From Nocardioides bizhenqiangii (GTDB lineage Bacteria > Actinomycetota > Actinomycetes > Propionibacteriales > Nocardioidaceae): DNA of 64,000 bases. The notes under the pieces were generated by a model, which was given only the letters and a program-made list of their open reading frames with translations, was not told the origin of the DNA and did no database searches. Within the stretch, counting starts at the first letter, position 1; every line of letters starts with the position of its first letter. The position numbers and the translations under genes were made by a program. This document shows positions 1-64,000 of the stretch, one piece after another. The stretch is from NCBI RefSeq assembly GCF_034661235.1, contig NZ_CP141059.1, positions 3,781,501 to 3,845,500 of the forward strand. Direction: 5' to 3'.

Positions 1-144
1 GCGCAGGTACTCCTTCGGCATCCCGAGTCCACCCAAGCTGTTGATATCGCGGCACAGGAGCTTCGATCCGGAACCCGCGGAGGACAGCACCAGGATGAGG
101 GAGTGCAGGTCCGCCGGGCTCGTACCCGGAGCAGGGTCCGACAT
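1..144 (-). CDS. Stf0-type sulfotransferase, N-terminal fragment cut by the window edge
   Basis: The frame is open at base 1, so only the first 48 codons are visible. Residues 22-31 read SAGSGSKLLC and are followed by RDINSLGGLGMPKEYLR. This is the layout of the PAPS-binding loop of Stf0-type sulfotransferases (S-x-SGS-x-LL, then G-x-PKEY). Family members transfer sulfate from PAPS to a sugar hydroxyl, as in trehalose sulfation. A GAGGAG ribosome site lies 5 bases before an in-frame GTG (148-150) and 11 before the ATG used here, so either start is possible. The neighbours are methyltransferase and glycosyltransferase genes on the same strand, which suggests glycan decoration. The substrate cannot be read from this fragment. 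Confidence 0.7.
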   Translation of the reverse strand, partial: MSDPAPGTSPADLHSLILVLSSAGSGSKLLCRDINSLGGLGMPKEYLR

Positions 145-272
145 CGACACGACTTCTCCTCGCTCATCGTCCTCGATCGCATCGACAACGACCGGAAGGC
201 TCGGCTGGGCAGCCTATAGTCCCGGGCCGTGCGCATGGGACCGTTTCGTCGACAGATCGCTCCGGCAGGGGG

Positions 273-2369
273 TCAGACGACTTTGAAGATCATGTCGTTG
301 GATATCTGTTTCACCGCACGGTCGTAGCGGAACTGCTGGCCGCGTTCGGCGTCCACGTCGCCGAGCTGGTCTGCGTAGAGCGACTCCAGGGCCTTCAGGG
401 TGTCGAGGGCCTCGTCCTTGTGTCCCTTGAGCGTCATCAGGTAGGCGCGAGACAGCTCCATGCGGAACTCGAACCGCCGGTCCAAACCGGGGAACTCCAC
501 GGCGTCGTGCATCTCGAGGCACTCCTCGTAACTCGCCTCGACGAACGGGTCAAACGCCGCGACGTCGGCCGGCACCTCCTTGATGCTGCGGTAGATCGAG
601 CTCGAGAGGACCTGGCCCTCCCAGCTGAAGTAGTCCTTCAGGTATCCCATGGTCACCTTGATCCACGGCAGCCGGTCGAAGAAGAAGTCCTGGTTGATCA
701 GGGTCGAAGCACCGGGAATCAGCGCAGGGTAGAACTCCCTCGAGACATGCGCGTTGAGCTGGATCGTCTTGCACACGTCGATGAACGCGATCTCGATCGG
801 TGCATCATGCGGCCAGGTCTCCTCGGTCAGATCGCCGATGTGCAGCCGGACCAGGTCCTCGAACGGCGCAACAGTCTTCTCCAAGATCGGCACGAAGCTC
901 TCACCGAACCGGTACTCGATCCCGTGCCAGACCCGCACCTGCTCCTTCCAGCCGTCAGGCAGGGGCAGGAACCCCAGCTCGTAACCATGGATCGGCTTGC
1001 CGTCCGGAAAGTTCTCCAACCTCAGCCTGTCGTGAACGTCGTTGTCACGAATGCCCTCGGCCAAAGCCACGATCGAGGACCCGAAGAAGCTGCCACCGTC
1101 GATGATGGCACCCTCGCCCCGCCACGTCCTGGCGACCAGGTTCGTCAGCATGGCCCGCTCGAGGTAGGAGATCATCCCCGGCGCGACCGCGGTGTCGCGA
1201 AGTCCGTCAGCGGTCTGGGGTACGTCGAGATCCCGGACGAACTGCGTCCCCAGCGCATCGCGGATCAGCCGCTCAACGCCGTCCGTCTGCCCGCTCGCCC
1301 GGTCCGGGGACGGCTGACCGGACTGGTGGCGGAGACCATCGCCGTTCCCGCCCCCGGAGTGGGAGACCTTGAAGATCATGTCGTTCGAGATCTGTTTCAC
1401 CGCACGGTCGTACCGGAACTGCTGGCCGCGCTCGACGTCGTTGTCGCCGAGGATGTCGGCGTACTCCGACTCCAGGGCCTTCAGGGTGTCGAGGGCCTCG
1501 TCCTTGTGTCCCTTGAGCGTCATCAGGTAGGCGCGAGACAGCTCCGTGCGGAACTCGAACCGCCGGTCGAGGCCGGGGAACTCCACGGCGTCGTGCATCT
1601 CGAGGCACTCCTCGTAACTCGCCTCGACGAACGGGTCAAACGCCGCGACGTCGGCCGGCACCTCCTTGATGCTGCGGTAGATCGAGCTCGAGAGGACCTG
1701 GCCCTCCCAGCTGAAGTAGTCCTTCAGGTATCCCATGGTCACCTTGATCCACGGCAGCCGGTCGAAGAAGAAGTCCTGGTTGATCAGGGTCGAAGCACCG
1801 GGAATCAGCGCAGGGTAGAACTCCCTCGAGACATGCGCGTTGAGCTGGATCGTCTTGCACACGTCGATGAACGCGATCTCGATCGGTGCATCATGCGGCC
1901 AGGTCTCCTCGGTCAGATCGCCGATGTGCAGCCGGACCAGGTCCTCGAACGGCGCAACAGTCTTCTCCAAGATCGGCACGAAGCTCTCACCGAACCGGTA
2001 CTCGATCCCGTGCCAGACCCGCACCTGCTCCTTCCAGCCGTCAGGCAGGGGCAGGAACCCCAGCTCGTAACCATGGATCGGCTTGCCGTCCGGAAAGTTC
2101 TCCAACCTCAGCCTGTCGTGAACGTCGTTGTCACGAATGCCCTCGGCCAAAGCCACGATCGAGGACCCGAAGAAGCTGCCACCGTCGATGATGGCACCCT
2201 CGCCCCGCCACGTCCTGGCGACCAGGTTCGTCAGCATGGCCCGCTCGAGGTAGGAGATCATCCCCGGCGCGACCGCGGTCTTGCGCAGTGCGTTGGCGGT
2301 CTGGGGTATGTCGAGATCCCGGACGAACTGCGTCCCGAGCGCGTCTGGGATCAACCTCTCCACCGTCAT
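273..2369 (-). CDS. Tandemly duplicated class I (TylF-like) SAM-dependent methyltransferase
   Basis: A 698-residue protein made of two near-identical copies of one about 360-residue unit. Each unit has a SAM-binding motif I (IIDGGSFFGSS, residues about 60-70 and again 362 residues later), then an acidic FIDVCKT segment, a NQDFFFD segment and a short helical tail rich in LKGHKDEALDTL. The layout fits the TylF / Methyltransf_24 group of sugar or macrolide O-methyltransferases; the substrate is unknown. A Gly/Ser-rich linker (about residues 338-365) joins the copies. The ATG at 2369 is chosen because AAAGGTG lies 9 bases upstream; an in-frame TTG further upstream has no such site. The gene lies between the sulfotransferase fragment and a glycosyltransferase on the same strand, so a glycan substrate is the natural guess. 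Confidence 0.75.
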   Translation of the reverse strand: MTVERLIPDALGTQFVRDLDIPQTANALRKTAVAPGMISYLERAMLTNLVARTWRGEGAIIDGGSFFGSSIVALAEGIRDNDVHDRLRLENFPDGKPIHGYELGFLPLPDGWKEQVRVWHGIEYRFGESFVPILEKTVAPFEDLVRLHIGDLTEETWPHDAPIEIAFIDVCKTIQLNAHVSREFYPALIPGASTLINQDFFFDRLPWIKVTMGYLKDYFSWEGQVLSSSIYRSIKEVPADVAAFDPFVEASYEECLEMHDAVEFPGLDRRFEFRTELSRAYLMTLKGHKDEALDTLKALESEYADILGDNDVERGQQFRYDRAVKQISNDMIFKVSHSGGGNGDGLRHQSGQPSPDRASGQTDGVERLIRDALGTQFVRDLDVPQTADGLRDTAVAPGMISYLERAMLTNLVARTWRGEGAIIDGGSFFGSSIVALAEGIRDNDVHDRLRLENFPDGKPIHGYELGFLPLPDGWKEQVRVWHGIEYRFGESFVPILEKTVAPFEDLVRLHIGDLTEETWPHDAPIEIAFIDVCKTIQLNAHVSREFYPALIPGASTLINQDFFFDRLPWIKVTMGYLKDYFSWEGQVLSSSIYRSIKEVPADVAAFDPFVEASYEECLEMHDAVEFPGLDRRFEFRMELSRAYLMTLKGHKDEALDTLKALESLYADQLGDVDAERGQQFRYDRAVKQISNDMIFKVV
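487..1193. repeat. Direct repeat copy A (707 bp, identical core of the intragenic duplication)
   Basis: By eye this segment matches 1573-2279 base for base, at an offset of 1086 bases (362 codons). Outside the core the homology continues but falls to roughly 85-91% identity on both sides (281-486 against 1367-1572, and 1194-1277 against 2280-2363). It encodes the C-terminal methyltransferase unit of the gene that contains it. Confidence 0.93.
1573..2279. repeat. Direct repeat copy B (707 bp, identical core of the intragenic duplication)
   Basis: Partner of the repeat at 487-1193, same orientation, 1086 bases away. It encodes the N-terminal methyltransferase unit. The sharp borders between an identical core and divergent flanks are what a gene-conversion tract would leave. 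Confidence 0.93.
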
Positions 2370-2534
2370 GAGTACCTGCACCTTTCGGGTCGCCGCCAGG
2401 GCCTTCGCTGCGCGGCACAGTACCCGGACGTCGTCGGACAACCGCCGCCTGTGCTCGCTATCTCGTGTCGCAGGTCGACGAGGGGCGGTGCGGGCACAGC
2501 ACCGGGGCTTCCTTCATCGGCTTCCTCATCACGC

Positions 2535-5500
2535 CTACCCCTTGCCCGCCGCACGACTCACCGCGCGCCGCCACGCGGACGGTCTGGTCGACACGGGTTG
2601 CGCGACCCTCTCCGGGATGCGTCGGAGCAGCGGGGCGCCCTTGCGGTCGACGAAGAACCCGCCGCGGTGCACTGGGGCGGCGCCCTCCCAGATGTTCAGG
2701 TGCAGCTCGTCCGCGGCGAGGAAGTCGGGCAGGACGGGGATCCGGAAGCCGTGCGCACCACGACCGGGGACGTCCTCCAACGAGCGGTCGAGGACGTCGG
2801 CCGGCACCACCAGCAGCGGCTCGTTTCCGCGCATCACGGCGACGTGGAGGATCCGGTCCGGCTCCTCGCGATCCCACGCCCAGCCCGAGAGCCAGTCACC
2901 CTCTGCCCAGCCTCCAGCGGGACGACTCGACGGCCTGAGACCGGATCGGGGGTCGGTGGCGGCCGCCGCTGGCGCGGCCTGCAGGAGCGCCCGGCTGCGC
3001 TCGACGACGACCGACGAGTCGGTGGGCACGTTCTCGATCGTCCATTCCGCGCGCTCCCCCTTGGGTGCCCCGGGCGGCCGTTCCATGAGCTCGGCAATGA
3101 TCCGCGCCGACAGCGCCGGCGTGCGGCCCGAGACCGCGAAGGTCCTGGGACCGATCTTGTTGACGCGCAGGAAGACGTTGCGGAGCTTCTCCTCGCCGTC
3201 GTAGAGCCCCCAGATGAGCGGGTACGACGTTGCCGGGCTCCAGGTGTCGGGTAGTCGGAGCACCGAGATGCTGGCATAGCTGTCGGTGCCCTCGACACCG
3301 CGGGTGGCGACGAGCTCGGTCGGCACCTCCTCGTCTCGGACGAGGAGTCGACGCTCCCCCGGTCCGCGCGCGTAGAACCAGAGCTCGCCGAGGGTCGTAT
3401 GGAGACCGATGATCACCCGGCGGTGCTTCGCGAGCTGGATGCTCTCCGGGTCCCACGTCGCAGGGGTCAGCCACTGGGTCGAGTCCCGGTCGACCGTGTC
3501 GGTGCGCAGCAGCCACTCGCTCACCGCGCCCACGGGCGCGGGCTGCCGGTCCGGCGTGCTGCTCAGAGCGGCGAGCAGCACCTTGCGCTGCGACAGGGGC
3601 GAGGCGTCGATGAGGGGCTTCGCCTTGAGATAGGCGTACATCTGGTCGGACGTCAGCTCGCCGGCGGTCTCGTCCGCGGCCGACCAGGACAGCAACTGCT
3701 CGGGCAGCACCAGCAGGTCGTGGCCGTCCTCCGCCGCGCGGGTGACGTACTCGTGGACGATGCCGTGGCGGGCGTCGTACGGCTCGAAGCCGCCGATGAC
3801 GTCGAACATCTCCTTGCGGAGCGCGATCACCTCGGGCCCGTAGGCCCGGGAGGTGAGAATCTGGGACGCGACGTCGCCGCCGAGCGGCATGCCGACCTTG
3901 GTGTCGTCGGTCGCGAAGAACGTGGTGAACAGGGTCGAGGGCCGGTGGCTCAGCGCCAGCCGCGCCGCAGCGAAGAAGCCGAACTGCGGAAGCGTGCTGA
4001 GCCCGTCGGCGACCAGCATCGCGTCGGACGACTGGGCCGCGGCCAGGGTGTTGAGCGCGGTGCCCGAGGTCTGCCCGAGGCAGTTGACGACCGCGAGGTT
4101 CGGGCACCCCTCCTCGATGAGGCCGCGGACCTTCTCGATCGCGGTGCGCACGCCGACGTCGGTGTAGCCGAGCACCAGCTCGTCGGGCGGCTCGGCGTGG
4201 CAGGCCTTGACCAGCTCCTCGAGCGCGTCGCTTCGGCGGACCAGCGCGACGTAGCTGACCGAGCCGACCGGATCTGCCGGCTTGTCGACGCCCTCGATCA
4301 GACGGGCGATCGCTTTGGTGCTGCCATGCTCCTCGATCTGCTCGCCGAGGTAGGCGTGGAAGCCGTACCAGACGTCGAGGTTGTCGTCGTTGGAGAACTG
4401 AGGGTGGGCGATCATCTGTCCTTCGCGGAGGGCGATCGCGAGCCGGTCCGCCAGGTCCTGCGCGGTGGGCTCGACCAGGCAGGCGGCGTGGTCCCGCTCC
4501 GCGACGAGCTCCGGCGTGCCACCGACGGAGGTCGCGATGAACGGCACCCGCTGTTCCAGCGTCTCGTAGACAGCCATCGTCGAGTTCTCGATGAGCGACG
4601 GCATGACGGCAATCAGGTCGCGCGAGGTGAGGAAGGCGAGTGCCTCGGGCTGGTTCTTGTCGGTGACCGTGACGACCGGGCACTCCCACGACTCGGCCTT
4701 GTCGACCAGATACATCTCCGGCGACATCCCGCCCTGCGCCTGCAGCTTCCCGCCCCACTTGCCGAGAAAGGTGACCGAGTCGGGGATCTCGCCACGCTCG
4801 TGGAGCAGGTCGATCGCGTTGCAGAAGATCTCGATGCCCTTGCGCGCCTCGAGGCGTCCGAAGAACACGAGGTCGCGGCTCTTCACCACGTCGCCGTGCT
4901 GGCGGGGCGGGCCGGGGCGTCGGTCGACCACGGGGACGTTGGAGAAGTCGACGATGTTGGGCTGCACGAAGACGTTGGTGGGGGGCAGTCGGTAGCCGAT
5001 CCGCTCCATGAACGACAACAGGTGGGCGGAGCCGCCGATCACCATGTCGGCGAGCTCGACGCACTTCTGCTCGGCGTACGCCGCGGCGACCAGGTTGGTG
5101 TCGGTGATCGGCAGCATCTGGTAGTGCCGGTTCCAGATGTGCGGGGACGACGTCTTGACCAGGAACAGGGTGTCGCGGAACGCCAGCCCGAGCCTTTTCG
5201 CCATCAGCGCGTAGACCAGGCCACCCCGCCACTCGGAAGTGTGGACGACGTCGAACGGCTCTTGGTCGCGCAGCCACTCGTAGGCGCTGGCGTAGCGGCG
5301 CTGCCAGTTCGGGGACGCACACCACAGGGGCGACTCGGAGACGTCGAGGTAGTGCAGTGTCACGCCGAACTCGGCGTACCTCTCCACCCAGAACTCGGGG
5401 GTCTCGTCCTGCACGACCGGGCCCTTCAGGAAGAGCACGTGCACCTCGTGGCCCTGGGCGGCTAGACCCTTCGCCAGGTGGTAGTACGTCGACGCGATGC

Positions 5501-5627
5501 CGCCGTTGCGCACCGGACCGATGATCTCCTCGGTCACGATCGCGACGCGGAGTCGGCTCGGCGCTTCGCTCAATCCCACGGACTCGATCCCGGGGAAGCG
5601 CCTCACCTTGAAGTCGTCGCGTTGCAT
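2535..5627 (-). CDS. Two-domain glycosyltransferase (GT4 plus GT2-like region)
   Basis: A 1030-residue cytosolic protein, over twice the usual GT4 length. Residues about 27-430 form a GT4 domain: VAIVTEEIIGPVRNGGIAS opens the first Rossmann fold, and LIENSTMAVYE then SVGGTPEL forms the nucleotide-sugar E-x7-E region. Residues about 490-720 resemble a GT2-type fold (YVALVRRSD, then GGFEPYDARHG), with weaker motifs. The last 300 residues match nothing I know. The ATG at 5627 has GGGAGA just upstream. The gene diverges from the LCP gene and lies 165 bases upstream of the duplicated methyltransferase. The acceptor is unknown; a surface glycan is likely from context. Confidence 0.8.
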   Translation of the reverse strand: MQRDDFKVRRFPGIESVGLSEAPSRLRVAIVTEEIIGPVRNGGIASTYYHLAKGLAAQGHEVHVLFLKGPVVQDETPEFWVERYAEFGVTLHYLDVSESPLWCASPNWQRRYASAYEWLRDQEPFDVVHTSEWRGGLVYALMAKRLGLAFRDTLFLVKTSSPHIWNRHYQMLPITDTNLVAAAYAEQKCVELADMVIGGSAHLLSFMERIGYRLPPTNVFVQPNIVDFSNVPVVDRRPGPPRQHGDVVKSRDLVFFGRLEARKGIEIFCNAIDLLHERGEIPDSVTFLGKWGGKLQAQGGMSPEMYLVDKAESWECPVVTVTDKNQPEALAFLTSRDLIAVMPSLIENSTMAVYETLEQRVPFIATSVGGTPELVAERDHAACLVEPTAQDLADRLAIALREGQMIAHPQFSNDDNLDVWYGFHAYLGEQIEEHGSTKAIARLIEGVDKPADPVGSVSYVALVRRSDALEELVKACHAEPPDELVLGYTDVGVRTAIEKVRGLIEEGCPNLAVVNCLGQTSGTALNTLAAAQSSDAMLVADGLSTLPQFGFFAAARLALSHRPSTLFTTFFATDDTKVGMPLGGDVASQILTSRAYGPEVIALRKEMFDVIGGFEPYDARHGIVHEYVTRAAEDGHDLLVLPEQLLSWSAADETAGELTSDQMYAYLKAKPLIDASPLSQRKVLLAALSSTPDRQPAPVGAVSEWLLRTDTVDRDSTQWLTPATWDPESIQLAKHRRVIIGLHTTLGELWFYARGPGERRLLVRDEEVPTELVATRGVEGTDSYASISVLRLPDTWSPATSYPLIWGLYDGEEKLRNVFLRVNKIGPRTFAVSGRTPALSARIIAELMERPPGAPKGERAEWTIENVPTDSSVVVERSRALLQAAPAAAATDPRSGLRPSSRPAGGWAEGDWLSGWAWDREEPDRILHVAVMRGNEPLLVVPADVLDRSLEDVPGRGAHGFRIPVLPDFLAADELHLNIWEGAAPVHRGGFFVDRKGAPLLRRIPERVAQPVSTRPSAWRRAVSRAAGKG

Positions 5628-5736
5628 CTGTCTCCCGGGTGCCGGTGGCTGGGGGCGCCATTGCCGCCATGACAATATAGGAGCGACACCCGGGGGCACC
5701 GACGCTTCCTTCGATTCAGACCGGGGAGAACGCCAG

Positions 5737-6795
5737 GTGGATTCACGTGAAGACGCTCCGAACGACGACCGACCGGCGGAGCCTCCCACCTCGAAGAGCC
5801 ACCGTGACCGTTCCGGAGGTTTCATTCGTCGTCACAAGGCGCTGACGGTCCTCATCGCGCTGGCGACCGTGGCCGCCGTCGTGGTGGCTGGCCTCGGCAT
5901 CTGGGTGTGGACCCTGAACAACAAGATCGACGACATCCCGCGGGTCGACGTCGACCTCGAGCGCGACGACCGCCCGGACCGCACGCAGCCGAAGGACGCG
6001 CTCAACGTGCTCCTGGTCGGGGTCGACGGCCGGGGGACGGACGTCCGACAGCGACTCGAGGAGGGCGACACCGGCCTGCTCAGCGACACGATGATGATCT
6101 GGCACCTCGAGGAGGACCACCAGAACAGCCAGGTGGTCTCCTTCCCCCGCGACTCCTGGGTCGACATCCCGGGCTACGGCGAGGCCAAGCTCAACGCAGC
6201 CTTCTCGTACGGCGGGCCGGAGCTGCTGGTGCAGACCCTGGAGGACACGCTCGACATCTACATCGACCACATCGCCGTCGTCGACTTCGAGGGCTTCAAG
6301 GGAATCACCGACACCCTCGGCGGCGTCGAGCTCGAGACCGCCGGCGGCGGGACGCAGAACTACGACGGCGAGGAGGCGCTGGAGTACGTCCGCGAGCGGA
6401 AGTCGCTCCCCGCCGGCGACTTCGACCGCATCGACCGGCAGCAGAACTTCCTGCGCCAGGTCCTGCACGAGGCCACCCGCACCGGGACCCGGATGAACCC
6501 GTTCACCGTCGACAACCTGATCGGGGACCTCGGCCAGCTGCTGGTGCTCGACGACGACTGGAGCAACGGTGAGATCCGGGACCTGGGGTTCGACGTGGTC
6601 ACCCAGGGCGCTGGCGACGTCGTCTGGATGACCGCCTTCAACAACGGCACCGGCACCTCCGCCGACGGCCAGAGCATCGTCCTGCTCGATGTCGAGAAGA
6701 CCAAGGAACTGATGGCCGCCATCTCGCGGGACGAGTTCGAGGACTACCTCGAGGACAACAGGATCGACCGCCTCCCCAAGCCGGAGGACGTCCCC
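5737..6795 (+). CDS. LytR-CpsA-Psr (LCP) family cell-wall glycopolymer ligase
   Basis: A 353-residue protein ending at the TGA 6796-6798. A basic N-tail is followed by one transmembrane helix (about residues 34-58), then an extracellular LCP domain: DALNVLLVGVDGRGTD, LSDTMMIWHL, SFPRDSWVDIPGYG and KLNAAFSYGG are the family's lipid- and phosphate-binding segments. LCP proteins attach undecaprenyl-linked glycopolymers to peptidoglycan outside the membrane. The GTG start has GGGGAGAA 6 bases upstream. Its head-to-head place with the large glycosyltransferase suggests that it ligates the polymer made by the flanking glycan genes. Confidence 0.92.
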
Positions 6796-6798
6796 TGA

Positions 6799-7107
6799 GC
6801 GTCGCTGGTCGAGACTCCTCGAGCTGACGGTCGTCGGCCGGGGAAGGACCGGCCAACCCGGCCCGACGGTCACCCGCCGGGTCTTCCCGAGGACCGCGAC
6901 CACGGCACCCGAAGCGCGCCTTCGCGCGCCCCCGCACGAAAGCGTCGTGCGTGTCGCACCGGCTGACGAACGTCGTCATCCCTGCCGTCATACGCATCGT
7001 GCGATGACGTGCCATCCGATCGATCGGGAGCGTGACACCCGCAACCGCAGCCCGACTTGCACGGACACCCACCGGCACCGGGCACCCACCTCACGAAGGA
7101 ATCAAGG
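6799..7107. other. Intergenic region upstream of the MFS pump
   Basis: This 309-base stretch has no convincing gene. It holds a weak hairpin (GGCCGG stem, 6836-6854) that may end LCP transcription, the palindromic repeat site at 6986-7015, and the pump's ribosome site (GAAGGA, 7095-7100). Confidence 0.6.
6986..7015. promoter_or_regulatory. Palindromic 30-base site, copy 1 (likely operator)
   Basis: The sequence runs CGTCAT, a spacer containing CATCGTGCGATG, then ATGACG, followed by TGCCAT. CGTCAT and ATGACG are inverted repeats 12 bases apart, and CATCG/CGATG form an inner pair. By my count 27 of 30 bases match the site at 11479-11508. It lies 92 bases before the MFS start. A site for the MalT-like regulator encoded between the two copies is the simplest reading; no binding is shown here. 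Confidence 0.7.
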
Positions 7108-8682
7108 ATGTCCGCAACACCCGAACCCTACGCACGACGTTGGCAGGCGCTAGGGGTCCTGGCCGCCAGCCTGCTCGTCATCACCATCGACAACACCATC
7201 CTCAACGTGGCGCTGCCCTCGTTGAGGGCCGACCTTGACGTCGACAGCAGCCAGGCGCAGTGGATCGTCGACAGCTACCTGCTGGTCTTCGCCGGGCTGC
7301 TGCTCGTCGGCGGCACACTGGGAGACCGGTTCGGCCGACGCCGGGCCCTGATCCTCGGCCTGCTGGTCTTCGGCGGCGGCTCGGTGCTGGCCGCGTTCGC
7401 CGGCAGTGCCAACGAGCTGATCGCGGCCCGTGCCCTGATGGGCGTCGGCGCGGCGGGGATCATGCCCGCCACGCTGTCGATCCTGATGAACATCTTCCCC
7501 GAGGAGGAGCGCCCCAAGGCGATCGCCGCCTGGGCCGGTGTGTCGGGCCTCGGCGTCGCTCTCGGCCCCATCGCGGGTGGGCTGCTGCTCGAGGAGTTCA
7601 GCTGGGCCAGCGTCTTCCTCGTGAACATCCCGATCGTGATCGGCGCGATCTTCTTCGCGAAGGTGCTCGTCCCCGAGTCGAGCGACCCCGAGACCCCGCG
7701 CGTCGACGTCGTCGGGGCAGTGCTCTCGATCGTGGGCCTGACCGCGATCGTCTGGGGCCTGATCGAGGCCTCGGAGCAGGGGTGGACCGACCTGACCATC
7801 CTCGGCGCGTTCGCCATGGGCGGTAGCGTCCTCGCGGTGTTCCTGGCGTGGGAGAAGCGGGTTCGCCAGCCGATGATCGACATCACGATCTTCCGCAACC
7901 TGCGCTTCAGCGCGTCGAGCCTGTCGATCATGCTGGTCTTCTTCGGTCTCCTCGGGACCGTGTTCATGCTGACGACCTACCTCCAGACCGTCCTGGGGTA
8001 CACCCCCCTCGAGGCCGGCCTCCGGATGATCCCGGTCGCCGTCGGTCTCGTCGTCGGGTCCCGGGCTGCGATCACCGTTGCCGAGAAGCTGGGCACGAAG
8101 GTCGCAGTGGCGGGCGGTCTGCTGATCGTCGCCTGCGGGATGCAGATCCTGTCGCAGGCCGACATGGACTCCGGTTACGGCCTGGTCGCCACCGCGCTGG
8201 TCATCATGGGATTCGGGATGGCGGTCGGGATGGGACCGGCCACCGAGGCGATCATGAGCTCGCTCCCGAAGGAGAAGGCGGGCGTCGGCTCGGCGATGAA
8301 CGACGTCCTGCGGGAGCTGGGCGGCACGCTCGGCGTCGCGGTCCTTGGAAGCATCCTGGCCAGCAAGTACGGCTCCAGCATCGACGGGTCGGTGTCGACG
8401 CTTCCCGAGCCGGTCGCCGCGGCGAGCCAGGACAGCGTGGAGGGCGCCCACGTCGTCGCGGCGCAGCTCGGCGGCGACTCGGCGACGAACCTCATCGCGT
8501 CGGCGGACCAGGCGTTCGTCACCGCGATGGGTACGACGACCGACATCGCCGCCGCGGTCGCGCTGGCCGGTGCACTCGTGGCCCTGGTCTTCCTCCCGGC
8601 CCGGCGCAACCGGCTCGAGGAGGAGCAGGAGGAGACGGCAGAGCCGGTGGAGCACGAGGAGGCCGAGCTGGCCCTGGTCTGA
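7108..8682 (+). CDS. MFS drug efflux transporter, DHA2 (EmrB/QacA) family
   Basis: A 524-residue integral membrane protein of the length and hydrophobic pattern of 14-helix DHA2 proton antiporters. TIDNTILNVALPSL in the first helix carries the DHA2 acidic residue. GDRFGRRRALILG between helices 2 and 3 is MFS motif A, and GLGVALGPIAGGLL is the antiporter motif C region. Such pumps export cationic or hydrophobic drugs. GAAGGA lies 7 bases before the ATG. A strong hairpin terminator follows at 8689-8717. The upstream palindrome is shared with the MMPL unit, which suggests joint control of the two exporters. Confidence 0.93.
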   Translation: MSATPEPYARRWQALGVLAASLLVITIDNTILNVALPSLRADLDVDSSQAQWIVDSYLLVFAGLLLVGGTLGDRFGRRRALILGLLVFGGGSVLAAFAGSANELIAARALMGVGAAGIMPATLSILMNIFPEEERPKAIAAWAGVSGLGVALGPIAGGLLLEEFSWASVFLVNIPIVIGAIFFAKVLVPESSDPETPRVDVVGAVLSIVGLTAIVWGLIEASEQGWTDLTILGAFAMGGSVLAVFLAWEKRVRQPMIDITIFRNLRFSASSLSIMLVFFGLLGTVFMLTTYLQTVLGYTPLEAGLRMIPVAVGLVVGSRAAITVAEKLGTKVAVAGGLLIVACGMQILSQADMDSGYGLVATALVIMGFGMAVGMGPATEAIMSSLPKEKAGVGSAMNDVLRELGGTLGVAVLGSILASKYGSSIDGSVSTLPEPVAAASQDSVEGAHVVAAQLGGDSATNLIASADQAFVTAMGTTTDIAAAVALAGALVALVFLPARRNRLEEEQEETAEPVEHEEAELALV

Positions 8683-8688
8683 TCCGTT

Positions 8689-8717
8689 GGTGGGGCCGGG
8701 CGTTGCCCGGCCCCACC
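8689..8717 (+). terminator. Hairpin terminator after the MFS gene
   Basis: A perfect 12-bp stem (GGTGGGGCCGGG / CCCGGCCCCACC) with a CGTTG loop, 7 bases after the MFS stop and before the regulator promoter. There is no long T-run, as is usual in high-GC actinobacteria. Confidence 0.8.
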
Positions 8718-8783
8718 TTCGCTGTTCCTTGATGCCTGATCGATCCGCGCACTAGCGTGCTTCCACCCTGTCGAGGGGGTGAC

Positions 8784-11453
8784 ATGACAACCACACCGGG
8801 GGCTCCGAGCGAGGCTGCCGCACGTGCGCGGCGCCCGTCCGGCCTGGTCGCTCGCTCGCGTCTGTTCGAGTTGCTCGAGGACGGGGCGGCCGGCCCGGTC
8901 ACGCTCATCTCGGCACCGCCGGGCAGCGGCAAGACCACCCTCGTGCGCTCCTGGCTCGCGGCACGGCCGTCGGAGACAGCGTCGGCGTGGGTCGACGTGC
9001 CTCGCGACGAGACGGACGCGGCGCACTTCTGGGGCCAGGTGCTGGACTCGATCCGGGACACAGCTGCCGTCGCGGCCGACTCGGTGCTGGCAACCCTGGT
9101 CCCCACGCCCCACTCGGAACCGGGTGAGCTGGTGGGCCACCTCCTGGTCGGGCTGCGGCACGTCGACCACCCGCTGGTGCTGATCCTCGACGACGTGCAG
9201 CACCTCCGCTCGGCGGACCTGGTCTCCGATCTCGAGACGCTGGTGACGGAGGCGCCGCCCGGCCTGCACGTCGTGCTCCTGTCGCGGCGGGACCCGAAGC
9301 TCGGGCTGCACCGGCTCCGGCTGGCCGGCCGGCTCACCGAGATCCGCGCTGCGGACCTCGAGTTCACCGCCGAGGAGGCCGGCGAGCTCCTGGCGGGCGC
9401 CGGCGTGAGCGTCGGCGCGGACGAGGTCACCAGGCTCCACGAGCGGACCGAGGGGTGGGCGACGGGTCTCCGGCTGGCCGCGATGTCGCTGACGCGGCAC
9501 CAGTCGCCGGAGCAGTTCGTGGCGGAGTTCGCCGGCAGCGAGCGCACCATCGCCGACTACCTGCTCGGCGAGGTGTTGGCGCGCCAGCCGGCCGAGGTCC
9601 GGGACCTGCTCCTCCGCACCTGCATCCTCGACGGGGTCAACGGCGAGCTCGCCGACCTGCTGACCGGGAGGCGCGACGGTGACCGGCTCCTGCACGAGCT
9701 CGAGGAGGCGAACGCGCTGGTCGTCGCGACCGACGTGGCCCGCACCTGGTTCCGCTATCACCACCTCCTGCTCGACCTGCTCCGCCTCGAGCTGCGTCGC
9801 GAGCTGCCGGGTGAGATCGGCGAGCTGCACGGCCGGGCGGCGCGGTGGTACGCCGCGCACGGTCGAGCGGTCGACGCCATCCGCCACGCCCGGCTGGCCG
9901 AGGACTGGGAGCTGACCTGCGAGCTGCTCGGCCAGCACTGGGTGGAGCTCCTGCTCGACGGCGAGGAGACCACCCTCAGCGTGCTCCTGGACGGCATCCC
10001 GCGCGGCGTGGTCGACGCCGACGCGGAGGTCGCCGCCATGCTCGCCGCCGACCGGCTCCGGCACGAGCAGTGGGCCGAGGCGGACGCTCTCCTGGCACGA
10101 GCGCGGCAGACGATCTCCGACGTGCCGGCGACCCGGCGCGGGCGGGCCGACATCGCCTTCGCGACCGTGCAGCTGTTCCGGGCCCGCCACCTCGGTGGTG
10201 TCGAGGATGTGGTGGACGAGGCGAACAGCGCGGTCGAGCGACATCTGGGAACCGTCGAGCAGGGAGGCTCCGAGCTCGAGGGGCTGGCGTTGTTCAACCT
10301 CGGTGTCGCGAAGGCGTGGACGCTCCGGTTCGCCGAGGCCGAGGACGACCTCGAGCGCGCCCTCGCGCTCGGCCGCACCATCGGCCGTCCCTACATCGAG
10401 ATCGGCTGCCTCTCCGCGTTGGGCAACGTGGCCACGCTGTCGGAACGTCTCGAGCGCGGAGAGCAACTCCTACGGGACGCCATCGTCGTGGCGGAGCGCG
10501 TGGGATGGACCAGCCACCCGCTGGTCGGCGGCGCGTGCATGGGCCTCGCGGCGACACTGGTCGACCGGGGCATGCTGGCGGAGGGCGAGCTCTGGGCCGA
10601 GCGGGCCGAACCGATCCTGGCCCGGGCAGGAGAGCCGTCGGCCAGTGTCGGCCTGAGGCACGTCCAGGGGATCCTCGCCATGGCGCGCAACCGCTACGAA
10701 GACGCCCTCGCCGCCTTCCGCGACGGAGAGCGGTTGGTGGAGGTGCTGCGCGCCCCGCATGCGCTCGCAGCCATCACCCGACCGTGGCAGCTCCGCGCCC
10801 GGCTCCAGCTCGGCGAGACCGATGCCGTCCGCGCGGACCTGGTCGACGCGCCGATGACGGCCCAGTGGTGCAACGTCGCGGCGCGCTTGTCTCTGATCGC
10901 CGGCGACCCCCGGGGTGCCCTGGCCGCGGTCGCACCGGTCCTGAGCGGTGACGCGCCCGTCCTCCACGGGAACTTCCGGATCGAGGCGTACGTGCTCCAT
11001 GCCTTGGCCAAGCGCGCCGAGGGCGACGCAGACGCGGCGCTCGTCAGCACCGAGCGCGCGCTTGCGCTCTCGGAACCCAACGGCAACGTGGGCATGATCT
11101 TGACGATCCCGGGCGCGAGCGAGCTGTTCCGCGACCATCCGAACCACCGCACCGCGCACGGAGCCCACCTCCAGCTGCTCCGCGACCTGCTGGCCGGCGT
11201 GGAGCCCGAGCCGACCGCCGCCGCCGCGGTGACGCTCGAGGAACCGCTGAAGGAACGTGAGCTGGCGGTGCTGCGTTTCCTGTCCACCAACCTGACCGCG
11301 GCCGAGATCGGCAACGAGCTGTTCCTCTCGGTGCACACCGTCAAGACGCACATGCGCAAGCTCTACGCCAAGCTCGGCGTGCACACGCGTGCGGAGGCGG
11401 TCCAGCAGGGTCGTGCGCTCGGACTGCTAGCGCCGGCGCGCCGTACGCACTGA
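8784..11453 (+). CDS. MalT-like large ATP-binding LuxR-family (STAND) regulator
   Basis: An 889-residue cytosolic regulator. A Walker A loop (APPGSGKTT, about residues 44-52) and Walker B (LVLILDDVQH, about 130-140) form the STAND ATPase. A long TPR-like helical middle follows, then a C-terminal LuxR helix-turn-helix (LKERELAVLRFL to HTVKTHMRKLYAKLG, about 825-880). In the MalT family, an inducer bound to the helical part promotes ATP-dependent oligomerisation on DNA. The ATG has a GAGGGGGTGAC ribosome site, and a TAGCGT -10-like hexamer lies at 8753-8758. It sits between two targets that share a palindrome, so it probably controls them. The inducer is unknown. Confidence 0.9.
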   Translation: MTTTPGAPSEAAARARRPSGLVARSRLFELLEDGAAGPVTLISAPPGSGKTTLVRSWLAARPSETASAWVDVPRDETDAAHFWGQVLDSIRDTAAVAADSVLATLVPTPHSEPGELVGHLLVGLRHVDHPLVLILDDVQHLRSADLVSDLETLVTEAPPGLHVVLLSRRDPKLGLHRLRLAGRLTEIRAADLEFTAEEAGELLAGAGVSVGADEVTRLHERTEGWATGLRLAAMSLTRHQSPEQFVAEFAGSERTIADYLLGEVLARQPAEVRDLLLRTCILDGVNGELADLLTGRRDGDRLLHELEEANALVVATDVARTWFRYHHLLLDLLRLELRRELPGEIGELHGRAARWYAAHGRAVDAIRHARLAEDWELTCELLGQHWVELLLDGEETTLSVLLDGIPRGVVDADAEVAAMLAADRLRHEQWAEADALLARARQTISDVPATRRGRADIAFATVQLFRARHLGGVEDVVDEANSAVERHLGTVEQGGSELEGLALFNLGVAKAWTLRFAEAEDDLERALALGRTIGRPYIEIGCLSALGNVATLSERLERGEQLLRDAIVVAERVGWTSHPLVGGACMGLAATLVDRGMLAEGELWAERAEPILARAGEPSASVGLRHVQGILAMARNRYEDALAAFRDGERLVEVLRAPHALAAITRPWQLRARLQLGETDAVRADLVDAPMTAQWCNVAARLSLIAGDPRGALAAVAPVLSGDAPVLHGNFRIEAYVLHALAKRAEGDADAALVSTERALALSEPNGNVGMILTIPGASELFRDHPNHRTAHGAHLQLLRDLLAGVEPEPTAAAAVTLEEPLKERELAVLRFLSTNLTAAEIGNELFLSVHTVKTHMRKLYAKLGVHTRAEAVQQGRALGLLAPARRTH

Positions 11454-11478
11454 GGGCTTCGTCAACGCCTCATCACCC

Positions 11479-11508
11479 CGTCATCCGCATCGTGCGATGA
11501 CGCGTCAT
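11479..11508. promoter_or_regulatory. Palindromic 30-base site, copy 2 (likely operator)
   Basis: The second copy of the site at 6986-7015, differing at three positions; here the trailing half-site is a full CGTCAT. It ends 24 bases before the ATG of the 71-residue protein, a position compatible with either repression or close activation. The stretch just before it (CTCATCACCC) contains a weaker half-site. Confidence 0.7.
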
Positions 11509-11532
11509 ACGCGATCTCCTGACGCTGAGGGC

Positions 11533-11748
11533 ATGAAGCCAACGAACTACGCAATCACCGTCCGCGGCCGGCTCGGTCCGGCCCTCATCGACGCCTTCGA
11601 GGGTATGAGCGTCACCACCTCGCCGACGCAGACGCTCCTCGAGGGCCGCATCGTCGACCAGGCCGCCCTGCACGGCGTCCTCGAGCTGATCGAGTCCCTC
11701 GGCCTCGAGCTGCTCGACGTACGACGCCTCGACACCCCCACCCCCTGA
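11533..11748 (+). CDS. Small conserved-looking protein of the efflux operon (71 residues)
   Basis: No family recognised with confidence. The 71-residue protein has alternating strand and helix segments (YAITVRGRLG, then PALIDAFEG, then TLLEGRIVDQAALHGVLELIESLGLELLDVRRL), a pattern expected of a small ferredoxin-like (ACT-like) fold. It has no signal peptide or cysteines. A short GAGG precedes the ATG. It lies 46 bases before the MMPL gene and directly behind the second palindrome, so it is probably co-transcribed with MMPL. A ligand-sensing or accessory role is only a guess. Confidence 0.7.
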   Translation: MKPTNYAITVRGRLGPALIDAFEGMSVTTSPTQTLLEGRIVDQAALHGVLELIESLGLELLDVRRLDTPTP

Positions 11749-11794
11749 CCCCTTCTCACTTCTCGCTTCTCGCATCCCGAAAGGCAGCATCACC

Positions 11795-13987
11795 ATGTCC
11801 AGGTTCCTGCACCGACTGGCGGTCTTCTCGGCCCGCCACCGAGCCCTCGTCATCGGCGGTTGGCTCGTCGTCCTCGCCGCGCTCCTGGTGGTCAGCCACC
11901 AGGCCGGCACGAAGTACAGCAGCTCCTCCACGGTCGACGGCTCCGACAGCGCCGCGGCCACCGAGCTGATGGAGCGCTCGTTCTCGGCCGAGCTCGCCGA
12001 CACCAGCCCGATCGTGTTCCACACCGAGGAGGGGTCGATCACCGACCCCGAGCACCGCGCGACGGTGGAGGCCTCCCTGCACGCGCTCTCCCAGGACTCC
12101 GACGTCGCATCCGTCACGGATTCTTTCGCGGAGGGCAGCGCGACGGTCTCGGCCGACGGCACGACCGCCTACGCCAACCTCGTTCCCGCCGAGCCGCTCG
12201 GTGACCTGAGCGTCGAGGAGGCCGAGGCGATCCTCGACACCGCGACCGAGCCGGCGGAGGGCACCGAGGTCGAGGTCGCTGCCGGCGGTCAGCTCGGCAC
12301 CAAGGTCTCCAAGCCGGAGACCGCTACCAGTGAGCTGGTCGGGATCCTCGCGGCGATGCTGATCCTGGTGCTGGTGTTCGGCACGATCACCGCGATGGCG
12401 CTGCCCATCGCCAGTGCGATCGTCGGCCTGATGGCCGGGCTCAGCATCGTGTCGCTGCTCGGCCACGCCATCGCCGTACCCGACGTGGCGCCGACGATCG
12501 CGACGATGATCGGGCTCGGCGTCGGCATCGACTACGCGCTCTTCATCGTCACCCGCGCACGCTCGGCCCGTCACGAGGGCCGGAGCGTCCACGACGCGAT
12601 CGGCCATGCGGCGGCGACCTCCGGGAGCGCGGTCGCGTTCGCCGGCGGCACCGTCGTGATCGCGCTCCTCGCGCTGGCGGTCTCCGGTCTCTCGTTCATC
12701 ACCGTGCTGGGTCAGGCTGCCGCGATCGTCGTCGTGGTCGCCGTGCTCGCGTCGATGACGCTGCTGCCCGCTCTGCTCAGCCTGTGCGGCGACGGCATCG
12801 AGAAGCTCCGCATCGGACGCGACCGTCGGCCGACCCTCGGTCACAGTGCGGTCTGGCAGCAGTGGGGTGAGCGCCTCGCGCGGCGCCCGCGCCTGTACGC
12901 CGCGACGTCCGTGCTGGTGCTGATCGGGTTGAGTGTCCCGGTCCTGAGCCTCGGGCTCGGCCTCACCGACCAGTCCAGCGCGCCGGAGTCGACCAGCTCG
13001 CGCCAGGCCTACGACCAGCTGACCGAGTCGTTCGGCGCCGGAGCCAACGCCCCGCTGCTCGTGACGGTGGACCTCGGGTCCGAGCCGGCGACCGGTCCGG
13101 ACGACCCTCGGCTGGCCCAGCTCCACGGCGGTCTCTCGGCAGCGGACGGCGTCCAGGCCGTCGGCATGCCTCAGCTGTCGCAGGACGGCACCGCCGCGCT
13201 GATGAACGTGATCCCCGCGGGTTCGCCGACCTCGGACGTCACCAAGGATCTGGTCGACGAGGTACGGGACGCCACGATCCCGGCCTCGGGGCTCGATGCC
13301 CACGTCGGCGGCTCCACCGCGCAGCAGCTCGACCTCGCCGAGCTGATCGGCGACCGACTGCCCCTGATCATCGGGGTGGTGGTCGCGCTGAGCGTGCTGC
13401 TGCTGATGATCGCGTTCCGCACGGTGGTCGCGCCGCTCCAGGCGGCCCTGGTGAACCTGCTGGCGGTGGGCGCTGCCTACGGCATCGTGACCGCGGTGTT
13501 CCAGGAAGGCATCGGCATCACCGCGATCGGGCTGGACGGAGCGATCCCGATCGTGTCGTACGTCCCGATGATGATGTTCGCCATCCTGTTCGGGCTGTCC
13601 ATGGACTACCAGGTGTTCCTGCTCAGCCGGGTCCGCGAAGAGGTCGACGCCGGAAGGTCGCCGCGGCAAGCGGTCATCGACGGGCTGGCCGGCACCGGCA
13701 AGGTGATCGTCTCGGCCGGCGCGATCATGGTTGCGGTGTTCGCGAGCTTCGTCCTCAACGGCGACCCCACCGTCAAGGAGTTCGGTGTCGGCCTGGCCTC
13801 GGCCATCCTGATCGCGGTGGGCATGGTGGTCATCCTGCTGCCGGCCGTGATGCTGCTCATGGGCAGGCGGACCTGGTGGCTGCCCGGCTGGCTCGACCGG
13901 ATCCTCCCGCACCTCGACGTGGAGGGGGGCAGCGCTTCCGAGGCCGATGAGGTGGCCGAGAAGTCCAGGGAAACGGTGAGTGCCTGA
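11795..13987 (+). CDS. MMPL/RND-family transporter
   Basis: A 730-residue protein with the 12-helix RND layout: helix 1 (VIGGWLVVLAALLVV), a large extracytoplasmic loop, helices 2-6, a second loop and helices 7-12. The Asp-Tyr proton-relay pairs sit in GLGVGIDYALFIVTR and FGLSMDYQVFLLSR, as in MmpL proteins. Actinobacterial MMPL proteins export lipids, glycolipids or drugs. The start ATG follows AAAGGCAG. It lies downstream of the small protein and the palindromic site, and a very strong terminator follows it. Confidence 0.93.
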   Translation: MSRFLHRLAVFSARHRALVIGGWLVVLAALLVVSHQAGTKYSSSSTVDGSDSAAATELMERSFSAELADTSPIVFHTEEGSITDPEHRATVEASLHALSQDSDVASVTDSFAEGSATVSADGTTAYANLVPAEPLGDLSVEEAEAILDTATEPAEGTEVEVAAGGQLGTKVSKPETATSELVGILAAMLILVLVFGTITAMALPIASAIVGLMAGLSIVSLLGHAIAVPDVAPTIATMIGLGVGIDYALFIVTRARSARHEGRSVHDAIGHAAATSGSAVAFAGGTVVIALLALAVSGLSFITVLGQAAAIVVVVAVLASMTLLPALLSLCGDGIEKLRIGRDRRPTLGHSAVWQQWGERLARRPRLYAATSVLVLIGLSVPVLSLGLGLTDQSSAPESTSSRQAYDQLTESFGAGANAPLLVTVDLGSEPATGPDDPRLAQLHGGLSAADGVQAVGMPQLSQDGTAALMNVIPAGSPTSDVTKDLVDEVRDATIPASGLDAHVGGSTAQQLDLAELIGDRLPLIIGVVVALSVLLLMIAFRTVVAPLQAALVNLLAVGAAYGIVTAVFQEGIGITAIGLDGAIPIVSYVPMMMFAILFGLSMDYQVFLLSRVREEVDAGRSPRQAVIDGLAGTGKVIVSAGAIMVAVFASFVLNGDPTVKEFGVGLASAILIAVGMVVILLPAVMLLMGRRTWWLPGWLDRILPHLDVEGGSASEADEVAEKSRETVSA

Positions 13988-13999
13988 GCACTTCTAGCA

Positions 14000-14039
14000 G
14001 GACCGCACCCCGACCGAGAGATCGGTCGGGGTGCGGTCC
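14000..14039. terminator. Perfect 18-bp hairpin terminator after MMPL
   Basis: An uninterrupted 18-bp inverted repeat (GGACCGCACCCCGACCGA and its complement) around a GAGA loop starts 13 bases after the MMPL stop. It lies between the convergent MMPL gene and the small acidic-protein gene ending at 14053, so it probably works in both directions. Confidence 0.93.
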
Positions 14040-14052
14040 GCCCGCTTGTGCG

Positions 14053-14235
14053 TCAGGCGTCAGGCGTCTGGGTGCTCTCGCGCCGGGTGCCTTCCGGGTC
14101 GTCGACCCGGTCGTCCGACTCCTCGAGGATCGCTTCCGCCTGCGCCTCCGGATCGTCGCTTCCAGCCGCCCTCTCCTCGGGCAGCAGCTTCGACCGGCTC
14201 TCGATGCGCTCTTCGTCCTCTGGTGATCGGCTCAT
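14053..14235 (-). CDS. Small acidic protein (60 residues), conserved actinobacterial type
   Basis: A 60-residue, highly charged protein. SKLLPEERAAGSDDPEAQAEAILEES is a segment I have seen in small unannotated actinobacterial proteins; the rest (EDEERIESR, DDPEGTRRESTQTPD) looks disordered. It has no signal peptide or membrane segment. Function unknown. It is the last of three small genes on this strand and faces the MMPL terminator. Confidence 0.65.
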   Translation of the reverse strand: MSRSPEDEERIESRSKLLPEERAAGSDDPEAQAEAILEESDDRVDDPEGTRRESTQTPDA

Positions 14236-14252
14236 ACGTACGCCGTACCCGC

Positions 14253-14468
14253 TCAGCGCGCTCGCACACGAACTAGATAGCCGATCACCGCGATCCCGGC
14301 AAGCGCGCAGAGTGTGAACCCGATGACGCCGGCAACGTCCTCGCTCAAGCCCAGGGAGGCGTGGGCAAACCCGAGCAGGAGGGCGCCGGTGCCCACGATC
14401 AGCACGAACAGGCCGAGCGCGACTCCGATGTCGACCGTCTTCCGATCCCGTTCCTCCTGGGTCTGCAC
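14253..14468 (-). CDS. Small two-helix membrane protein (71 residues)
   Basis: A charged head (QTQEERDRKTVD) is followed by two hydrophobic helices (IGVALGLFVLIVGTGALLLGFA and VIGFTLCALAGIAVIGYLV) and an Arg-rich tail (RVRAR). This predicts a hairpin in the membrane with both ends inside. The start is a GTG with GGGAG upstream. No family recognised. It is grouped with two small acidic-protein genes in the same orientation. Confidence 0.7.
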   Translation of the reverse strand: MQTQEERDRKTVDIGVALGLFVLIVGTGALLLGFAHASLGLSEDVAGVIGFTLCALAGIAVIGYLVRVRAR

Positions 14469-14506
14469 GTGGCCATCATCTCCCGCGGAGACAACCGGAC
14501 ACGGTC

Positions 14507-14701
14507 CTAGCGGGTGTCCTCGTCCCGGTGCGGGTTTGCGTTCGGTCCCGCCTCGGGCTCGGGCTCCTGCGCTTCTCCGCTCTCACTGTCGGGGTAACCC
14601 GCAGCGGCGTCGCCGTCGGCGATCGGGGTGTCGGCGTCGTCACCGTCCATGCTGCCCACCTCTGACACCTGGGCGTCGTCCTTCGCGCTTGGTTCACTCA
14701 T
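14507..14701 (-). CDS. Small acidic, probably disordered protein (64 residues)
   Basis: A 64-residue protein rich in Asp, Glu, Pro and Ala (KDDAQVSEVGSMDGDDADTP near the start, EAQEPEPEAGPN near the end) with no hydrophobic segment. The ATG is at 14699-14701. Function unknown. The composition is that of intrinsically disordered stress or hydration proteins, but that is only a resemblance. Confidence 0.5.
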   Translation of the reverse strand: MSEPSAKDDAQVSEVGSMDGDDADTPIADGDAAAGYPDSESGEAQEPEPEAGPNANPHRDEDTR

Positions 14702-14742
14702 GAACCGGAGGTACCCAGCCTCCGCGCGGTGAGTCTCGGCAG

Positions 14743-15681
14743 TCAGGCTGCCGCCGCGCCGGCACCCCAACCGTCGAAGAGCCTGAGGTAGGTCTCGGGG
14801 TCCTCGAGCATCAGGGCATGACGCCGGTCGTCGATGACATGGCCCTCCCAGTCGGGACGGGCGGCGAGGACCGACCGCAGCACCTTCGCCGGGACGAGCG
14901 CGTCCTTGGTGCCACCGAGCAGCAGCGTCGGCGACTGGATCCCCCGGATGGCGCGCCACGTCTGGCGCGGGTCGGCCCACAGCGACGAGACCGAACAGGT
15001 CGCCGCCAGGAGGGCGCGGCGACGGTCGACGCCCTCGATGTCCTCCGCGAAGTCGGCTGCCATGAGGGCGAGCACCGCACGGTCGACCCCGTCCGGGTCC
15101 GGGAAGATCAGCTTGAGCAGGGCCCGGTTACGACGCGCGTCGAGCCCGGGTCCTGCTAGCCCGACGGCTCCGAGGGCCAGCGCGGTGAGGGACGACACAG
15201 CGACCGGCAGCATGCCGTCGATCGTCGCGCGGCTGGGCCTGAGGAATCCGAGCGGCGAGCGCGGGGGCAACGCCGGTGACACCAGGACGAGGCGGTCGAC
15301 ACGGTCGGGGTCATCGGCCGCGAGGAGGGTCCCGACCAGACCGCCCATCGAGTTGCCGTGCAGGGTGAATCTCTCCCACCCCAGGGCGTCCGCGACGTCG
15401 AGCACGAAGGCGACGTACCCGTGCATGGTGAGCGGGTCGTCGTCGGCGATGGGTGTCCGACCGAAACCCGGCAGGTCCACGGCGACCACCGGACCGTGCT
15501 CGGACAGGCCTTCCATGACCTCCACCCAGGTGACCGACGAACCGCCGAGACCGTGCACGAGCAGCTGAGGACGGGCATCGGACGCCCCGCGGCCGGGCGC
15601 CGAGAGGATCCGGACCTGACGACCGTCCACCTCCAGGAACGTGTCGGTCACGGACGGCCAGTCGGCGAGTTGGGTGCTCAC
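14743..15681 (-). CDS. Alpha/beta-hydrolase fold enzyme
   Basis: A 312-residue cytosolic hydrolase. LLVHGLGGSS supplies the oxyanion hole, HGNSMGGLVG the nucleophile elbow (Ser near residue 117), GGTKDALVP the acid and DRRHALMLEDPE the catalytic His, so the triad is complete. The length and cap region fit the esterase / lactonase / MhpC-like group; the substrate is not predictable. The GTG start follows GGAGGG at about 10 bases and a closer AGGG. It stands alone between small genes. Confidence 0.88.
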   Translation of the reverse strand: MSTQLADWPSVTDTFLEVDGRQVRILSAPGRGASDARPQLLVHGLGGSSVTWVEVMEGLSEHGPVVAVDLPGFGRTPIADDDPLTMHGYVAFVLDVADALGWERFTLHGNSMGGLVGTLLAADDPDRVDRLVLVSPALPPRSPLGFLRPSRATIDGMLPVAVSSLTALALGAVGLAGPGLDARRNRALLKLIFPDPDGVDRAVLALMAADFAEDIEGVDRRRALLAATCSVSSLWADPRQTWRAIRGIQSPTLLLGGTKDALVPAKVLRSVLAARPDWEGHVIDDRRHALMLEDPETYLRLFDGWGAGAAAA

Positions 15682-15757
15682 GTCCCTAAGTTTCCCTCCG
15701 GCACCCGAACCATCCGGTGCAACGCATCACGTCGGGCGTGCCGGGTACCGCGGCCTC

Positions 15758-15886
15758 ATGACCAGCGGCAAGCCCTCCCCACGCCCGTTGACCGATCCCG
15801 CCGAGGACCCGCGGGACGACCCGCAGACCCAGATCGCGCCCGAGCCGGAGGCCCCCCTCGAGGAGCAGGACGAGGAGGAGCAGTAG
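15758..15886 (+). CDS. Possible small acidic protein (42 residues)
   Basis: A 42-residue frame with a strongly acidic C-terminus (EAPLEEQDEEEQ) and a Pro-rich start. It fits the intergenic space between two divergent and convergent neighbours without overlap, and its composition matches the nearby small acidic proteins. No good ribosome site is visible, so it may not be expressed. Confidence 0.35.
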   Translation: MTSGKPSPRPLTDPAEDPRDDPQTQIAPEPEAPLEEQDEEEQ

Positions 15887-15909
15887 CGTCCGGTGTGCTG
15901 CGGCCCTCC

Positions 15910-17637
15910 TCACCTCGGCGGCAGGCGCCGTAGGGCGAGCATGGCGATGTCGTCCGCCGCGCCCGCGCCGCGGAGGGCGGTGAGAAGAGAGGTCAGCAGG
16001 TCGTCGACCGGCTCGTGGCCGTGCCGCCGCGCCGCGTCGACCAACCGCCGGATGCCGGTGTCGATGTCCTCGCCGCGTCGCTCGACCAAGCCGTCCGTGT
16101 AGGCGACCAACGTCGATCCGGGCGGCATCGTGAACGTCGTCGACCGGTACGACGACGCGCCCACTCCGAGCGGAGGACCGACCGGAATCGCCACCTGCTC
16201 GCTGCGGTCCGTCGAGATGAGCAGCGGGAGCGGATGGCCGGCGCTGGCGACGACGACCTCGCCCGTGCGCCAGGCTCCCAGGCCGACGACCGCGGTGGTG
16301 ATGTGGTCGTCCACCGTGACGTCGAACTGGCGCGAGCACTTCTCGAGCGCCTCGTCCGGGGTGTTGCCGTCGACGAGGTAGGCGCGGAGCGTGAACCGCG
16401 CCCGCGCCATCTCGGCCACGGCGTCGACTCCGCGACCGGAGACGTCGCCGACGACGAAGCCGAAGTGGTCCTCCCCGATGTCGATGACGCTGTACCAGTC
16501 GCCCCCGATCTCGATGCCTTCCGTGCCGGCGACGTACTTGGAGGCGATCTCGATCTGCGGGATCGGCGGCATGACCTGCGGCAGGAGCGCTCGCTGCAGA
16601 CGCACGAACACCGCCCGCTGCTCCTCGTAGAGGCCGTTGATCTTCTGGTAGAGCGCGTTGATCGTCGCCGAGTCGGTCTCGACCCGGCTACGGATGCCGA
16701 CCCGCTGGCGAACGACGAAGGCCGTGGCGATGGTCAGCAAGAGGCCGCCCGCAAGCAGGATCAGCCAGAGGCGGTGGCTCAGCGAGCTGCCGAGATGCTC
16801 GTCGGGCCGCGTCACCAAAGTCAGCACCGTGTCGCCGAAGGGGATCTCCTCCGCCGCGGTGCGGCCGTCGAGGGGAAGGTCCGCGGGGTCGACGTTGGTC
16901 GTCGTCATGTCGACGAGCCGGGTTCCTTCACCGAAGTAGATGGCGTAGTCGATGTTGGCGTACGCCGAGTCGCGGTCGACCGGAGCCCGACGATCGGTCG
17001 GGAGCGCTCTCTCGACCTTCACGACGAAACCGGTGCCCGGGTCGGCGAGCGCGTAGGCGATCCGATCCTGCCGACCCGCCGACACGCGCTCCACCACCGA
17101 CGTCTCGGCTTTCAAAGCACGGCTGAGGAAGTCCTGGACCTCCGGCCCGCGAGGATCCATTCCTGGCGGCCTCCCGAGTGCTGCCAGACGCGTCAGCGTG
17201 CGCCCGTCGCGACGCCACAGCGAGGCCGAGACGAACAGGGCGTCGTCACCGACGTTCGCTGCGAACGCGCGGCGGAAGACCGAGGGGTCGCCGTCGGGGC
17301 CGGCTGTCGCCTGCACCTGCAACGCCGTGGTCAACGGCTGCTCGATGACGAGGATCGCGGTGGAGAGCACCGTCGCCGCCTGCCGCGTCTGGGTCTCGAG
17401 CAGGCGGTCCTCCGTCGACATGTCGGCGCGATAGGCCGCCCACGCGGAGACGCCGGTGAGGACCAGACCGACCAGGACAGTGATGACGACCGCCCGCGCC
17501 GGTCGGCTCGCACCGCGCCCGGCAGCGGGTCCGGCGCTGACGTCGTCGCGGACCTCGACGGGACTGTCGCTCGGCTGGATCGCGGGAGGCGTCGGCTCGG
17601 AGGCGGTCTCTTGCCGCTCAGGTGCTCGCGACGCCAT
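15910..17637 (-). CDS. Membrane-bound SpoIIE/RsbU-type PP2C serine phosphatase with extracytoplasmic sensor
   Basis: A 575-residue protein. A basic, disordered N-tail leads to helix 1 (VVITVLVGLVLTGVSAWAAY, about residues 50-70), a sensor region of about 240 residues outside the membrane, helix 2 (LWLILLAGGLLLTIATAFVV) and a coiled linker. The PP2C domain follows: GGDWYSVIDI, GDVSGRGVDA, AYTDGLVERR and DDIAMLALR hold the metal-binding aspartates. Such phosphatases dephosphorylate STAS anti-sigma-factor antagonists. Its ATG lies inside the end of the STAS gene, so the two are translationally coupled. AAGGG precedes the start. Confidence 0.92.
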   Translation of the reverse strand: MASRAPERQETASEPTPPAIQPSDSPVEVRDDVSAGPAAGRGASRPARAVVITVLVGLVLTGVSAWAAYRADMSTEDRLLETQTRQAATVLSTAILVIEQPLTTALQVQATAGPDGDPSVFRRAFAANVGDDALFVSASLWRRDGRTLTRLAALGRPPGMDPRGPEVQDFLSRALKAETSVVERVSAGRQDRIAYALADPGTGFVVKVERALPTDRRAPVDRDSAYANIDYAIYFGEGTRLVDMTTTNVDPADLPLDGRTAAEEIPFGDTVLTLVTRPDEHLGSSLSHRLWLILLAGGLLLTIATAFVVRQRVGIRSRVETDSATINALYQKINGLYEEQRAVFVRLQRALLPQVMPPIPQIEIASKYVAGTEGIEIGGDWYSVIDIGEDHFGFVVGDVSGRGVDAVAEMARARFTLRAYLVDGNTPDEALEKCSRQFDVTVDDHITTAVVGLGAWRTGEVVVASAGHPLPLLISTDRSEQVAIPVGPPLGVGASSYRSTTFTMPPGSTLVAYTDGLVERRGEDIDTGIRRLVDAARRHGHEPVDDLLTSLLTALRGAGAADDIAMLALRRLPPR

Positions 17638-17959
17638 CTGAGCCCTTGTTGGCGAGGCGGACGTCGAAGACCGCGGCGAGGCCGGTGACCTCGAGCAGCC
17701 GGTAGGTGCTCGCCGTCACTCCCCCGAGCGTCAGCGAGGCACCGTTGCGGGCGGCCTCCTTCAGCAGCTGGACGAGTGTCCCCAGGCCGCTCGAGTCGAT
17801 GAACTCCACGCCCGACAGATCGAGCACCACGGACTCACCGTCCGCGAGGCACGGTCGGACCGCCGCCGCGAGGTCCTGGGCGGTTGACAGGTCGACCTCT
17901 CCGACCGCGCGCACCACCGTCGAACCGTCGACACTGGTGTCCTGAGAAAACTGAGCCAC
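17618..17959 (-). CDS. STAS-domain anti-sigma factor antagonist (SpoIIAA/RsbV type)
   Basis: A 113-residue single STAS domain. The phosphorylation motif EFIDSSGLGTL carries the serine that an RsbW-type kinase would modify, and VVLDLSGV is the strand before it. When dephosphorylated, such proteins bind the anti-sigma kinase and free a sigma factor. The GTG start has AAGGGGG at 8 bases. The phosphatase gene overlaps its last 20 bases, so the pair forms one signalling unit. No RsbW-like kinase or sigma factor is in the window. Confidence 0.93.
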   Translation of the reverse strand: MAQFSQDTSVDGSTVVRAVGEVDLSTAQDLAAAVRPCLADGESVVLDLSGVEFIDSSGLGTLVQLLKEAARNGASLTLGGVTASTYRLLEVTGLAAVFDVRLANKGSDGVAST

Positions 17960-18079
17960 AGGACCCCCTTCTGACGACCGGTGACTAGCTGAACGGTAGC
18001 CGTTCGAAGCCGGGGGGATGCTGGATTGCGAAAGGTGGGATGGCGGCGGTGCCGAGCACTATGCGACGGACCAGGTCTC

Positions 18080-18301
18080 TCACACGAGGCGCGCGATCGT
18101 CTCCCGGATGACGGTCCGGACCTCTGCCGCCTCCGCGTCCTCACCGGCCGCGACTCGGGCCAGCACCTCGAGGAGATCCTCGGTCCGCTCGTCGCCGGGA
18201 AAGTCGTCGCGCAGCACAGCCGCCAGCTCGTTCGCCGCTTCGATCGAGTCGTCGCCGTCGAGGACTCGCTGAGCGGGCTCGAGGAATCGCTCGTGGGTCA
18301 T
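18080..18301 (-). CDS. Small helical acidic protein, unknown function (73 residues)
   Basis: A 73-residue, mostly helical, acidic protein (FLEPAQRVLDGDDSIEAANE, then DLLEVLARVAAGEDAEAAEV). The ATG has GGTGGGG at about 4 bases. No family recognised. It lies between the STAS gene and the peptidase gene on the same strand, with 120 bases of spacing to the STAS start, so it is probably not in the STAS operon. Confidence 0.6.
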   Translation of the reverse strand: MTHERFLEPAQRVLDGDDSIEAANELAAVLRDDFPGDERTEDLLEVLARVAAGEDAEAAEVRTVIRETIARLV

Positions 18302-18371
18302 GCGTCCCCACCGTAGAGACTGCACGGCGCGGCTGCACGCCCCACCTCCGGAAGGGGCCGGACGCTGCTCC

Positions 18372-19157
18372 TCAGCGTTGGCGGGAGGCACCCCAGATCG
18401 AGAGGACCTGCCGCGGCGCGGTGACCTGCATCCGGCGACGGCTCGGGTGGGCGCCGTACTCCGCGGTCAGCGCGGCTCCACGGAACCGGTTGTTGTACCA
18501 GCCGGTCATCGTGCCGTGGCAGACCCCGCCGCAGGTGAACGACTTGCGGGGCAGGTTGAGGGCGCGGGCCACTTTCCGGGAGAACCTCTTGTTCTTGGTG
18601 ACCGTGTCGACGCCGTACAGCGGCTGGTGGAAGCTGATGATCCACCTCGGTCGGATGTTTCTGAGGAAGCGCATCACGGCTCTGGTCTCCGGCTCCGACC
18701 CGGGCCGCGGCCCGGACTCGTAGTCGCCGTCGAGGTCGGCCCAGTTGTTCGGGAAGTTGCGGTTGAGGTCGACGCCGCGGGCGTTCTTGCGGGTGCCGCG
18801 GGCCAGGCCGTCGGGGTTGTACGTCGGCAGCACCCACAGGTTGATGCCGTGGATCGGCCGCCCGTCGCGCAGGGCGGTGAGGATCTGCCGGGTGTGCGGC
18901 TCGTCGCCGTGCATCGTCGACACCAGCAGCACCTTCGGCTTGCCGACCTCGCCGAGGTGCCACGCGACCAGGGGTCGGCCCCGGACGGAGTGACCGATCA
19001 CCCGCTTGCCGATCACCGCCGGCCGGTCGCCGGCGACCGCCCGCGCGGGAGCGGTCCCGGCTCCCGCCGAGGTGGTCGGCGCGGCAGAGAGCGTCGAGCC
19101 GAGCACCGCGACGAGCACCAGCACGAGGGCGGGGCGCCGCCGCCACCAACCTGCCAT
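18372..19157 (-). CDS. Secreted M14-type zinc carboxypeptidase-like protein
   Basis: A 261-residue protein with a signal peptide (WWRRRPALVLVLVAVLGSTLSAAPTTSAGA). The M14 zinc site is visible: MHGDEP (H-x-x-E), then ARGVDLNRNFP for substrate binding, and SFHQP for the third zinc ligand; the C-terminal TAEYGAH supplies a candidate catalytic Glu. The family cleaves C-terminal residues or peptidoglycan stem peptides. It is shorter than digestive carboxypeptidases and nearer to the MpaA / bacterial M14 group. The start is uncertain: GGAG lies very close to this ATG, and an in-frame GTG is 18 bases upstream. It diverges from the DUF429 fusion gene. Confidence 0.85.
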   Translation of the reverse strand: MAGWWRRRPALVLVLVAVLGSTLSAAPTTSAGAGTAPARAVAGDRPAVIGKRVIGHSVRGRPLVAWHLGEVGKPKVLLVSTMHGDEPHTRQILTALRDGRPIHGINLWVLPTYNPDGLARGTRKNARGVDLNRNFPNNWADLDGDYESGPRPGSEPETRAVMRFLRNIRPRWIISFHQPLYGVDTVTKNKRFSRKVARALNLPRKSFTCGGVCHGTMTGWYNNRFRGAALTAEYGAHPSRRRMQVTAPRQVLSIWGASRQR

Positions 19158-19199
19158 GCTCCGGAAGCATGCCACGCCGTGGGGTGGCAGGCTGCGGTC

Positions 19200-20984
19200 A
19201 TGCACTTCGTCGGAGTCGACCTCGCGTGGGGCGACCGCAAGCCCACGGGCCTCGCGGTCCTCGACGACGAGGGTCACCTGGTGCAGGTGACGGCCGCGAC
19301 CACCGACGACGAGATCGTCGAGGCGCTGGCGCCCTACCTCGAGTCGGACTGCCTGGTCGCGATCGATGCGCCCCTGATCGTCGTGAACGCGAAGGGGAAC
19401 CGACCGGCCGAGGCCGCGCTGAACAAGGACTTCGCCCGGTTCGACGCCGGCGCGCACCCGTCCAACACCGGCAAGCCGGAGTTCCGCGACCAGCCGCGCG
19501 GCGCCCGGATCGCGGCTCGGCTGGGTCTCGACATGAACCCGCGGTCGGGAAGACCCCGGCGGGCGATCGAGGTGTACCCGCACCCGGCGACGGTCGCGCT
19601 GTTCCGCCTCGGGCGCACGCTGAAGTACAAGAACAAGCCCGGCCGCGACCTCGAGCACCTCCGCGCCGAGCTGATCGTGCTGGTGGGCATGATCGAGGGC
19701 CTCGCCGCCGCTGACCCGCCGCTCCTGGTCGACGGCCCCCCCGGCGAGCAGAGCCGCCCGTCGGTCTGGCAGGCGCTCCGCGACACCGTCGCGACGGCGA
19801 AGCGCAAGAGCCAGCTCCGGGTCGTCGAGGACCAGGTCGACGCTGTCATCTGCGCCTACACCGCCCTGTTCCGGGAGCGCCGTCCCGCGGACACCACGAC
19901 GTACGGCGACTTCGAGGGCGGCTACATCGTCACGCCGACCCTGCCCCCCGACCTCGCGGCGACCCCGTTGGGTGCGAGCCCATCGGCGCCACCCCTCGAC
20001 CCCGGCGCCGCGGTGCGGGAGTACGCCGAGCACCACGCCGACCTGCGGCTGGCGGCGGACCAGTACGTCGCCATGGTGACGTCCATCCTCGACGACGCCG
20101 GCATCAACTACCTGACGGTCACCGGCCGCGCGAAGTCCGTCTCGTCGTTCGCCGCCAAGGCCGCTCGCGTCGCCGACGGCCGGCCGGTGTTCACCGACCC
20201 GCTGCGGGAGATCACCGACCAGATCGGCGTACGCGTCATCACCTACGTGCACAGCGACGTCCAGGCCGTCGCCGACCTGCTCGAGGACCAGGTCGTGGTC
20301 TACGACGACCGCGACCTCGGCCAGGAGACCGCCGGTGAGGGCCGGTTCGGCTACGCCAGCCGCCACCTGCTCGTCGGCCTCGACCCCGTGCGGGAGGGCC
20401 AGGACGGCTACCAGCTGCTGCGCGGACGACAGGCGCAGATCCAGATCCGCACCGTGCTGCAGCACGCGTGGGCGGAGTTCGAGCACGACATCCGCTACAA
20501 GGGCACCATCCCCGACGAGCATGTGCCCGACTTCGACCGCCGGTTCACGCTCGCTGCCGGGCTGCTCGAGCTCGCGGACCGTGAGTTCTCCACGATCCGG
20601 GACCGGCTGCGCGACGGGATGGCGGAGGCTGCCGCCGACGCCGAGGACGACGACCCTCGGATCAGCCCGCGCGAGCTCGCGGCGTTCCTCGCCGGGCAGT
20701 ACGCCGACTCCGGGTGGTCACGCACCGAGCACTACGCCTGGATCTCGGGCCTGGTCCTCGAGCTCGGCATCTCGTCCCTGGGGGAGCTCGGTGACCTGGT
20801 GCGCGCTGTCGACGCCGACGAGCTCAAGGCCCGGATGGACTACCGCTACCCGCCCGGCGCCGTACGCCGCCTCGACGACGCACTGCTCTGGACCTATGGC
20901 GACACCTACGTCGACCTGCGCGCCAACGCGCACCGGGTGCCCGCGCTGCGGACCCGGCTGGCGAAGATGCGTGGAGCCGGCTGA
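19200..20984 (+). CDS. DUF429 RNase H-like domain fused to RelA/SpoT (p)ppGpp synthetase domain
   Basis: A 594-residue two-domain protein. Residues 1 to about 240 form a DUF429 domain, a predicted RNase H-fold nuclease: GVDLAWG (Asp7), AIDAPL, VYPHPATVALF and EDQVDAVICAYTA carry the expected acidic positions. After a Pro/Ala linker, residues about 290-470 form a RelA/SpoT synthetase domain: GRAKSVSSFAAK (R-x-K-S), TDQIGVRVI, GYASRHLLV and QIQIRTVLQHAWAEFEHD. The usual catalytic Glu in E-x-QIRT is Gln (residue 413). There is no HD hydrolase or ACT/TGS region. One uninterrupted frame encodes both parts. The ATG follows a GGCAGG-like site. Mycobacterial RNase HII-RelA/SpoT fusions are the known analogue, with a different nuclease family. 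Confidence 0.85.
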   Translation: MHFVGVDLAWGDRKPTGLAVLDDEGHLVQVTAATTDDEIVEALAPYLESDCLVAIDAPLIVVNAKGNRPAEAALNKDFARFDAGAHPSNTGKPEFRDQPRGARIAARLGLDMNPRSGRPRRAIEVYPHPATVALFRLGRTLKYKNKPGRDLEHLRAELIVLVGMIEGLAAADPPLLVDGPPGEQSRPSVWQALRDTVATAKRKSQLRVVEDQVDAVICAYTALFRERRPADTTTYGDFEGGYIVTPTLPPDLAATPLGASPSAPPLDPGAAVREYAEHHADLRLAADQYVAMVTSILDDAGINYLTVTGRAKSVSSFAAKAARVADGRPVFTDPLREITDQIGVRVITYVHSDVQAVADLLEDQVVVYDDRDLGQETAGEGRFGYASRHLLVGLDPVREGQDGYQLLRGRQAQIQIRTVLQHAWAEFEHDIRYKGTIPDEHVPDFDRRFTLAAGLLELADREFSTIRDRLRDGMAEAAADAEDDDPRISPRELAAFLAGQYADSGWSRTEHYAWISGLVLELGISSLGELGDLVRAVDADELKARMDYRYPPGAVRRLDDALLWTYGDTYVDLRANAHRVPALRTRLAKMRGAG

Positions 20985-21131
20985 GTCGAGCGGGACCCCC
21001 GTCCGTCTAGTCAGAACGGGCTGGTGGGCAGCGGCGATCGGACACGGATCCGGCGATCTCGGCCCAAAATGGTCGTCGGGGCCGAAGACTGGGGGTCCAC
21101 TGATGACCGAACTTCTCGGAGAAGCCTGGCG

Positions 21132-23468
21132 ATGACCAGCACACCCAGCGCCACTGCGGTGGCCGGCACGCGTCGCGGCGCCGTGTTCGACGGGGCCGTC
21201 TGTGCCGTCGGTCTGGCGATCTTCGTCGTCGCGGTCGTGGCGGTGGCTCAGGACGGGTTGACGCACATCGCGCCGGCGCTGGTCGGCATCCCTGTGATCT
21301 TGATCGTCTCCCGGTTCCCGCTGGTCGTCGACAACAATGACGGCGGCATCGAGGTCGGCTTCGACTCCTGCGTCCTGATGTTCCTGCTGTGCACGCTCCC
21401 CGCACACGACGCGGTCTTCATCTGGTCGCTCGGCGTGATGGTCACCCAGCTCACCACGGGCAAGCTGTGGTCGTCGAAGGCGTTCAACATCGGGGTGGGG
21501 ATCATCGCAGGCAGCATCGCTGCCGCCGTGGTGACGGCGGGTCGAGGCGACTCGATCGGCACTGGGCGCGAGCTGGCCGCGGTGATGATCGCCGCGGTCG
21601 CCTACTTCGCCACCGACTACGTCATGTCGGCGGTGTCGGTCGGGATCAGCTCGGGCACCGCCATCCGACGACACCTGCTGCAGCGGGGGACCTGGCTGGC
21701 GGTCGCCTGTTTCGTCCCGTTCGACACCCTCGGCTACCTGGGCGTGGTGGTCCACAGGGCGACGCCGGGTTGGATGCTGATCCTGCTCGCCGTACCACTG
21801 GTCACGCTGCTCGTCGCCACCCGCGCGGTGACCCGCGCCCGGGAGAACGCGCGTCGCCTGACGGTGCTGTTCGACGCCGCCGTCCGGGCGCAGACGCACA
21901 CAGACCGGGAGCGCGTCGTGGGCGCGTTGGTCGAAGACGCTCGGGACCTGCTGCACCTCCGCCGGGTCGCGGTCCGGTCGACACCGCCCGACGGCGGTGA
22001 GATCGGCGCACGTGTCAACGACGAAGAAGAGCCGCGTTGGCTGGTGGCGAAGGCTCTGGGCCGCGCCCGCTCGACGATCGCCGCGGACGAGCAGGCGCTG
22101 AGGGCGCTGGGTGCGGTCGCGTCGGACGCCTTCGCACGGCTTGCGCTCACCGAGGAGATGGTGCACGTCGCTCGCCATGACCCGCTCACCGACCTCCCTA
22201 ACCGAGGCATCCTGCTGGATCGGTTGCTGGAGGCCCAGGCGAACGCCCGGAAGAACGGCACCCAGGTGACGTTGCTGTTCATCGACCTGGACGGCTTCAA
22301 GCCGGTCAACGACCGGTTCGGCCACGCAGCAGGTGACGCCGTTCTGGTCGAGCTCGCCGACCGGTTGCGGTCCTGCGTCCGTGAGTGCGACACCGTCGCC
22401 CGACTGGGAGGTGACGAGTTCGCGGTCCTGATCGAGGGTGCCGAGGTCGCCGAGGTCGAGGAGATGTGGGCGCGGGTGCTCGCCGCCACGCGGCGGGGAG
22501 TGCTCGTCGCCGGTCACCTGCTGCCGCTGAGCGCGAGCGGCGGCATCGCCTTCGGGGGACCGGGCGACGACGCCGAGGGTTTGTTGCGCAAGGCGGACCT
22601 GGCCATGTACGAGGCGAAGGCTCGCGGCAAGGCCCGGGTGGTGGTGTACGAGCACGCCATCGGGCGGGCTCGCGTCGAGCGGCTCGAGATGGTCGACGAC
22701 CTGCGCCGCGCGGTGGCCCGGGCCGAGATCGAGATCGCCTACCAGCCCATCGTCGACGTCGACTCCGGACGGATCGCCGGCGCCGAGGCACTGGCACGGT
22801 GGCGCCGTGACGGGGTCCCGGTCTCGCCCGAGCTGTTCATCGGGATCGCCGAGGAGAGCGGCCTGATCGTCGACCTGGGAGAGTCCGTGCTCACCGCGGT
22901 CGCCGCCGATGCCGCCGTGCTCCACGACCAGATCGACGGGCCGTTCGTCATGACCGTCAACATCTCTGCGCGCCAGCTGCGCGAACCCGGCTTCGTGGAG
23001 CTCGTCGCGAGATCTTTGACCGCCATGAACGGCACCGCGCTGGTGCTCGAGATCACCGAACGGCAGGGGATCGACCTCGACCCGCTCGTGCTCGACGCGA
23101 TGCACGCGATCGCGGCCATGGGCGTCCGGTTCGCCATCGACGACTTCGGGGTCGGGTTCTCCTCGATCAGCTACCTGCGGGACATCCCGGTGCAGATCAT
23201 CAAGGCCGACGGATCGCTGTCGCACGCCATCGACTCGGATGAGCGTGCGAGCGCGCTGCTCCGGTCGGTCGCGCACATGGGTCGTTCGCTCGGCTTGGAA
23301 GTAGTCGTCGAGGGGATCGAGCGGGAGGCACAGCTGACGGTGCTCCGCGACCACGGCCACCAGTTGTATGCACAGGGTTTCCTCCTCCATCGCCCGATGC
23401 CGATCGACGACCTGCTCACGACGTTGCGTGGTGACCGTACGACGAGCGCACTGACGTCCGTGTCCTGA
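21132..23468 (+). CDS. Membrane GGDEF-EAL cyclic-di-GMP protein
   Basis: A 778-residue protein. About eight N-terminal helices (residues 15-240) form a MASE-like sensor, followed by a GAF-like or coiled linker. The GGDEF domain has an intact RLGGDEF active site with an RECD inhibitory I-site five residues upstream. The EAL domain has EALARW, NISARQL, EITERQ, DDFGVGF, IKADGSL and VVEGIE, so the metal and substrate residues are present. Both synthesis and hydrolysis of c-di-GMP are possible. The ATG at 21132 has GGAGAAG at 7 bases; a second in-frame ATG at 21069 is weaker. A symmetric terminator follows it. Confidence 0.93.
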   Translation: MTSTPSATAVAGTRRGAVFDGAVCAVGLAIFVVAVVAVAQDGLTHIAPALVGIPVILIVSRFPLVVDNNDGGIEVGFDSCVLMFLLCTLPAHDAVFIWSLGVMVTQLTTGKLWSSKAFNIGVGIIAGSIAAAVVTAGRGDSIGTGRELAAVMIAAVAYFATDYVMSAVSVGISSGTAIRRHLLQRGTWLAVACFVPFDTLGYLGVVVHRATPGWMLILLAVPLVTLLVATRAVTRARENARRLTVLFDAAVRAQTHTDRERVVGALVEDARDLLHLRRVAVRSTPPDGGEIGARVNDEEEPRWLVAKALGRARSTIAADEQALRALGAVASDAFARLALTEEMVHVARHDPLTDLPNRGILLDRLLEAQANARKNGTQVTLLFIDLDGFKPVNDRFGHAAGDAVLVELADRLRSCVRECDTVARLGGDEFAVLIEGAEVAEVEEMWARVLAATRRGVLVAGHLLPLSASGGIAFGGPGDDAEGLLRKADLAMYEAKARGKARVVVYEHAIGRARVERLEMVDDLRRAVARAEIEIAYQPIVDVDSGRIAGAEALARWRRDGVPVSPELFIGIAEESGLIVDLGESVLTAVAADAAVLHDQIDGPFVMTVNISARQLREPGFVELVARSLTAMNGTALVLEITERQGIDLDPLVLDAMHAIAAMGVRFAIDDFGVGFSSISYLRDIPVQIIKADGSLSHAIDSDERASALLRSVAHMGRSLGLEVVVEGIEREAQLTVLRDHGHQLYAQGFLLHRPMPIDDLLTTLRGDRTTSALTSVS

Positions 23469-23487
23469 CTTCCCGTCGGAAATGCGA

Positions 23488-23529
23488 ACGTCCCGGTGGC
23501 GGGTGACTGATCACCTGGCACCGGGACGT
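23488..23529. terminator. Bidirectional hairpin terminator
   Basis: ACGTCCCGGTG and CACCGGGACGT form a perfect 11-bp outer stem, and GGGTGA/TCACCT an inner stem around CTGA. It lies between the convergent GGDEF-EAL gene (ending 23468) and the small secreted-protein gene (ending 23546). Confidence 0.88.
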
Positions 23530-23545
23530 CCTCAGGCCGTTGGAC

Positions 23546-23776
23546 TCACTCCTCCTTGGTGCGAGCCGCGCCCAGACGCTCTTCCTTGGTGCGGTCCGCG
23601 GAGACCCGTTCCTCCTTGGTCCGCTCCGTGCTGCTGGAGTCCTGCTCGACCGCGACGGCCGTCCGCTCGGTGTCGGCGTCCGCCGCGTGCGCGTCGGTCG
23701 CCGTCGTCGCGGTCAGAGCGGCGACGCCGATCGCGAGTGCCGCGACCGACCTCCTGATCCCTCGGGGCATGCGCAT
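23546..23776 (-). CDS. Small secreted protein with three RTKEE repeats
   Basis: A 76-residue protein with a signal peptide (RRSVAALAIGVAALTATTATDAHA, cleavage likely after AHA). The mature part is charged and ends in three near-identical units: ERTKEERVSA, DRTKEERLGA and ARTKEE. The DNA repeats too (TCCTTGGTGCG units at 23551-23620 on the plus strand). It has no cysteines or known domain. Two ATGs are in frame (23776 and 23770). GGGAGGG lies about 11 bases before the first. Function unknown. Confidence 0.65.
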   Translation of the reverse strand: MRMPRGIRRSVAALAIGVAALTATTATDAHAADADTERTAVAVEQDSSSTERTKEERVSADRTKEERLGAARTKEE

Positions 23777-23900
23777 CTCAGGTGTTCCCTCCCTGTTGTC
23801 GACGTGCCTCGCGGCACCGGGACCCCTCCCCCGGGTCGGGAACCACGGTAGCGGGAACGGCGCTCCCCCGTCCGGCGATCGACCGAAGCGACGACTGTCG

Positions 23901-24908
23901 TCACTGGAGCGCGATGTCGAACGTGGGCGCGAAGGCACCTACGCCCGGCAGCGCGACCGGCTCGTCGAGCTGGCCGGTCGCCCGGTCCAGCCGGACGAGG
24001 CCCACGTCCTCGTGGGTGATCCACACCGACTGCTCCGAGACCTCGATGTCGTCGACGTTCCCCGCGCCGGTGCCGTCGCGGACCGAGGCCGCGACCGGCT
24101 GGAACTGCCCGCTGTCGTCGATCGTCCCGACCATGTCGTCGAGACCGACCCAGAGCTGACCGGTCTCGTCGGCGCTCAACGCGTAGGCGGCCTCCACGCC
24201 CTGGATCGTCCGCCGCGGTGCGAGCGTCGCCGCATCCAGCTCGACCAGCCCGCCGTAGTGGGCGACCCACAACGAGTCGTCGATGAGCTGGACGTCCCAG
24301 ATCACCTCGTCCGGGTTGTAGCGCCCGACCACCTCCCCGGTCGTGAGGTCGATCCTCACTGCTGTGCCGTCGTACGAGTTGGCGGCGAGCATGGAGTCGC
24401 CTTGCAACGCCAGGTACTCGAGGTTGAAGTCTGCCGACGGGAGCTGCACCTCGTCCTCCGGCTGACCGCTGGCGAGGTCGTAGCGCACCAGCTTCGGCTC
24501 GTCCCGGAGGGACATCCAGATGCCGTCGCCGTCGACGAGGAAGTCGTGGACGTACACCTCCTCGAACAGGATGTCGCTGGGCTGGCCGGTGGTCGGGTCG
24601 CGACGCTGGACCTCAGGCGTCTGCACCCACAGCGAGCTCTCGGCGAAGGCCACCTTCCAGGGGCCTTCGTCGACCGGGATCTTCTCCACGGCCCGGGTCG
24701 CAGGGTCGACCTTGAGCAACGCACTTGCCTCCGACGACCCGACCCACACCGTCGTGGGCTCCGCCACCGCTGTGGGACCGGCGTCCTCGGTGACCTGACC
24801 GGCGCTTCCACCCGAGTCGTCCGAACCCTCGGAGCCGTCGTCACCGCCACAGGCGGTGAGCAGGAGGCCGGCGATGACGAGAGCGGCGGAGCGTGCAGAG
24901 ACGGACAT
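23901..24908 (-). CDS. Lipoprotein with beta-propeller-like repeats
   Basis: A 335-residue protein with a lipoprotein signal (VIAGLLLTACGG, lipobox LTAC), an Asp/Ser/Gly-rich spacer, and then repeated blades with W-V/W-M strands: TTVWVGSSEASALLKVDP, SSLWVQTP, GIWMSLRD, SLWVAHYGG, QLWVGLDD and SVWITHEDVGLVRLD. This is the pattern of a YncE/Vgb-like seven-bladed propeller. It probably sits on the outer face of the membrane; the ligand is unknown. The ATG has GGAGG 6 bases upstream. Confidence 0.85.
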   Translation of the reverse strand: MSVSARSAALVIAGLLLTACGGDDGSEGSDDSGGSAGQVTEDAGPTAVAEPTTVWVGSSEASALLKVDPATRAVEKIPVDEGPWKVAFAESSLWVQTPEVQRRDPTTGQPSDILFEEVYVHDFLVDGDGIWMSLRDEPKLVRYDLASGQPEDEVQLPSADFNLEYLALQGDSMLAANSYDGTAVRIDLTTGEVVGRYNPDEVIWDVQLIDDSLWVAHYGGLVELDAATLAPRRTIQGVEAAYALSADETGQLWVGLDDMVGTIDDSGQFQPVAASVRDGTGAGNVDDIEVSEQSVWITHEDVGLVRLDRATGQLDEPVALPGVGAFAPTFDIALQ

Positions 24909-25118
24909 GGCGACCTCCGGAGAGCGACGGGTCGACTTCAACGCTACGGAGGGAAGGGCCCGCGGTCTGCGGTAACGCAGAAAGATCGTCCCCGGGGATG
25001 AGCCGCCTCCATCCCTCCGGCGTCTACGCCACCCGGCCTCGGGTATGCCGGCCGCTCTGATCTCCGCCGAGGGTGCGTCTCCGGTGGGATAATCGCTGCG
25101 GCACAAGGGGTCGGTGTG

Positions 25119-26714
25119 ATGCGACGAGAGCAGGCGATCGCGGCGGTGGGGCGTCGGGACTGGCAGGCTGCCTACGACCTGTACGCCGGTCTCTCCGACC
25201 GCACCGCGGACGACACCCAGCGGCTCGCGGAGTCCGCGTGGTGGCTGGGCCGCATGGACGAGTCGATCCGGATCTATGCCGACGCCTACCGTCAGCACCT
25301 CGAGAGCGGCAGCAAGTCCGGCGCGGCGCGCTCCGCGCTGCTGCTCGCGATCTCGTGCCGGTTGGTCGGGGAGGCTGCCCAGGGCGACGGCTGGCTGGGC
25401 CGTTGCGCGCGCCTGCTCGACACCATGCCCGAGGGGGCCGAGCACGGCTACGCGCTCTACTTGCGGATCGCCGCCCTGATGGGCAGTGATCCCGACGCGG
25501 CGCTGGAGTCCTCGCGCCGGATGCAGGACCTCGGTCGACGGTTCGCCGACCCCACGCTGGTCTGCCTCGGCGTCTACTACGAGGGTCGCTCGAGCATCAA
25601 GCAGGGCCGCGTCCGGGACGGCCTGGCCCTGCTGGACGAGGCGATGCTGTCCGCCCTGTCCGACGAGCTCGCACCGATGTGGGCCGGCGCGATCTATTGC
25701 GGCCTGATGGACGCGTGTCACGAGCTGCGCGACCTGCGGCGCGCGTTCGAGTGGACCGAGGCGACCCGGCGCTGGTGCGAGCCGTTGCCGCTGACGTCGC
25801 TCTACCCGGGCATCTGCCGGGTCCACCGGGCGCAGGTCCTGCAGACCCGCGGCGACTGGAAGCAGGCTGAGGAGGAGGCGTTGGGCGCCTGCCGCGACAT
25901 GGTCGGCGTGGACGTCTGGGCGGTGGCGGACGCCCACTACGAGATCGGGGAGGTACGCCGGCTGCGGGGAGACCTCGCCGGCGCCGAGACGGCGTACACC
26001 CAGGCCAACGAGTTCGGGCGAGATCCGCAACCCGGCCTCGCGTTGCTCCGGCTCGCACAGGGTCGGGTCGAGGCGGCGACGGCGTCCATCGCCGCCGCCC
26101 TCGCCCCGGAGGGCGGCAGCCGCCTCGGGCGGGCGCCACTGCACGCAGCGCAGTCGGAGATCGCGCTCGCGGCCGGGGACCTCGCGCTCGCGGAGGCCTC
26201 GGCGCAGGAGGTCGCCGACACGGCCGTCGCCTTCGAGAGCGCCGGGCTGGGCGCGGAGGGCAACCGTTGTCGCGGGGCGGTGCTCCTCGCCCAGGGGCGG
26301 GCGGTCGAAGCGATGGCCCTGCTCCGCATGGCGTTCAACACCTGGCAGGAGCTCGATGCGCCGTACGACGCCGCGCGCACGCGCCTGCTGATCGCAGCCG
26401 CCTACCTGGCGCTCGGGGACGCCGACGCGGCGACACGGGAGAAGTCGGCCGCGGAGGCGTGCTTCGCGCGGCTCGGCGTCGTCGCGACGCGCGAGGGACT
26501 GCCGAAGGGACTGACCGCTCGCGAGGTCGAGGTGGTCCGGCTGGTCGCCGCGGGCGACAGCAACCGCGCCATCGCCGAGAAGCTCGTCCTGAGCGAGAAG
26601 ACCGTCGCCCGTCACGTCTCGAACATCTTCGGCAAGGTCGGAGCCACCTCCCGTTCCGGGGTGACTGCCTTCGCCTACGACAACGGGCTCATGGGCACAA
26701 ATACCCACGGCTGA
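25119..26714 (+). CDS. LuxR-family regulator with TPR-like sensor region
   Basis: A 531-residue cytosolic protein. Residues 1 to about 455 are helical repeats of TPR type (for example RRDWQAAYDLYAGLSD, ADAYRQHLESGSKSGAARSA, RGDLAGAETAYTQANEFG). A C-terminal LuxR/GerE helix-turn-helix follows (GLTAREVEVVRLVAAGDSNR to EKTVARHVSNIFGKVG). No ATP-binding or receiver domain is present, so activation is probably by protein or ligand contact with the repeats. The ATG at 25119 and a GTG at 25116 share the AAGGGG site. The DUF4242 gene 89 bases downstream may be co-transcribed. Confidence 0.88.
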   Translation: MRREQAIAAVGRRDWQAAYDLYAGLSDRTADDTQRLAESAWWLGRMDESIRIYADAYRQHLESGSKSGAARSALLLAISCRLVGEAAQGDGWLGRCARLLDTMPEGAEHGYALYLRIAALMGSDPDAALESSRRMQDLGRRFADPTLVCLGVYYEGRSSIKQGRVRDGLALLDEAMLSALSDELAPMWAGAIYCGLMDACHELRDLRRAFEWTEATRRWCEPLPLTSLYPGICRVHRAQVLQTRGDWKQAEEEALGACRDMVGVDVWAVADAHYEIGEVRRLRGDLAGAETAYTQANEFGRDPQPGLALLRLAQGRVEAATASIAAALAPEGGSRLGRAPLHAAQSEIALAAGDLALAEASAQEVADTAVAFESAGLGAEGNRCRGAVLLAQGRAVEAMALLRMAFNTWQELDAPYDAARTRLLIAAAYLALGDADAATREKSAAEACFARLGVVATREGLPKGLTAREVEVVRLVAAGDSNRAIAEKLVLSEKTVARHVSNIFGKVGATSRSGVTAFAYDNGLMGTNTHG

Positions 26715-26803
26715 CCACGCGGACAGATGGGGATTGCGCCCGATGCCCGGCACCCTGCCGCGTTCCTACTTTGGTGCTCCACCCACCGATGAAGGAGCTC
26801 GAA

Positions 26804-27076
26804 ATGCCCAAGTACGTGATCGAACGAGAACTGCCCGGTGCCGGCCAGCTGTCCGCCGACGAGCTGCACGCCATCTCCGGCAAGTCCAACGCCGTCCTCG
26901 CCGGGATGGCCCCCCGCGCCCAGTGGCTCCACAGCTACGTGACCACCGACAAGATCTACTGCGTCTACGTCGCGGAGGACGAGGCGGCTGTCCTCGAGCA
27001 CGCCGAGAACGGCGGCTTCCCGGCCAATGTCATCAGCAGGGTGTCGACGGTCATCGACCCGGTCACCGCGGAGTGA
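26804..27076 (+). CDS. DUF4242 (SCO4226-like nickel-binding) protein
   Basis: A 90-residue protein. MPKYVIERELPGAGQLS at the start, then SYVTTDKIYCVYVAEDEAAVLEHA, is the DUF4242 signature, a ferredoxin-like dimer. The Streptomyces member SCO4226 binds nickel; that is family knowledge, not visible here. The ATG has GGAG at 7 bases. It lies 89 bases behind the LuxR-TPR regulator and just before a terminator. Confidence 0.85.
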   Translation: MPKYVIERELPGAGQLSADELHAISGKSNAVLAGMAPRAQWLHSYVTTDKIYCVYVAEDEAAVLEHAENGGFPANVISRVSTVIDPVTAE

Positions 27077-27093
27077 CCTGACCGAACTGAGGG

Positions 27094-27117
27094 GCGGGGA
27101 CGCAGTCGCGTCCCCGC
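27094..27117. terminator. Hairpin terminator
   Basis: GCGGGGACGC and GCGTCCCCGC form a perfect 10-bp stem around AGTC, 17 bases after the DUF4242 stop. It lies between convergent genes and could serve both. Confidence 0.82.
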
Positions 27118-27177
27118 TCGCTGCAGTGGGCAGCTCGACCTCGTTGGTCGCCCTGGGAGCGTGACAGGGTGGCCACC

Positions 27178-28566
27178 TCAGCTCGACGACCGCAGCGGCA
27201 GCCGGACCCGGACGACGGTGCTCCCGGGCCGCGAGTCGACGTCGATCTCCCCGCCGTGCCGCTCCACGACGATCCGGCGGGACAGGTCGAGCCCGAGCCC
27301 GGTGCCCTTGCCCACCTCCTTGGTCGTGAAGAACGGCTCGAAGGCGTGGGCGGCGACCTCCTCGGTCATGCCCGGTCCTGTGTCCCCGATCTCGACGACG
27401 ACGGCACGCTCGGCGGCGAACGTCCTGACCGTGAGCGTCCCCTCTCCCGCCATGGCGTCGACCGCGTTGTCGATGAGGTTGGTCCACACCTGGTTGAGCT
27501 CGCCGGGCGACGCCTCGACCACGGGTACGTCGTCCGCGTACTCGCGATGCACGGAAACGCCGCCAGAACGCAGCTTGTGACCCAGCATCACCAGGGTGCT
27601 CTCCAAGCCGTCCTTGATCTGGACCTGCTGGATGGGTGCGCGGTCCAGCTGCGAGTAGGACTTCACGGCCGAGACGAGGTCGGAGATGCGGCGGGTCGCA
27701 TCTCGGGTCTGGTCGATCAGCGTCGCCGTGGTCAGCGCACTCGCCACCCACTCCAGGCCCGCCTGCAGGGCAGCGTCCTCGAGCAGGACGGCGGCGCGCT
27801 CGCACCAGGCGAGGTCGACGCCCGCCCCGGCGAGCGCCGGAGCGATCACCCAGTCGCGGTCGACATCGTGGTCGGCCATCCATGTCGACAGCTCGTCCTC
27901 GCGCTCAGCCAGCTCGACGCCGGTCGGCGCGGGCTCGCTGCCGATCTCCCGCCGCAGCTCGTCGAGGGCGACGAACTGGCTTGCGGTGATGCCTTGGGAC
28001 GCGAGCCGTAGCAGCGAATCGAGGAGGTTGTCGCTGCTCTCCGCGAGGGCGCCGACCGACCGGACCGCCGCGGAGGCCGGGTTGTTGATCTCGTGCGCGA
28101 GCCCGGCTGCCAGCGTGCCCAGCGCGACGAGTGCCTCGCGCTGGCGGGCGTTGTGCTCGATCCGGCGCGCGGTCCCGATCAGACCGCGGAGGAGGTGGAC
28201 CGCGAACGGGAACCACGCCTCGCCGTGCGCGGCGAGCCGATCGGCCGGGAGGCGGAAGACACGGCTCGGCTCCGTGACCCGGCCACTGCCCATGTAGACA
28301 CCGTGCTCGTCCCAGGCGCGGAAACCCCCGGCCCACTGGCCCGGGACCTGCATCGTGGCCATCACCGTCTCGTCGTGGCCGATGCGCCTCACGAGGTCGA
28401 TTCGGCCGTCGAGCAACAGCCACCAGTCGTCCGCCGGACGTCCCTCGTCGAAGATGCGCTCGCCCACGTCGAGGAAGACCTCCTCGCCCGCGGCGACGAG
28501 GTCGGAGACCTGCTCGTCGGTGAACCCGTCGAGGAGCGCGAGGGCCCGGAGCTCGTCGTACAGCAT
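27178..28566 (-). CDS. Cyclic-nucleotide-binding-domain histidine kinase
   Basis: A 462-residue soluble protein. Residues 1 to about 120 are a cNMP/CRP-like sensor (LLDGFTDEQVSDLVAAGEEV, FDEGRPADDWWLLLDGRIDL). A histidine-phosphorylation helix follows (LAAGLAHEINNP), then a HATPase domain with NLIDNAVDAM, GDTGPGM and GKGTGLGLDLSRR, which are the N, G1 and G2 boxes. The stop of the upstream fusion gene and this ATG overlap (TGATG), so the kinase and the response-regulator fusion are translationally coupled and very likely partners. The signal is unknown. No membrane helix is present, so sensing is intracellular. Confidence 0.92.
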   Translation of the reverse strand: MLYDELRALALLDGFTDEQVSDLVAAGEEVFLDVGERIFDEGRPADDWWLLLDGRIDLVRRIGHDETVMATMQVPGQWAGGFRAWDEHGVYMGSGRVTEPSRVFRLPADRLAAHGEAWFPFAVHLLRGLIGTARRIEHNARQREALVALGTLAAGLAHEINNPASAAVRSVGALAESSDNLLDSLLRLASQGITASQFVALDELRREIGSEPAPTGVELAEREDELSTWMADHDVDRDWVIAPALAGAGVDLAWCERAAVLLEDAALQAGLEWVASALTTATLIDQTRDATRRISDLVSAVKSYSQLDRAPIQQVQIKDGLESTLVMLGHKLRSGGVSVHREYADDVPVVEASPGELNQVWTNLIDNAVDAMAGEGTLTVRTFAAERAVVVEIGDTGPGMTEEVAAHAFEPFFTTKEVGKGTGLGLDLSRRIVVERHGGEIDVDSRPGSTVVRVRLPLRSSS

Positions 28567-30218
28567 CAGGTGGTCGCCAGGTAACGGTGGACGAGGTAGA
28601 CGGACATGGCACCCTCGCCCACCGCGGAGGCGACCCGCTTCATGCTGTCGAGGCGTACGTCGCCGGCGGCGAACACCCCGGGCACGCTCGTCTCCAGCGC
28701 GTACGGGCCGCGCTGGAGCGGCCATCCCATGGTCGGTCCCGGCGGTAGGTGGGGTCCGGTGAGCACGAAGCCGCGGTCGTCCCGCAGGACGGCGTCGCCG
28801 AGCCAGTCCGTCCGCGGCGCCGCACCGATGAAGACGAAGAGCCAGCGTGCCTCGAGGACCTCCGCGTCGCCTCCGCGCTCGCACAGGGTGATGGCCTCGA
28901 GCCGGCCGACGCCACGCGCACCGACGACCTCCGTCCGAAGCCGGACGTCGATGTTGGGTGCCGCCAGGACCCGGCTGACGAGGTACTGGGACATCGACGC
29001 CTCGAGGTTGTCTCCCCGAACGACGAGGACCACGCGCTTGGCGTGGCGGGCAAAGTTGAGCGCCGCCTGGCCGGCGGAGTTCGCGGCGCCCACGACGTAC
29101 ACGTCGTCGCCGCTGGTCTGGCTCGCCTCGCTGGCGGTCGCGCCGTAGTGGACGCCGCGCCCGACGACCTCGTCGAGACCGGGGGCCTCGAGTCGCCGGT
29201 AGGAGACGCCCGTGGCCACGAGCACCGCGCGGGCCTCGATGTCAGTTGCGCCGTCGAGGAGTACGGCGCGCACCGGGCCGCGTGTCTCGAACCCGACCAC
29301 GTCGCGGGCCAGCACCATCTCAGCACCGAATCGTGACGCCTGCGCCACCGCGCGGTGGGTCAGGTCGGCGCCGGAGAGGCCCTTTGGGAAGCCGAGATAG
29401 TTCTCGATCGACGCGCTCTGGCCGGCCTGTCCGCCGGGGGCGTCACGCTCGACGACGACGGTCTGCAGGCCCTCGGAGGCGGCGTACACAGCGGCGGCGA
29501 GACCCGCCGGACCCGCGCCCACGATGCACAGGTCGTAGAGCGGCCGCTCGGCCCGCGTGCGCAGCCCGAGGGCGTCGGCCAGCTCGACCTGGGTCGGTGC
29601 TTGGAGCACGGCGCCATCGGGAAGCGCCACGACCGGAAGATCGTCCGGACCGGCGCCGGCGAGGTCGAGCAGCAGGCTGGCCTCGTCGCTCTGGCCGACC
29701 TCGAGCCACCGGTAGGGCACGTGGTTGTGGACGAGGAACGTCTTCACCCGATCCGTCTGCTCCGACCAGCGGTGACCGACGACCCGGACCTCAGAGGCGC
29801 GGTCGGGGTGGCTGTACGTCCAGTCGCGGAGAAGATCGTCGAGCACCGGGTAGAGCCGCTCCTCGGGCGGGTCCCACGGCTTCATGAGGTAGTAGTCGAG
29901 GTCGATGTCGTTGATCGCGCGGATCGCCACGTCCGTATCGGCGTACGCGGTCAGCAGCACCAGCTTGGTGTCGGGCGACTGCTGCCGCACCTCCTGCAGG
30001 ACCTCGATCCCGGTCATGCCTGGCATCCGCTGGTCGCTGACGACCGCGGCGACCTGGCGGTCCTTGAGCACCAGGTCCGCCAGGAGCTCTAGTGCCTCGG
30101 GGCCTGTAGTTGCGCGCACCACCCGGTAGTCCTCGCCGTAACGGACCCGCAGGTCCCGCACGACAGCCGCGACCACCGCGGGATCATCGTCGACCGCGAG
30201 GATGATCGGCTTTGCCAT
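28566..30218 (-). CDS. Response regulator fused to a cysteine-less thioredoxin-reductase-like flavoprotein
   Basis: A 550-residue fusion. Residues 1 to about 125 are a receiver domain with the DDD acidic pocket, phosphoacceptor Asp62 (VVSDQRMPG), LLTAYAD and YLMKPW. A glutaredoxin-like segment without a CxxC follows (EVRVVGHRWSEQ, about 145-225), then a pyridine-nucleotide flavoprotein: CIVGAGPAGLAAAVYAASEG binds FAD, YVVGAANSAGQAA binds NADPH, and GVFAAGDVR closes the FAD site. Where thioredoxin reductases have a CATC redox pair, this protein has GATASEA. It may therefore reduce something other than a disulfide. GGGGAGG precedes the ATG by 6 bases. It heads the operon with the kinase. Confidence 0.92.
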   Translation of the reverse strand: MAKPIILAVDDDPAVVAAVVRDLRVRYGEDYRVVRATTGPEALELLADLVLKDRQVAAVVSDQRMPGMTGIEVLQEVRQQSPDTKLVLLTAYADTDVAIRAINDIDLDYYLMKPWDPPEERLYPVLDDLLRDWTYSHPDRASEVRVVGHRWSEQTDRVKTFLVHNHVPYRWLEVGQSDEASLLLDLAGAGPDDLPVVALPDGAVLQAPTQVELADALGLRTRAERPLYDLCIVGAGPAGLAAAVYAASEGLQTVVVERDAPGGQAGQSASIENYLGFPKGLSGADLTHRAVAQASRFGAEMVLARDVVGFETRGPVRAVLLDGATDIEARAVLVATGVSYRRLEAPGLDEVVGRGVHYGATASEASQTSGDDVYVVGAANSAGQAALNFARHAKRVVLVVRGDNLEASMSQYLVSRVLAAPNIDVRLRTEVVGARGVGRLEAITLCERGGDAEVLEARWLFVFIGAAPRTDWLGDAVLRDDRGFVLTGPHLPPGPTMGWPLQRGPYALETSVPGVFAAGDVRLDSMKRVASAVGEGAMSVYLVHRYLATT

Positions 30219-30442
30219 CGGCGCCTCCCCAGCTCGTCGCACCGACAGTACCGGCGGGTCAGCCGCCCCCGACAGGCATTGTCAGGACCACGCCTCAGCA
30301 CGGCACCGGGTCAGATATCGGCGCGGTCGTCGACGACGGCTCGGACGATCCTGAGAAGGGCTCGGTGTGAGCGGTCGCGAAGGCGCTCGAAAGCTGCCTC
30401 CGTACGATGACGGTCTCGCGCGACGGTCGAGAAGGAGACGAG

Positions 30443-31462
30443 ATGTCGATCCACGATTTCGAGCGCTACCCGCTCACGTTCGGGCCGAGCCCGGTGCACC
30501 CGCTCGAGCGCCTCACCCAGCATCTCGGAGGAGCCCGGATCTGGGCGAAGCGGGAGGACTGCAACAGCGGCCTGGCGTTCGGCGGCAACAAGACACGCAA
30601 GCTCGAGTACATCGTCCCCGACGTGCTCGCCCAGGGTGCCGACACGCTTGTGTCGATCGGCGGCATCCAGTCCAACCACACCCGTCAGGTCGCTGCGGTC
30701 GCCGCGAAGCTCGGCCTCAAGTGCCGCCTCGTCCAGGAGAAGTGGGTCGACTGGGACGACCCGGTCAACGACAAGGTCGGCAACATCCTGCTGTCGCGGA
30801 TCATGGGCGCCGACGTACGGCTCGATCCCTCCGGCTTCGACATCGGGATCCGCTCGTCCTGGGACGAGGCGATCGCCGACGTCGAGAATGCGGGCGGCAG
30901 GCCCTACGGGATCCCGGCCGGCGCTTCCGAGCACCACCTCGGGGGGCTCGGCTTCGCCAACTGGGCCTACGAGGTCGCGGAGCAGGAGCAGGCGCTCGAC
31001 GTCTTCTTCGACACCATCGTCGTCTGCACGGTCACCGGCTCGACCCATGCCGGGATGATCGCCGGCTTCGCCGCGCTCGAGGACGCCGGCGGCCGTCCGC
31101 GACGCGTGCTCGGCATCGATGCGTCGGCGACGATCGACAAGACGCGCGACCAGGTGGGCCGCATCGCCCGTCACACGGCCCGTCTCATCGGTCTCGGCCG
31201 GGACCTGCGCGACGACGAGATCACGGTGCTCGAGGGCTGGGCCGGTGATCTCTACGGGATCCCCGTCGAGTCGACGGTCGACGCGATCCGCCTGTCCGGC
31301 CGACTCGAGGGCATGATCATCGACCCCGTCTACGAGGGGAAGTCGATGGCCGGGCTCGTCGATCTGGTCACCTCAGGCGAGGTCGGAGCGGACTCGAACG
31401 TCCTCTACGCGCACCTCGGCGGGCAGCCGGCGCTCAACGCCTACAGCGGGATCCTCGGATAA
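30443..31462 (+). CDS. acdS: 1-aminocyclopropane-1-carboxylate (ACC) deaminase
   Basis: A 339-residue PLP enzyme of the family's usual length. Motifs match genuine ACC deaminases closely: [33 protein letters not shown] (PLP lysine near residue 50), [30 protein letters not shown] and VLYAHLGG. The YEG and LYAHLGG segments separate it from D-cysteine desulfhydrase. It converts ACC to 2-oxobutanoate and ammonia, a way to use plant ethylene precursor as nitrogen source. GAAGGAGACGAG gives a strong ribosome site. It diverges from the response-regulator fusion. Confidence 0.93.
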
Positions 31463-31467
31463 GGCAA

Positions 31468-31486
31468 GGCTCGCCCGGACCGAGCC
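31468..31486. terminator. Possible short terminator after acdS
   Basis: GGCTCG and CGAGCC pair around a 7-base loop, 5 bases after the acdS stop and between convergent genes. The stem is only 6 bp, so this is tentative. Confidence 0.4.
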
Positions 31487-31521
31487 CGCCGAGGACGGGC
31501 CCGGTCTCGAGCGATGGGGCG

Positions 31522-32124
31522 TCAGGCCATCTCGGGGACGTGCAGGTGTGCGTAGGCCAGGTCGAACTCGTGGACGTCGATGATCTGGCCGCCCGACTCA
31601 CTGGCTGCCCGGTTCCGCATGTCGTTCGCCGCCTCTCGGCTGGCTTCCATCGCAGACCGGGACTCCCACGCCGTGGTGGCGCAGCCAAGTCCGGTCGCCC
31701 GGTTCACCAGCAGGCTGGCACTGCAGAATCCAGGGGTCTTCTCGAGCTCGGGAAGGATCCCGACCCGGAACGTCTCCGTCATGGTGTCGAGGTCGCCCTC
31801 GAGCCAGCTGACCCGGCAGCACTCGCCGTGGTGGCTGCGGTGCATGACGACGATCTCCCACTCGTCGACCTGCATGGAGGCGCCGAGGATGTCCCGGCCG
31901 CGATCACGGAGCGGGCGGGTCTGCTCATCGCTGGCGCCCATGGCCGCCTCGCTCTCCCACGAGCTGGTGGCGATGCACTGTCCGGACTCGCGGTCGACCA
32001 GCAGCGACAGACCGCGACAGCCGTCGACCTTGTCGAGCGCGGGCCCTGCTTCGTTCTTGACATAGGCGATGCCTGCGTCGATGTTCTCGGGCCTTCCGTG
32101 GAACGTCGTGGAACGTGCGTACAC
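31522..32124 (-). CDS. Two-repeat dimeric alpha-beta-barrel (ABM-like) protein
   Basis: A 200-residue protein made of two ABM-type ferredoxin-like repeats. Repeat 1 has GCRGLSLLVDRESGQCIATSSWESEAAMGAS and repeat 2 has GFCSASLLVNRATGLGCATTAWESRSAMEAS, which align closely with each other. ABM domains bind heme or small aromatics, or act as cofactor-free monooxygenases; no heme ligand is evident. The GTG start has GAGAGGAG at about 9 bases. It stands alone, convergent with acdS. Confidence 0.75.
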   Translation of the reverse strand: MYARSTTFHGRPENIDAGIAYVKNEAGPALDKVDGCRGLSLLVDRESGQCIATSSWESEAAMGASDEQTRPLRDRGRDILGASMQVDEWEIVVMHRSHHGECCRVSWLEGDLDTMTETFRVGILPELEKTPGFCSASLLVNRATGLGCATTAWESRSAMEASREAANDMRNRAASESGGQIIDVHEFDLAYAHLHVPEMA

Positions 32125-32497
32125 GGCCCGCTCCTCTCTCGGACGGGGCAGTGCCCGGCCGGCACCGCCGGTACCACCCTGCATACTCCGCCATGCGCGA
32201 GGACGCCATAGCCAGCGTGCGAAATTTGCTCGCGGAAGGACCCACCTCGGCGACCACGCGGCGTACGACGCAGCCACCCGATCGACGAAGCGCTCGGGAG
32301 CATCCGGCTGCGTAAGCGGATACCTCCGAGCGCCTCGTCAGGTCTAGGTCTAGCGCAGACGCGCGCAAGTCACAACGATGCTTGAAATCGCAACATCAAA
32401 TCCGCTCCCGGCGTCTCCCAGGTAGGACGCGCTACCCGCACGCAGCCGGAAGCCCTACGATCAGTGGCCGGAAGCTCGGGATCATTGGAGTGCGCTC
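32125..32497. other. Intergenic region holding an orphan 44-base hairpin
   Basis: These 373 bases between two divergent genes show no convincing coding frame. The region is locally more A+T-rich near 32370-32405 (TTGAAATCGCAACATCAAAT), where a promoter for the proline-rich gene may lie. The main structure is the hairpin at 32290-32333, listed separately. Confidence 0.6.
32290..32333. repeat. Imperfect 17-bp inverted repeat with 10-base loop
   Basis: GCGCTCGGGAGCATCCG pairs with CGGATACCTCCGAGCGC around GCTGCGTAAG; 14 Watson-Crick pairs, one G-U and two mismatches. Both flanking genes point away from it, so it is not an ordinary terminator. It could be an operator, a small RNA or a relic element. 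Confidence 0.7.
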
Positions 32498-33010
32498 ATG
32501 AGAAGGACCTGGCTGGTACGCGGCAGTGTCGTCGCCGTCCTCGTTGTCCTGGTGGGCGCATGGACCCTGGGACTCGCCGGGCTCGGCGACTCGCCATCGC
32601 CCGCCGCCGAAGACAGCGGTCCCGCGTCGCCCGACAGCTCCGCGCTGCCCAACAGCTCCACGGTGAGCGACAACCAACGTGCGCGTGATCGCGAGAATGC
32701 GAAGCCTCGGCGCAACCGCGAGTCGGCTCGGTCCGAGGACGCGGCCGCTGACCCGAGCGCGGACGCCGCCACCGAACCGGCGGGCGACGCCCCCGGCACG
32801 ACTGGCCCTACGGACCCCAACATCCCGGACCCGTCCGATGAGCCGTCGAACTCGCCGCCGCCGGGCAACCCCCCGAGCAACCCGCCCAACCCGCCGAGCA
32901 ACCCGCCGAGCAGCCCACCGAGCAGCCCACCGGGCCAGTCGACCCAGGACTGCGACCACCTGGGCGAAGTCATCGATTGCGTGCTGGACCCGATCACGAG
33001 TCGCCCCTGA
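32498..33010 (+). CDS. Membrane-anchored or secreted proline-rich protein
   Basis: A 170-residue protein. After MRRTWLVRG comes one hydrophobic helix (SVVAVLVVLVGAWTLGLAGLG), then a long disordered Ser/Ala/Asp/Pro-rich region and a Pro-rich repeat array (PPSNPPNPPSNPPSSPPSSPP). The last 20 residues contain two cysteines (CDHLGEVIDC) that could pair. GGAG lies about 8 bases before the ATG. No enzyme domain is present; a wall-spanning stalk or secreted protein is likely. Function unknown. Confidence 0.65.
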   Translation: MRRTWLVRGSVVAVLVVLVGAWTLGLAGLGDSPSPAAEDSGPASPDSSALPNSSTVSDNQRARDRENAKPRRNRESARSEDAAADPSADAATEPAGDAPGTTGPTDPNIPDPSDEPSNSPPPGNPPSNPPNPPSNPPSSPPSSPPGQSTQDCDHLGEVIDCVLDPITSRP

Positions 33011-33043
33011 GCGCACCCGCGGGCGGGCGCAGCTTTCGAGCGG

Positions 33044-33436
33044 TCAGTCGACCTTCGCGGCAACGGCCTCGATCTCGACCAGCCACTCCGGTTCCAGGAG
33101 CTGCTGCACGACGACGGTGCGCGCGCAGACGTGGTCTCCCAGGTGGCCGCTCAGGATCTCCACGTTCGCGGGATCGTCCGCGGCTGACGCCAGGAAGAAG
33201 CGCAGCGAGACGAGGTCTGCATAGCTCATTCCCGCCGAGCCGAGGACGGCCCCGAGGTGCCGCCAGACGAGCTCGGCCTGTCCGGTGAAGTCGGACGGCA
33301 TCGTCACCCCGTCGGCCCCGTACCCGTTCAGACCGCTGATGTACAGCGTCCGCGCGCCCGCAGGGACTTCGACCGCGTGCGCGTAGCTGCGGTAGGGAGG
33401 GAAGAGCTCGGCGGGATTGTGCGGCGTGATCGGCAT
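33044..33436 (-). CDS. RidA (YjgF/YER057c/UK114) family protein
   Basis: A 130-residue protein. ARTLYISGLNG at the start, the Arg of CARTVVVQQ and EIEAVAAK at the end are the RidA signature; the Arg is the residue that binds the enamine/imine carboxylate. RidA proteins hydrolyse reactive 2-aminoacrylate-type intermediates made by PLP enzymes. ACC deaminase, a PLP enzyme that releases such intermediates, lies 2 kb away, though not in the same operon. Confidence 0.9.
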   Translation of the reverse strand: MPITPHNPAELFPPYRSYAHAVEVPAGARTLYISGLNGYGADGVTMPSDFTGQAELVWRHLGAVLGSAGMSYADLVSLRFFLASAADDPANVEILSGHLGDHVCARTVVVQQLLEPEWLVEIEAVAAKVD

Positions 33437-33510
33437 GGCCGCACCCTGCCATCCGGTCGCTCACCTTGGCGTGCGAGTTTCGCCGCGGCCGCGCGGTGGT
33501 CGCGCTCGGC

Positions 33511-34551
33511 TCAGGCGAGCGTCGCGGTGTCGATGACGAACCGGTACCGGACGTCGGACGCGAGCACCCGCTCGTACGCCTCGTTGACCTGGTCGGCGGA
33601 GATGACCTCGATTTCGGCCCCGATGTCGTGCTCGGCGCAGAAGTCGAGCATCTCCTGGGTCAGCGCGATGCCGCCGATCATCGAGCCGGCGAACGAGCGG
33701 CGTCCGCCGATGAGCGACATCACGTGCACGCTCAGCGGCTCGGCCGGGGCGCCGACGTTGACCAGGGTGCCGTCGACGGCGAGCAGGCCGAGGTAGGCAT
33801 TGAGGTCGATGCCGGCGCTGACCGTGTTGACGATCAGGTCGAACCGGTCGGCGAGCTCGTCGAAGGTGCCGGCGTCGGAGGTGGCGTAGTAGTGGTCCGC
33901 GCCGAGCCGCAGCCCGTCCTCCTGCTTCTTCAGCGACTGCGACAGCACGGTGACCTCCGCGCCCAGTGCGTGGGCGATCTTGACGGCCATGTGCCCCAGG
34001 CCACCGAGGCCGACGACCGCGACCTTCTTGCCGGGACCGGCTCCCCAGCGCCGAAGCGGGGCGTACGTCGTGATGCCCGCGCACAGCAGCGGCGCTGCGG
34101 CAGCGGCGTCGAGGCCGTCAGGGACCGAGAGCACGTAACCGGCGTCGACGACGACGTGGGTCGAGTAGCCGCCCTGGGTCGTGCTGCCGTCGCGATCCGT
34201 ACCGGCGTACGTCGCGACCATTCCGTCGCGGCAGTACTGCTCGTCGCCGTTGCGGCAATTGGTGCACTGGCCGCACGAGTTCACCATGCAGCCGACACCG
34301 ACGCGGTCGCCGACCTGGTGCTTGGTGACCTCGGCACCGACCTCGGCGACGGTGCCGACGATCTCGTGACCGGGTACGACGGGGAACGGCTGCGGCCCCC
34401 AGTCTCCTCGGACGGTATGGATGTCGGAGTGGCAGATGCCGGCGTACTGGATCTCGATGAGCACGTCGTTGGGTCCGATCGCACGTCGTTCGATCGTGGT
34501 CGGTGCCAGCGGCTGGCCGGCAGCGGGGGCGGCGTATGCGTTCACGCGCAT
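33511..34551 (-). CDS. Zinc-dependent alcohol/aldehyde dehydrogenase (YahK/CAD type)
   Basis: A 346-residue medium-chain dehydrogenase. AGICHSD and PGHEIVG carry two catalytic zinc ligands. [15 protein letters not shown] is the four-cysteine structural zinc loop. [11 protein letters not shown] binds NADP(H). The order and length fit the YahK / cinnamyl alcohol dehydrogenase group, broad aldehyde reductases. GAAGGAG precedes the ATG. It lies 70 bases behind the MerR gene and is probably induced with it from the palindromic operator, as in aldehyde-sensing MerR systems. Confidence 0.93.
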
Positions 34552-34621
34552 GCGGGTGTTCTCCTTCGTCAGGGCGCGGTCGACCTGCGGACCGAGTGGG
34601 TCCGCCACGGTGCGCCGTCGG

Positions 34622-35083
34622 TTACTGCTTCCTTGTCTGCTTCAGCTCGTCGGCCAGGGCGCCGGCCTCGCGAGCCACGAGATCTGCTCGTTCGGTGTCA
34701 CCGGCATCGATCGCCTGCCAGTAACCGACCTTGAGGCGGACGTATCGCTGGCGCACGGCGATCTGCTCGGCCTCGAGCGCCAGCCGCTGCTCCTGCGCCG
34801 ACAGCAACGCGATCTGCTCGCGAGCCGCTGCGGGCCCCAATTGCCCGTTGGCGACGTACTTCTTCATGTCGCTCACGGACATGCCGGTAGCAGCCAGACA
34901 CGCGACCCAGGTCAGCTGATCGAGGTCGTCCTCGTCGTACACCCGGTGCTTGCTGCTCTCCCCACGGGCGATCGGGGTGATCACGCCGATCGACTCGTAG
35001 TAGCGAAGGGTGCTCGCCGGGAGTCCGGTCAGCGTGGCTGCTTCCTTGATCGTGTAGGTGCGCCGGGTGGTCTGGGTGCTCAC
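34622..35083 (-). CDS. MerR-family transcriptional regulator
   Basis: A 153-residue regulator. The N-terminal winged helix-turn-helix is clear ([28 protein letters not shown]), followed by a dimerisation coil ([29 protein letters not shown]). The only cysteine is in [10 protein letters not shown]. The size and coil fit the AdhR-like / aldehyde-stress MerR group. The GTG start lies 7 bases after a TAACGT -10 hexamer, so the mRNA may be leaderless. It precedes the dehydrogenase it probably controls. Confidence 0.92.
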
Positions 35084-35090
35084 GTCTACG

Positions 35091-35120
35091 ACGTTAGGAA
35101 CTTCAAGTACTTGAAGTCAA
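35091..35120 (-). promoter_or_regulatory. MerR-type promoter with perfect 18-bp palindrome
   Basis: On the minus strand the -35 TTGACT (35115-35120) and -10 TAACGT (35091-35096) are 18 bases apart. The perfect palindrome ACTTCAAGTACTTGAAGT (35100-35117) fills the spacer and overlaps the -35. A dyad inside an elongated spacer is the hallmark of MerR-controlled promoters. It drives the MerR-dehydrogenase operon. Confidence 0.9.
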
Positions 35121-35363
35121 AAGTGACGTGCGTCTCACCGAGAGCGAAGGAGTGAGGGCTCGGCTTCGAGCACGAGGGCGTGATGCGCGAGTTCGGTTTC
35201 AAGCGCTGAGGGTACGTCGACGCCGTCGTGATGGGGCGAATACGCCGCTGACCTTGTTACGGTCCGAGCCAACGAGAGACCTACTCCACTTGCCGGCGAG
35301 AAGGGTGAGCAGCCTTTACGGGCCTGACGCTGTCTTGGAACATGGGCGGGGCAGGCTTGCCGC

Positions 35364-36191
35364 ATGTTCCTCAGGATCCGCACCCGGTTGCCCGAGACCC
35401 CCGGGGCTCTGGCCACGCTGGCCGGGTGCCTGGGCGACGCGGAGGTCAACATCCTCGCCCTGCAGATCTACCCCGACCTCGGGACCGTCACCGATGACCT
35501 GGTGGTCGAGGTGCCTGACACCGTGTCGCCGGGCCTACTGCTCGAGCTGGCCGAGTCGGCGGGCTGCACCGAGGTCACCGTCGCGGTCTGCTCCGAGCAG
35601 GAGCTTCAGGACCAGCCCACTCGGTGGCTGTCGGCGGTGCGCCGGCTCATCGATGACCCGGCCCGCATCCACGCGGAGCTCACAGGACTGCTCGGTCCGA
35701 GGGTGAACCTCTCACCGACCGAGCAGGTGCGAGCCGCCGCGCTGACCGACATTGCCGCCGCGCTGGGCCCGCCCGCGACTCCGACGCCCGACCCTGACGC
35801 CGTGGTCGCCTACGACCAGACCACAACCGGGGTGAGGGCCAGGGTCGGCACCGGAGTGATCGGCTCCGCGGAGTTCACCCATGTGTTCCCCGCCCGCCCC
35901 GCCGAAGGCACCCTCGAGGTGGCCCCGGCCTGGCGGCGGATGGGCATCGGCAGCAACCTGCTGCGTCGGCTGTGCGCACTCGCCGCGGAGGCGGGGGCCG
36001 AGGAGCTCGTCCTGGTCGCGCCGGCGGACCAGCGCGGTGCCGCGGCGCTGCTTGCCGCCGCCGGGATGCGCGGCCGGATCCGGCTCACATCGAATGGCCT
36101 GCGGGTCCACCTGACGCTGCCCTCATCAGACGGGTCAGCAGGTCCGGGTGATGCTGGGCGCTCGACACCCTTCGGTAGGGAGACCGCGTAG
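35364..36191 (+). CDS. ACT-domain protein fused to a GNAT acetyltransferase-like domain
   Basis: A 275-residue protein. Residues 1 to about 75 form an ACT domain ([26 protein letters not shown]). The C-terminal half (about 145-245) has a GNAT acetyl-CoA loop, [20 protein letters not shown], followed by the expected helix and [13 protein letters not shown] domains bind amino acids, so an amino-acid-regulated N-acetyltransferase is a fair guess. No clear ribosome site is seen before the ATG. It ends 41 bases before the GlnR-type box of the urease operon; whether it is nitrogen-linked is unknown. Confidence 0.8.
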
Positions 36192-36232
36192 CTGTCGTTG
36201 CAGCGGCACGGTCATCGTGGGAGCGCTACTGC

Positions 36233-36264
36233 GTTACGTTCTTGAAACACCCGGCACCTAGCGT
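36233..36264 (+). promoter_or_regulatory. GlnR-type box and -10 element of the urease operon
   Basis: GTTAC (36233-36237), six bases, then GAAAC (36244-36248) matches the actinobacterial GlnR half-site pair GTnAC-n6-GnAAC exactly. A TAGCGT hexamer (36259-36264) lies 7 bases before the GTG of ureAB. The box sits just upstream of where a -35 would be, as expected for an activator. GlnR control of urease is known in streptomycetes. Confidence 0.75.
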
Positions 36265-36271
36265 TGCCCGG

Positions 36272-36893
36272 GTGCATCTGACGCCGTCCGACCAGGAGAA
36301 GCTACTGCTGGCCGTGGCAGGGATGGTGGCCCGCGACCGACGGGCGAGGGGGGTGCGACTCAACCATCCCGAGACGGTCGCACTGTTGTCCACCTGGGTG
36401 ATCGAACGTGCCCGCGAGGGCGCGTCGGTGGCCGAGTTGATGGAGAGCGGCCGCGAGGTGCTCGGTCCGGACGACGTCATGGACGGCGTTGCCGAAATGC
36501 TCCACGACGTGCAGGTAGAGGCGACCTTTCCCGACGGTCGCAAGCTGGTCACTATCCACGACCCGATCGGTCGTGGGACCGACGGCTCGGGCCCCGGGGC
36601 CGTCCGGGTCGGCGAAGGAATGATCGAGCTGAACGGTGACCGGGGCGCTGACGAACGGCTCCGCCTGATCGTGCTCAACACCGGCGATCGACCGATCCAG
36701 ATCGGCTCTCACCTGCACCTGCCGGACGCCAATGGGGCGCTGGACTTCGACCGAGCGGCGGCGTCCGGCTTTCGGCTGGACATCCCGTCGGGCACCTCAG
36801 AGCGATTCGAGCCGGGCGCCTCGCGTGAAGTGACGGCGGTGGCACTTCGCGGCCGACGCCGAGTCCCAGGCATCCAGCGCGGGAAGGACCTCG

Positions 36894-36901
<8 letters not shown>
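36272..36901 (+). CDS. ureA: Fused urease gamma and beta subunits (UreA-UreB)
   Basis: A 209-residue fusion. Residues 1 to about 100 are the gamma subunit ([68 protein letters not shown]); residues 110 to the end are the beta subunit ([44 protein letters not shown]). With UreC it forms the nickel enzyme that splits urea into ammonia and carbonic acid. The GTG start sits 7 bases after a -10 element, so the mRNA is probably leaderless. Its end overlaps the ureC start by 8 bases. Confidence 0.93.
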
Positions 36902-38597
<1,696 letters not shown>

Positions 38598-38598
38598 C

Positions 38599-39273
38599 AT
38601 GGCGACCCCCGAGCTGGTGCTGATGGCGTTGACGGATGCGCGCCTGCCCACAGGTGGACACACGCAGTCGGCCGGGCTTGAGCCCGCTGTCCATGCGGGT
38701 CTCGCAGCTGACGGCCGGCGCCTGCACGAGGTCGTCGACTACGCGCGGGACCGCTTGCGCACGGTCGTGCGGGTCGACGCTGGCGCGGCGGTGGTCGCCC
38801 GGTTCCTCTCGCGGTCGGGAGGGGACCCGCTGCGCGTCGAGCCGCACTGGGCCGCTCGCACACCCAGTGCCGTGTTGCGGGCGGCGTCGCGGCGTCAGGG
38901 ACGCGGGTGCCTACGGCTCGCGGCCCGAATCTGGCCGGCGGTCCTGGACCACCTGCCAGCGGACGCCGAGATCGCGCGGCCCGTCGTGATGGGCGTCGTA
39001 GCGGCAGTGACAGGGCTGTCTGCGGAGCAGACTGCGCTGATGGTCGGGTACGACGACGCCCAGACGGTCGTCGCCGCCGCGCTCAAGCTGCTCCCTGTCG
39101 ATCCTGTCGAGGCTGCAGGCTGGGGTGTCGCGCTGCACCCACAGATCGCGGAGCTGGCGGCGGATCTCTCTGACCTCATCGAGCCCGAGCGGATCTCGGG
39201 TGCCGGTGCCCCGCTCGTTGACGTGTTCGCCGAGCAACATTCGAGAAGAAGATTGAGGTTGTTCCATGCTTGA
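38599..39273 (+). CDS. ureF: Urease accessory protein UreF
   Basis: A 224-residue helical protein. [24 protein letters not shown] is the UreF opening, and SLTVAAAL-like segments are replaced by [19 protein letters not shown]. UreF gates UreG in the nickel-insertion complex. Conservation is low, as is usual in this family, and gene order supports the call. It starts one base after the ureC stop and overlaps ureG by 8 bases. Confidence 0.88.
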
Positions 39274-39946
39274 CCCGTACCGCTCGTTCCGACTCGGAGT
39301 CGCCGGGCCGGTCGGCACGGGCAAGAGCTCGCTGATCGCGACCGTCTGCCGGGCGCTGGCCGCTGAGATGCAGATGGGTGTGGTCACCAACGACATCTAC
39401 ACCGACGAGGACGCCAAGTTCCTGCGCGCGGAAGGCGTCCTCGCCGCAGATCGGATCGTCGCCGTCGAGACCGGCGCCTGCCCCCACACCGCCATCCGCG
39501 ACGACGTCACGGCCAACCTGATCGCGGTGGAGACGCTGGAAGCAGACCACGCCCCGCTCGACGTGGTGCTCGTGGAGTCGGGAGGCGACAACCTCACCGC
39601 GACGTTCTCGCCAGCGCTGGTCGACGCGCAGATCTTCGTGCTGGATGTCGCTGGCGGCGGCGACGTCGCCCGGAAGGGGGGACCGGGGATCGCCAGAGCA
39701 GACCTGCTGATAGTCAACAAGACCGACCTTGCGCCGTACGTCGGGGTGGACGTCGCCACGATGGTCAGCGACGCCGAAGGCGCTCGGGACGGCAGGCCCG
39801 TGATCGCGCTGTCGCGCACGGATCAGAACTCAGTCGCCGAACTCGCCGGCTGGGTGCGGCAGTCTGTGGAACGACACCGCAGCGGCGAGCATGCCCCCAT
39901 CGACCCCGGACCCATGCCCCCGCATGCCCACCACCACTCGCATTGA
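39266..39946 (+). CDS. ureG: Urease accessory GTPase UreG
   Basis: A 226-residue SIMIBI GTPase. The P-loop is [10 protein letters not shown] (about residues 13-22), followed by [15 protein letters not shown], the nickel-binding [13 protein letters not shown] (Cys-Pro-His) and guanine-binding NKTDLAP. The C-terminal tail PHAHHHSH is histidine-rich; since no ureE is present here, this tail may store or deliver nickel. It overlaps both ureF (8 bases) and ureD (23 bases). Confidence 0.95.
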
Positions 39947-40607
39947 GGTGTGCGCGACGCCGGGGAGCGGGTCGCCGCGCGTCGCCATCGCCCACGGAGC
40001 CCTGCTGGCACGCCGATTGCGCGAACACGGCTCGACGGTGCGCCTCGCCTTGGTGGCCGGCCAGGCCCTGCTGCTGGCCGGGGACGAGGTGCGTATCGAG
40101 GTGCTCGTCCAGGGACCCGTGGACGTGGAAATCGTCGAGACCGCCGGCACCGTCGCCTACGAAATGCGCGGCGGTGCCGCCCGGTGGGAGGTTGCTATCG
40201 ACCTTCGTGACGGCGCGACGGTGACCTGGGGCGGTCAGCCGTTCGTGGTGTCGGCCGGCGCGGAGGTCCGCCGCGACACGACGATCGACATTGAGGCCGG
40301 GTGCAGGGCCACGATGCGAGAGACGCTCGTGCTCGGCCGAGCCGGCGAGACGGGCGGCATCTTGCACAACCAAACACGGATCGACCTGGCCGGCACACCA
40401 CTGCTGATCGAGGACCTCGATCTGGCGCCGGAAGCCAGGGTCGGATGGGCGATCCTTCACCACCATCGCTGCCTCGACAGCACCACCACGGCCGGATACC
40501 GGCTTCCCCACGGGCACAACGTCCTGCAGCTGGAGGGATGCGGCTCAGTTCATCGGTGGATCGGCGACGATCTGCACCTCTCCGAGCGACCTGCTTCCGC
40601 TCGATAG
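39924..40607 (+). CDS. ureD: Urease accessory protein UreD (UreH)
   Basis: A 227-residue beta-rich protein. [47 protein letters not shown] and [18 protein letters not shown] fit the UreD scaffold, with LGRAGE as its best conserved piece. UreD binds apo-urease and recruits UreF-UreG. It closes the ureAB-C-F-G-D operon and starts inside ureG. The next gene converges from the other strand 17 bases away. Confidence 0.9.
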
Positions 40608-40624
40608 GCGCAGCTACTGAGGCA

Positions 40625-41476
40625 TCAGGGAACCAGCTCGGCTGGCATGACGAAGATATTGAGTCCGGAGGGCGCGCGGTCGCCGAGCTCGGTGAGGTTG
40701 CCGTCGCGGTCGTTCTCGAGCATGCGGTAGTCGTGGCTGGCGAGCAGGTCCAGCAGGGCGGCGCGGTCCTCGACCGTCATGCCCTCGTCGAGCCCCCACT
40801 CGAGCTGCATCAGGGTGATCCGGCGTTCGGACAGGGCGCGGGAGGCGCCATGGAGAACGGCTTCCTCCGCGCCCTCGACATCGATCTTGACCATCACCGT
40901 GCGGTCGCCGATCACGTCGTCGAGGGTGGTGGCCTCGACGGTCTGACCGTCGCTGCCGGCGGGCAGCAGGTGGTTGCGCTCGTTGAGGTCGGTCGTCATG
41001 GTGACGGTGCCGGGCTCGCGATCGAGCGCCTTCGCGACGACCACGGCGTCGGCGCCGTTGGCCCGCAGGTTCTCGCGGACCCGCTCCGCGTTGACCGGGT
41101 CCGGCTCGATCGCGACCACCGACGCGCCGCACTCGAGGGCGTAGATCGTGTAGAGGCCGATGTTCGCCCCGACGTCGATGAAGGTGTCACCGGGCTTGAG
41201 GTGGCGTCGCCAGACGGCCATCTCCGTGTTCGGCGGATTGCGGATGACGGCGTGCAGCGGGTTGAACTCACCGGGCCGCGCGATGACCTTCGAGCTCCGA
41301 CCCATCCGCACGACGGAGGGCCGGCGGAACAGGATCGTGCGGACGACGTACAACGCCGCACGGGCGGCCGCTCGCAGGCGCTCTCCGCGGTGGCTCGGAT
41401 GGAGGGCTGCTGCTGGGACCAGGTACAGGGCCGGTCTGCTCAGGATCGCCCGCTCGATCGACTTTCGGCCACCCAC
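40625..41476 (-). CDS. FkbM-family methyltransferase
   Basis: A 283-residue SAM-dependent methyltransferase. FIDVGANIGLYTIYALECGA is motif I, VVAIEPDPVNAERVRENLRANG motif II, and VMVKIDVEGAEEAVLHGA the FkbM signature. Family members O-methylate sugars or polyketides. The GTG at 41476 is preceded by TACGAT (41483-41488) with a 6-base gap and no ribosome site, so it may be leaderless. Neighbouring surface-glycan genes make a sugar substrate likely. Confidence 0.9.
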   Translation of the reverse strand: MGGRKSIERAILSRPALYLVPAAALHPSHRGERLRAAARAALYVVRTILFRRPSVVRMGRSSKVIARPGEFNPLHAVIRNPPNTEMAVWRRHLKPGDTFIDVGANIGLYTIYALECGASVVAIEPDPVNAERVRENLRANGADAVVVAKALDREPGTVTMTTDLNERNHLLPAGSDGQTVEATTLDDVIGDRTVMVKIDVEGAEEAVLHGASRALSERRITLMQLEWGLDEGMTVEDRAALLDLLASHDYRMLENDRDGNLTELGDRAPSGLNIFVMPAELVP

Positions 41477-41520
41477 CCGCGGATCGTAGCCCAACCCGGG
41501 CGCGCCCACCGGAAGATGTC

Positions 41521-42459
41521 TTACCGCGGCCGGAAGTGGAGGCCGACCTCGGGATCGACGAGGACCTCCTGGGCCGCGGGCAGCCCGTCGACGACCAGCG
41601 GCGCGTCGGTCGGCACGTTGCGCTTGAGGAGGGCGAGCGCGATCGGGCCGAGCTCGTGGTGACGTGCGGACGACCCGACCCTGCCGACGACCCGACCGGC
41701 CGCGTCGGTGACGTCGACGCCCACGGTCGGCAGCCGGTTCTCCGAGCCGTCGAGGTGGAGGAGGGTCAGCCGGCGAGGCGGGCGGCCGAGGTTGTGCACG
41801 CGCGCGACCGTCTCCTGCCCGCGGTAGCAGCCCTTGTCGAGGTGGACGGCCGGACCGATCCAGCCGACCTCGTTGGGGATCGTGCGGTGATCGGTGTCGA
41901 TGCCGAACCGCGGCTCGCCGCGCTCGATCCGGAGCGCCTCGAACGCCCAGAGGCCGGCGGCGGGGCCGGCAACGTCGGCGTACGTCGTGAGCTGGTCGCG
42001 CGGGACCAGGTCGTACTTGCCGGCCGGGCGCCAGGCGACCGCGATCTCGGGCGTGACGTCGACGACCTCGACCTGCATGAGGAACCGCATTCGGCCGAGG
42101 AACTCGACGAGCGCGGCCGCCGCACCCGGCTCGGTGTGGGCGGTGAACGAGGTGCCGTCGTCGACTCCGGCGAACGCGTGCTCGACGTGGCCCTGCGGAC
42201 TGAGGACCAAGGCCTGGGTCCAGCTGCCCGGCTCGAGACCTTCGAAGACCTGGGTGGTCAGCGAGTGGAGCCACGCCAGCCGGTCCGGCCCACTGATCCG
42301 TACGACGTCTCGGTGGGACAGGTCGACGAACCCCTCACCCGCGGCGAGGGCGTGCTGCTCGCCGTACAGCGAGCCGTAGTGCGCGGCGACCGGCGCGTCG
42401 ATCCCGTCACCGGCCACGGCGCCGGGCAGCTCCAGCAGCGGACTCGTCGCGGTGGTCAT
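41521..42459 (-). CDS. ygfZ: YgfZ/GcvT-like folate-binding protein
   Basis: A 312-residue protein of the COG0354 type. The diagnostic motif GCYRGQETVARVHNLG carries the conserved Cys, and DLSHRDVVRISGPDRLAWLHSLTTQ is the N-terminal GcvT-like segment. YgfZ uses tetrahydrofolate to help keep Fe-S enzymes intact. Its ATG overlaps the stop of the Fur-like gene (ATGA), so it is co-translated with the metal regulator. Confidence 0.92.
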   Translation of the reverse strand: MTTATSPLLELPGAVAGDGIDAPVAAHYGSLYGEQHALAAGEGFVDLSHRDVVRISGPDRLAWLHSLTTQVFEGLEPGSWTQALVLSPQGHVEHAFAGVDDGTSFTAHTEPGAAAALVEFLGRMRFLMQVEVVDVTPEIAVAWRPAGKYDLVPRDQLTTYADVAGPAAGLWAFEALRIERGEPRFGIDTDHRTIPNEVGWIGPAVHLDKGCYRGQETVARVHNLGRPPRRLTLLHLDGSENRLPTVGVDVTDAAGRVVGRVGSSARHHELGPIALALLKRNVPTDAPLVVDGLPAAQEVLVDPEVGLHFRPR

Positions 42460-42920
42460 GGTTTCCCTTCACAGTCGTGGCACTGGCCGAACACGGTCAG
42501 ATGCCCCAGGTCTGGGGTGAACGCATGACGGGTACCCAGGGATTCCACGAACGGCGCGGCATCTTCCGCACTCACCGAGACGACCTTGTGGCAACCGCGG
42601 CAGACCAGGTGGAAATGCTCGTGCCCGCGGGTGGAGTGGTACGTCGGCGCGCGGTCGCTCAGGTGGGCATGGCGGACCAGCCCGAGCTCCTCGAGCACCT
42701 CCAGCGTGCGGTAGACGGTGGAGGCGTTGACGGTCGACGCGTGCTGCTGGACGTGGGCGAGCACCTCGTCGGGAGTGGCATGGCCGAGGTCGTCCACGGC
42801 CGCCAGGATCAGCTCGCGTTGCGGGGTGAGGCGGTAGCCCTTCTCACGGAGGGCCTGCCGCCAGTCCTCCGGTTTCGAGGCTTCGCGCTGCACTCGTCGC
42901 ACCTCGACCACCTCAACCAC
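42456..42920 (-). CDS. Fur-family metal-dependent repressor
   Basis: A 154-residue regulator. YRLTPQRELILAAVDDLGHATPDEVLAHV is the winged helix, and STVYRTLEVLEELGLV the recognition part. The metal sites lie in HEHFHLVCRGC and the final CHDC, a four-Cys structural zinc site plus a His-rich sensory site. Fur, Zur and PerR-like functions cannot be told apart here; the fold and its Fe-S and heme-linked neighbours hint at iron. It overlaps the nitrobindin-like gene by 8 bases and YgfZ by 4. Confidence 0.92.
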   Translation of the reverse strand: MVEVVEVRRVQREASKPEDWRQALREKGYRLTPQRELILAAVDDLGHATPDEVLAHVQQHASTVNASTVYRTLEVLEELGLVRHAHLSDRAPTYHSTRGHEHFHLVCRGCHKVVSVSAEDAAPFVESLGTRHAFTPDLGHLTVFGQCHDCEGKP

Positions 42921-43413
42921 CGTGTCGACGGAGTCTCGCCCACAGGTGTGGCTGGAGCGGCTGCCCCATCGCGGCCATGTCGTAGGCGTAGAGGAGGTCG
43001 CCCTCGACGTTGCCGTAGAGGCGCTTGCCGCCGACGTACTCCTTGGCCGACTCGGTGCGGGCCACCGCGTCGGTCACGATCTCGAGCTTCCCGTCGCCCG
43101 CGTCGCCGTGCCAGATCTCGACGAAGCCGGTCATGTGCGCGAGGAGCACCTCGACCTTGCCCTCGGGCCGGGCCCGGATGAAACCGGTCTCCTGCGCCGC
43201 GTCGCGGACCTTGTTGCCCTCGGCGTCGACGATCCACGAGCGCGCGAGGTAGTGGAAGAAGGGACGCCCGTCCTGCTGGAAGATCAGCTCCTGACCGAAC
43301 TGGAACGGATCGATCGTCGGGTAGTCACCGTGACCGTTTCCCTGCCACGTGCCGAGCATCCAGGCGATCGGAGCGCAGTCCGGGTGCAGGTTCTCAGGGA
43401 TCTCGAAGGCCAC
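42913..43413 (-). CDS. Nitrobindin-like heme-binding beta-barrel (FABP/DUF1794) protein
   Basis: A 166-residue protein. GTWQGNGHGDYP is the family's G-x-W-x-G-x-G entry motif, and QPHLWARLRR near the end carries the His that coordinates heme in nitrobindins. Known members isomerise peroxynitrite or bind NO. The GTG start has TAGACT (on the minus strand, 43422-43427) 8 bases upstream and no ribosome site, so it may be leaderless. It leads an operon with the Fur and YgfZ genes. Confidence 0.9.
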   Translation of the reverse strand: MAFEIPENLHPDCAPIAWMLGTWQGNGHGDYPTIDPFQFGQELIFQQDGRPFFHYLARSWIVDAEGNKVRDAAQETGFIRARPEGKVEVLLAHMTGFVEIWHGDAGDGKLEIVTDAVARTESAKEYVGGKRLYGNVEGDLLYAYDMAAMGQPLQPHLWARLRRHGG

Positions 43414-43464
43414 GATCAGCCAGTCTAGGAGAGGCCCCGTCCAGACGAGTCTAGGCTGACGACC

Positions 43465-43824
43465 GTGGCGCGCGAGCTGGTGGTCAAGGTGACGTGTGGG
43501 ACCGACGCACCCGAACGCGCCAACCAGGGGTTCACGGTCGCGGCGACCGCGGCCGCGTCCGGCGCGGCGGTCTCACTGTGGCTCACCGGTGAGGGCGCCT
43601 GGCTCGCGGTCCCCGGCCGAGCCGCGGAGCTGGTGCTGCCGCTAGCGACGCCGCTCCCCGACCTGCTGGCCAGCATCCTCGAGCTCGGCAGCGTCACCGT
43701 CTGCTCCCAGTGCGCCGCGCGCCGCGAGATCGGGGAGGCCGACCTGCTGTCGGGCGTGCGCATCGCTGGTGCGCCGGTCTTCGTCGAAGAGGCCCTCCGC
43801 GAGGGTGCGCAGGCCCTCGTCTAC
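43465..43824 (+). CDS. DsrE/DsrF-like sulfur-relay family protein
   Basis: A 120-residue protein ending at the TGA 43825-43827. The fold pattern fits DsrE/YchN: VVKVTCGTDAPERANQGFTVA, then AVSLWLTGEGAWL, then VTVCSQCAARREI with a CxxC pair, and a final IAGAPVFVEEAL. Whether it transfers sulfur is not shown. TAGGCT (43452-43457) lies 7 bases before the GTG with no ribosome site, so the mRNA is probably leaderless. It diverges from the nitrobindin operon. Confidence 0.8.
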
Positions 43825-43853
43825 TGACACCACCCGGACCGTAGGATTCTTGC

Positions 43854-44762
43854 GTGAGAGGGTCGCTCGTCGCCGCCGCCAGGCAGCGTTTCGCCCTCCC
43901 GGTGGTTGCTGTCGCCGTGGCAGCCGGGCTCACCGCCTGCGACGACGAGCCGTCGCGGCCGAGCCCCGTCGCCCACGTCCTCGGCGAGGGCGACCAGTAC
44001 GTCGCGCTGGGAGACTCCTACACCGCGGCGGTCAACACCGGGCCCGTGGCGACCACCAACGGCTGCGCCAACTCGACGGTCAACTACCCGCACCGGATCG
44101 CCGACGCGACCGGGATGGACCTCGTCGACAACAGCTGCGGCGGCGCGACGACCGACGCGCTGACCCTCCCGCAGCCTCTGGGGCCGGACCGCGAGCATCC
44201 CCCTCAGCTCGACGACGTCGACGAGGACACCGATCTGGTGACGATCCGGCTCGGGGCGAACGACGACGACATGTACCTGCGGATCATCCAGTGCGCTCAA
44301 TTCTTCGGCGCGGAAGCCTCGGGCACCCCCTGCGCGGACGCCGACGCTGCGAAGGGCGAGGACGCCCTGCCGCTTGCCCTCGCCGACCTGGAGGACAGCC
44401 TGGTCGACGGGCTCGAGGAGATCGAGGCGCGCGGGCCGAACGCACGCATCATCGTGATCGGCTACCCGCACGTCATCCCGGAGGAGGGCACCTGCGAGCT
44501 GCTGCCATTGCCCGCAGATGACTACGCCTATGCGCGTCGGATCATCGACGGCCTCAACACGGCCCTCGAGTCGGCCGCGGACGAAGCCGGGGTCACCTTC
44601 ATCGACATGTACGCGGTGAGCGAGGGCCACGACATCTGCGGCGCCGAGCCGTGGGTCGCGGGAGCGGCGATCGCCCCGCCGGGCGCGACCGCGTGGCACC
44701 CGTACGCCGCCGAGAGCCAAGCGGTCGCCGAGCTGGTCCTGGACGAGCTCGAGGAGGAGTAG
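43854..44762 (+). CDS. Lipoprotein SGNH/GDSL hydrolase, copy 1
   Basis: A 302-residue protein with a lipoprotein signal (PVVAVAVAAGLTACDD, lipobox LTAC). The SGNH blocks are YVALGDSYTA (Ser), NSCGGATT, TIRLGANDDD (Asn) and AWHPYAAES (His near residue 283), plus GHDICGAEPWVAG. It is expected to be an outer-surface esterase or lipase of the Streptomyces lipase / SEST type with disulfides. TAGGAT (43842-43847) lies 6 bases before the GTG, so it may be leaderless. A paralogue lies at 60149. Confidence 0.9.
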   Translation: MRGSLVAAARQRFALPVVAVAVAAGLTACDDEPSRPSPVAHVLGEGDQYVALGDSYTAAVNTGPVATTNGCANSTVNYPHRIADATGMDLVDNSCGGATTDALTLPQPLGPDREHPPQLDDVDEDTDLVTIRLGANDDDMYLRIIQCAQFFGAEASGTPCADADAAKGEDALPLALADLEDSLVDGLEEIEARGPNARIIVIGYPHVIPEEGTCELLPLPADDYAYARRIIDGLNTALESAADEAGVTFIDMYAVSEGHDICGAEPWVAGAAIAPPGATAWHPYAAESQAVAELVLDELEEE

Positions 44763-44774
44763 CGGGGCGACTGC

Positions 44775-45959
44775 TCAGCGCGAGACGCCGACCAGGATCT
44801 CCTCGAACTTGGACGCGCAGAGCGTCAGCTGGAACTCGCGCTCGGCGAGCTCGCGAGCGCGACGGCCGAGCTTGTCCCACATGTCGTTGTCGTCGAGCAG
44901 CTCGGTCACCCAGTCGGCGGCGGCCGGGATCGACGTCCGGTCCGGCGCCAGCACGCAGCCCCCAGCGGCGTCGATGAGGTGCGCGGCCAGGTTCTCGTCG
45001 GGCATCAGGCCGAGGATCGGACGGGCGGCGCAGAGGTAGGACAGTGTCTTGGACGGCACCGAGAACGCGCCGGCCGACTTGTCGAGCACCACGAGCAGGG
45101 CGTCGGCCGACCCGAGGACCTCGGACAGGCGCTCGTAGGGCTGGAACGGCAGGAGCGTGATCGGGACGTCGAGCTTGCTCGCCTCGTCCGCGAGCTCGTC
45201 GACGGCGCTGCCCTCGGTGATCACGGTCAGGTGCGCCGGCGTACCGCGGTCACGCACCGCACGCGTCAGCTGCACGAGCAACCGCGGATTGTGCTTGAGC
45301 CCCAGGGTGCCGGAGTAGACGAGGTTGGGTACGTCGACGAGATCGTGCTCGTGGGCCCACGCGTTGTCGCGCGGGGTCGGCACCAGCTCGTCGAGCGGGG
45401 CCCAGTTGGGGATCACCGTGGTCTTGTCGGCCGTGCCCCACTCGCGGTGCACGTCCATGAACGACTCGGCGATCACGACGATCGCGTCGGCGCGACGGTT
45501 GCACCACCGCTCCGCCCAGCTGGCGACGTGAGCGAAGACCAGGAACGCGTGGCTGAGCTTCGTGCCGGCGAAGGAGCGCATCGCGATGCCCTGGACGTCC
45601 TGCTGCCAGGACACCCACGGCGTGCGCGTGACGAACAGGAACAGGGTGACGACGACCATCATCGGCACCGGCACGTTGCCGAAGAGGACGACGTCCGGCT
45701 TCCGGCGGCGGATCTGACGCGCCAGCTGACCGCCGTAACGCATCTCCTGGACGAGGCGCCGCGCGAAGCTGAGCTTCTCGACCACCTCACCCCGGCCGAT
45801 CGACTCGAACCGCAGGTGGTCGTGGCCACCGAGGTTGCCCTTGCCCGAGACGTGGGCCTCGCACCAGGAGTGGGTCACGTCGTGGCCGCGACGGGCCAGC
45901 TCGGCGCTCAGCTCGACTTGAAAGGGATGACCGCTGTAGTCATGAACGAGGACGTGCAT
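44775..45959 (-). CDS. GT4 glycosyltransferase (WbuB/WcaI-like)
   Basis: A 394-residue glycosyltransferase. VLVHDYSGHPFQVELSAELARRGHDVTH opens the acceptor domain; VIPNWAPLDELVP, NLVYSGTLGLKHNP and AFSVPSKTLSYLCAARPIL mark the donor domain. The hydrophobic stretch MMVVVTLFLFVTRTPWVSW suggests membrane contact. The closest resemblance is to WbuB-type fucosaminyl and related EPS transferases. It faces the SGNH lipoprotein gene end to end and lies near the rhamnose genes. Confidence 0.9.
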   Translation of the reverse strand: MHVLVHDYSGHPFQVELSAELARRGHDVTHSWCEAHVSGKGNLGGHDHLRFESIGRGEVVEKLSFARRLVQEMRYGGQLARQIRRRKPDVVLFGNVPVPMMVVVTLFLFVTRTPWVSWQQDVQGIAMRSFAGTKLSHAFLVFAHVASWAERWCNRRADAIVVIAESFMDVHREWGTADKTTVIPNWAPLDELVPTPRDNAWAHEHDLVDVPNLVYSGTLGLKHNPRLLVQLTRAVRDRGTPAHLTVITEGSAVDELADEASKLDVPITLLPFQPYERLSEVLGSADALLVVLDKSAGAFSVPSKTLSYLCAARPILGLMPDENLAAHLIDAAGGCVLAPDRTSIPAAADWVTELLDDNDMWDKLGRRARELAEREFQLTLCASKFEEILVGVSR

Positions 45960-46062
45960 TGAGGTGGTACCGCTTCCTCTGAATCGTTCGAACAGGTCCC
46001 CGAGACTTCCCCCGGTCCTGTCCAACGAGCGGCACTGCGTCAGGTCACACGTCCCGGTCGAC

Positions 46063-46911
46063 CTATTTCATTCGGAGAAGAGTCCGGGCCTCCGCGGTGG
46101 TCATCGGCCGGCGTTGTGCCAGGTCGCCGAGCGCGACGGCGCGCTCGACCAGCTGCCGGTTGTTCACGACCTGTTCGCCCTTGCGGATGGTGAGCACGTC
46201 CTCCATGCCCACCCGGAGGTGGCCGCCCTTGCTGAGCGAGGCGAGCGCGACCGGCAGCGTCGTCCGGCCGATCCCGGTCGCGGACCAGCTGGTGACCTGG
46301 CCCGGGAGAGTGGCCACGGCGGCGACCAGCGCGTCAGCGGTGCCGGGCATCCCACCGGGCACCCCCATCACCAGGTCGCAGTGGACTGCGCCGCCGTGGG
46401 GCAGTCCGTAGCGGTCGAGGAGCCGGTGGAGGGCCGCGACGTGACCGAGGTCGAAGAGCTCGAACTCCGGCACCACCTGGCGCTCCTGGCTGAGCTGGTA
46501 GAGGTCGCAGACGAACGGCCACGGGTTGCTGAAGACGTCGTCGCCGAAGTTCGTCGTACCCATGGTGAGGCTGCAGGAGTCCGGCGCTGCGTCCAGGACC
46601 TTGAGCCGGTCCTCGAGCGGGTCGTGGACGGAGCCGCCGGTGGACAGCTGCACGACCAGGTCGGTGCTCTCGCGCAGCGCCGCGACGGTGTCGGTGAGCC
46701 GGGCCAGGTCGAGGGTCGGCCGGTGCTCGTCGTCGCGGATGTGCACGTGGATCATGGCGGCGCCGGCCGCCTCGCAGTCCTGCGCGGTCTGCACCAGCTC
46801 CTCGAGGGTGGTCGGGAGCTGCGGGAAGTCCGCCTTCGCGGTCTCCGCCCCGGTGGGGGCGACGGTGATCAGCAATGCTTGCGGGTCGACGGCGCTGCTC
46901 CTCTGTTCCAT
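46063..46911 (-). CDS. BKACE (beta-keto acid cleavage) family enzyme
   Basis: A 282-residue TIM-barrel enzyme of the Kce/DUF849 group. [14 protein letters not shown] opens the barrel, [12 protein letters not shown] holds the zinc His pair, and [13 protein letters not shown] and [12 protein letters not shown] complete the site. BKACE enzymes use acetyl-CoA to cleave beta-keto acids such as 3-keto-5-aminohexanoate; the substrate cannot be told. It diverges from dtd. Confidence 0.9.
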
Positions 46912-46973
46912 CCGGTCATCGTGTCAGATCGCCGGACGATCTGCCGCCTGGGGCCGACCGCGAGAATGGCCGC

Positions 46974-47408
46974 ATGCGAGCTGTCGTGCAACGGGTCCTG
47001 TCGGCGTCGGTGCGGGTCGACGGCGAGGTGGTCGGCGCCCTCGATGACCCCGGCCTCCTGGTCTATCTCGGCATCACGCACGACGACGGACCGGCCGACG
47101 TCGCGTGGATGGCCCGCAAGACCCGCGACCTCCGGATCCTCCGGGACGAGCAGTCGGCGTCCGACGTCGGCGCGCCGGTGCTCGTGGTCAGCCAGTTCAC
47201 GCTGTACGGCGACGCGCGCAAGGGCCGTCGGCCGACCTGGACCGCGGCCGCGCCGGGCCCGGTGAGTGAGCCGCTGTACGACGCCTTCTGCACCGAGCTG
47301 GAGCGGCTCGGCACCCACGTCGAGCGCGGGGTCTTCGGGGCGATGATGGAGGTGTCGTCGGTCAACGACGGGCCGTTCACGGTGCTGCTCGAGAAGGGCG
47401 GGGAGTGA
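46974..47408 (+). CDS. dtd: D-aminoacyl-tRNA deacylase
   Basis: A 144-residue enzyme of standard length. [17 protein letters not shown] is the N-terminal strand, [16 protein letters not shown] the SQFTLYGD motif, and [13 protein letters not shown] the Gly-Pro chirality filter. It hydrolyses D-amino acids and glycine from mischarged tRNA. The ATG lies shortly after GAGAATGGCCGC, with no ribosome site. Confidence 0.95.
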
Positions 47409-47448
47409 GCCGAGCTCGTGGTCGAAGCGTTTGCGCGACTGAGCGGGC

Positions 47449-48861
47449 TCACGGGACGCCGGCGGTCGGCGCGGAAAGGTACACCCGCAGTGCCAGATCG
47501 GCATCAGTGCCGGTGAACCCGGTCGAGCCGAGCTTGTCGAGCGAGAGCACGCTCCAGCGCGGGCGCGGCGCGAGTCGGCGGCCGCTGCCGTACTCCTCGG
47601 TCGTGGTCGATACGACGTCGGCCGGATCCCGGCCGGACAGCTCGAAGACGCGACGAGCGATCTCGGCCCAGGACATCGGCGGGCCTGGATTGGTGACGTT
47701 GTACGTCCCGGGTGTCGCGCCGACCGCGAGGAGGTGACGGGTCGCTCGCGACAGCTCGTCGACGAATGTCAGGCGGCCGATCTGATCGTCGACGACCGAG
47801 GGGCTCTTCCCCTCGGTCGCCAGGCGTTGCATCGTTCGGACGAAGTTGGCGCCCTCACCGATCAGCCAGGACGTCCTGAGGATGTAGTGGCGAGCCACCG
47901 TCGCCACCGCTAGGTCACCCGCCGCCTTTGACTGCCCGTAGACACCAAGCGGCGAGAACGCCTCGTCCTCCCGGTGTCCGCCCTCGATGAACGCTCCGTC
48001 GAACACGTAGTCCGTGGAGTAGTGCACCAGGGTCAGGCGGTGCCGGTCGGCCACTTCGGCCAGAGCCGCGGGAACGGACCCGTTCAATGCCCACGCCGCT
48101 CTCCTGCCGACGGGCTCCTCGGCTTCGTCGACCGCGGTGAACGCCGCGGCGTTGACCACCACCTCGTAGTCGCCCCACGGGAACTTCGCGAGTGCGGCCC
48201 GGTCGGTCAGGTCGAGCTTGTGCGAGTCGCTCAGGGTCGCGTGGGGGAACGTCGCAGCCAGGGCCCGGCCGAGCTGACCTCCACTCCCGAGGATGAGCGT
48301 CCTGCGGGGTGCCATCGCGGACACCTCGCCCAAAGCAGGGTTGCTGCGATCCTTGTCCGAGATCTCAGCCTCGCCGGAGTCCAGCGATATCGGCCAGGGA
48401 ATCCTCGCCGTCGAGTCCGCCAGGTTGACCGCTGGATAGGTGCGGTCGGACCGCCAGTGGTCGTTGACCAGGTAGGTGTAGACCGTGCCGTCCTCGAGGG
48501 CCTGGTACGCGTTGCCAACCCCCCTGGGCACGAACACCGCCACCGACGGATCGATCTCGACGTCGTAGGTCGCCCCGAACGACTCGCCTTCACGCAGGTC
48601 GACCCACGCTGCGTGGACCCGACCCGTCGCAACCGTGACGAACTTGTCCCACGGCTCGGCGTGGATGCCGCGGGTCGCGCCCCGGCGGGCGTTGTAGGAC
48701 AAGTTGGCCTGCACGGGGCCGAAGTCCGGTACTCCGAGCGCCGTCATCTTCTCCCGGTGCCACACCTCCTTGAACCAGCCACGAGCGTCGATGTGCACAG
48801 GCGACCGGACGACCAGCAACCCGGGAATCGGTGTGCCGGCCACCGACAGCGAAGCGGCCAT
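47449..48861 (-). CDS. rmlD: Bifunctional dTDP-4-keto-rhamnose 3,5-epimerase / dTDP-4-dehydrorhamnose reductase (RmlC-RmlD fusion)
   Basis: A 470-residue fusion. Residues 1 to about 185 are an RmlC cupin (GWFKEVWHREKMTALGV, NLSYNARRGATRGIHAEPWDK, AVFVPRGVGNAYQALED). Residues about 195-470 are an RmlD reductase: LILGSGGQLGRAL, YSTDYVFDG and YGQSKAAGD (Tyr-x3-Lys). It carries out the last two steps to dTDP-L-rhamnose. Its ATG lies 4 bases after the rmlB stop. Such fusions are known in actinobacteria. Confidence 0.93.
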   Translation of the reverse strand: MAASLSVAGTPIPGLLVVRSPVHIDARGWFKEVWHREKMTALGVPDFGPVQANLSYNARRGATRGIHAEPWDKFVTVATGRVHAAWVDLREGESFGATYDVEIDPSVAVFVPRGVGNAYQALEDGTVYTYLVNDHWRSDRTYPAVNLADSTARIPWPISLDSGEAEISDKDRSNPALGEVSAMAPRRTLILGSGGQLGRALAATFPHATLSDSHKLDLTDRAALAKFPWGDYEVVVNAAAFTAVDEAEEPVGRRAAWALNGSVPAALAEVADRHRLTLVHYSTDYVFDGAFIEGGHREDEAFSPLGVYGQSKAAGDLAVATVARHYILRTSWLIGEGANFVRTMQRLATEGKSPSVVDDQIGRLTFVDELSRATRHLLAVGATPGTYNVTNPGPPMSWAEIARRVFELSGRDPADVVSTTTEEYGSGRRLAPRPRWSVLSLDKLGSTGFTGTDADLALRVYLSAPTAGVP

Positions 48862-48865
48862 CGGG

Positions 48866-49873
<1,008 letters not shown>

Positions 49874-49931
49874 CTATGGATGAGGATTGCGGCGAGGTTG
49901 GCGAATCGAAGCTCGAGCGAGTGAGGACTAC

Positions 49932-50801
49932 ATGCGGGGAATCATCTTGGCCGGAGGAACGGGTAGCCGGCTGAGTCCGATCACCCAGGCGATCAGCAAG
50001 CAGCTGATGCCGATCTACGACAAGCCCATGATCTACTACCCGCTGTCGACTCTCATGTTGGCGGGAATCCGCGACATTCTCCTCATCACGACGCCGCACG
50101 ACGCCGATCAGTTTCACCGGCTGCTCGGCGACGGCCGCCAGTTCGGGATCGACCTGAGCTATGCGGTCCAGCCGAGTCCCGATGGTCTCGCCCAAGCGTT
50201 CGTCATCGGAGAGGCGCATCTCGCCGGCGAGAGCGCCGCGCTCATCCTCGGCGACAACATCTTCTACGGCTCCGGGCTGGGCACTCGGCTGCGCCGCTTC
50301 GATTCTGTCGACGGCGCGGCCGTGTTCGGCTGCCGCGTCGCTGACCCCTCGGCGTACGGCGTGGTGGAGTTCGACGCCGACGGTCGCGCGCTGTCTCTCG
50401 AGGAAAAGCCGACAGCGCCGCGCAGCAGCTACGCCGTGCCCGGTCTGTACTTCTACGGACCGGACGTGGTCGAGCGGTCGAAGGCGCTGACTCCCTCGCC
50501 CCGAGGGGAGCTCGAGATCACCGACCTCAACCGGACGTACCTCGAGGAGCAGCGCCTTCGCGTCGAGGTCTTGCCCCGAGGATCGGCCTGGCTCGACACC
50601 GGCACCTTCGACGACCTCAACGACGCAGGCAACTACGTTCGCGCACTGGAGGCGCGGCAGGGAATGAAGGTGGGCGCACCCGAAGAAGTGGCGTGGCGCA
50701 TGGGGTTCATCGACGACGAGCAGCTCGTCAGCCTGGCGACGCCGCTCCTCAAGAGCGGATACGGCAGCTACCTGTTCGATCTGCTGCACGAGAGAGGCTG
50801 A
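49932..50801 (+). CDS. rmlA: Glucose-1-phosphate thymidylyltransferase
   Basis: A 289-residue nucleotidyltransferase. [23 protein letters not shown] is the signature G-x-G-T/S-R loop, [13 protein letters not shown] holds the metal-binding Asp, and [16 protein letters not shown] and [14 protein letters not shown] complete the sugar site. It makes dTDP-glucose, the first step of the rhamnose pathway. GAGG lies about 6 bases before the ATG. The next gene starts at the base after its stop. Confidence 0.95.
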
Positions 50802-51995
50802 GTGCCTCACCGACGTTGCCTTGCTCGCCACAGATCCGACGAGCGGCCCTGGATCAGCCAGACTGTGGGGGTGCTGACCCCCGCCGCCGTGTCCGAGGTG
50901 CGCCGGGCCGTGCGGGCGGCACTCGCGCTCGAGGACGGCGACGCGACCGTGCGCTGGACGTGGCGGGCCAGGGTGCCGGAGTCGGACTTCGTCGACGCGG
51001 TCGAGCGGCACCGGGCAACGATGGTGCTCGCCGACCACGTCGACGTCCTCGGCCTGCCCACCGCGGTGCGACGGGAGGTCGTGGCGCAGCGTGACCGGGA
51101 ACGGATGGGGGCCCTCGCCCAGATCCGGCTGACGGCAGCCGTCGACGGTCTGCTCGCCGGTGTCGACCACCTCTTCTTCAAGGGCGTCGCGCTGGCGGCG
51201 CTCACGACCGGCGATCCCGGGGCGCGTGGCGACGGGGACGTCGACGTGATGGTGTCGCCCGACCGGCTCGCCGACGCGGCCCGCGCCCTGCAGGCGGACG
51301 GGTGGACGGTGCGGCCGACGTACACCTCGGACCAGACGAGCTGGGCTTGGCGCTACCAGCGCTGGGGTGCGCACGAGATGGCGTACGACCGTGACGGCCA
51401 GACCATCGACCTGCACTGGCGGCTGGACCCGACGTACGACGGCCTCCCGGGCTTCGCCGACCTGTGGGCCCGGCGCGAGCGGGTGCGGATCGGGCCGGTC
51501 GCGGTCGACACCCTCGGCTCCATCGACGCGTTCGCGCACACACTGCGGCACGCGGCCAAGGACGGCTGGGAGTCGCTGCGCAGCCTGGTCGACGTGCACC
51601 GGCTGGCCCGCGATCCCGCGCTCGCCGGGCTGCCTGTCGACCGCGTCGCCGCCGCCACCCTCAGCGCGACCGAGGCTGCGATCGGGCTGCCCGCCTGCGC
51701 TCCGCCATTCACCCGGTCGAGTGCGCCGCTGCCGCGACTGCTGGCCGCGCAGGCATCGCCGGTCCGCCACGCCACGGTCCCGGGGCAACGCACGGTCCGG
51801 CAGGCCGGCTTCCGGTGGCGCACCAGCCGGACGCCGCGGGACCTGTGCGTCAACGCGGTCACCCTCCTGCTGCCGCCGGCCAGCACGGCCGCGATCGCCG
51901 AGCGGGATCCCGTAAAGGCGATCGCCCTCGCCGCCCAGCGCCGCGTGCGCGAGGTCGCGTGGAAGCTGTCCGGGTGGAGGACCGAGGTGCCGTGA
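50802..51995 (+). CDS. Nucleotidyltransferase-fold protein (PF14907, NTP_transf_5 type)
   Basis: A 397-residue protein. HLFFKGVALAALTTGDPGARGDGDVDVMV carries the G-D-x-D metal pair of the NT fold, followed by GAHEMAYDRDGQTIDLHWRLDP, the block typical of the uncharacterised NTP_transf_5 family, and a helical tail. Members often sit beside PqqD and lasso-type B2 genes; the true reaction is unknown. The GTG lies right after the rmlA stop with GAGAGGC upstream; another start at about 50871 is possible. Its stop overlaps the ABC gene start (GTGA). Confidence 0.8.
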   Translation: MPHRRCLARHRSDERPWISQTVGVLTPAAVSEVRRAVRAALALEDGDATVRWTWRARVPESDFVDAVERHRATMVLADHVDVLGLPTAVRREVVAQRDRERMGALAQIRLTAAVDGLLAGVDHLFFKGVALAALTTGDPGARGDGDVDVMVSPDRLADAARALQADGWTVRPTYTSDQTSWAWRYQRWGAHEMAYDRDGQTIDLHWRLDPTYDGLPGFADLWARRERVRIGPVAVDTLGSIDAFAHTLRHAAKDGWESLRSLVDVHRLARDPALAGLPVDRVAAATLSATEAAIGLPACAPPFTRSSAPLPRLLAAQASPVRHATVPGQRTVRQAGFRWRTSRTPRDLCVNAVTLLLPPASTAAIAERDPVKAIALAAQRRVREVAWKLSGWRTEVP

Positions 51996-53665
51996 TCAGC
52001 CGTCTCAAGGACCACCTCCGGGCCATCACCGACGCGTGCGGCCGGTGGGCCGTGCTGCGTCTCCAGGCACTGCAGCTGCTGTCGGCCGTGCTCGAGGCGG
52101 CGATGCTCGGCCTGCTCGTGCCGTTCGTCGAGATCCTGGCCGGCGCCGACGACGTCGGCCTGCCGCTGGTCGGGACTGAGGTCGACGCACCAGCGCTCTA
52201 CACGGCGGTCGCCGTCGTCGTGCTCCTCCGTGCCGCGACCGGTTGGCTGATCGCCATCCTCGCCAGCGACCTCCGGGTCCGGACGACGGACGCCCTCCGG
52301 CTCCAGGCCCTGCAAGGGATCCTCGACGCGAAGTGGTCCTACGTCGTCCGCCAGCGCCGCAGTGACGTCGTCCAGGCCACCACCACCGAGATCGAGCGCG
52401 CCGAGGGAGCGGTGGCGATGCTGGCCGAGAGCGGCGTGCAGGCCGCGATCCTCCTCGCGACGGCCGCTGTCGCAGTCGCCATCTCCCCGGTCGTCGGAGG
52501 GCTCGCCGTCCTCTCGCTGGTGCTGGTCGCAGCCGTCGGACGCATCAGTGTCCGCCGCAGCATCACCCTCGGCGTGGAGTGGAGCGAACGCAACGCGCTC
52601 TTCGGGGCCACGGTCACCGACTCTCTCGCCTCGCTGCGCCTGATCCGCGCCCACGACGCCGCCGCGGAGTGGACCGGTCTGTTGCGGACCAGCGCCGCCA
52701 AGGGCCGGGCCGCCCAGCACCGGTTCGTCGAGATCACCGCCGGGCTGTCGGCCGTGCTGAGCGCGCTGAGCGTCGCGGCGGCCGTGGTGCTCGTCGTCAT
52801 CGGCCGGGAGATCGGCCTCGGGATCGCGGAGGTCATCGCGCTGGCGGTGGTCGCGACCCGGCTCTCGGGCTCGGCCCGGTCGCTCCTCGAGACGCTGCAG
52901 CACTTCGCCCACTACTCACCAGCGCTCGACGAGGTGCAGCGACTGGTGGCCGAGACGGCGGCGCACCGCGAGTCCGAGGCCGCTGCTGTCGGCCGGACGC
53001 CGGAGCCGCCCGGGCAGCCGGTGGCCGGCGCGCCGGTGCTCGAGCTGCGCGGGATCACGGTGGCGTACGACGAGACCCCCGTTCTCAGCGACCTCTGGTT
53101 GACGGTCGGCTCCTCCGACCTGGTCGCCGTCACCGGCCCGAGCGGCGCCGGGAAGTCCACGCTGCTCGACGTGGTGCTGGGGCTGCTCGAGCCCGCGGCC
53201 GGTGTCGTCCTCGTTGACGGCCGGCCGCGGAGCGAGCTGGCCGGGTGGCGGGCACGGGTCGGCTACGTGCCGCAGGAGACGATCCTGATCCCGGGCTCGG
53301 TGCGCACCAACCTGACCTGGTCGGCCAACCGGCCGACGACCGACGAGGAGCTGTGGAGCGCCCTCGAGACCGCGTGCGTCGCCGACGTCGTCCGCCGGCT
53401 ACCGGACGGCCTCGAGACGCCGCTGGGCGACTTCACCCGACTGTCCGGGGGCGAGCAGCAGCGGCTGTGCCTGGCGCGTGCCCTCGTCCGCGCCCCGGCG
53501 GTGCTGGTGCTGGACGAGGCGACCAGCGCCCTCGACGCCGCCACGGAAGCACAGGTCGTGGACCGGCTGGTCGCCCGCGGTGGCGCGATCGTGCTGGCCA
53601 CCCACCGACCCGCGCTCGTCGAGCGCGCGAACATCGAGGTCGCCCTCGAGAACGCTACGAAAGCC
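51992..53665 (+). CDS. ABC exporter with fused membrane and ATPase domains
   Basis: A 558-residue half-transporter ending at the TGA 53666-53668. Six helices in residues about 15-320 form the exporter domain. The ATPase has Walker A GPSGAGKSTLLD (about residue 385), Q-loop PQETILIPG, signature LSGGEQQRL, Walker B VLVLDEATS and an H-loop (LATHRPA). There is no N-terminal C39 peptidase. Exporters of this type carry peptides or lipid-linked glycans. It is translationally coupled to the nucleotidyltransferase and converges on the PqqD gene, with a 14-base overlap. Confidence 0.92.
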
Positions 53666-53927
53666 TGACCAGCTTGTGCTCGACGAGCGCCTCGACGTAC
53701 CGGGTGACGTCGCGGGTGCAGTCGGCCTCGCTGACGTCGTAGTCCTCGACCAGCTCCGCGACCAGCGACGCCAGCGTCCGCGGCGACTCGATCAGGTCCC
53801 AGATCTGCTGCCCCACCTCGTTGAGGCCGAGGTAGGCGAGGTCCTCGTTGAGGACGACGCGGGTCTCGTCGAACTGCGCCTCGACCACTCCGTCGTTGCG
53901 TGCGACCGTGCTCCCCGGATCAATCAT
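53655..53927 (-). CDS. PqqD-family peptide-recognition (RRE) protein
   Basis: A 90-residue winged-helix-like protein. AYLGLNEVGQQIWDLIESPRTLASLVAELVEDYDVSE is the PqqD/RRE core, followed by a short recognition helix. Such domains bind the leader part of ribosomal peptides and, in lasso systems, act as B1 beside a B2 protease. TAACAT (53935-53940, minus strand) lies 7 bases before the ATG, so it may also have its own leaderless promoter. No precursor peptide gene is visible nearby. Confidence 0.9.
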   Translation of the reverse strand: MIDPGSTVARNDGVVEAQFDETRVVLNEDLAYLGLNEVGQQIWDLIESPRTLASLVAELVEDYDVSEADCTRDVTRYVEALVEHKLVRLS

Positions 53928-53937
53928 GCGGTCGATG

Positions 53938-54375
53938 TTAGGTCGAACGCCCGAACTGGCTCACCGGGACGTACTGGTCCATCATCTCGCCGCCGACGAC
54001 GACCCGCCCCGAGGTGCCGACCAGCCAGGCATGAGGAGCCGCGGCCGGATCGGTCCGGTCGAGCCCGATCACGACCACCCCGCGCCGGCGACGTAGGCGG
54101 AGCATCACGCTGGCCGCGAACGCCTGCTCCAGGCAGTTCCCGCCGCCCCGGCGCGCCGCGGACGCGACCGCAGTGGCGACGGCCGCCTCCGCACCGTCCG
54201 GCAGGTCGGGTCGCGCGGTCGCGGTGGGCGGCAGGGTCGGCCCCAGCACCCGCGACCACCTCTTCATCGGCACCCAGCGCCGGAGGGCGCGGCCCACCAG
54301 GAGCAGCGCCAGCGCCTCGACGACGCGCAGCCGACGCCGAAGGGTCCTCATCCGAACAGTCTGGCCTAGGCGCAC
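53938..54375 (-). CDS. Lasso-type B2 protein (transglutaminase-like cysteine protease)
   Basis: A 145-residue protein. RRGGGNCLEQAFAASVMLRLRRR holds the catalytic Cys, followed by APHAWLV (His) and a C-terminal Asp-rich strand, the Transglut_core3 arrangement of B2 leader peptidases. The GTG overlaps the stop of the DUF4395 gene by one base (TAGTG), showing coupling. It ends 10 bases before the PqqD gene. The usual third partner, an asparagine-synthetase-like cyclase, is not in the window. Confidence 0.87.
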   Translation of the reverse strand: MRLGQTVRMRTLRRRLRVVEALALLLVGRALRRWVPMKRWSRVLGPTLPPTATARPDLPDGAEAAVATAVASAARRGGGNCLEQAFAASVMLRLRRRRGVVVIGLDRTDPAAAPHAWLVGTSGRVVVGGEMMDQYVPVSQFGRST

Positions 54376-54824
54376 TAGGCGCGGCGCACCCGTGCGCCGA
54401 GCAGGTAGAGCTCGCAGCCGAGGCAGAACGCGAAGACGGCGTTGAGCAGGGCGGCAGCGAGCGCGAGGCCGACCGCGATCTGGGCGACCAGCACCGCGCC
54501 GGTGAGGTAGCCGATCAGCGCGACCGCGGCGAAGGCGAGACCGACGCCCTGCGCGAACCGCGGCGGGCCCGGGTCCTCGAGCTCGGCCGGTGGCGTGAGC
54601 CGGGGACGGATCAGGCTGCGGAACACCAGCCCGGTCGGGGTGCGCTGGACACCGAGGGCGACGCCGAGCGCGAAGAGCACCGCTTGCACCGCGATCAGGG
54701 TGGCCGCGACCGGATCGGGCACGACCAGCGCCACCGCGAGGAGCACGGCGGTCACGGATGCCGTGAAGCGCGGACCGCGGGGATCGATCCCAATGAATGG
54801 AGCGGTCTTCGTGGTCTGGGTCAT
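54375..54824 (-). CDS. DUF4395 membrane protein
   Basis: A 149-residue protein with about four helices (FTASVTAVLLAVALVV, ATLIAVQAVLFALGVALGV, GVGLAFAAVALIGYLTGAVLVAQIAVGLALAAALLNAVFAF) and a CLGCELYLL motif near the end, a CxxC facing the thioredoxin-like partner encoded just upstream. DUF4395 proteins are commonly paired with a thioredoxin gene in actinobacteria. The start lies 4 bases after the thioredoxin stop. A redox role in the envelope is likely, with no more detail available. Confidence 0.85.
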   Translation of the reverse strand: MTQTTKTAPFIGIDPRGPRFTASVTAVLLAVALVVPDPVAATLIAVQAVLFALGVALGVQRTPTGLVFRSLIRPRLTPPAELEDPGPPRFAQGVGLAFAAVALIGYLTGAVLVAQIAVGLALAAALLNAVFAFCLGCELYLLGARVRRA

Positions 54825-54828
54825 CGGG

Positions 54829-55251
54829 TCAGCCAATCTGCGCGATCGCCGCGAGCACCTGGCGCTTCTGCGGCGCACCGGCGGCGCGGAGCACCTCGTG
54901 CCCGCCCGGGTCGAGGATCAGGGTGGTCGGCGTGCGTCGTACGTCGAGGGTCCGGACCAGGTCGAGGTGCTGCTCGGCGTCGATCTCGACGTGGTGGACG
55001 CCGTCCTCGTGGGCGGCCACGTCGCTGAGCACCACCCGCGCGGTGCGGCACGGTGCGCAGAACGCCGACGAGAACTGCACGAGCGTCGCGCGCTCGCCCC
55101 GGGCCGTGCCCGACGCGGCCGCGGCCACGTGGTCCCACGCGGTGGGCGTCGCGTCGGCATGCGCGACGAACCGGCCGTCGACGTGGCGGCGGTAGAGACC
55201 GAAGGCGACCGCCACGACAGCAGCCGCGGCGAGGATCGCGAGTCCGGTCAT
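54829..55251 (-). CDS. Membrane-anchored thioredoxin-like protein
   Basis: A 140-residue protein. One N-terminal helix (GLAILAAAAVVAVAFGLY) anchors a thioredoxin fold with SSAFCAPCRTA (CxxC) and the cis-Pro loop RRTPTTLILDPGG. It probably reduces or isomerises disulfides at the membrane. It is first of the thioredoxin, DUF4395, B2, PqqD operon. A hairpin at 55266-55299 separates it from the sulfur operon. Confidence 0.9.
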   Translation of the reverse strand: MTGLAILAAAAVVAVAFGLYRRHVDGRFVAHADATPTAWDHVAAAASGTARGERATLVQFSSAFCAPCRTARVVLSDVAAHEDGVHHVEIDAEQHLDLVRTLDVRRTPTTLILDPGGHEVLRAAGAPQKRQVLAAIAQIG

Positions 55252-55265
55252 GTCGGTCCAACCAC

Positions 55266-55299
55266 GACGGCGGCCCCCGGCATTCCAGGAGCCGCCGTC
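55266..55299 (-). terminator. Hairpin terminator between sulfur operon and thioredoxin operon
   Basis: GACGGCGGC and GCCGCCGTC form a perfect 9-bp stem with a 16-base loop, 15 bases past the DUF1416 stop on the minus strand. Confidence 0.75.
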
Positions 55300-55314
55300 A
55301 GGATGGTCATGTCA

Positions 55315-55611
55315 TCAGACCGCGATGTCGACCTCGGCGATGCTGCCTACGGCAGCCTGCACCGTGCGGTCGACGGGGTCGACGCCCGGAACCAGGGTGC
55401 GGAGGGTCCAGTCGCCGTCGCCGGCGAAGAACCGGAAGTGACCGGTGGCGGACACCGGCACCTCCGCGGTGAACTCGCCGGTCCGGTCGAGCAGCCGGAC
55501 GTAGCCGGTGCTGACGGGCTCGCCGCCCTTGGTCACCTGACCCTGGACGATCGCCTCGGTCTTGGTGTTGATCCCGTCGAGCGACAGGCCACCCTCAGTT
55601 GCTCCGCACAT
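55315..55611 (-). CDS. DUF1416 protein of the sulfurtransferase operon
   Basis: A 98-residue beta-sandwich protein. MCGATEGGLSL with an N-terminal Cys, then VTKGGEPVSTGYVRLLDRTGEFTAEVPVSATGHFRFFAGDGDW, is the DUF1416 signature. It nearly always follows a thiosulfate sulfurtransferase gene in actinobacteria; the function is unknown, with sulfur handling likely. It starts 4 bases after the sulfurtransferase stop. Confidence 0.92.
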   Translation of the reverse strand: MCGATEGGLSLDGINTKTEAIVQGQVTKGGEPVSTGYVRLLDRTGEFTAEVPVSATGHFRFFAGDGDWTLRTLVPGVDPVDRTVQAAVGSIAEVDIAV

Positions 55612-55615
55612 CGGT

Positions 55616-56464
55616 TCAGGCCTCCCCGGGCTCGTCGCCGAGGGCGATCGGGACGCCGACCAGCGAGCCGTACTCGGTCCAGGAGCCGTCGTAGTTCTTG
55701 ACGTTGTCCTGGCCGAGGATCTCCTTGAGCACGAACCAGGTGTGGCTCGAGCGCTCGCCGATCCGGCAGTAGGCGATCGTGTCCTTGGACCAGTCGACGC
55801 CGGCCTCGGTGTAGATCTCCTTCAGCTCGTCGTCGGAGCGGAAGGTGCCGTCGTCGTTGGCTGCCTTGCTCCACGGGACGTTGGCCGCGGTGGGGATGTG
55901 GCCCGCGCGCTGCGCCTGCTCCTGAGGGAGGTGGGCGGGAGCGAGGAGGCGACCGGCGAACTCGTCGGGCGACCGGACGTCGACCAGGTTCTGGGTGCCG
56001 ATGGCGGCCACGGTCTCGTCGCGGAACGCCCGGATCGAGAGGTCCTGCTCCTGAGCGGTGTAGGACGTCGGCTCCCGGCTCGGGAGCTCGCTGACCAGCT
56101 CGCGGGAGTCGAGCTCCCACTTCTTCCGGCCGCCGTCGAGCAGCTTGACGTCCTGGTGGCCGTAGAGCTTGAAGTACCAGTAGGCGTAGGCCGCGAACCA
56201 GTTGTTGTTGCCGCCGTAGAGGACGACGGTGTCGTCATTGGCGACCCCGCGCTCGGACAGCAGCGCCTCGAACTGTTGCTTGTTGACGAAGTCGCGGCGC
56301 ACCTGGTCCTGCAGGTCGGTGGTCCAGTCGAGCTTGATGGCGCCCTTGATGTGGCCCTTGTCGTAGGCGGTGGTGTCCTCGTCGACCTCGATCAGCACCA
56401 CCTTGGGGTTGTCGAGGTTCTCCTCCACCCAGGCGGCGGAGACGAGGGAGTTCTCGCGGCTCAT
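55616..56464 (-). CDS. sseA: Thiosulfate sulfurtransferase (two-domain rhodanese)
   Basis: A 282-residue protein with two rhodanese domains. The C-terminal one holds the active-site loop CRIGERSSHTW with the sulfur-carrying Cys; the first (LIEVDEDTTAYDKGHIKGA, VVLYGGNNNWFA) is inactive, as is usual. It transfers sulfane sulfur from thiosulfate to acceptors, including cyanide. GAAGGA precedes the ATG. A 170-base leader with a small Cys-containing peptide lies upstream, which implies cysteine-responsive control. Confidence 0.93.
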   Translation of the reverse strand: MSRENSLVSAAWVEENLDNPKVVLIEVDEDTTAYDKGHIKGAIKLDWTTDLQDQVRRDFVNKQQFEALLSERGVANDDTVVLYGGNNNWFAAYAYWYFKLYGHQDVKLLDGGRKKWELDSRELVSELPSREPTSYTAQEQDLSIRAFRDETVAAIGTQNLVDVRSPDEFAGRLLAPAHLPQEQAQRAGHIPTAANVPWSKAANDDGTFRSDDELKEIYTEAGVDWSKDTIAYCRIGERSSHTWFVLKEILGQDNVKNYDGSWTEYGSLVGVPIALGDEPGEA

Positions 56465-56634
56465 GTGATGTGCTTCCTTCTCGATCGGTTCTTCGGGGAG
56501 ACAAAGCGAAAGGGCTGACCCAGCACGACGCGGGAAGTCGCGGGCGCACGCGGCAACCGAGCTGGGGCTGGGTGCCAGAGACGTACGCCGGGTGTCAGCC
56601 ATGACGGGAGGAGCCCGTCGGGATCAGACCCCGC
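56465..56634 (-). promoter_or_regulatory. Attenuator region between leader peptide and sulfurtransferase
   Basis: The transcribed space between the leader peptide stop and sseA holds a GACGGG/CCCGTC hairpin (56603-56619) and a longer-range ACCCAGC/GCTGGGT pairing (56518-56524 with 56567-56573). These could form alternative structures that depend on ribosome position on the leader. Not tested. Confidence 0.45.
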
Positions 56635-56712
56635 TCAGCGCATTCGACACAGCGCCGAGCTGACGCGGCAGTTGTCCACTGCGCGCCGCTTGGTGAGCCA
56701 GGTCGTCGACAT
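56635..56712 (-). CDS. Cysteine-containing leader peptide of the sulfur operon (25 residues)
   Basis: A 25-residue frame encoding MSTTWLTKRRAVDNCRVSSA followed by LCRMR. The R-R-x-V-D-x-x-R-V-x-S-x-L-C pattern matches the small leader peptides annotated before sulfur-assimilation genes in actinobacteria. TACTGT (56720-56725, minus strand) lies 7 bases before the ATG, so translation is probably leaderless. Two Cys codons let ribosome stalling report low Cys-tRNA. Known mycobacterial leaderless polycysteine ORFs act this way. Confidence 0.75.
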   Translation of the reverse strand: MSTTWLTKRRAVDNCRVSSALCRMR

Positions 56713-56795
56713 GCCCGCAACAGTACGGCGGCAGCCGCGCCGGATCCGAGGGGCGTCCCGGTGGTCGAGACGGCTGTCCGGATACCGAGACGCGA

Positions 56796-58625
56796 TCAGC
56801 AGGCGCTCTGCAGACGGGTCGCCGACGACCCGGGGAAGGCGCCGGGGGTCACGTCGAGCTCCACCGGTCCGGTCTGCCCGTCGCCCGTGCTCATCACGAA
56901 CTCGATCTCCTGCGTGGTTCCGGGATCGATGACGGTCACGACCTGAGCCACCGGCCGGCCGGCGTACTCCTGCGTTGCGATCGGTTGGAACGGGCGCTGG
57001 TCGAGGGACAGCTCGTCGATGCTGCCCCCGCGGGGCCCGATCACGAAGATCGCCACCCGCTGCTGTCCCGGCTCGACCACTTCGTAGAAGCGCGCCTCCG
57101 GCACGATCCCCGAGACCGTCGGGGGGAGGTCGAGGTCGTCGGACGCGGTGTTCGCGAGGTGGATCGATCCCGCCACCTGCTGGTGGTAGCCGGTGCACGA
57201 CCTCGTCACGGCGTTCACACGGTGGTCGAGGTAGTAGGTCATCTTCGACTCCAGTGCGTCGTTGACGTAGACCCCGATCCGGCTGTCGTCGCCCGTCACC
57301 AGCTCGCCGGCGATCTCGGTGCCGGTGATCTCCTGCTGCTCCTCCTCGACGAAGCTGTGCATCCGCACCCGTCCCTCGGAGACTCCCGTCGCGAGCGTCC
57401 GGATCACCTCGACGGGGTCACCGCGACCGTCGGCGAACGCGTTGAAGACCGCCTTCGCGACGGCGTTCTGGAAGTCCTCCTGCGCGTCGCGGTCGGGTTC
57501 GTCGAGGTAGATCAGGTTCTCGACCTTCGCCACGACGTCCGCCGAGCTCACCGTGCCGTACCCGGGCACGGCGACCGGACCGGTCGCCGTCAGCAGGTAC
57601 GAGACCGCGACCGGGTCGACGAAGAACACCGCGTCCACGCCACCGCCGACCTCGTCCTGCCAGCGGGTCCCGGCCAGCACCGAGGCCCGCGGCACGTCCG
57701 GACTCATGGTGGCGTTGATCAGCCACTGGCCGAGGGTGGGGCCGAAGACGTCATCCTCGCCGCGGGTCAGCGGGACCGGCGGGCGGTCGACGGCGCCGTA
57801 CTTGGAGGTGCCCTCCTGGCGGACGATGTGGACCTCACCTCTGTCCGCGCTGATGAGGGACATCGAACCGGCCAGGCCTCCGAGGCTCCTCAGCTCGGCG
57901 TTGTTCTGGAACACCAGCAGGAGCTCCCGCTCGCCGTCCGCCCCGAGGAGGCTCGGCATCAGCTCGGCAGCCCGATAGGCAGAGCCGAGTGTGGAACGGG
58001 CGCTCACGACGATCCGGCGCAGCTCCTGGAACCGAGTGCCGACCGGCCCTTCCAGCTCGTCGGTGTCGATCCCCTCGAGCGTGTTCGCCGCCTTGTCGAA
58101 CGCGCGCTCGCTGCTACGCGCGGTCTCGCCGACCGACTCGATGGTGCCGAGCGGGAACCGGTGGTTCGTCGGGTTGAAGGACCGCGCGGTCACGAGCGCG
58201 GCCGCGTCGACCAGCTCGGGGATGCCGGTCTCCCCCAGGTCCTCCAGCACGGTCGCCGCAGTCGCCACTGCCGCCGCGTCGTTCCCGAGGACGGGCAGCC
58301 TCTCGAGGGCCCACCAGGTCGGACCGTGGGTCCGGTCGTGGGCAGAGCTCGCCGCATCCTGGTAGCGCGCCAGTGCCCGCTCCGCGCCGGCCGCATCACC
58401 GTCCTCCAGCTCCTGGCGGAGCAGCAGGGCGCTGCGCTCGACATCCTTGAGGTCCTGGGCTGCGGTCCAGGCCGTCCACCCCGCCCAGAGCGCCCACAAG
58501 ACGGCCACCCCGACCAGGCCCAGCAGGACCGCCCGGACGGGGTGGTCGCGGGCCCAGGCGCGCGGATCCCGCCAGTTGCGCCGACGTCGACGACGGCGCA
58601 CAACGGGGGACACGCGGCACAGCAT
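56796..58625 (-). CDS. DUF4012 extracytoplasmic protein
   Basis: A 609-residue protein. After a very basic head (VVRRRRRRRNWRDPRAW) one helix (AVLLGLVGVAVLWALWAGWTAW) anchors a large extracellular part with LLVFQNNAELRSLGGLAGSMSLI, the DUF4012 block, and DRPPVPLTRGEDDVFGP. DUF4012 genes sit in exopolysaccharide clusters; the role is unknown. The ATG lacks a strong ribosome site, and a GTG 12 bases downstream is possible. It diverges from the BY-kinase gene. Confidence 0.87.
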   Translation of the reverse strand: MLCRVSPVVRRRRRRRNWRDPRAWARDHPVRAVLLGLVGVAVLWALWAGWTAWTAAQDLKDVERSALLLRQELEDGDAAGAERALARYQDAASSAHDRTHGPTWWALERLPVLGNDAAAVATAATVLEDLGETGIPELVDAAALVTARSFNPTNHRFPLGTIESVGETARSSERAFDKAANTLEGIDTDELEGPVGTRFQELRRIVVSARSTLGSAYRAAELMPSLLGADGERELLLVFQNNAELRSLGGLAGSMSLISADRGEVHIVRQEGTSKYGAVDRPPVPLTRGEDDVFGPTLGQWLINATMSPDVPRASVLAGTRWQDEVGGGVDAVFFVDPVAVSYLLTATGPVAVPGYGTVSSADVVAKVENLIYLDEPDRDAQEDFQNAVAKAVFNAFADGRGDPVEVIRTLATGVSEGRVRMHSFVEEEQQEITGTEIAGELVTGDDSRIGVYVNDALESKMTYYLDHRVNAVTRSCTGYHQQVAGSIHLANTASDDLDLPPTVSGIVPEARFYEVVEPGQQRVAIFVIGPRGGSIDELSLDQRPFQPIATQEYAGRPVAQVVTVIDPGTTQEIEFVMSTGDGQTGPVELDVTPGAFPGSSATRLQSAC

Positions 58626-58763
58626 GCCACGCGTCGAGCGTCGCGCGGCTGGCCGAAGGATCGGGTCGTAGGATGCGCTGCGCGGGAGGTTCCCATGACC
58701 GATGCATGGTGACTGCGTACTCTCCTGCGTAGCCAAACCGCCCGTACCAGGTTATGAGGTTCC

Positions 58764-60152
58764 GTGGATTTCAAGCAGTTCCTGCTGGTCCTCCGACGTC
58801 GGTGGCGCAGCGCGGTCGCAGTGTTCCTCTTGGCAGTCGGGATCAGCACGGGCATCTCGTTGGCGATCACGCCGCAGTACGAATCGACGGCGAAGGTCTT
58901 CCTCGCCGTCGACGTGCGCAACGCTACCGACGCCTATGCGGCGACACTCTTCCTCAGCACCCGGGCGGAGTCGTACGCCGACCTGGCCGGCAGCTCCGAG
59001 CTGGCCGAACGGGTCATCGACGTCCTCGATCTGGACATGACGGCGGCCGAGCTGTCGGGACGGATCTCCTCGGAGGTGATCGAGGAGACGTCGCTGATCA
59101 CCATCACGGTGACGGACCCTGATGCACGTCAGGCGCAGAAGATCGCCGATGTCGTGACCAGCGAGTTCCAGACCTACACCGAGGAGCTCGAGACACCGGG
59201 CGACGGCGGGGAGTCGCAGATCGACGTGCGCCTCACCGACGCACCCGAGTACAACCCTGACCCGGTCAAGCCCAACCTCGTCCTCAACATCGTCGCCGGC
59301 GCGCTGATCGGACTCCTGCTCGGCATCGCCCTGGCAGTCGCGCGTGAGGTGCTCGACCGGACCGTCCGCACTGCCGAGAACATTGCCGAGGTCACCGACG
59401 CGCCGGTCCTCGCCAGCGTGGGGTTCGACAACCAGATCAAGTCCTCGCCGTTGCTGACGGACCTCGGCACGTTCGCCGCCCGCACAGAGGCCTTCCGGCT
59501 GCTTCGCACCAACCTGCAGTTCATCGACCTCGACCAGAAGGCCCGGGTCCTGGTGGTGACCAGTGCCGTCCCCGGCGAGGGCAAGACGATGACCGCGACC
59601 AACCTCGCGATCGCGCTCGCCCAGACCGGTCGCACGGTGCTCATCGTCGACGCCGACCTCCGCCGCCCGCGGGTGGCGTCGGCCCTGGGCGTCGACCCCG
59701 CGGTCGGTCTCACCACCGCACTGGTGGGCAAGACCCAGATCGAGGACGCGATCCAGGTGCACGAGGCCAGCGGTCTGCACGTGCTGGCGAGCGGCGCCAA
59801 GCCGCCGAACCCGACGGAGATCCTCCAGTCGCGCGTGACGCACGACCTGATCCGTCGCCTGCGCCAGTCCTACGACATGATCATCATCGACGCTCCGCCG
59901 TTGCTGCCGGTGGCGGACGCGTCGGTGCTCTCCACGCTCGCCGATGGCGCCATCCTCGTGGTCCGGCACGGGCAGACCACCCGCGACCAGGTCGTCGACG
60001 CGGTCAACCGGGTGACGCAGGTCGGCGGACGCCTCTACGGGGTGGTCGTCAACATGGTGGCCAAGCGCGCGATCGGCTCGTACTACTACTACTACTACGA
60101 GGAGACGAAGCCGGTCGAGCAACAGCGTCGTCAGGGCTCACGGAAGAAGTGA
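58764..60152 (+). CDS. Polysaccharide co-polymerase / BY-type tyrosine kinase (Wzz-CpsD fusion)
   Basis: A 462-residue protein. A Wzz domain lies between two helices (AVAVFLLAVGISTGISLAI and LNIVAGALIGLLLGIALAV), followed by a BY-kinase: Walker A SAVPGEGKTMTA, Walker A' VLIVDADLRRP and Walker B MIIIDAPPLLPVAD. The tail has six consecutive tyrosines (GSYYYYYYEE, near residue 445), the autophosphorylation cluster. It sets polymer length and export by cycles of phosphorylation. GAGG lies just before the GTG. It overlaps the SGNH lipoprotein gene by 4 bases. Confidence 0.95.
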   Translation: MDFKQFLLVLRRRWRSAVAVFLLAVGISTGISLAITPQYESTAKVFLAVDVRNATDAYAATLFLSTRAESYADLAGSSELAERVIDVLDLDMTAAELSGRISSEVIEETSLITITVTDPDARQAQKIADVVTSEFQTYTEELETPGDGGESQIDVRLTDAPEYNPDPVKPNLVLNIVAGALIGLLLGIALAVAREVLDRTVRTAENIAEVTDAPVLASVGFDNQIKSSPLLTDLGTFAARTEAFRLLRTNLQFIDLDQKARVLVVTSAVPGEGKTMTATNLAIALAQTGRTVLIVDADLRRPRVASALGVDPAVGLTTALVGKTQIEDAIQVHEASGLHVLASGAKPPNPTEILQSRVTHDLIRRLRQSYDMIIIDAPPLLPVADASVLSTLADGAILVVRHGQTTRDQVVDAVNRVTQVGGRLYGVVVNMVAKRAIGSYYYYYYEETKPVEQQRRQGSRKK

Positions 60153-61057
60153 GCGCCCGCTCGACACTGCTCGGCCTCGTCGTCACGGCGGCCCTCGCCG
60201 GCTGCTCCGCCGACGAGCCGGCGGCCGAGCCCCGCGACGACCCGACGACGGAGCGTCCGTCGGCGACGGCCGTCGTCCGGGCTGGGGACGAGTACGTCGC
60301 GCTCGGCGACTCCTACACGGCGGCACCCGGGATCGGCGAGAGCGACGGCCGCGACGGCTGCGTCCGGTCGCGCAACAACTACCCGCACCTGGTCGCCGAG
60401 CAGCTCGACCTCGAGCTGACCGACGTGAGCTGCGGCGGCGCCTCCACGACGTCGCTGACCGGCTCCCAGCGGACGCTCACGGGCGAGGAGGTCGACCCAC
60501 AATTCGACGCCCTGGGCCCTGCGACGGACCTGGTGACGATCCGGATCGGCGGCAACGACTTCGCGCTCTACCAGCTGATCTCGCGGATCTGCCCGGCGCT
60601 GGCCGCCCGCGACCCGGAGGGTCACCCGTGCCGGGACGAGGCAGACAAGGCGGAGCAGGACCTCGACGACCTGCTGGACGAGCTCGAGGACCGCGTGGTC
60701 AGCGCGGTGCGCACGGTCGTCCGCATGGCGCCGGACGCGACCGTCCTGGTGGTCGGCTATCCGTCCGTCGTACCCGAGGACGGGACGTGCTCGGAGCTGC
60801 CGCTCGCGGACGGCGACTACCCGTTCGCCCTGCAGGTCAATCGTGGTCTCAACGCGGCGCTGAAGACCGCCGCCCGGTCGGCTGACGTCCGCTACGTCGA
60901 CCTGTACGAGGCCACCCGCGGGCACGACATCTGCGGCGAGGACCCGTGGGTCGCGGGTCGGACGACCATCGGGGGCAAGGGGGTCGCGTGGCATCCCTTC
61001 GCCAGCGAGCAGAAGGCGACGGCGGCGGCGATCGTCGCGGCGCTCCAGGGCCCTTGA
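60149..61057 (+). CDS. Lipoprotein SGNH/GDSL hydrolase, copy 2
   Basis: A 302-residue paralogue of the protein at 43854. Lipoprotein signal LVVTAALAGCSAD (lipobox LAGC). Catalytic blocks YVALGDSYTAAPG, VSCGGASTT, TIRIGGNDFA and AWHPFASEQ (His), plus GHDICGEDPWVAG. Its GTG lies inside the stop of the BY-kinase gene (GTGA), so it is translated with the kinase. A role in trimming or de-esterifying the exported polymer is suggested by that coupling. Confidence 0.92.
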   Translation: MSARSTLLGLVVTAALAGCSADEPAAEPRDDPTTERPSATAVVRAGDEYVALGDSYTAAPGIGESDGRDGCVRSRNNYPHLVAEQLDLELTDVSCGGASTTSLTGSQRTLTGEEVDPQFDALGPATDLVTIRIGGNDFALYQLISRICPALAARDPEGHPCRDEADKAEQDLDDLLDELEDRVVSAVRTVVRMAPDATVLVVGYPSVVPEDGTCSELPLADGDYPFALQVNRGLNAALKTAARSADVRYVDLYEATRGHDICGEDPWVAGRTTIGGKGVAWHPFASEQKATAAAIVAALQGP

Positions 61058-61069
61058 TCTGTCCGCTGC

Positions 61070-62266
61070 TCACCCCAGCAGTTCGTCGACCGCGCGCAGG
61101 ACTCTGTCGGGTGGGATGGAGACGTCGTCGGAGATCCCCGCGTTGTGCCGACCCGGGCGCGCCGGACGCGTCGCGACGAGGTAGCGGTAGTCGGCGCCGA
61201 TCGCCTGACAGATCGCCCACAGCCCGCGGTGCACGTAGGTGGAAGGGAACAGCTCCAGCACCCGTACGCCGGACGGGCTGAACGTCACGTTCGTCAGCCC
61301 GGCGCCGTGCGGCGCCACGACCACCTCGGCGGCGTGGAAGGTGTCGATCTGCTGCTGAACGCTCAGCGTGCCCGGGTCGAGCCGGACGAAGCCGCGGCGC
61401 TCCAGCTCGGGCATGAGCTCCTCCTCCTCGAGGTAGCGCCGGGTCTGCGGCGCGCTGCCCCGCGTGAGGTAGAGCCGCTGTGGAGTGGTCGGCGGCTCCT
61501 TGGCCGGGAGCCGGTCCCGCAGCCACGAGACGGTCGACGGCGGTGCCTGGAGGGCCCAGTTGGGGTTGCTCGGCACGAGCAGCCGATCGGCCCGGACGGT
61601 CCGGTCGGCCTGCGGCTGGATGTAGGGACCGGGGATGCCAGCGAGCTCGAGGAGCTCGCGCTGGTACCGCGTGCCGTGCGGTACGACGACGGCGTCGACC
61701 TGCTCCCCCGGCATCGACTCCTCGAAGACGCCGTAGCGGGCAATGGCGTCGTAGAGGAAGTGGTAGTAGTTCCCGGACGCGCCGCGGGCCGCGAGGCTCA
61801 GCACCGAGCCCTCGACCCGCTCGATCCGGCCGAGGGTCGGGCGCAGGTAGAGCGGGTGCTCCCGCCAGTCGAAGACCCCGAAGTAGGTGCTCGTCTCGTG
61901 GTCCAGGATGCCGCCGGGCGTGATCGTGGCGCCGAAGTCGCCGGCCAGCCTGCCGTTCGTCACCTCGAGCGTGAACGTCGCGGGGACGACCGCCGTACGT
62001 TCCTCCTCGAAGACCGGGTGCCCGGCCGGGTCCCCCGGCGTGGGACGGCGCGGCACGGCGACGGGCGGTCCCCCGGCGTGCAGCGCGACCGTGCCGGGCT
62101 CGCGGGCAACGGTGTCGATCGATCGCCCGGTCGCGGTCCGCGCGACACCCCGGCTGCCCAGCACCGGCGCGACCGTGCGGAACAGGGTGCCGCTCATCAG
62201 CGTCAGGAACCGGTGCACGCGCTTGAGCTGGGGCCACCAGCGGCGGACTGCAGGCGGGAGAGTCAC
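61070..62266 (-). CDS. GT61-family glycosyltransferase
   Basis: A 398-residue glycosyltransferase. NYYHFLYDAIARYG and AEVVVAPHGAGLTNVTFSPSGVRVLELFPS are the GT61/DUF563 hallmark blocks (the second carries the G-A-x-L-T-N donor site), with RLYLTRG in between. Bacterial members add pentoses or other sugars to surface polymers. The GTG has TAACGT 7 bases upstream (62274-62279, minus strand) and no ribosome site, so it is likely leaderless. It diverges from the sugar O-methyltransferase gene. Confidence 0.9.
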   Translation of the reverse strand: MTLPPAVRRWWPQLKRVHRFLTLMSGTLFRTVAPVLGSRGVARTATGRSIDTVAREPGTVALHAGGPPVAVPRRPTPGDPAGHPVFEEERTAVVPATFTLEVTNGRLAGDFGATITPGGILDHETSTYFGVFDWREHPLYLRPTLGRIERVEGSVLSLAARGASGNYYHFLYDAIARYGVFEESMPGEQVDAVVVPHGTRYQRELLELAGIPGPYIQPQADRTVRADRLLVPSNPNWALQAPPSTVSWLRDRLPAKEPPTTPQRLYLTRGSAPQTRRYLEEEELMPELERRGFVRLDPGTLSVQQQIDTFHAAEVVVAPHGAGLTNVTFSPSGVRVLELFPSTYVHRGLWAICQAIGADYRYLVATRPARPGRHNAGISDDVSIPPDRVLRAVDELLG

Positions 62267-62291
62267 GGCAGGGACGTTACAGTCTGTCCTC

Positions 62292-63371
62292 GTGGCTGCG
62301 ATGACGACCAAGACCCTGATCGCCCGGGCGAAGCGGGCGAACCCCGAGCTGGTACGGCACTGGCTCCTGCGACGGGCCCGGATGGGTGCCGCGCGAGCCG
62401 GGATCATGGTCTCCCGGATCGACGAGGAGAGCCGTCGCTACGTCGACGTCACGCACAACGACGCGGTGCCGCTGCCCCCGGGCGCGGACGACTACCTGCG
62501 CGCGGACAACCCGGCGTTGACCGAGCTCGAGGCGGCGTACGACGCGCTCGACATCCCGGCCGCCGCCCACACCCAGTGGCAGCAGGGCTTCCTCAAGAAG
62601 AACCTCTCGATGGCCTGGTTCCGCGGCGACAACGCCTACGTGTGGCAGTTCCGCCAGCTCGGCAAGGCAGCGCGGATCCGGATGTACCTCGCGATGCTCG
62701 ACGTCGAGTCGCGCGACGACCTCGGCCTGTTCGACAAGGTCGACGAGGACGGCCTCTTCGGCGCGTGGACGTTCGAGTTCGGCGACCGCCCGCCGATCAG
62801 CCGCGACCTCCTGGACAGCATCAACGAGATCAACTACCTCGACGACCAGATGGGCCTGACCGGCGTCGAGGAGCTGAAGGTCCTCGACATCGGCGCCGGC
62901 TACGGGCGCCTCGCGCACCGGATGTCGGCGGCGCTGCCCAACCTCGCGGCCTACGACTGCATCGACGGGGTCGCCACCTCGACGTTCCTGTGCGACTACT
63001 ACACCAGGTTCCGGGGGTGCCCCGACTCGGTGCGCGTCGTCCGCCTCGACGAGCACCAGAAGCTGCAGGACTCCTACGACGTCGCGGTCAACATCCACAG
63101 CTTCTCGGAGTGCTCGCTCGACGCGATCCGCTGGTGGCTCGACCGGATCGCCGAGCGCGACATCGAGTGGCTGCTGATCGTGCCCAACACGCCCGACGAG
63201 CTGCGGAGCACCGAGCTCGACGGCAGCATGCAGCCGTTCCGGCAGGACGTGCTCGACCGAGGCTACGAGCTCGTCGACAGCCGGCCGATCCACGACAACG
63301 ACGAGCTGCTGCCGCTCATCGACCTCCACGACCGCTTCTACCTTTTCAGGCGGACGACCGCGAGCTCCTAG
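62292..63371 (+). CDS. Putative sugar O-methyltransferase
   Basis: A 359-residue SAM-dependent methyltransferase. Motif I is LKVLDIGAGYGRLAHRM (about residues 200-216), then AAYDCIDGVATSTFLCDYYTRF, VAVNIHSFSECSLDAIRWW and LIVPNTPDELRSTELDG, which fit the large sugar O-methyltransferase family. TACAGT (62278-62283) lies 8 bases before the GTG; an ATG nine bases downstream (62301) is the alternative. It diverges from GT61 with a shared promoter region. Confidence 0.87.
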   Translation: MAAMTTKTLIARAKRANPELVRHWLLRRARMGAARAGIMVSRIDEESRRYVDVTHNDAVPLPPGADDYLRADNPALTELEAAYDALDIPAAAHTQWQQGFLKKNLSMAWFRGDNAYVWQFRQLGKAARIRMYLAMLDVESRDDLGLFDKVDEDGLFGAWTFEFGDRPPISRDLLDSINEINYLDDQMGLTGVEELKVLDIGAGYGRLAHRMSAALPNLAAYDCIDGVATSTFLCDYYTRFRGCPDSVRVVRLDEHQKLQDSYDVAVNIHSFSECSLDAIRWWLDRIAERDIEWLLIVPNTPDELRSTELDGSMQPFRQDVLDRGYELVDSRPIHDNDELLPLIDLHDRFYLFRRTTASS

Positions 63372-63387
63372 GCTCTCCTGGGCTCTC

Positions 63388-64000
63388 CTAGGCGTCGCGC
63401 CGCATCTCCTGTGGCGTGGCCATCCACGGGTGCAGCGTCGCGAGATCCTTGCGGATAGTCGCGGCGAAGATGTTGCCCTGCCGCGACGCCACCTTGTTGA
63501 GCGCGCGCTGGCCGTTGGTGAAGACCCGGTTGGCGGTCTCGTCGCTGAGCCGCAGCTTCCGCTTGAGGACCTCCGACGCGACCCGGCCGGTGCCGAGGTT
63601 CCACTCGGTGTGCACCTCGATCGGGATGTCGTAGGCGGGGTCGAACGCGGCGACCGCCTTGTAGAGGTCGCGCCGCGTCCAGCGGTAGACGAAGTTGGGC
63701 ACGCCCGTGCCGTCGACACCGCCGGTGTCGTAGCCGTCCGCGACCACGGCCGCCAGCTCGTACCACCCGACGACACCCGCCTTGGTGGCTGCCCGCATGA
63801 ACGCGGAGTCCTGGTTCTCGACGAACAGCACCGTGTTGCGGGCGATCCGGTACATCTCGTGGAGCGCCTCGTGCGGCCGCGAGCAGTGGTGGAGGCCGGA
63901 GTGGCCCATCACGTGGTCGAAGCTGGCCGTCTCGTAGGGCATGTGATGGGCGTCGATCACCTGACCGCCCAGCTCGCTGCTCGGACTGTCCGGCGCGATG
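63388..64000 (-). CDS. Class I SAM-dependent methyltransferase, C-terminal part cut by the window edge
   Basis: The frame runs open past base 64000, so the SAM-binding N-terminus lies outside. What is seen: IDAHHMPYETASFDHVMGHSGLHH, the Methyltransf_11 motif after the SAM site, then PHEALHEMYRIARNTVLFVE and a C-terminal part with TRRDLYKAVAAFDP. A nucleotide-sugar or lipid acceptor is likely from context, but not shown. The gene faces the O-methyltransferase gene end to end, with 16 bases between stops. Confidence 0.85.
   Translation of the reverse strand, partial: IAPDSPSSELGGQVIDAHHMPYETASFDHVMGHSGLHHCSRPHEALHEMYRIARNTVLFVENQDSAFMRAATKAGVVGWYELAAVVADGYDTGGVDGTGVPNFVYRWTRRDLYKAVAAFDPAYDIPIEVHTEWNLGTGRVASEVLKRKLRLSDETANRVFTNGQRALNKVASRQGNIFAATIRKDLATLHPWMATPQEMRRDA

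What the first reader, a model, noticed from the sequence alone, without database searches (positions are those of the whole stretch)
19200..20984. RNase H-like DUF429 domain fused to a RelA/SpoT alarmone synthetase domain
One frame joins a predicted nuclease to a small alarmone synthetase. Mycobacteria have RNase HII fused to a RelA/SpoT domain; here an unrelated RNase H-fold family has been joined to the same domain, which suggests convergent coupling of nucleic-acid (for example R-loop) processing to (p)ppGpp. The Glu of the E-x-QIRT catalytic block is Gln (residue 413), so the synthetase may be altered, weak, or a nucleotide sensor.
Basis: partly seen in the sequence, partly recalled or inferred. 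Interest (0 to 1): 0.8.

Follow-up and report, generated by a model that had tools for sequence, protein, structure and literature searches.

The report
A Nocardioides RelZ nuclease–alarmone synthetase
This gene joins a nuclease-like domain to an enzyme domain that makes bacterial stress signals; it belongs to a family already studied in mycobacteria (RelZ), and its one odd residue turns out to be the family's normal state and a clue to how that family may handle magnesium.

Summary
Window 19200-20984 (+) is one 594-aa frame: DUF429 (E 7.3e-28), then RelA_SpoT (E 2.8e-14). Residue 413 is Gln where most synthetases have the Glu of ExQIRT.

The mycobacterial "RNase HII-RelA/SpoT" protein (MS_RHII-RSD, RelZ) is itself a DUF429 fusion, in print since 2011-2012. 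Trees of both halves put window and mycobacterial fusions in one family: not convergent. The N-half's predicted fold resembles RuvC resolvases; no RNase HII Pfam hit.

Gln413 is not decay. Glu is absent from 398 of 398 fused proteins scored (Q 197, S 191, A 9, T 1) while partner Asp340 is invariant; one further fused protein keeps Glu. By residue spacing this Glu is a Mg2+ ligand in SaRelP. C. glutamicum RelS keeps it and needs Mg2+; M. smegmatis RelZ is reported Mg2+-independent. That link is the new, testable point. M. smegmatis RelZ itself was not found by name, so its residue is inferred.

Verdict: new member of a known kind; low-moderate interest.

The parts
19200..20984 (+). relZ-like gene, 594 aa, 65.1 kDa: DUF429 (RuvC-like predicted fold) + small alarmone synthetase + C-terminal helical domain
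   Evidence: one frame; both Pfam domains; all 120 rows listed, one of them the window's own protein, carry both; mass
19200..19937 (+). N-terminal DUF429 domain, residues 1-246, RNase H-like predicted fold resembling RuvC
19218..19841 (+). conserved acidic residues of the presumed nuclease site: D7 (19218-19220), D56 (19365-19367), E124 (19569-19571), D211 (19830-19832), D214 (19839-19841)
   Evidence: 398 fused proteins: D7 397, D56 395, E124 398, D211 398, D214 398; the exceptions are L056 and L064 (N56) and the frameshifted L074. Role as metal ligands is inferred
19938..20000 (+). linker, residues 247-267, partly low confidence
   Evidence: pLDDT under 50 at 259-262
20001..20630 (+). alarmone synthetase (SYNTH) domain, residues 268-477
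20217..20219 (+). Asp340, predicted Mg2+ ligand (equals SaRelP Asp107 by motif and spacing)
   Evidence: D in 398 of 398 fused proteins; SaRelP ligands Asp107 and Glu174
20436..20438 (+). Gln413 in place of the ExQIRT Glu (equals SaRelP Glu174 by spacing), predicted lost Mg2+ ligand
   Evidence: Glu in 0 of 398 fused proteins; E kept in one further fused protein, L133, and in 60 of 60 SAS looked at from the genus taken to be Corynebacterium
20655..20972 (+). C-terminal helical domain, residues 486-591, no Pfam family, shared with stand-alone actRel-type synthetases
   Evidence: alignment A2; model pLDDT 88.1, pTM 0.82; no PDB match at E <= 0.001

Best explanation
This is the Nocardioides relative of mycobacterial RelZ (MS_RHII-RSD). 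SHOWN here: the architecture, common descent with the mycobacterial fusions, a RuvC-like predicted fold with conserved acidic residues, a RelQ/RelP-like synthetase whose other checked motif residues are kept, and replacement of the ExQIRT Glu through nearly the whole clade. TAKEN FROM print on M. smegmatis RelZ (read in reviews, not the originals): it cleaves RNA-DNA hybrids and R-loops, makes pGpp, ppGpp and pppGpp (GMP preferred), is hexameric, and its pGpp synthesis is inhibited by ssRNA and pppGpp. INFERRED: the window protein does the same. The nuclease half acts at R-loops or branched nucleic acid; the synthetase half makes pGpp/(p)ppGpp, helping stalled RNA polymerase off; freed ssRNA may switch synthesis off. 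INFERRED: the synthetase works with a changed metal site, one Mg2+ ligand short (Gln in Nocardioides, Ser in mycobacteria), which would fit the reported Mg2+-independence of RelZ.
Against: No biochemistry on this protein. M. smegmatis RelZ was not found by name; its residue is inferred from relatives (125 of 125 proteins hit by mycobacterial queries and 44 of 44 loci, all Ser; the sets overlap). The Mg2+-independence is second-hand: the 2012 paper is not held. The published claim that isolated domains are inactive sits badly with natural stand-alone halves at 48-83% identity. The branch for the 413 change has almost no support (3%); the synthetase tree has long branches that may be misplaced, and the two trees place L133 differently. 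The RuvC likeness comes from the VIA-align second look at one model of the whole protein; the 50 Foldseek rows shown are all synthetases.
Confidence: 0.75

Rival explanations
1. The synthetase half has decayed into a poor enzyme or a nucleotide sensor that regulates the nuclease; Gln413 is the mark of the decay.
For: A predicted Mg2+ ligand is lost.
Against: The loss is clade-wide, yet Asp340, Gln415 and Arg417 stay at 397-398 of 398. Stand-alone synthetase halves without the Glu persist. The characterised clade member is reported active.
Confidence: 0.12
2. It is an anti-phage effector: a RuvC-like nuclease sensing or cutting phage nucleic acid, coupled to alarmone-type growth arrest.
For: PADLOC's candidate models PDC-S44 and PDC-S33 match the two halves (8.7e-81, 3.2e-7), also in M. 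tusciae and in the three stand-alone halves scanned. Presence is patchy: 32 of 393 class genomes have the fusion.
Against: PDC is a candidate list. The two neighbours in the window are a carboxypeptidase and a GGDEF-EAL protein; no window neighbour is found in more than 4 of 67 loci. Close relatives share neighbourhoods (15 of 15 pairs at 90% identity or more), unlike a fast-moving island. Published phenotypes are R-loop and UV stress and antibiotic tolerance.
Confidence: 0.15
3. It is a toxSAS-like enzyme that pyrophosphorylates tRNA instead of nucleotides.
Confidence: 0.04
4. Convergent fusion: DUF429 and RelA/SpoT were joined here independently of mycobacteria.
For: The synthetase-half tree needs at least 6-7 changes of architecture, which by count alone could include more than one gain.
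Against: Both halves of mycobacterial and window fusions are relatives within one family, 56-62% identical overall; the N-half tree needs only 2 changes.
Confidence: 0.02

Closest known systems
RelZ / MS_RHII-RSD (MSMEG_5849), Mycobacterium smegmatis
   Same: DUF429 followed by a small alarmone synthetase in one chain of 64-65 kDa; its mycobacterial relatives are in the same family by both half-trees
   Different: 56-62% identity to the mycobacterial members aligned; Gln instead of their Ser at the ExQIRT Glu position
RelS (Cg2324), Corynebacterium glutamicum, actRel subgroup
   Same: synthetase; the protein taken to be RelS continues C-terminally like the relatives aligned
   Different: no DUF429; keeps the Glu (FEVQVRT); no activity without Mg2+
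RelQ/YjbM and RelP/YwaC
   Different: no DUF429, no such C-terminal domain; in SaRelP the Glu is a Mg2+ ligand
RuvC Holliday-junction resolvases
   Different: 14-18% identity; resolvase activity untested
PADLOC PDC-S44 (candidate defence protein)
   Same: model matches residues 1-251, E 8.7e-81
   Different: a candidate only; no defence role shown

Membership tests
RelZ (MS_RHII-RSD) | N-terminal DUF429 domain (called RNase HII in print) | tested here: met
   PF04250, 98.2 bits; same in the M. tusciae protein
RelZ (MS_RHII-RSD) | C-terminal RelA/SpoT synthetase domain in the same chain | tested here: met
   PF04607, 53.8 bits, same frame
RelZ (MS_RHII-RSD) | common descent with the mycobacterial fusion, both halves | tested here: met
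   trees of 68 rows each; M. smegmatis itself not in the trees
RelZ (MS_RHII-RSD) | RNA-DNA hybrid and R-loop cleavage; pGpp/(p)ppGpp synthesis; hexamer; inhibition by ssRNA and pppGpp | not testable with these tools
   reported for M. smegmatis
RNase HII (PF01351) | match to the RNase_HII model | tested here: not met
   no PF01351 hit at E <= 1 for the window protein or the M. tusciae protein; the genome has a separate RNase HII at G000:C1:1588537
RuvC-like branch of the RNase H-like superfamily | fold like RuvC | tested here: met
RuvC-like branch of the RNase H-like superfamily | conserved acidic residues at the active site | tested here: met
   D7, D56, D211, D214 in 395-398 of 398; the one-to-one match to RuvC catalytic residues was not computed
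canonical SAS (ExQIRT motif) | Glu of ExQIRT | tested here: not met
   Gln413; Glu in 0 of 398 fused relatives scored, kept in L133
actRel subgroup of SAS | actinobacterial SAS, some with N-terminal DUF429 | tested here: met
   definition in PMC3153485; domains
toxSAS toxin-antitoxin | conserved adjacent antitoxin gene | tested here: not met
   no non-overlapping window ORF of 100 aa or more is found in more than 4 of 67 loci; shorter genes were not tested
PADLOC PDC-S44 candidate | HMM match | tested here: met
   8.7e-81
PADLOC PDC-S44 candidate | anti-phage activity | not testable with these tools
   no experiment

The most novel reading that the evidence does not exclude
The RelZ clade runs the RelA/SpoT pyrophosphate transfer with a rebuilt metal site. 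Its ancestor lost one of the two side-chain Mg2+ ligands (Glu to Gln, Ser, Ala or Thr) while keeping the other (Asp340). This would explain the report of Mg2+-independent synthesis by M. smegmatis RelZ against strict Mg2+ dependence of its actRel relative RelS, and could let the enzyme make alarmone when Mg2+ is held by nucleic acid at the R-loop it is cutting. Natural variants (Gln, Ser, Ala, Thr, and one fused protein with Glu, L133) give a ready-made test series.
Probability: 0.3. Interest if true: 0.6.

Novelty: new member of a known kind. Interest (0 to 1): 0.32.

Why it matters
It corrects a naming trap: 'RNase HII' in RelZ is DUF429, whose predicted fold resembles RuvC, so its substrates should be tested on branched DNA as well as on RNA-DNA hybrids. 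It shows that the family is widespread in Nocardioides and other actinobacteria, not only in mycobacteria. It ties a clade-wide change at one predicted metal ligand to a reported, unexplained difference in Mg2+ dependence between two related enzymes, which can be tested with natural variants.

Tried and rejected

A first tally by regular expression used 120 proteins and only 36 of 80 loci, and that missed 2 of 240; both are replaced. In one search the frameshifted L074 was scored from one frame only and gave non-D letters at residues 7 and 56; the other two non-D letters at 56 are N in L056 and L064.

Full report
WHAT IS THERE. The frame 19200-20984 (+) encodes 594 residues. Pfam finds DUF429 at 5-224 and RelA_SpoT at 309-435, both well over cut-off. 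The AlphaFold model (mean pLDDT 91.6, 83 sequences) shows a mixed alpha/beta domain 1-246, a short partly disordered linker, a synthetase domain about 268-477, and a helical domain about 486-591. pTM is 0.61, so how the domains sit against each other is not settled. The host is taken to be a Nocardioides: the nearest named homologs are Nocardioides, and G039, given as the same genus, has a contig of the same length (864,697) as Nocardioides sp. Root240. By whole-genome search it has one DUF429 match, two RelA_SpoT matches (this one and a long Rel whose motif reads EMQIRT) and a separate RNase HII. The upstream gene, on the other strand, is an M14 carboxypeptidase; the downstream gene is a GGDEF-EAL protein. 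Neither is conserved next to the gene in the 67 other loci compared.

IT IS NOT A ONE-OFF. The protein search gave 3199 hits at E <= 0.001 among the 7998 candidates scored; all 120 listed (one is the window's own) carry both domains. A scan of GTDB contigs found 454 places encoding a relative, of which the best 80 were kept. Among 393 Actinomycetes genomes, 134 have some match; by my count of the rows 32 have the full-length fusion, 13 have a stand-alone synthetase half at 48% identity or more, and 17 a stand-alone DUF429 half at 48% or more. In one genus (f5:g10, taken to be Mycobacterium because the M. tusciae protein matches one of its genomes at 100%), 121 of 395 genomes have the fusion; in an earlier draw of 297 genomes, 249 had some match, 89 of them essentially full length by my count, and the other rows that were listed after these, apart from one fusion cut by a contig end, are the DUF429 half alone (the row list was cut).

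IT IS RELZ. They are the same kind. Atkinson 2011 (PMC3153485, passages read) lists actRel synthetases with an N-terminal DUF429, including M. smegmatis. PMC4429107 (passages) says MSMEG5849 has RNase HII activity 'through domain Duf429'. PMC4300193 (passages) says that domain was described as DUF429 until 2012. The 2014 RNase H superfamily survey PMC3985635 (passages) notes DUF429 with RelA/SpoT in Actinobacteria and files DUF429 in the clade of RuvC and YqgF. The RelZ review PMC7591505 (abstract, section 10 and passages) names M. tusciae among the species with orthologs; the M. tusciae protein found here (P0157) is DUF429 + RelA_SpoT with no RNase_HII hit. Trees of each half, 68 rows each with 49 fused, put window and mycobacterial proteins in one family. 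In the synthetase half, stand-alone proteins are nested among fused ones (7 changes, 3 forced by strong branches; four end branches are long, and the program warns of false joins); in the DUF429 half there are 2 changes, with stand-alone mycobacterial halves among mycobacterial fusions. The simplest reading is an old fusion that has come apart more than once; the direction of the changes is not proved. The clearest case is L114 (G337): the synthetase half is 83% identical, a stretch MQFVGVD like the start of the DUF429 domain runs straight into the part before the synthetase, and no DUF429 match is left (a single assembly).

THE MAGNESIUM LINK. Ruwe 2017 (PMC5566576, passages) reports that C. 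glutamicum RelS shows no activity without Mg2+ and rises more than tenfold from 10 to 50 mM, cites Mg2+-independent synthesis by MS_RHII-RSD, and calls the placing of both in one subgroup functionally questionable. I take G852 to be C. glutamicum ATCC 13032: its contig is 3,309,401 bases, the length that I recall for that strain, and its synthetase computes to 38.89 kDa against 38.9 kDa in the paper. Its motif is FEVQVRT, which also fits the paper's 'slight deviations' from ExQIRT. So the Mg2+-dependent enzyme has the ligand, and the clade of the reportedly independent one has lost it. This rests on two enzymes and one second-hand report; it is a hypothesis. I did not see it in print: searches (EXQIRT, 2 papers; actRel, 15 papers, most unrelated; MS_RHII-RSD with Mg2+, 7 papers; RelZ with RuvC, none) are the searches. 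Of the 7 papers I read passages of five.

HOW IT MOST LIKELY WORKS. As in the RelZ model, taken over by homology: R-loops or related structures form under replication-transcription conflict; the DUF429 half cuts them; the synthetase half makes pGpp, ppGpp and pppGpp; ssRNA and pppGpp turn it down. The loss of one metal ligand may let synthesis run at low free Mg2+. The natural stand-alone halves suggest that each half can be kept without the other, which fits poorly with the report that isolated mycobacterial domains are inactive and deserves a test.

OTHER READINGS. PADLOC's phage-defence-candidate models match both halves; such names mark candidates (PMC11514479, passages). Neighbourhoods are shared by 15 of 15 pairs of loci at 90% identity or more, 18 of 38 at 80-90%, and 127 of 1838 below 80%; the window shares none with the other 61. 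So inheritance looks mainly vertical among close relatives. I rate defence at 0.15.

VERDICT. Real and correctly located, but a known kind of protein whose mycobacterial relative has been studied since 2012. The useful additions are the corrected relationship, the RuvC-like predicted fold, the clade-wide loss of a predicted Mg2+ ligand, and the unassigned C-terminal domain.

Noticed in passing
L114 (G337), 5001-6602 on the minus strand: A close relative (83% identical synthetase half) that has lost nearly the whole DUF429 domain: a stretch like the first seven residues of the domain runs straight into the part before the synthetase.
   Followed up: partly
L133 (G066), 4998-6824 on the minus strand: A fused protein that keeps Glu at the ExQIRT site; the two half-trees place it differently.
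   Followed up: partly
window 20655-20972 (+): A conserved helical domain of about 105 residues after the synthetase, in RelZ-type and in stand-alone actRel-type proteins, with no Pfam family and no clear PDB match.
   Followed up: partly
genus f5:g10 (taken to be Mycobacterium), for example L134-L146: Stand-alone DUF429 proteins about 48-61% identical to the window's N-half are common where the fusion is absent.
   Followed up: partly
L056 and L064 (Kineosporia): Asn instead of the otherwise near-invariant Asp56 of the nuclease half, together with Ala at the ExQIRT Glu position.
   Followed up: no
window 21135-23468 (+): A GGDEF-EAL (cyclic-di-GMP) protein lies just downstream of the alarmone gene, but this neighbour is not conserved in the loci compared.
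   Followed up: yes
window 15910-17959 (-): A SpoIIE-type phosphatase gene with a small gene whose sequence looks like an anti-sigma-factor antagonist upstream: a possible partner-switching stress module.
   Followed up: no
L074, 10001-11785: In Nocardioides sp. TF02-7 the fusion gene is spread over several frames (four tblastn pieces): a pseudogene or an assembly error.
   Followed up: no
window 19200-19937 (+): The N-half matches PADLOC's phage defence candidate PDC-S44 strongly (8.7e-81).
   Followed up: partly
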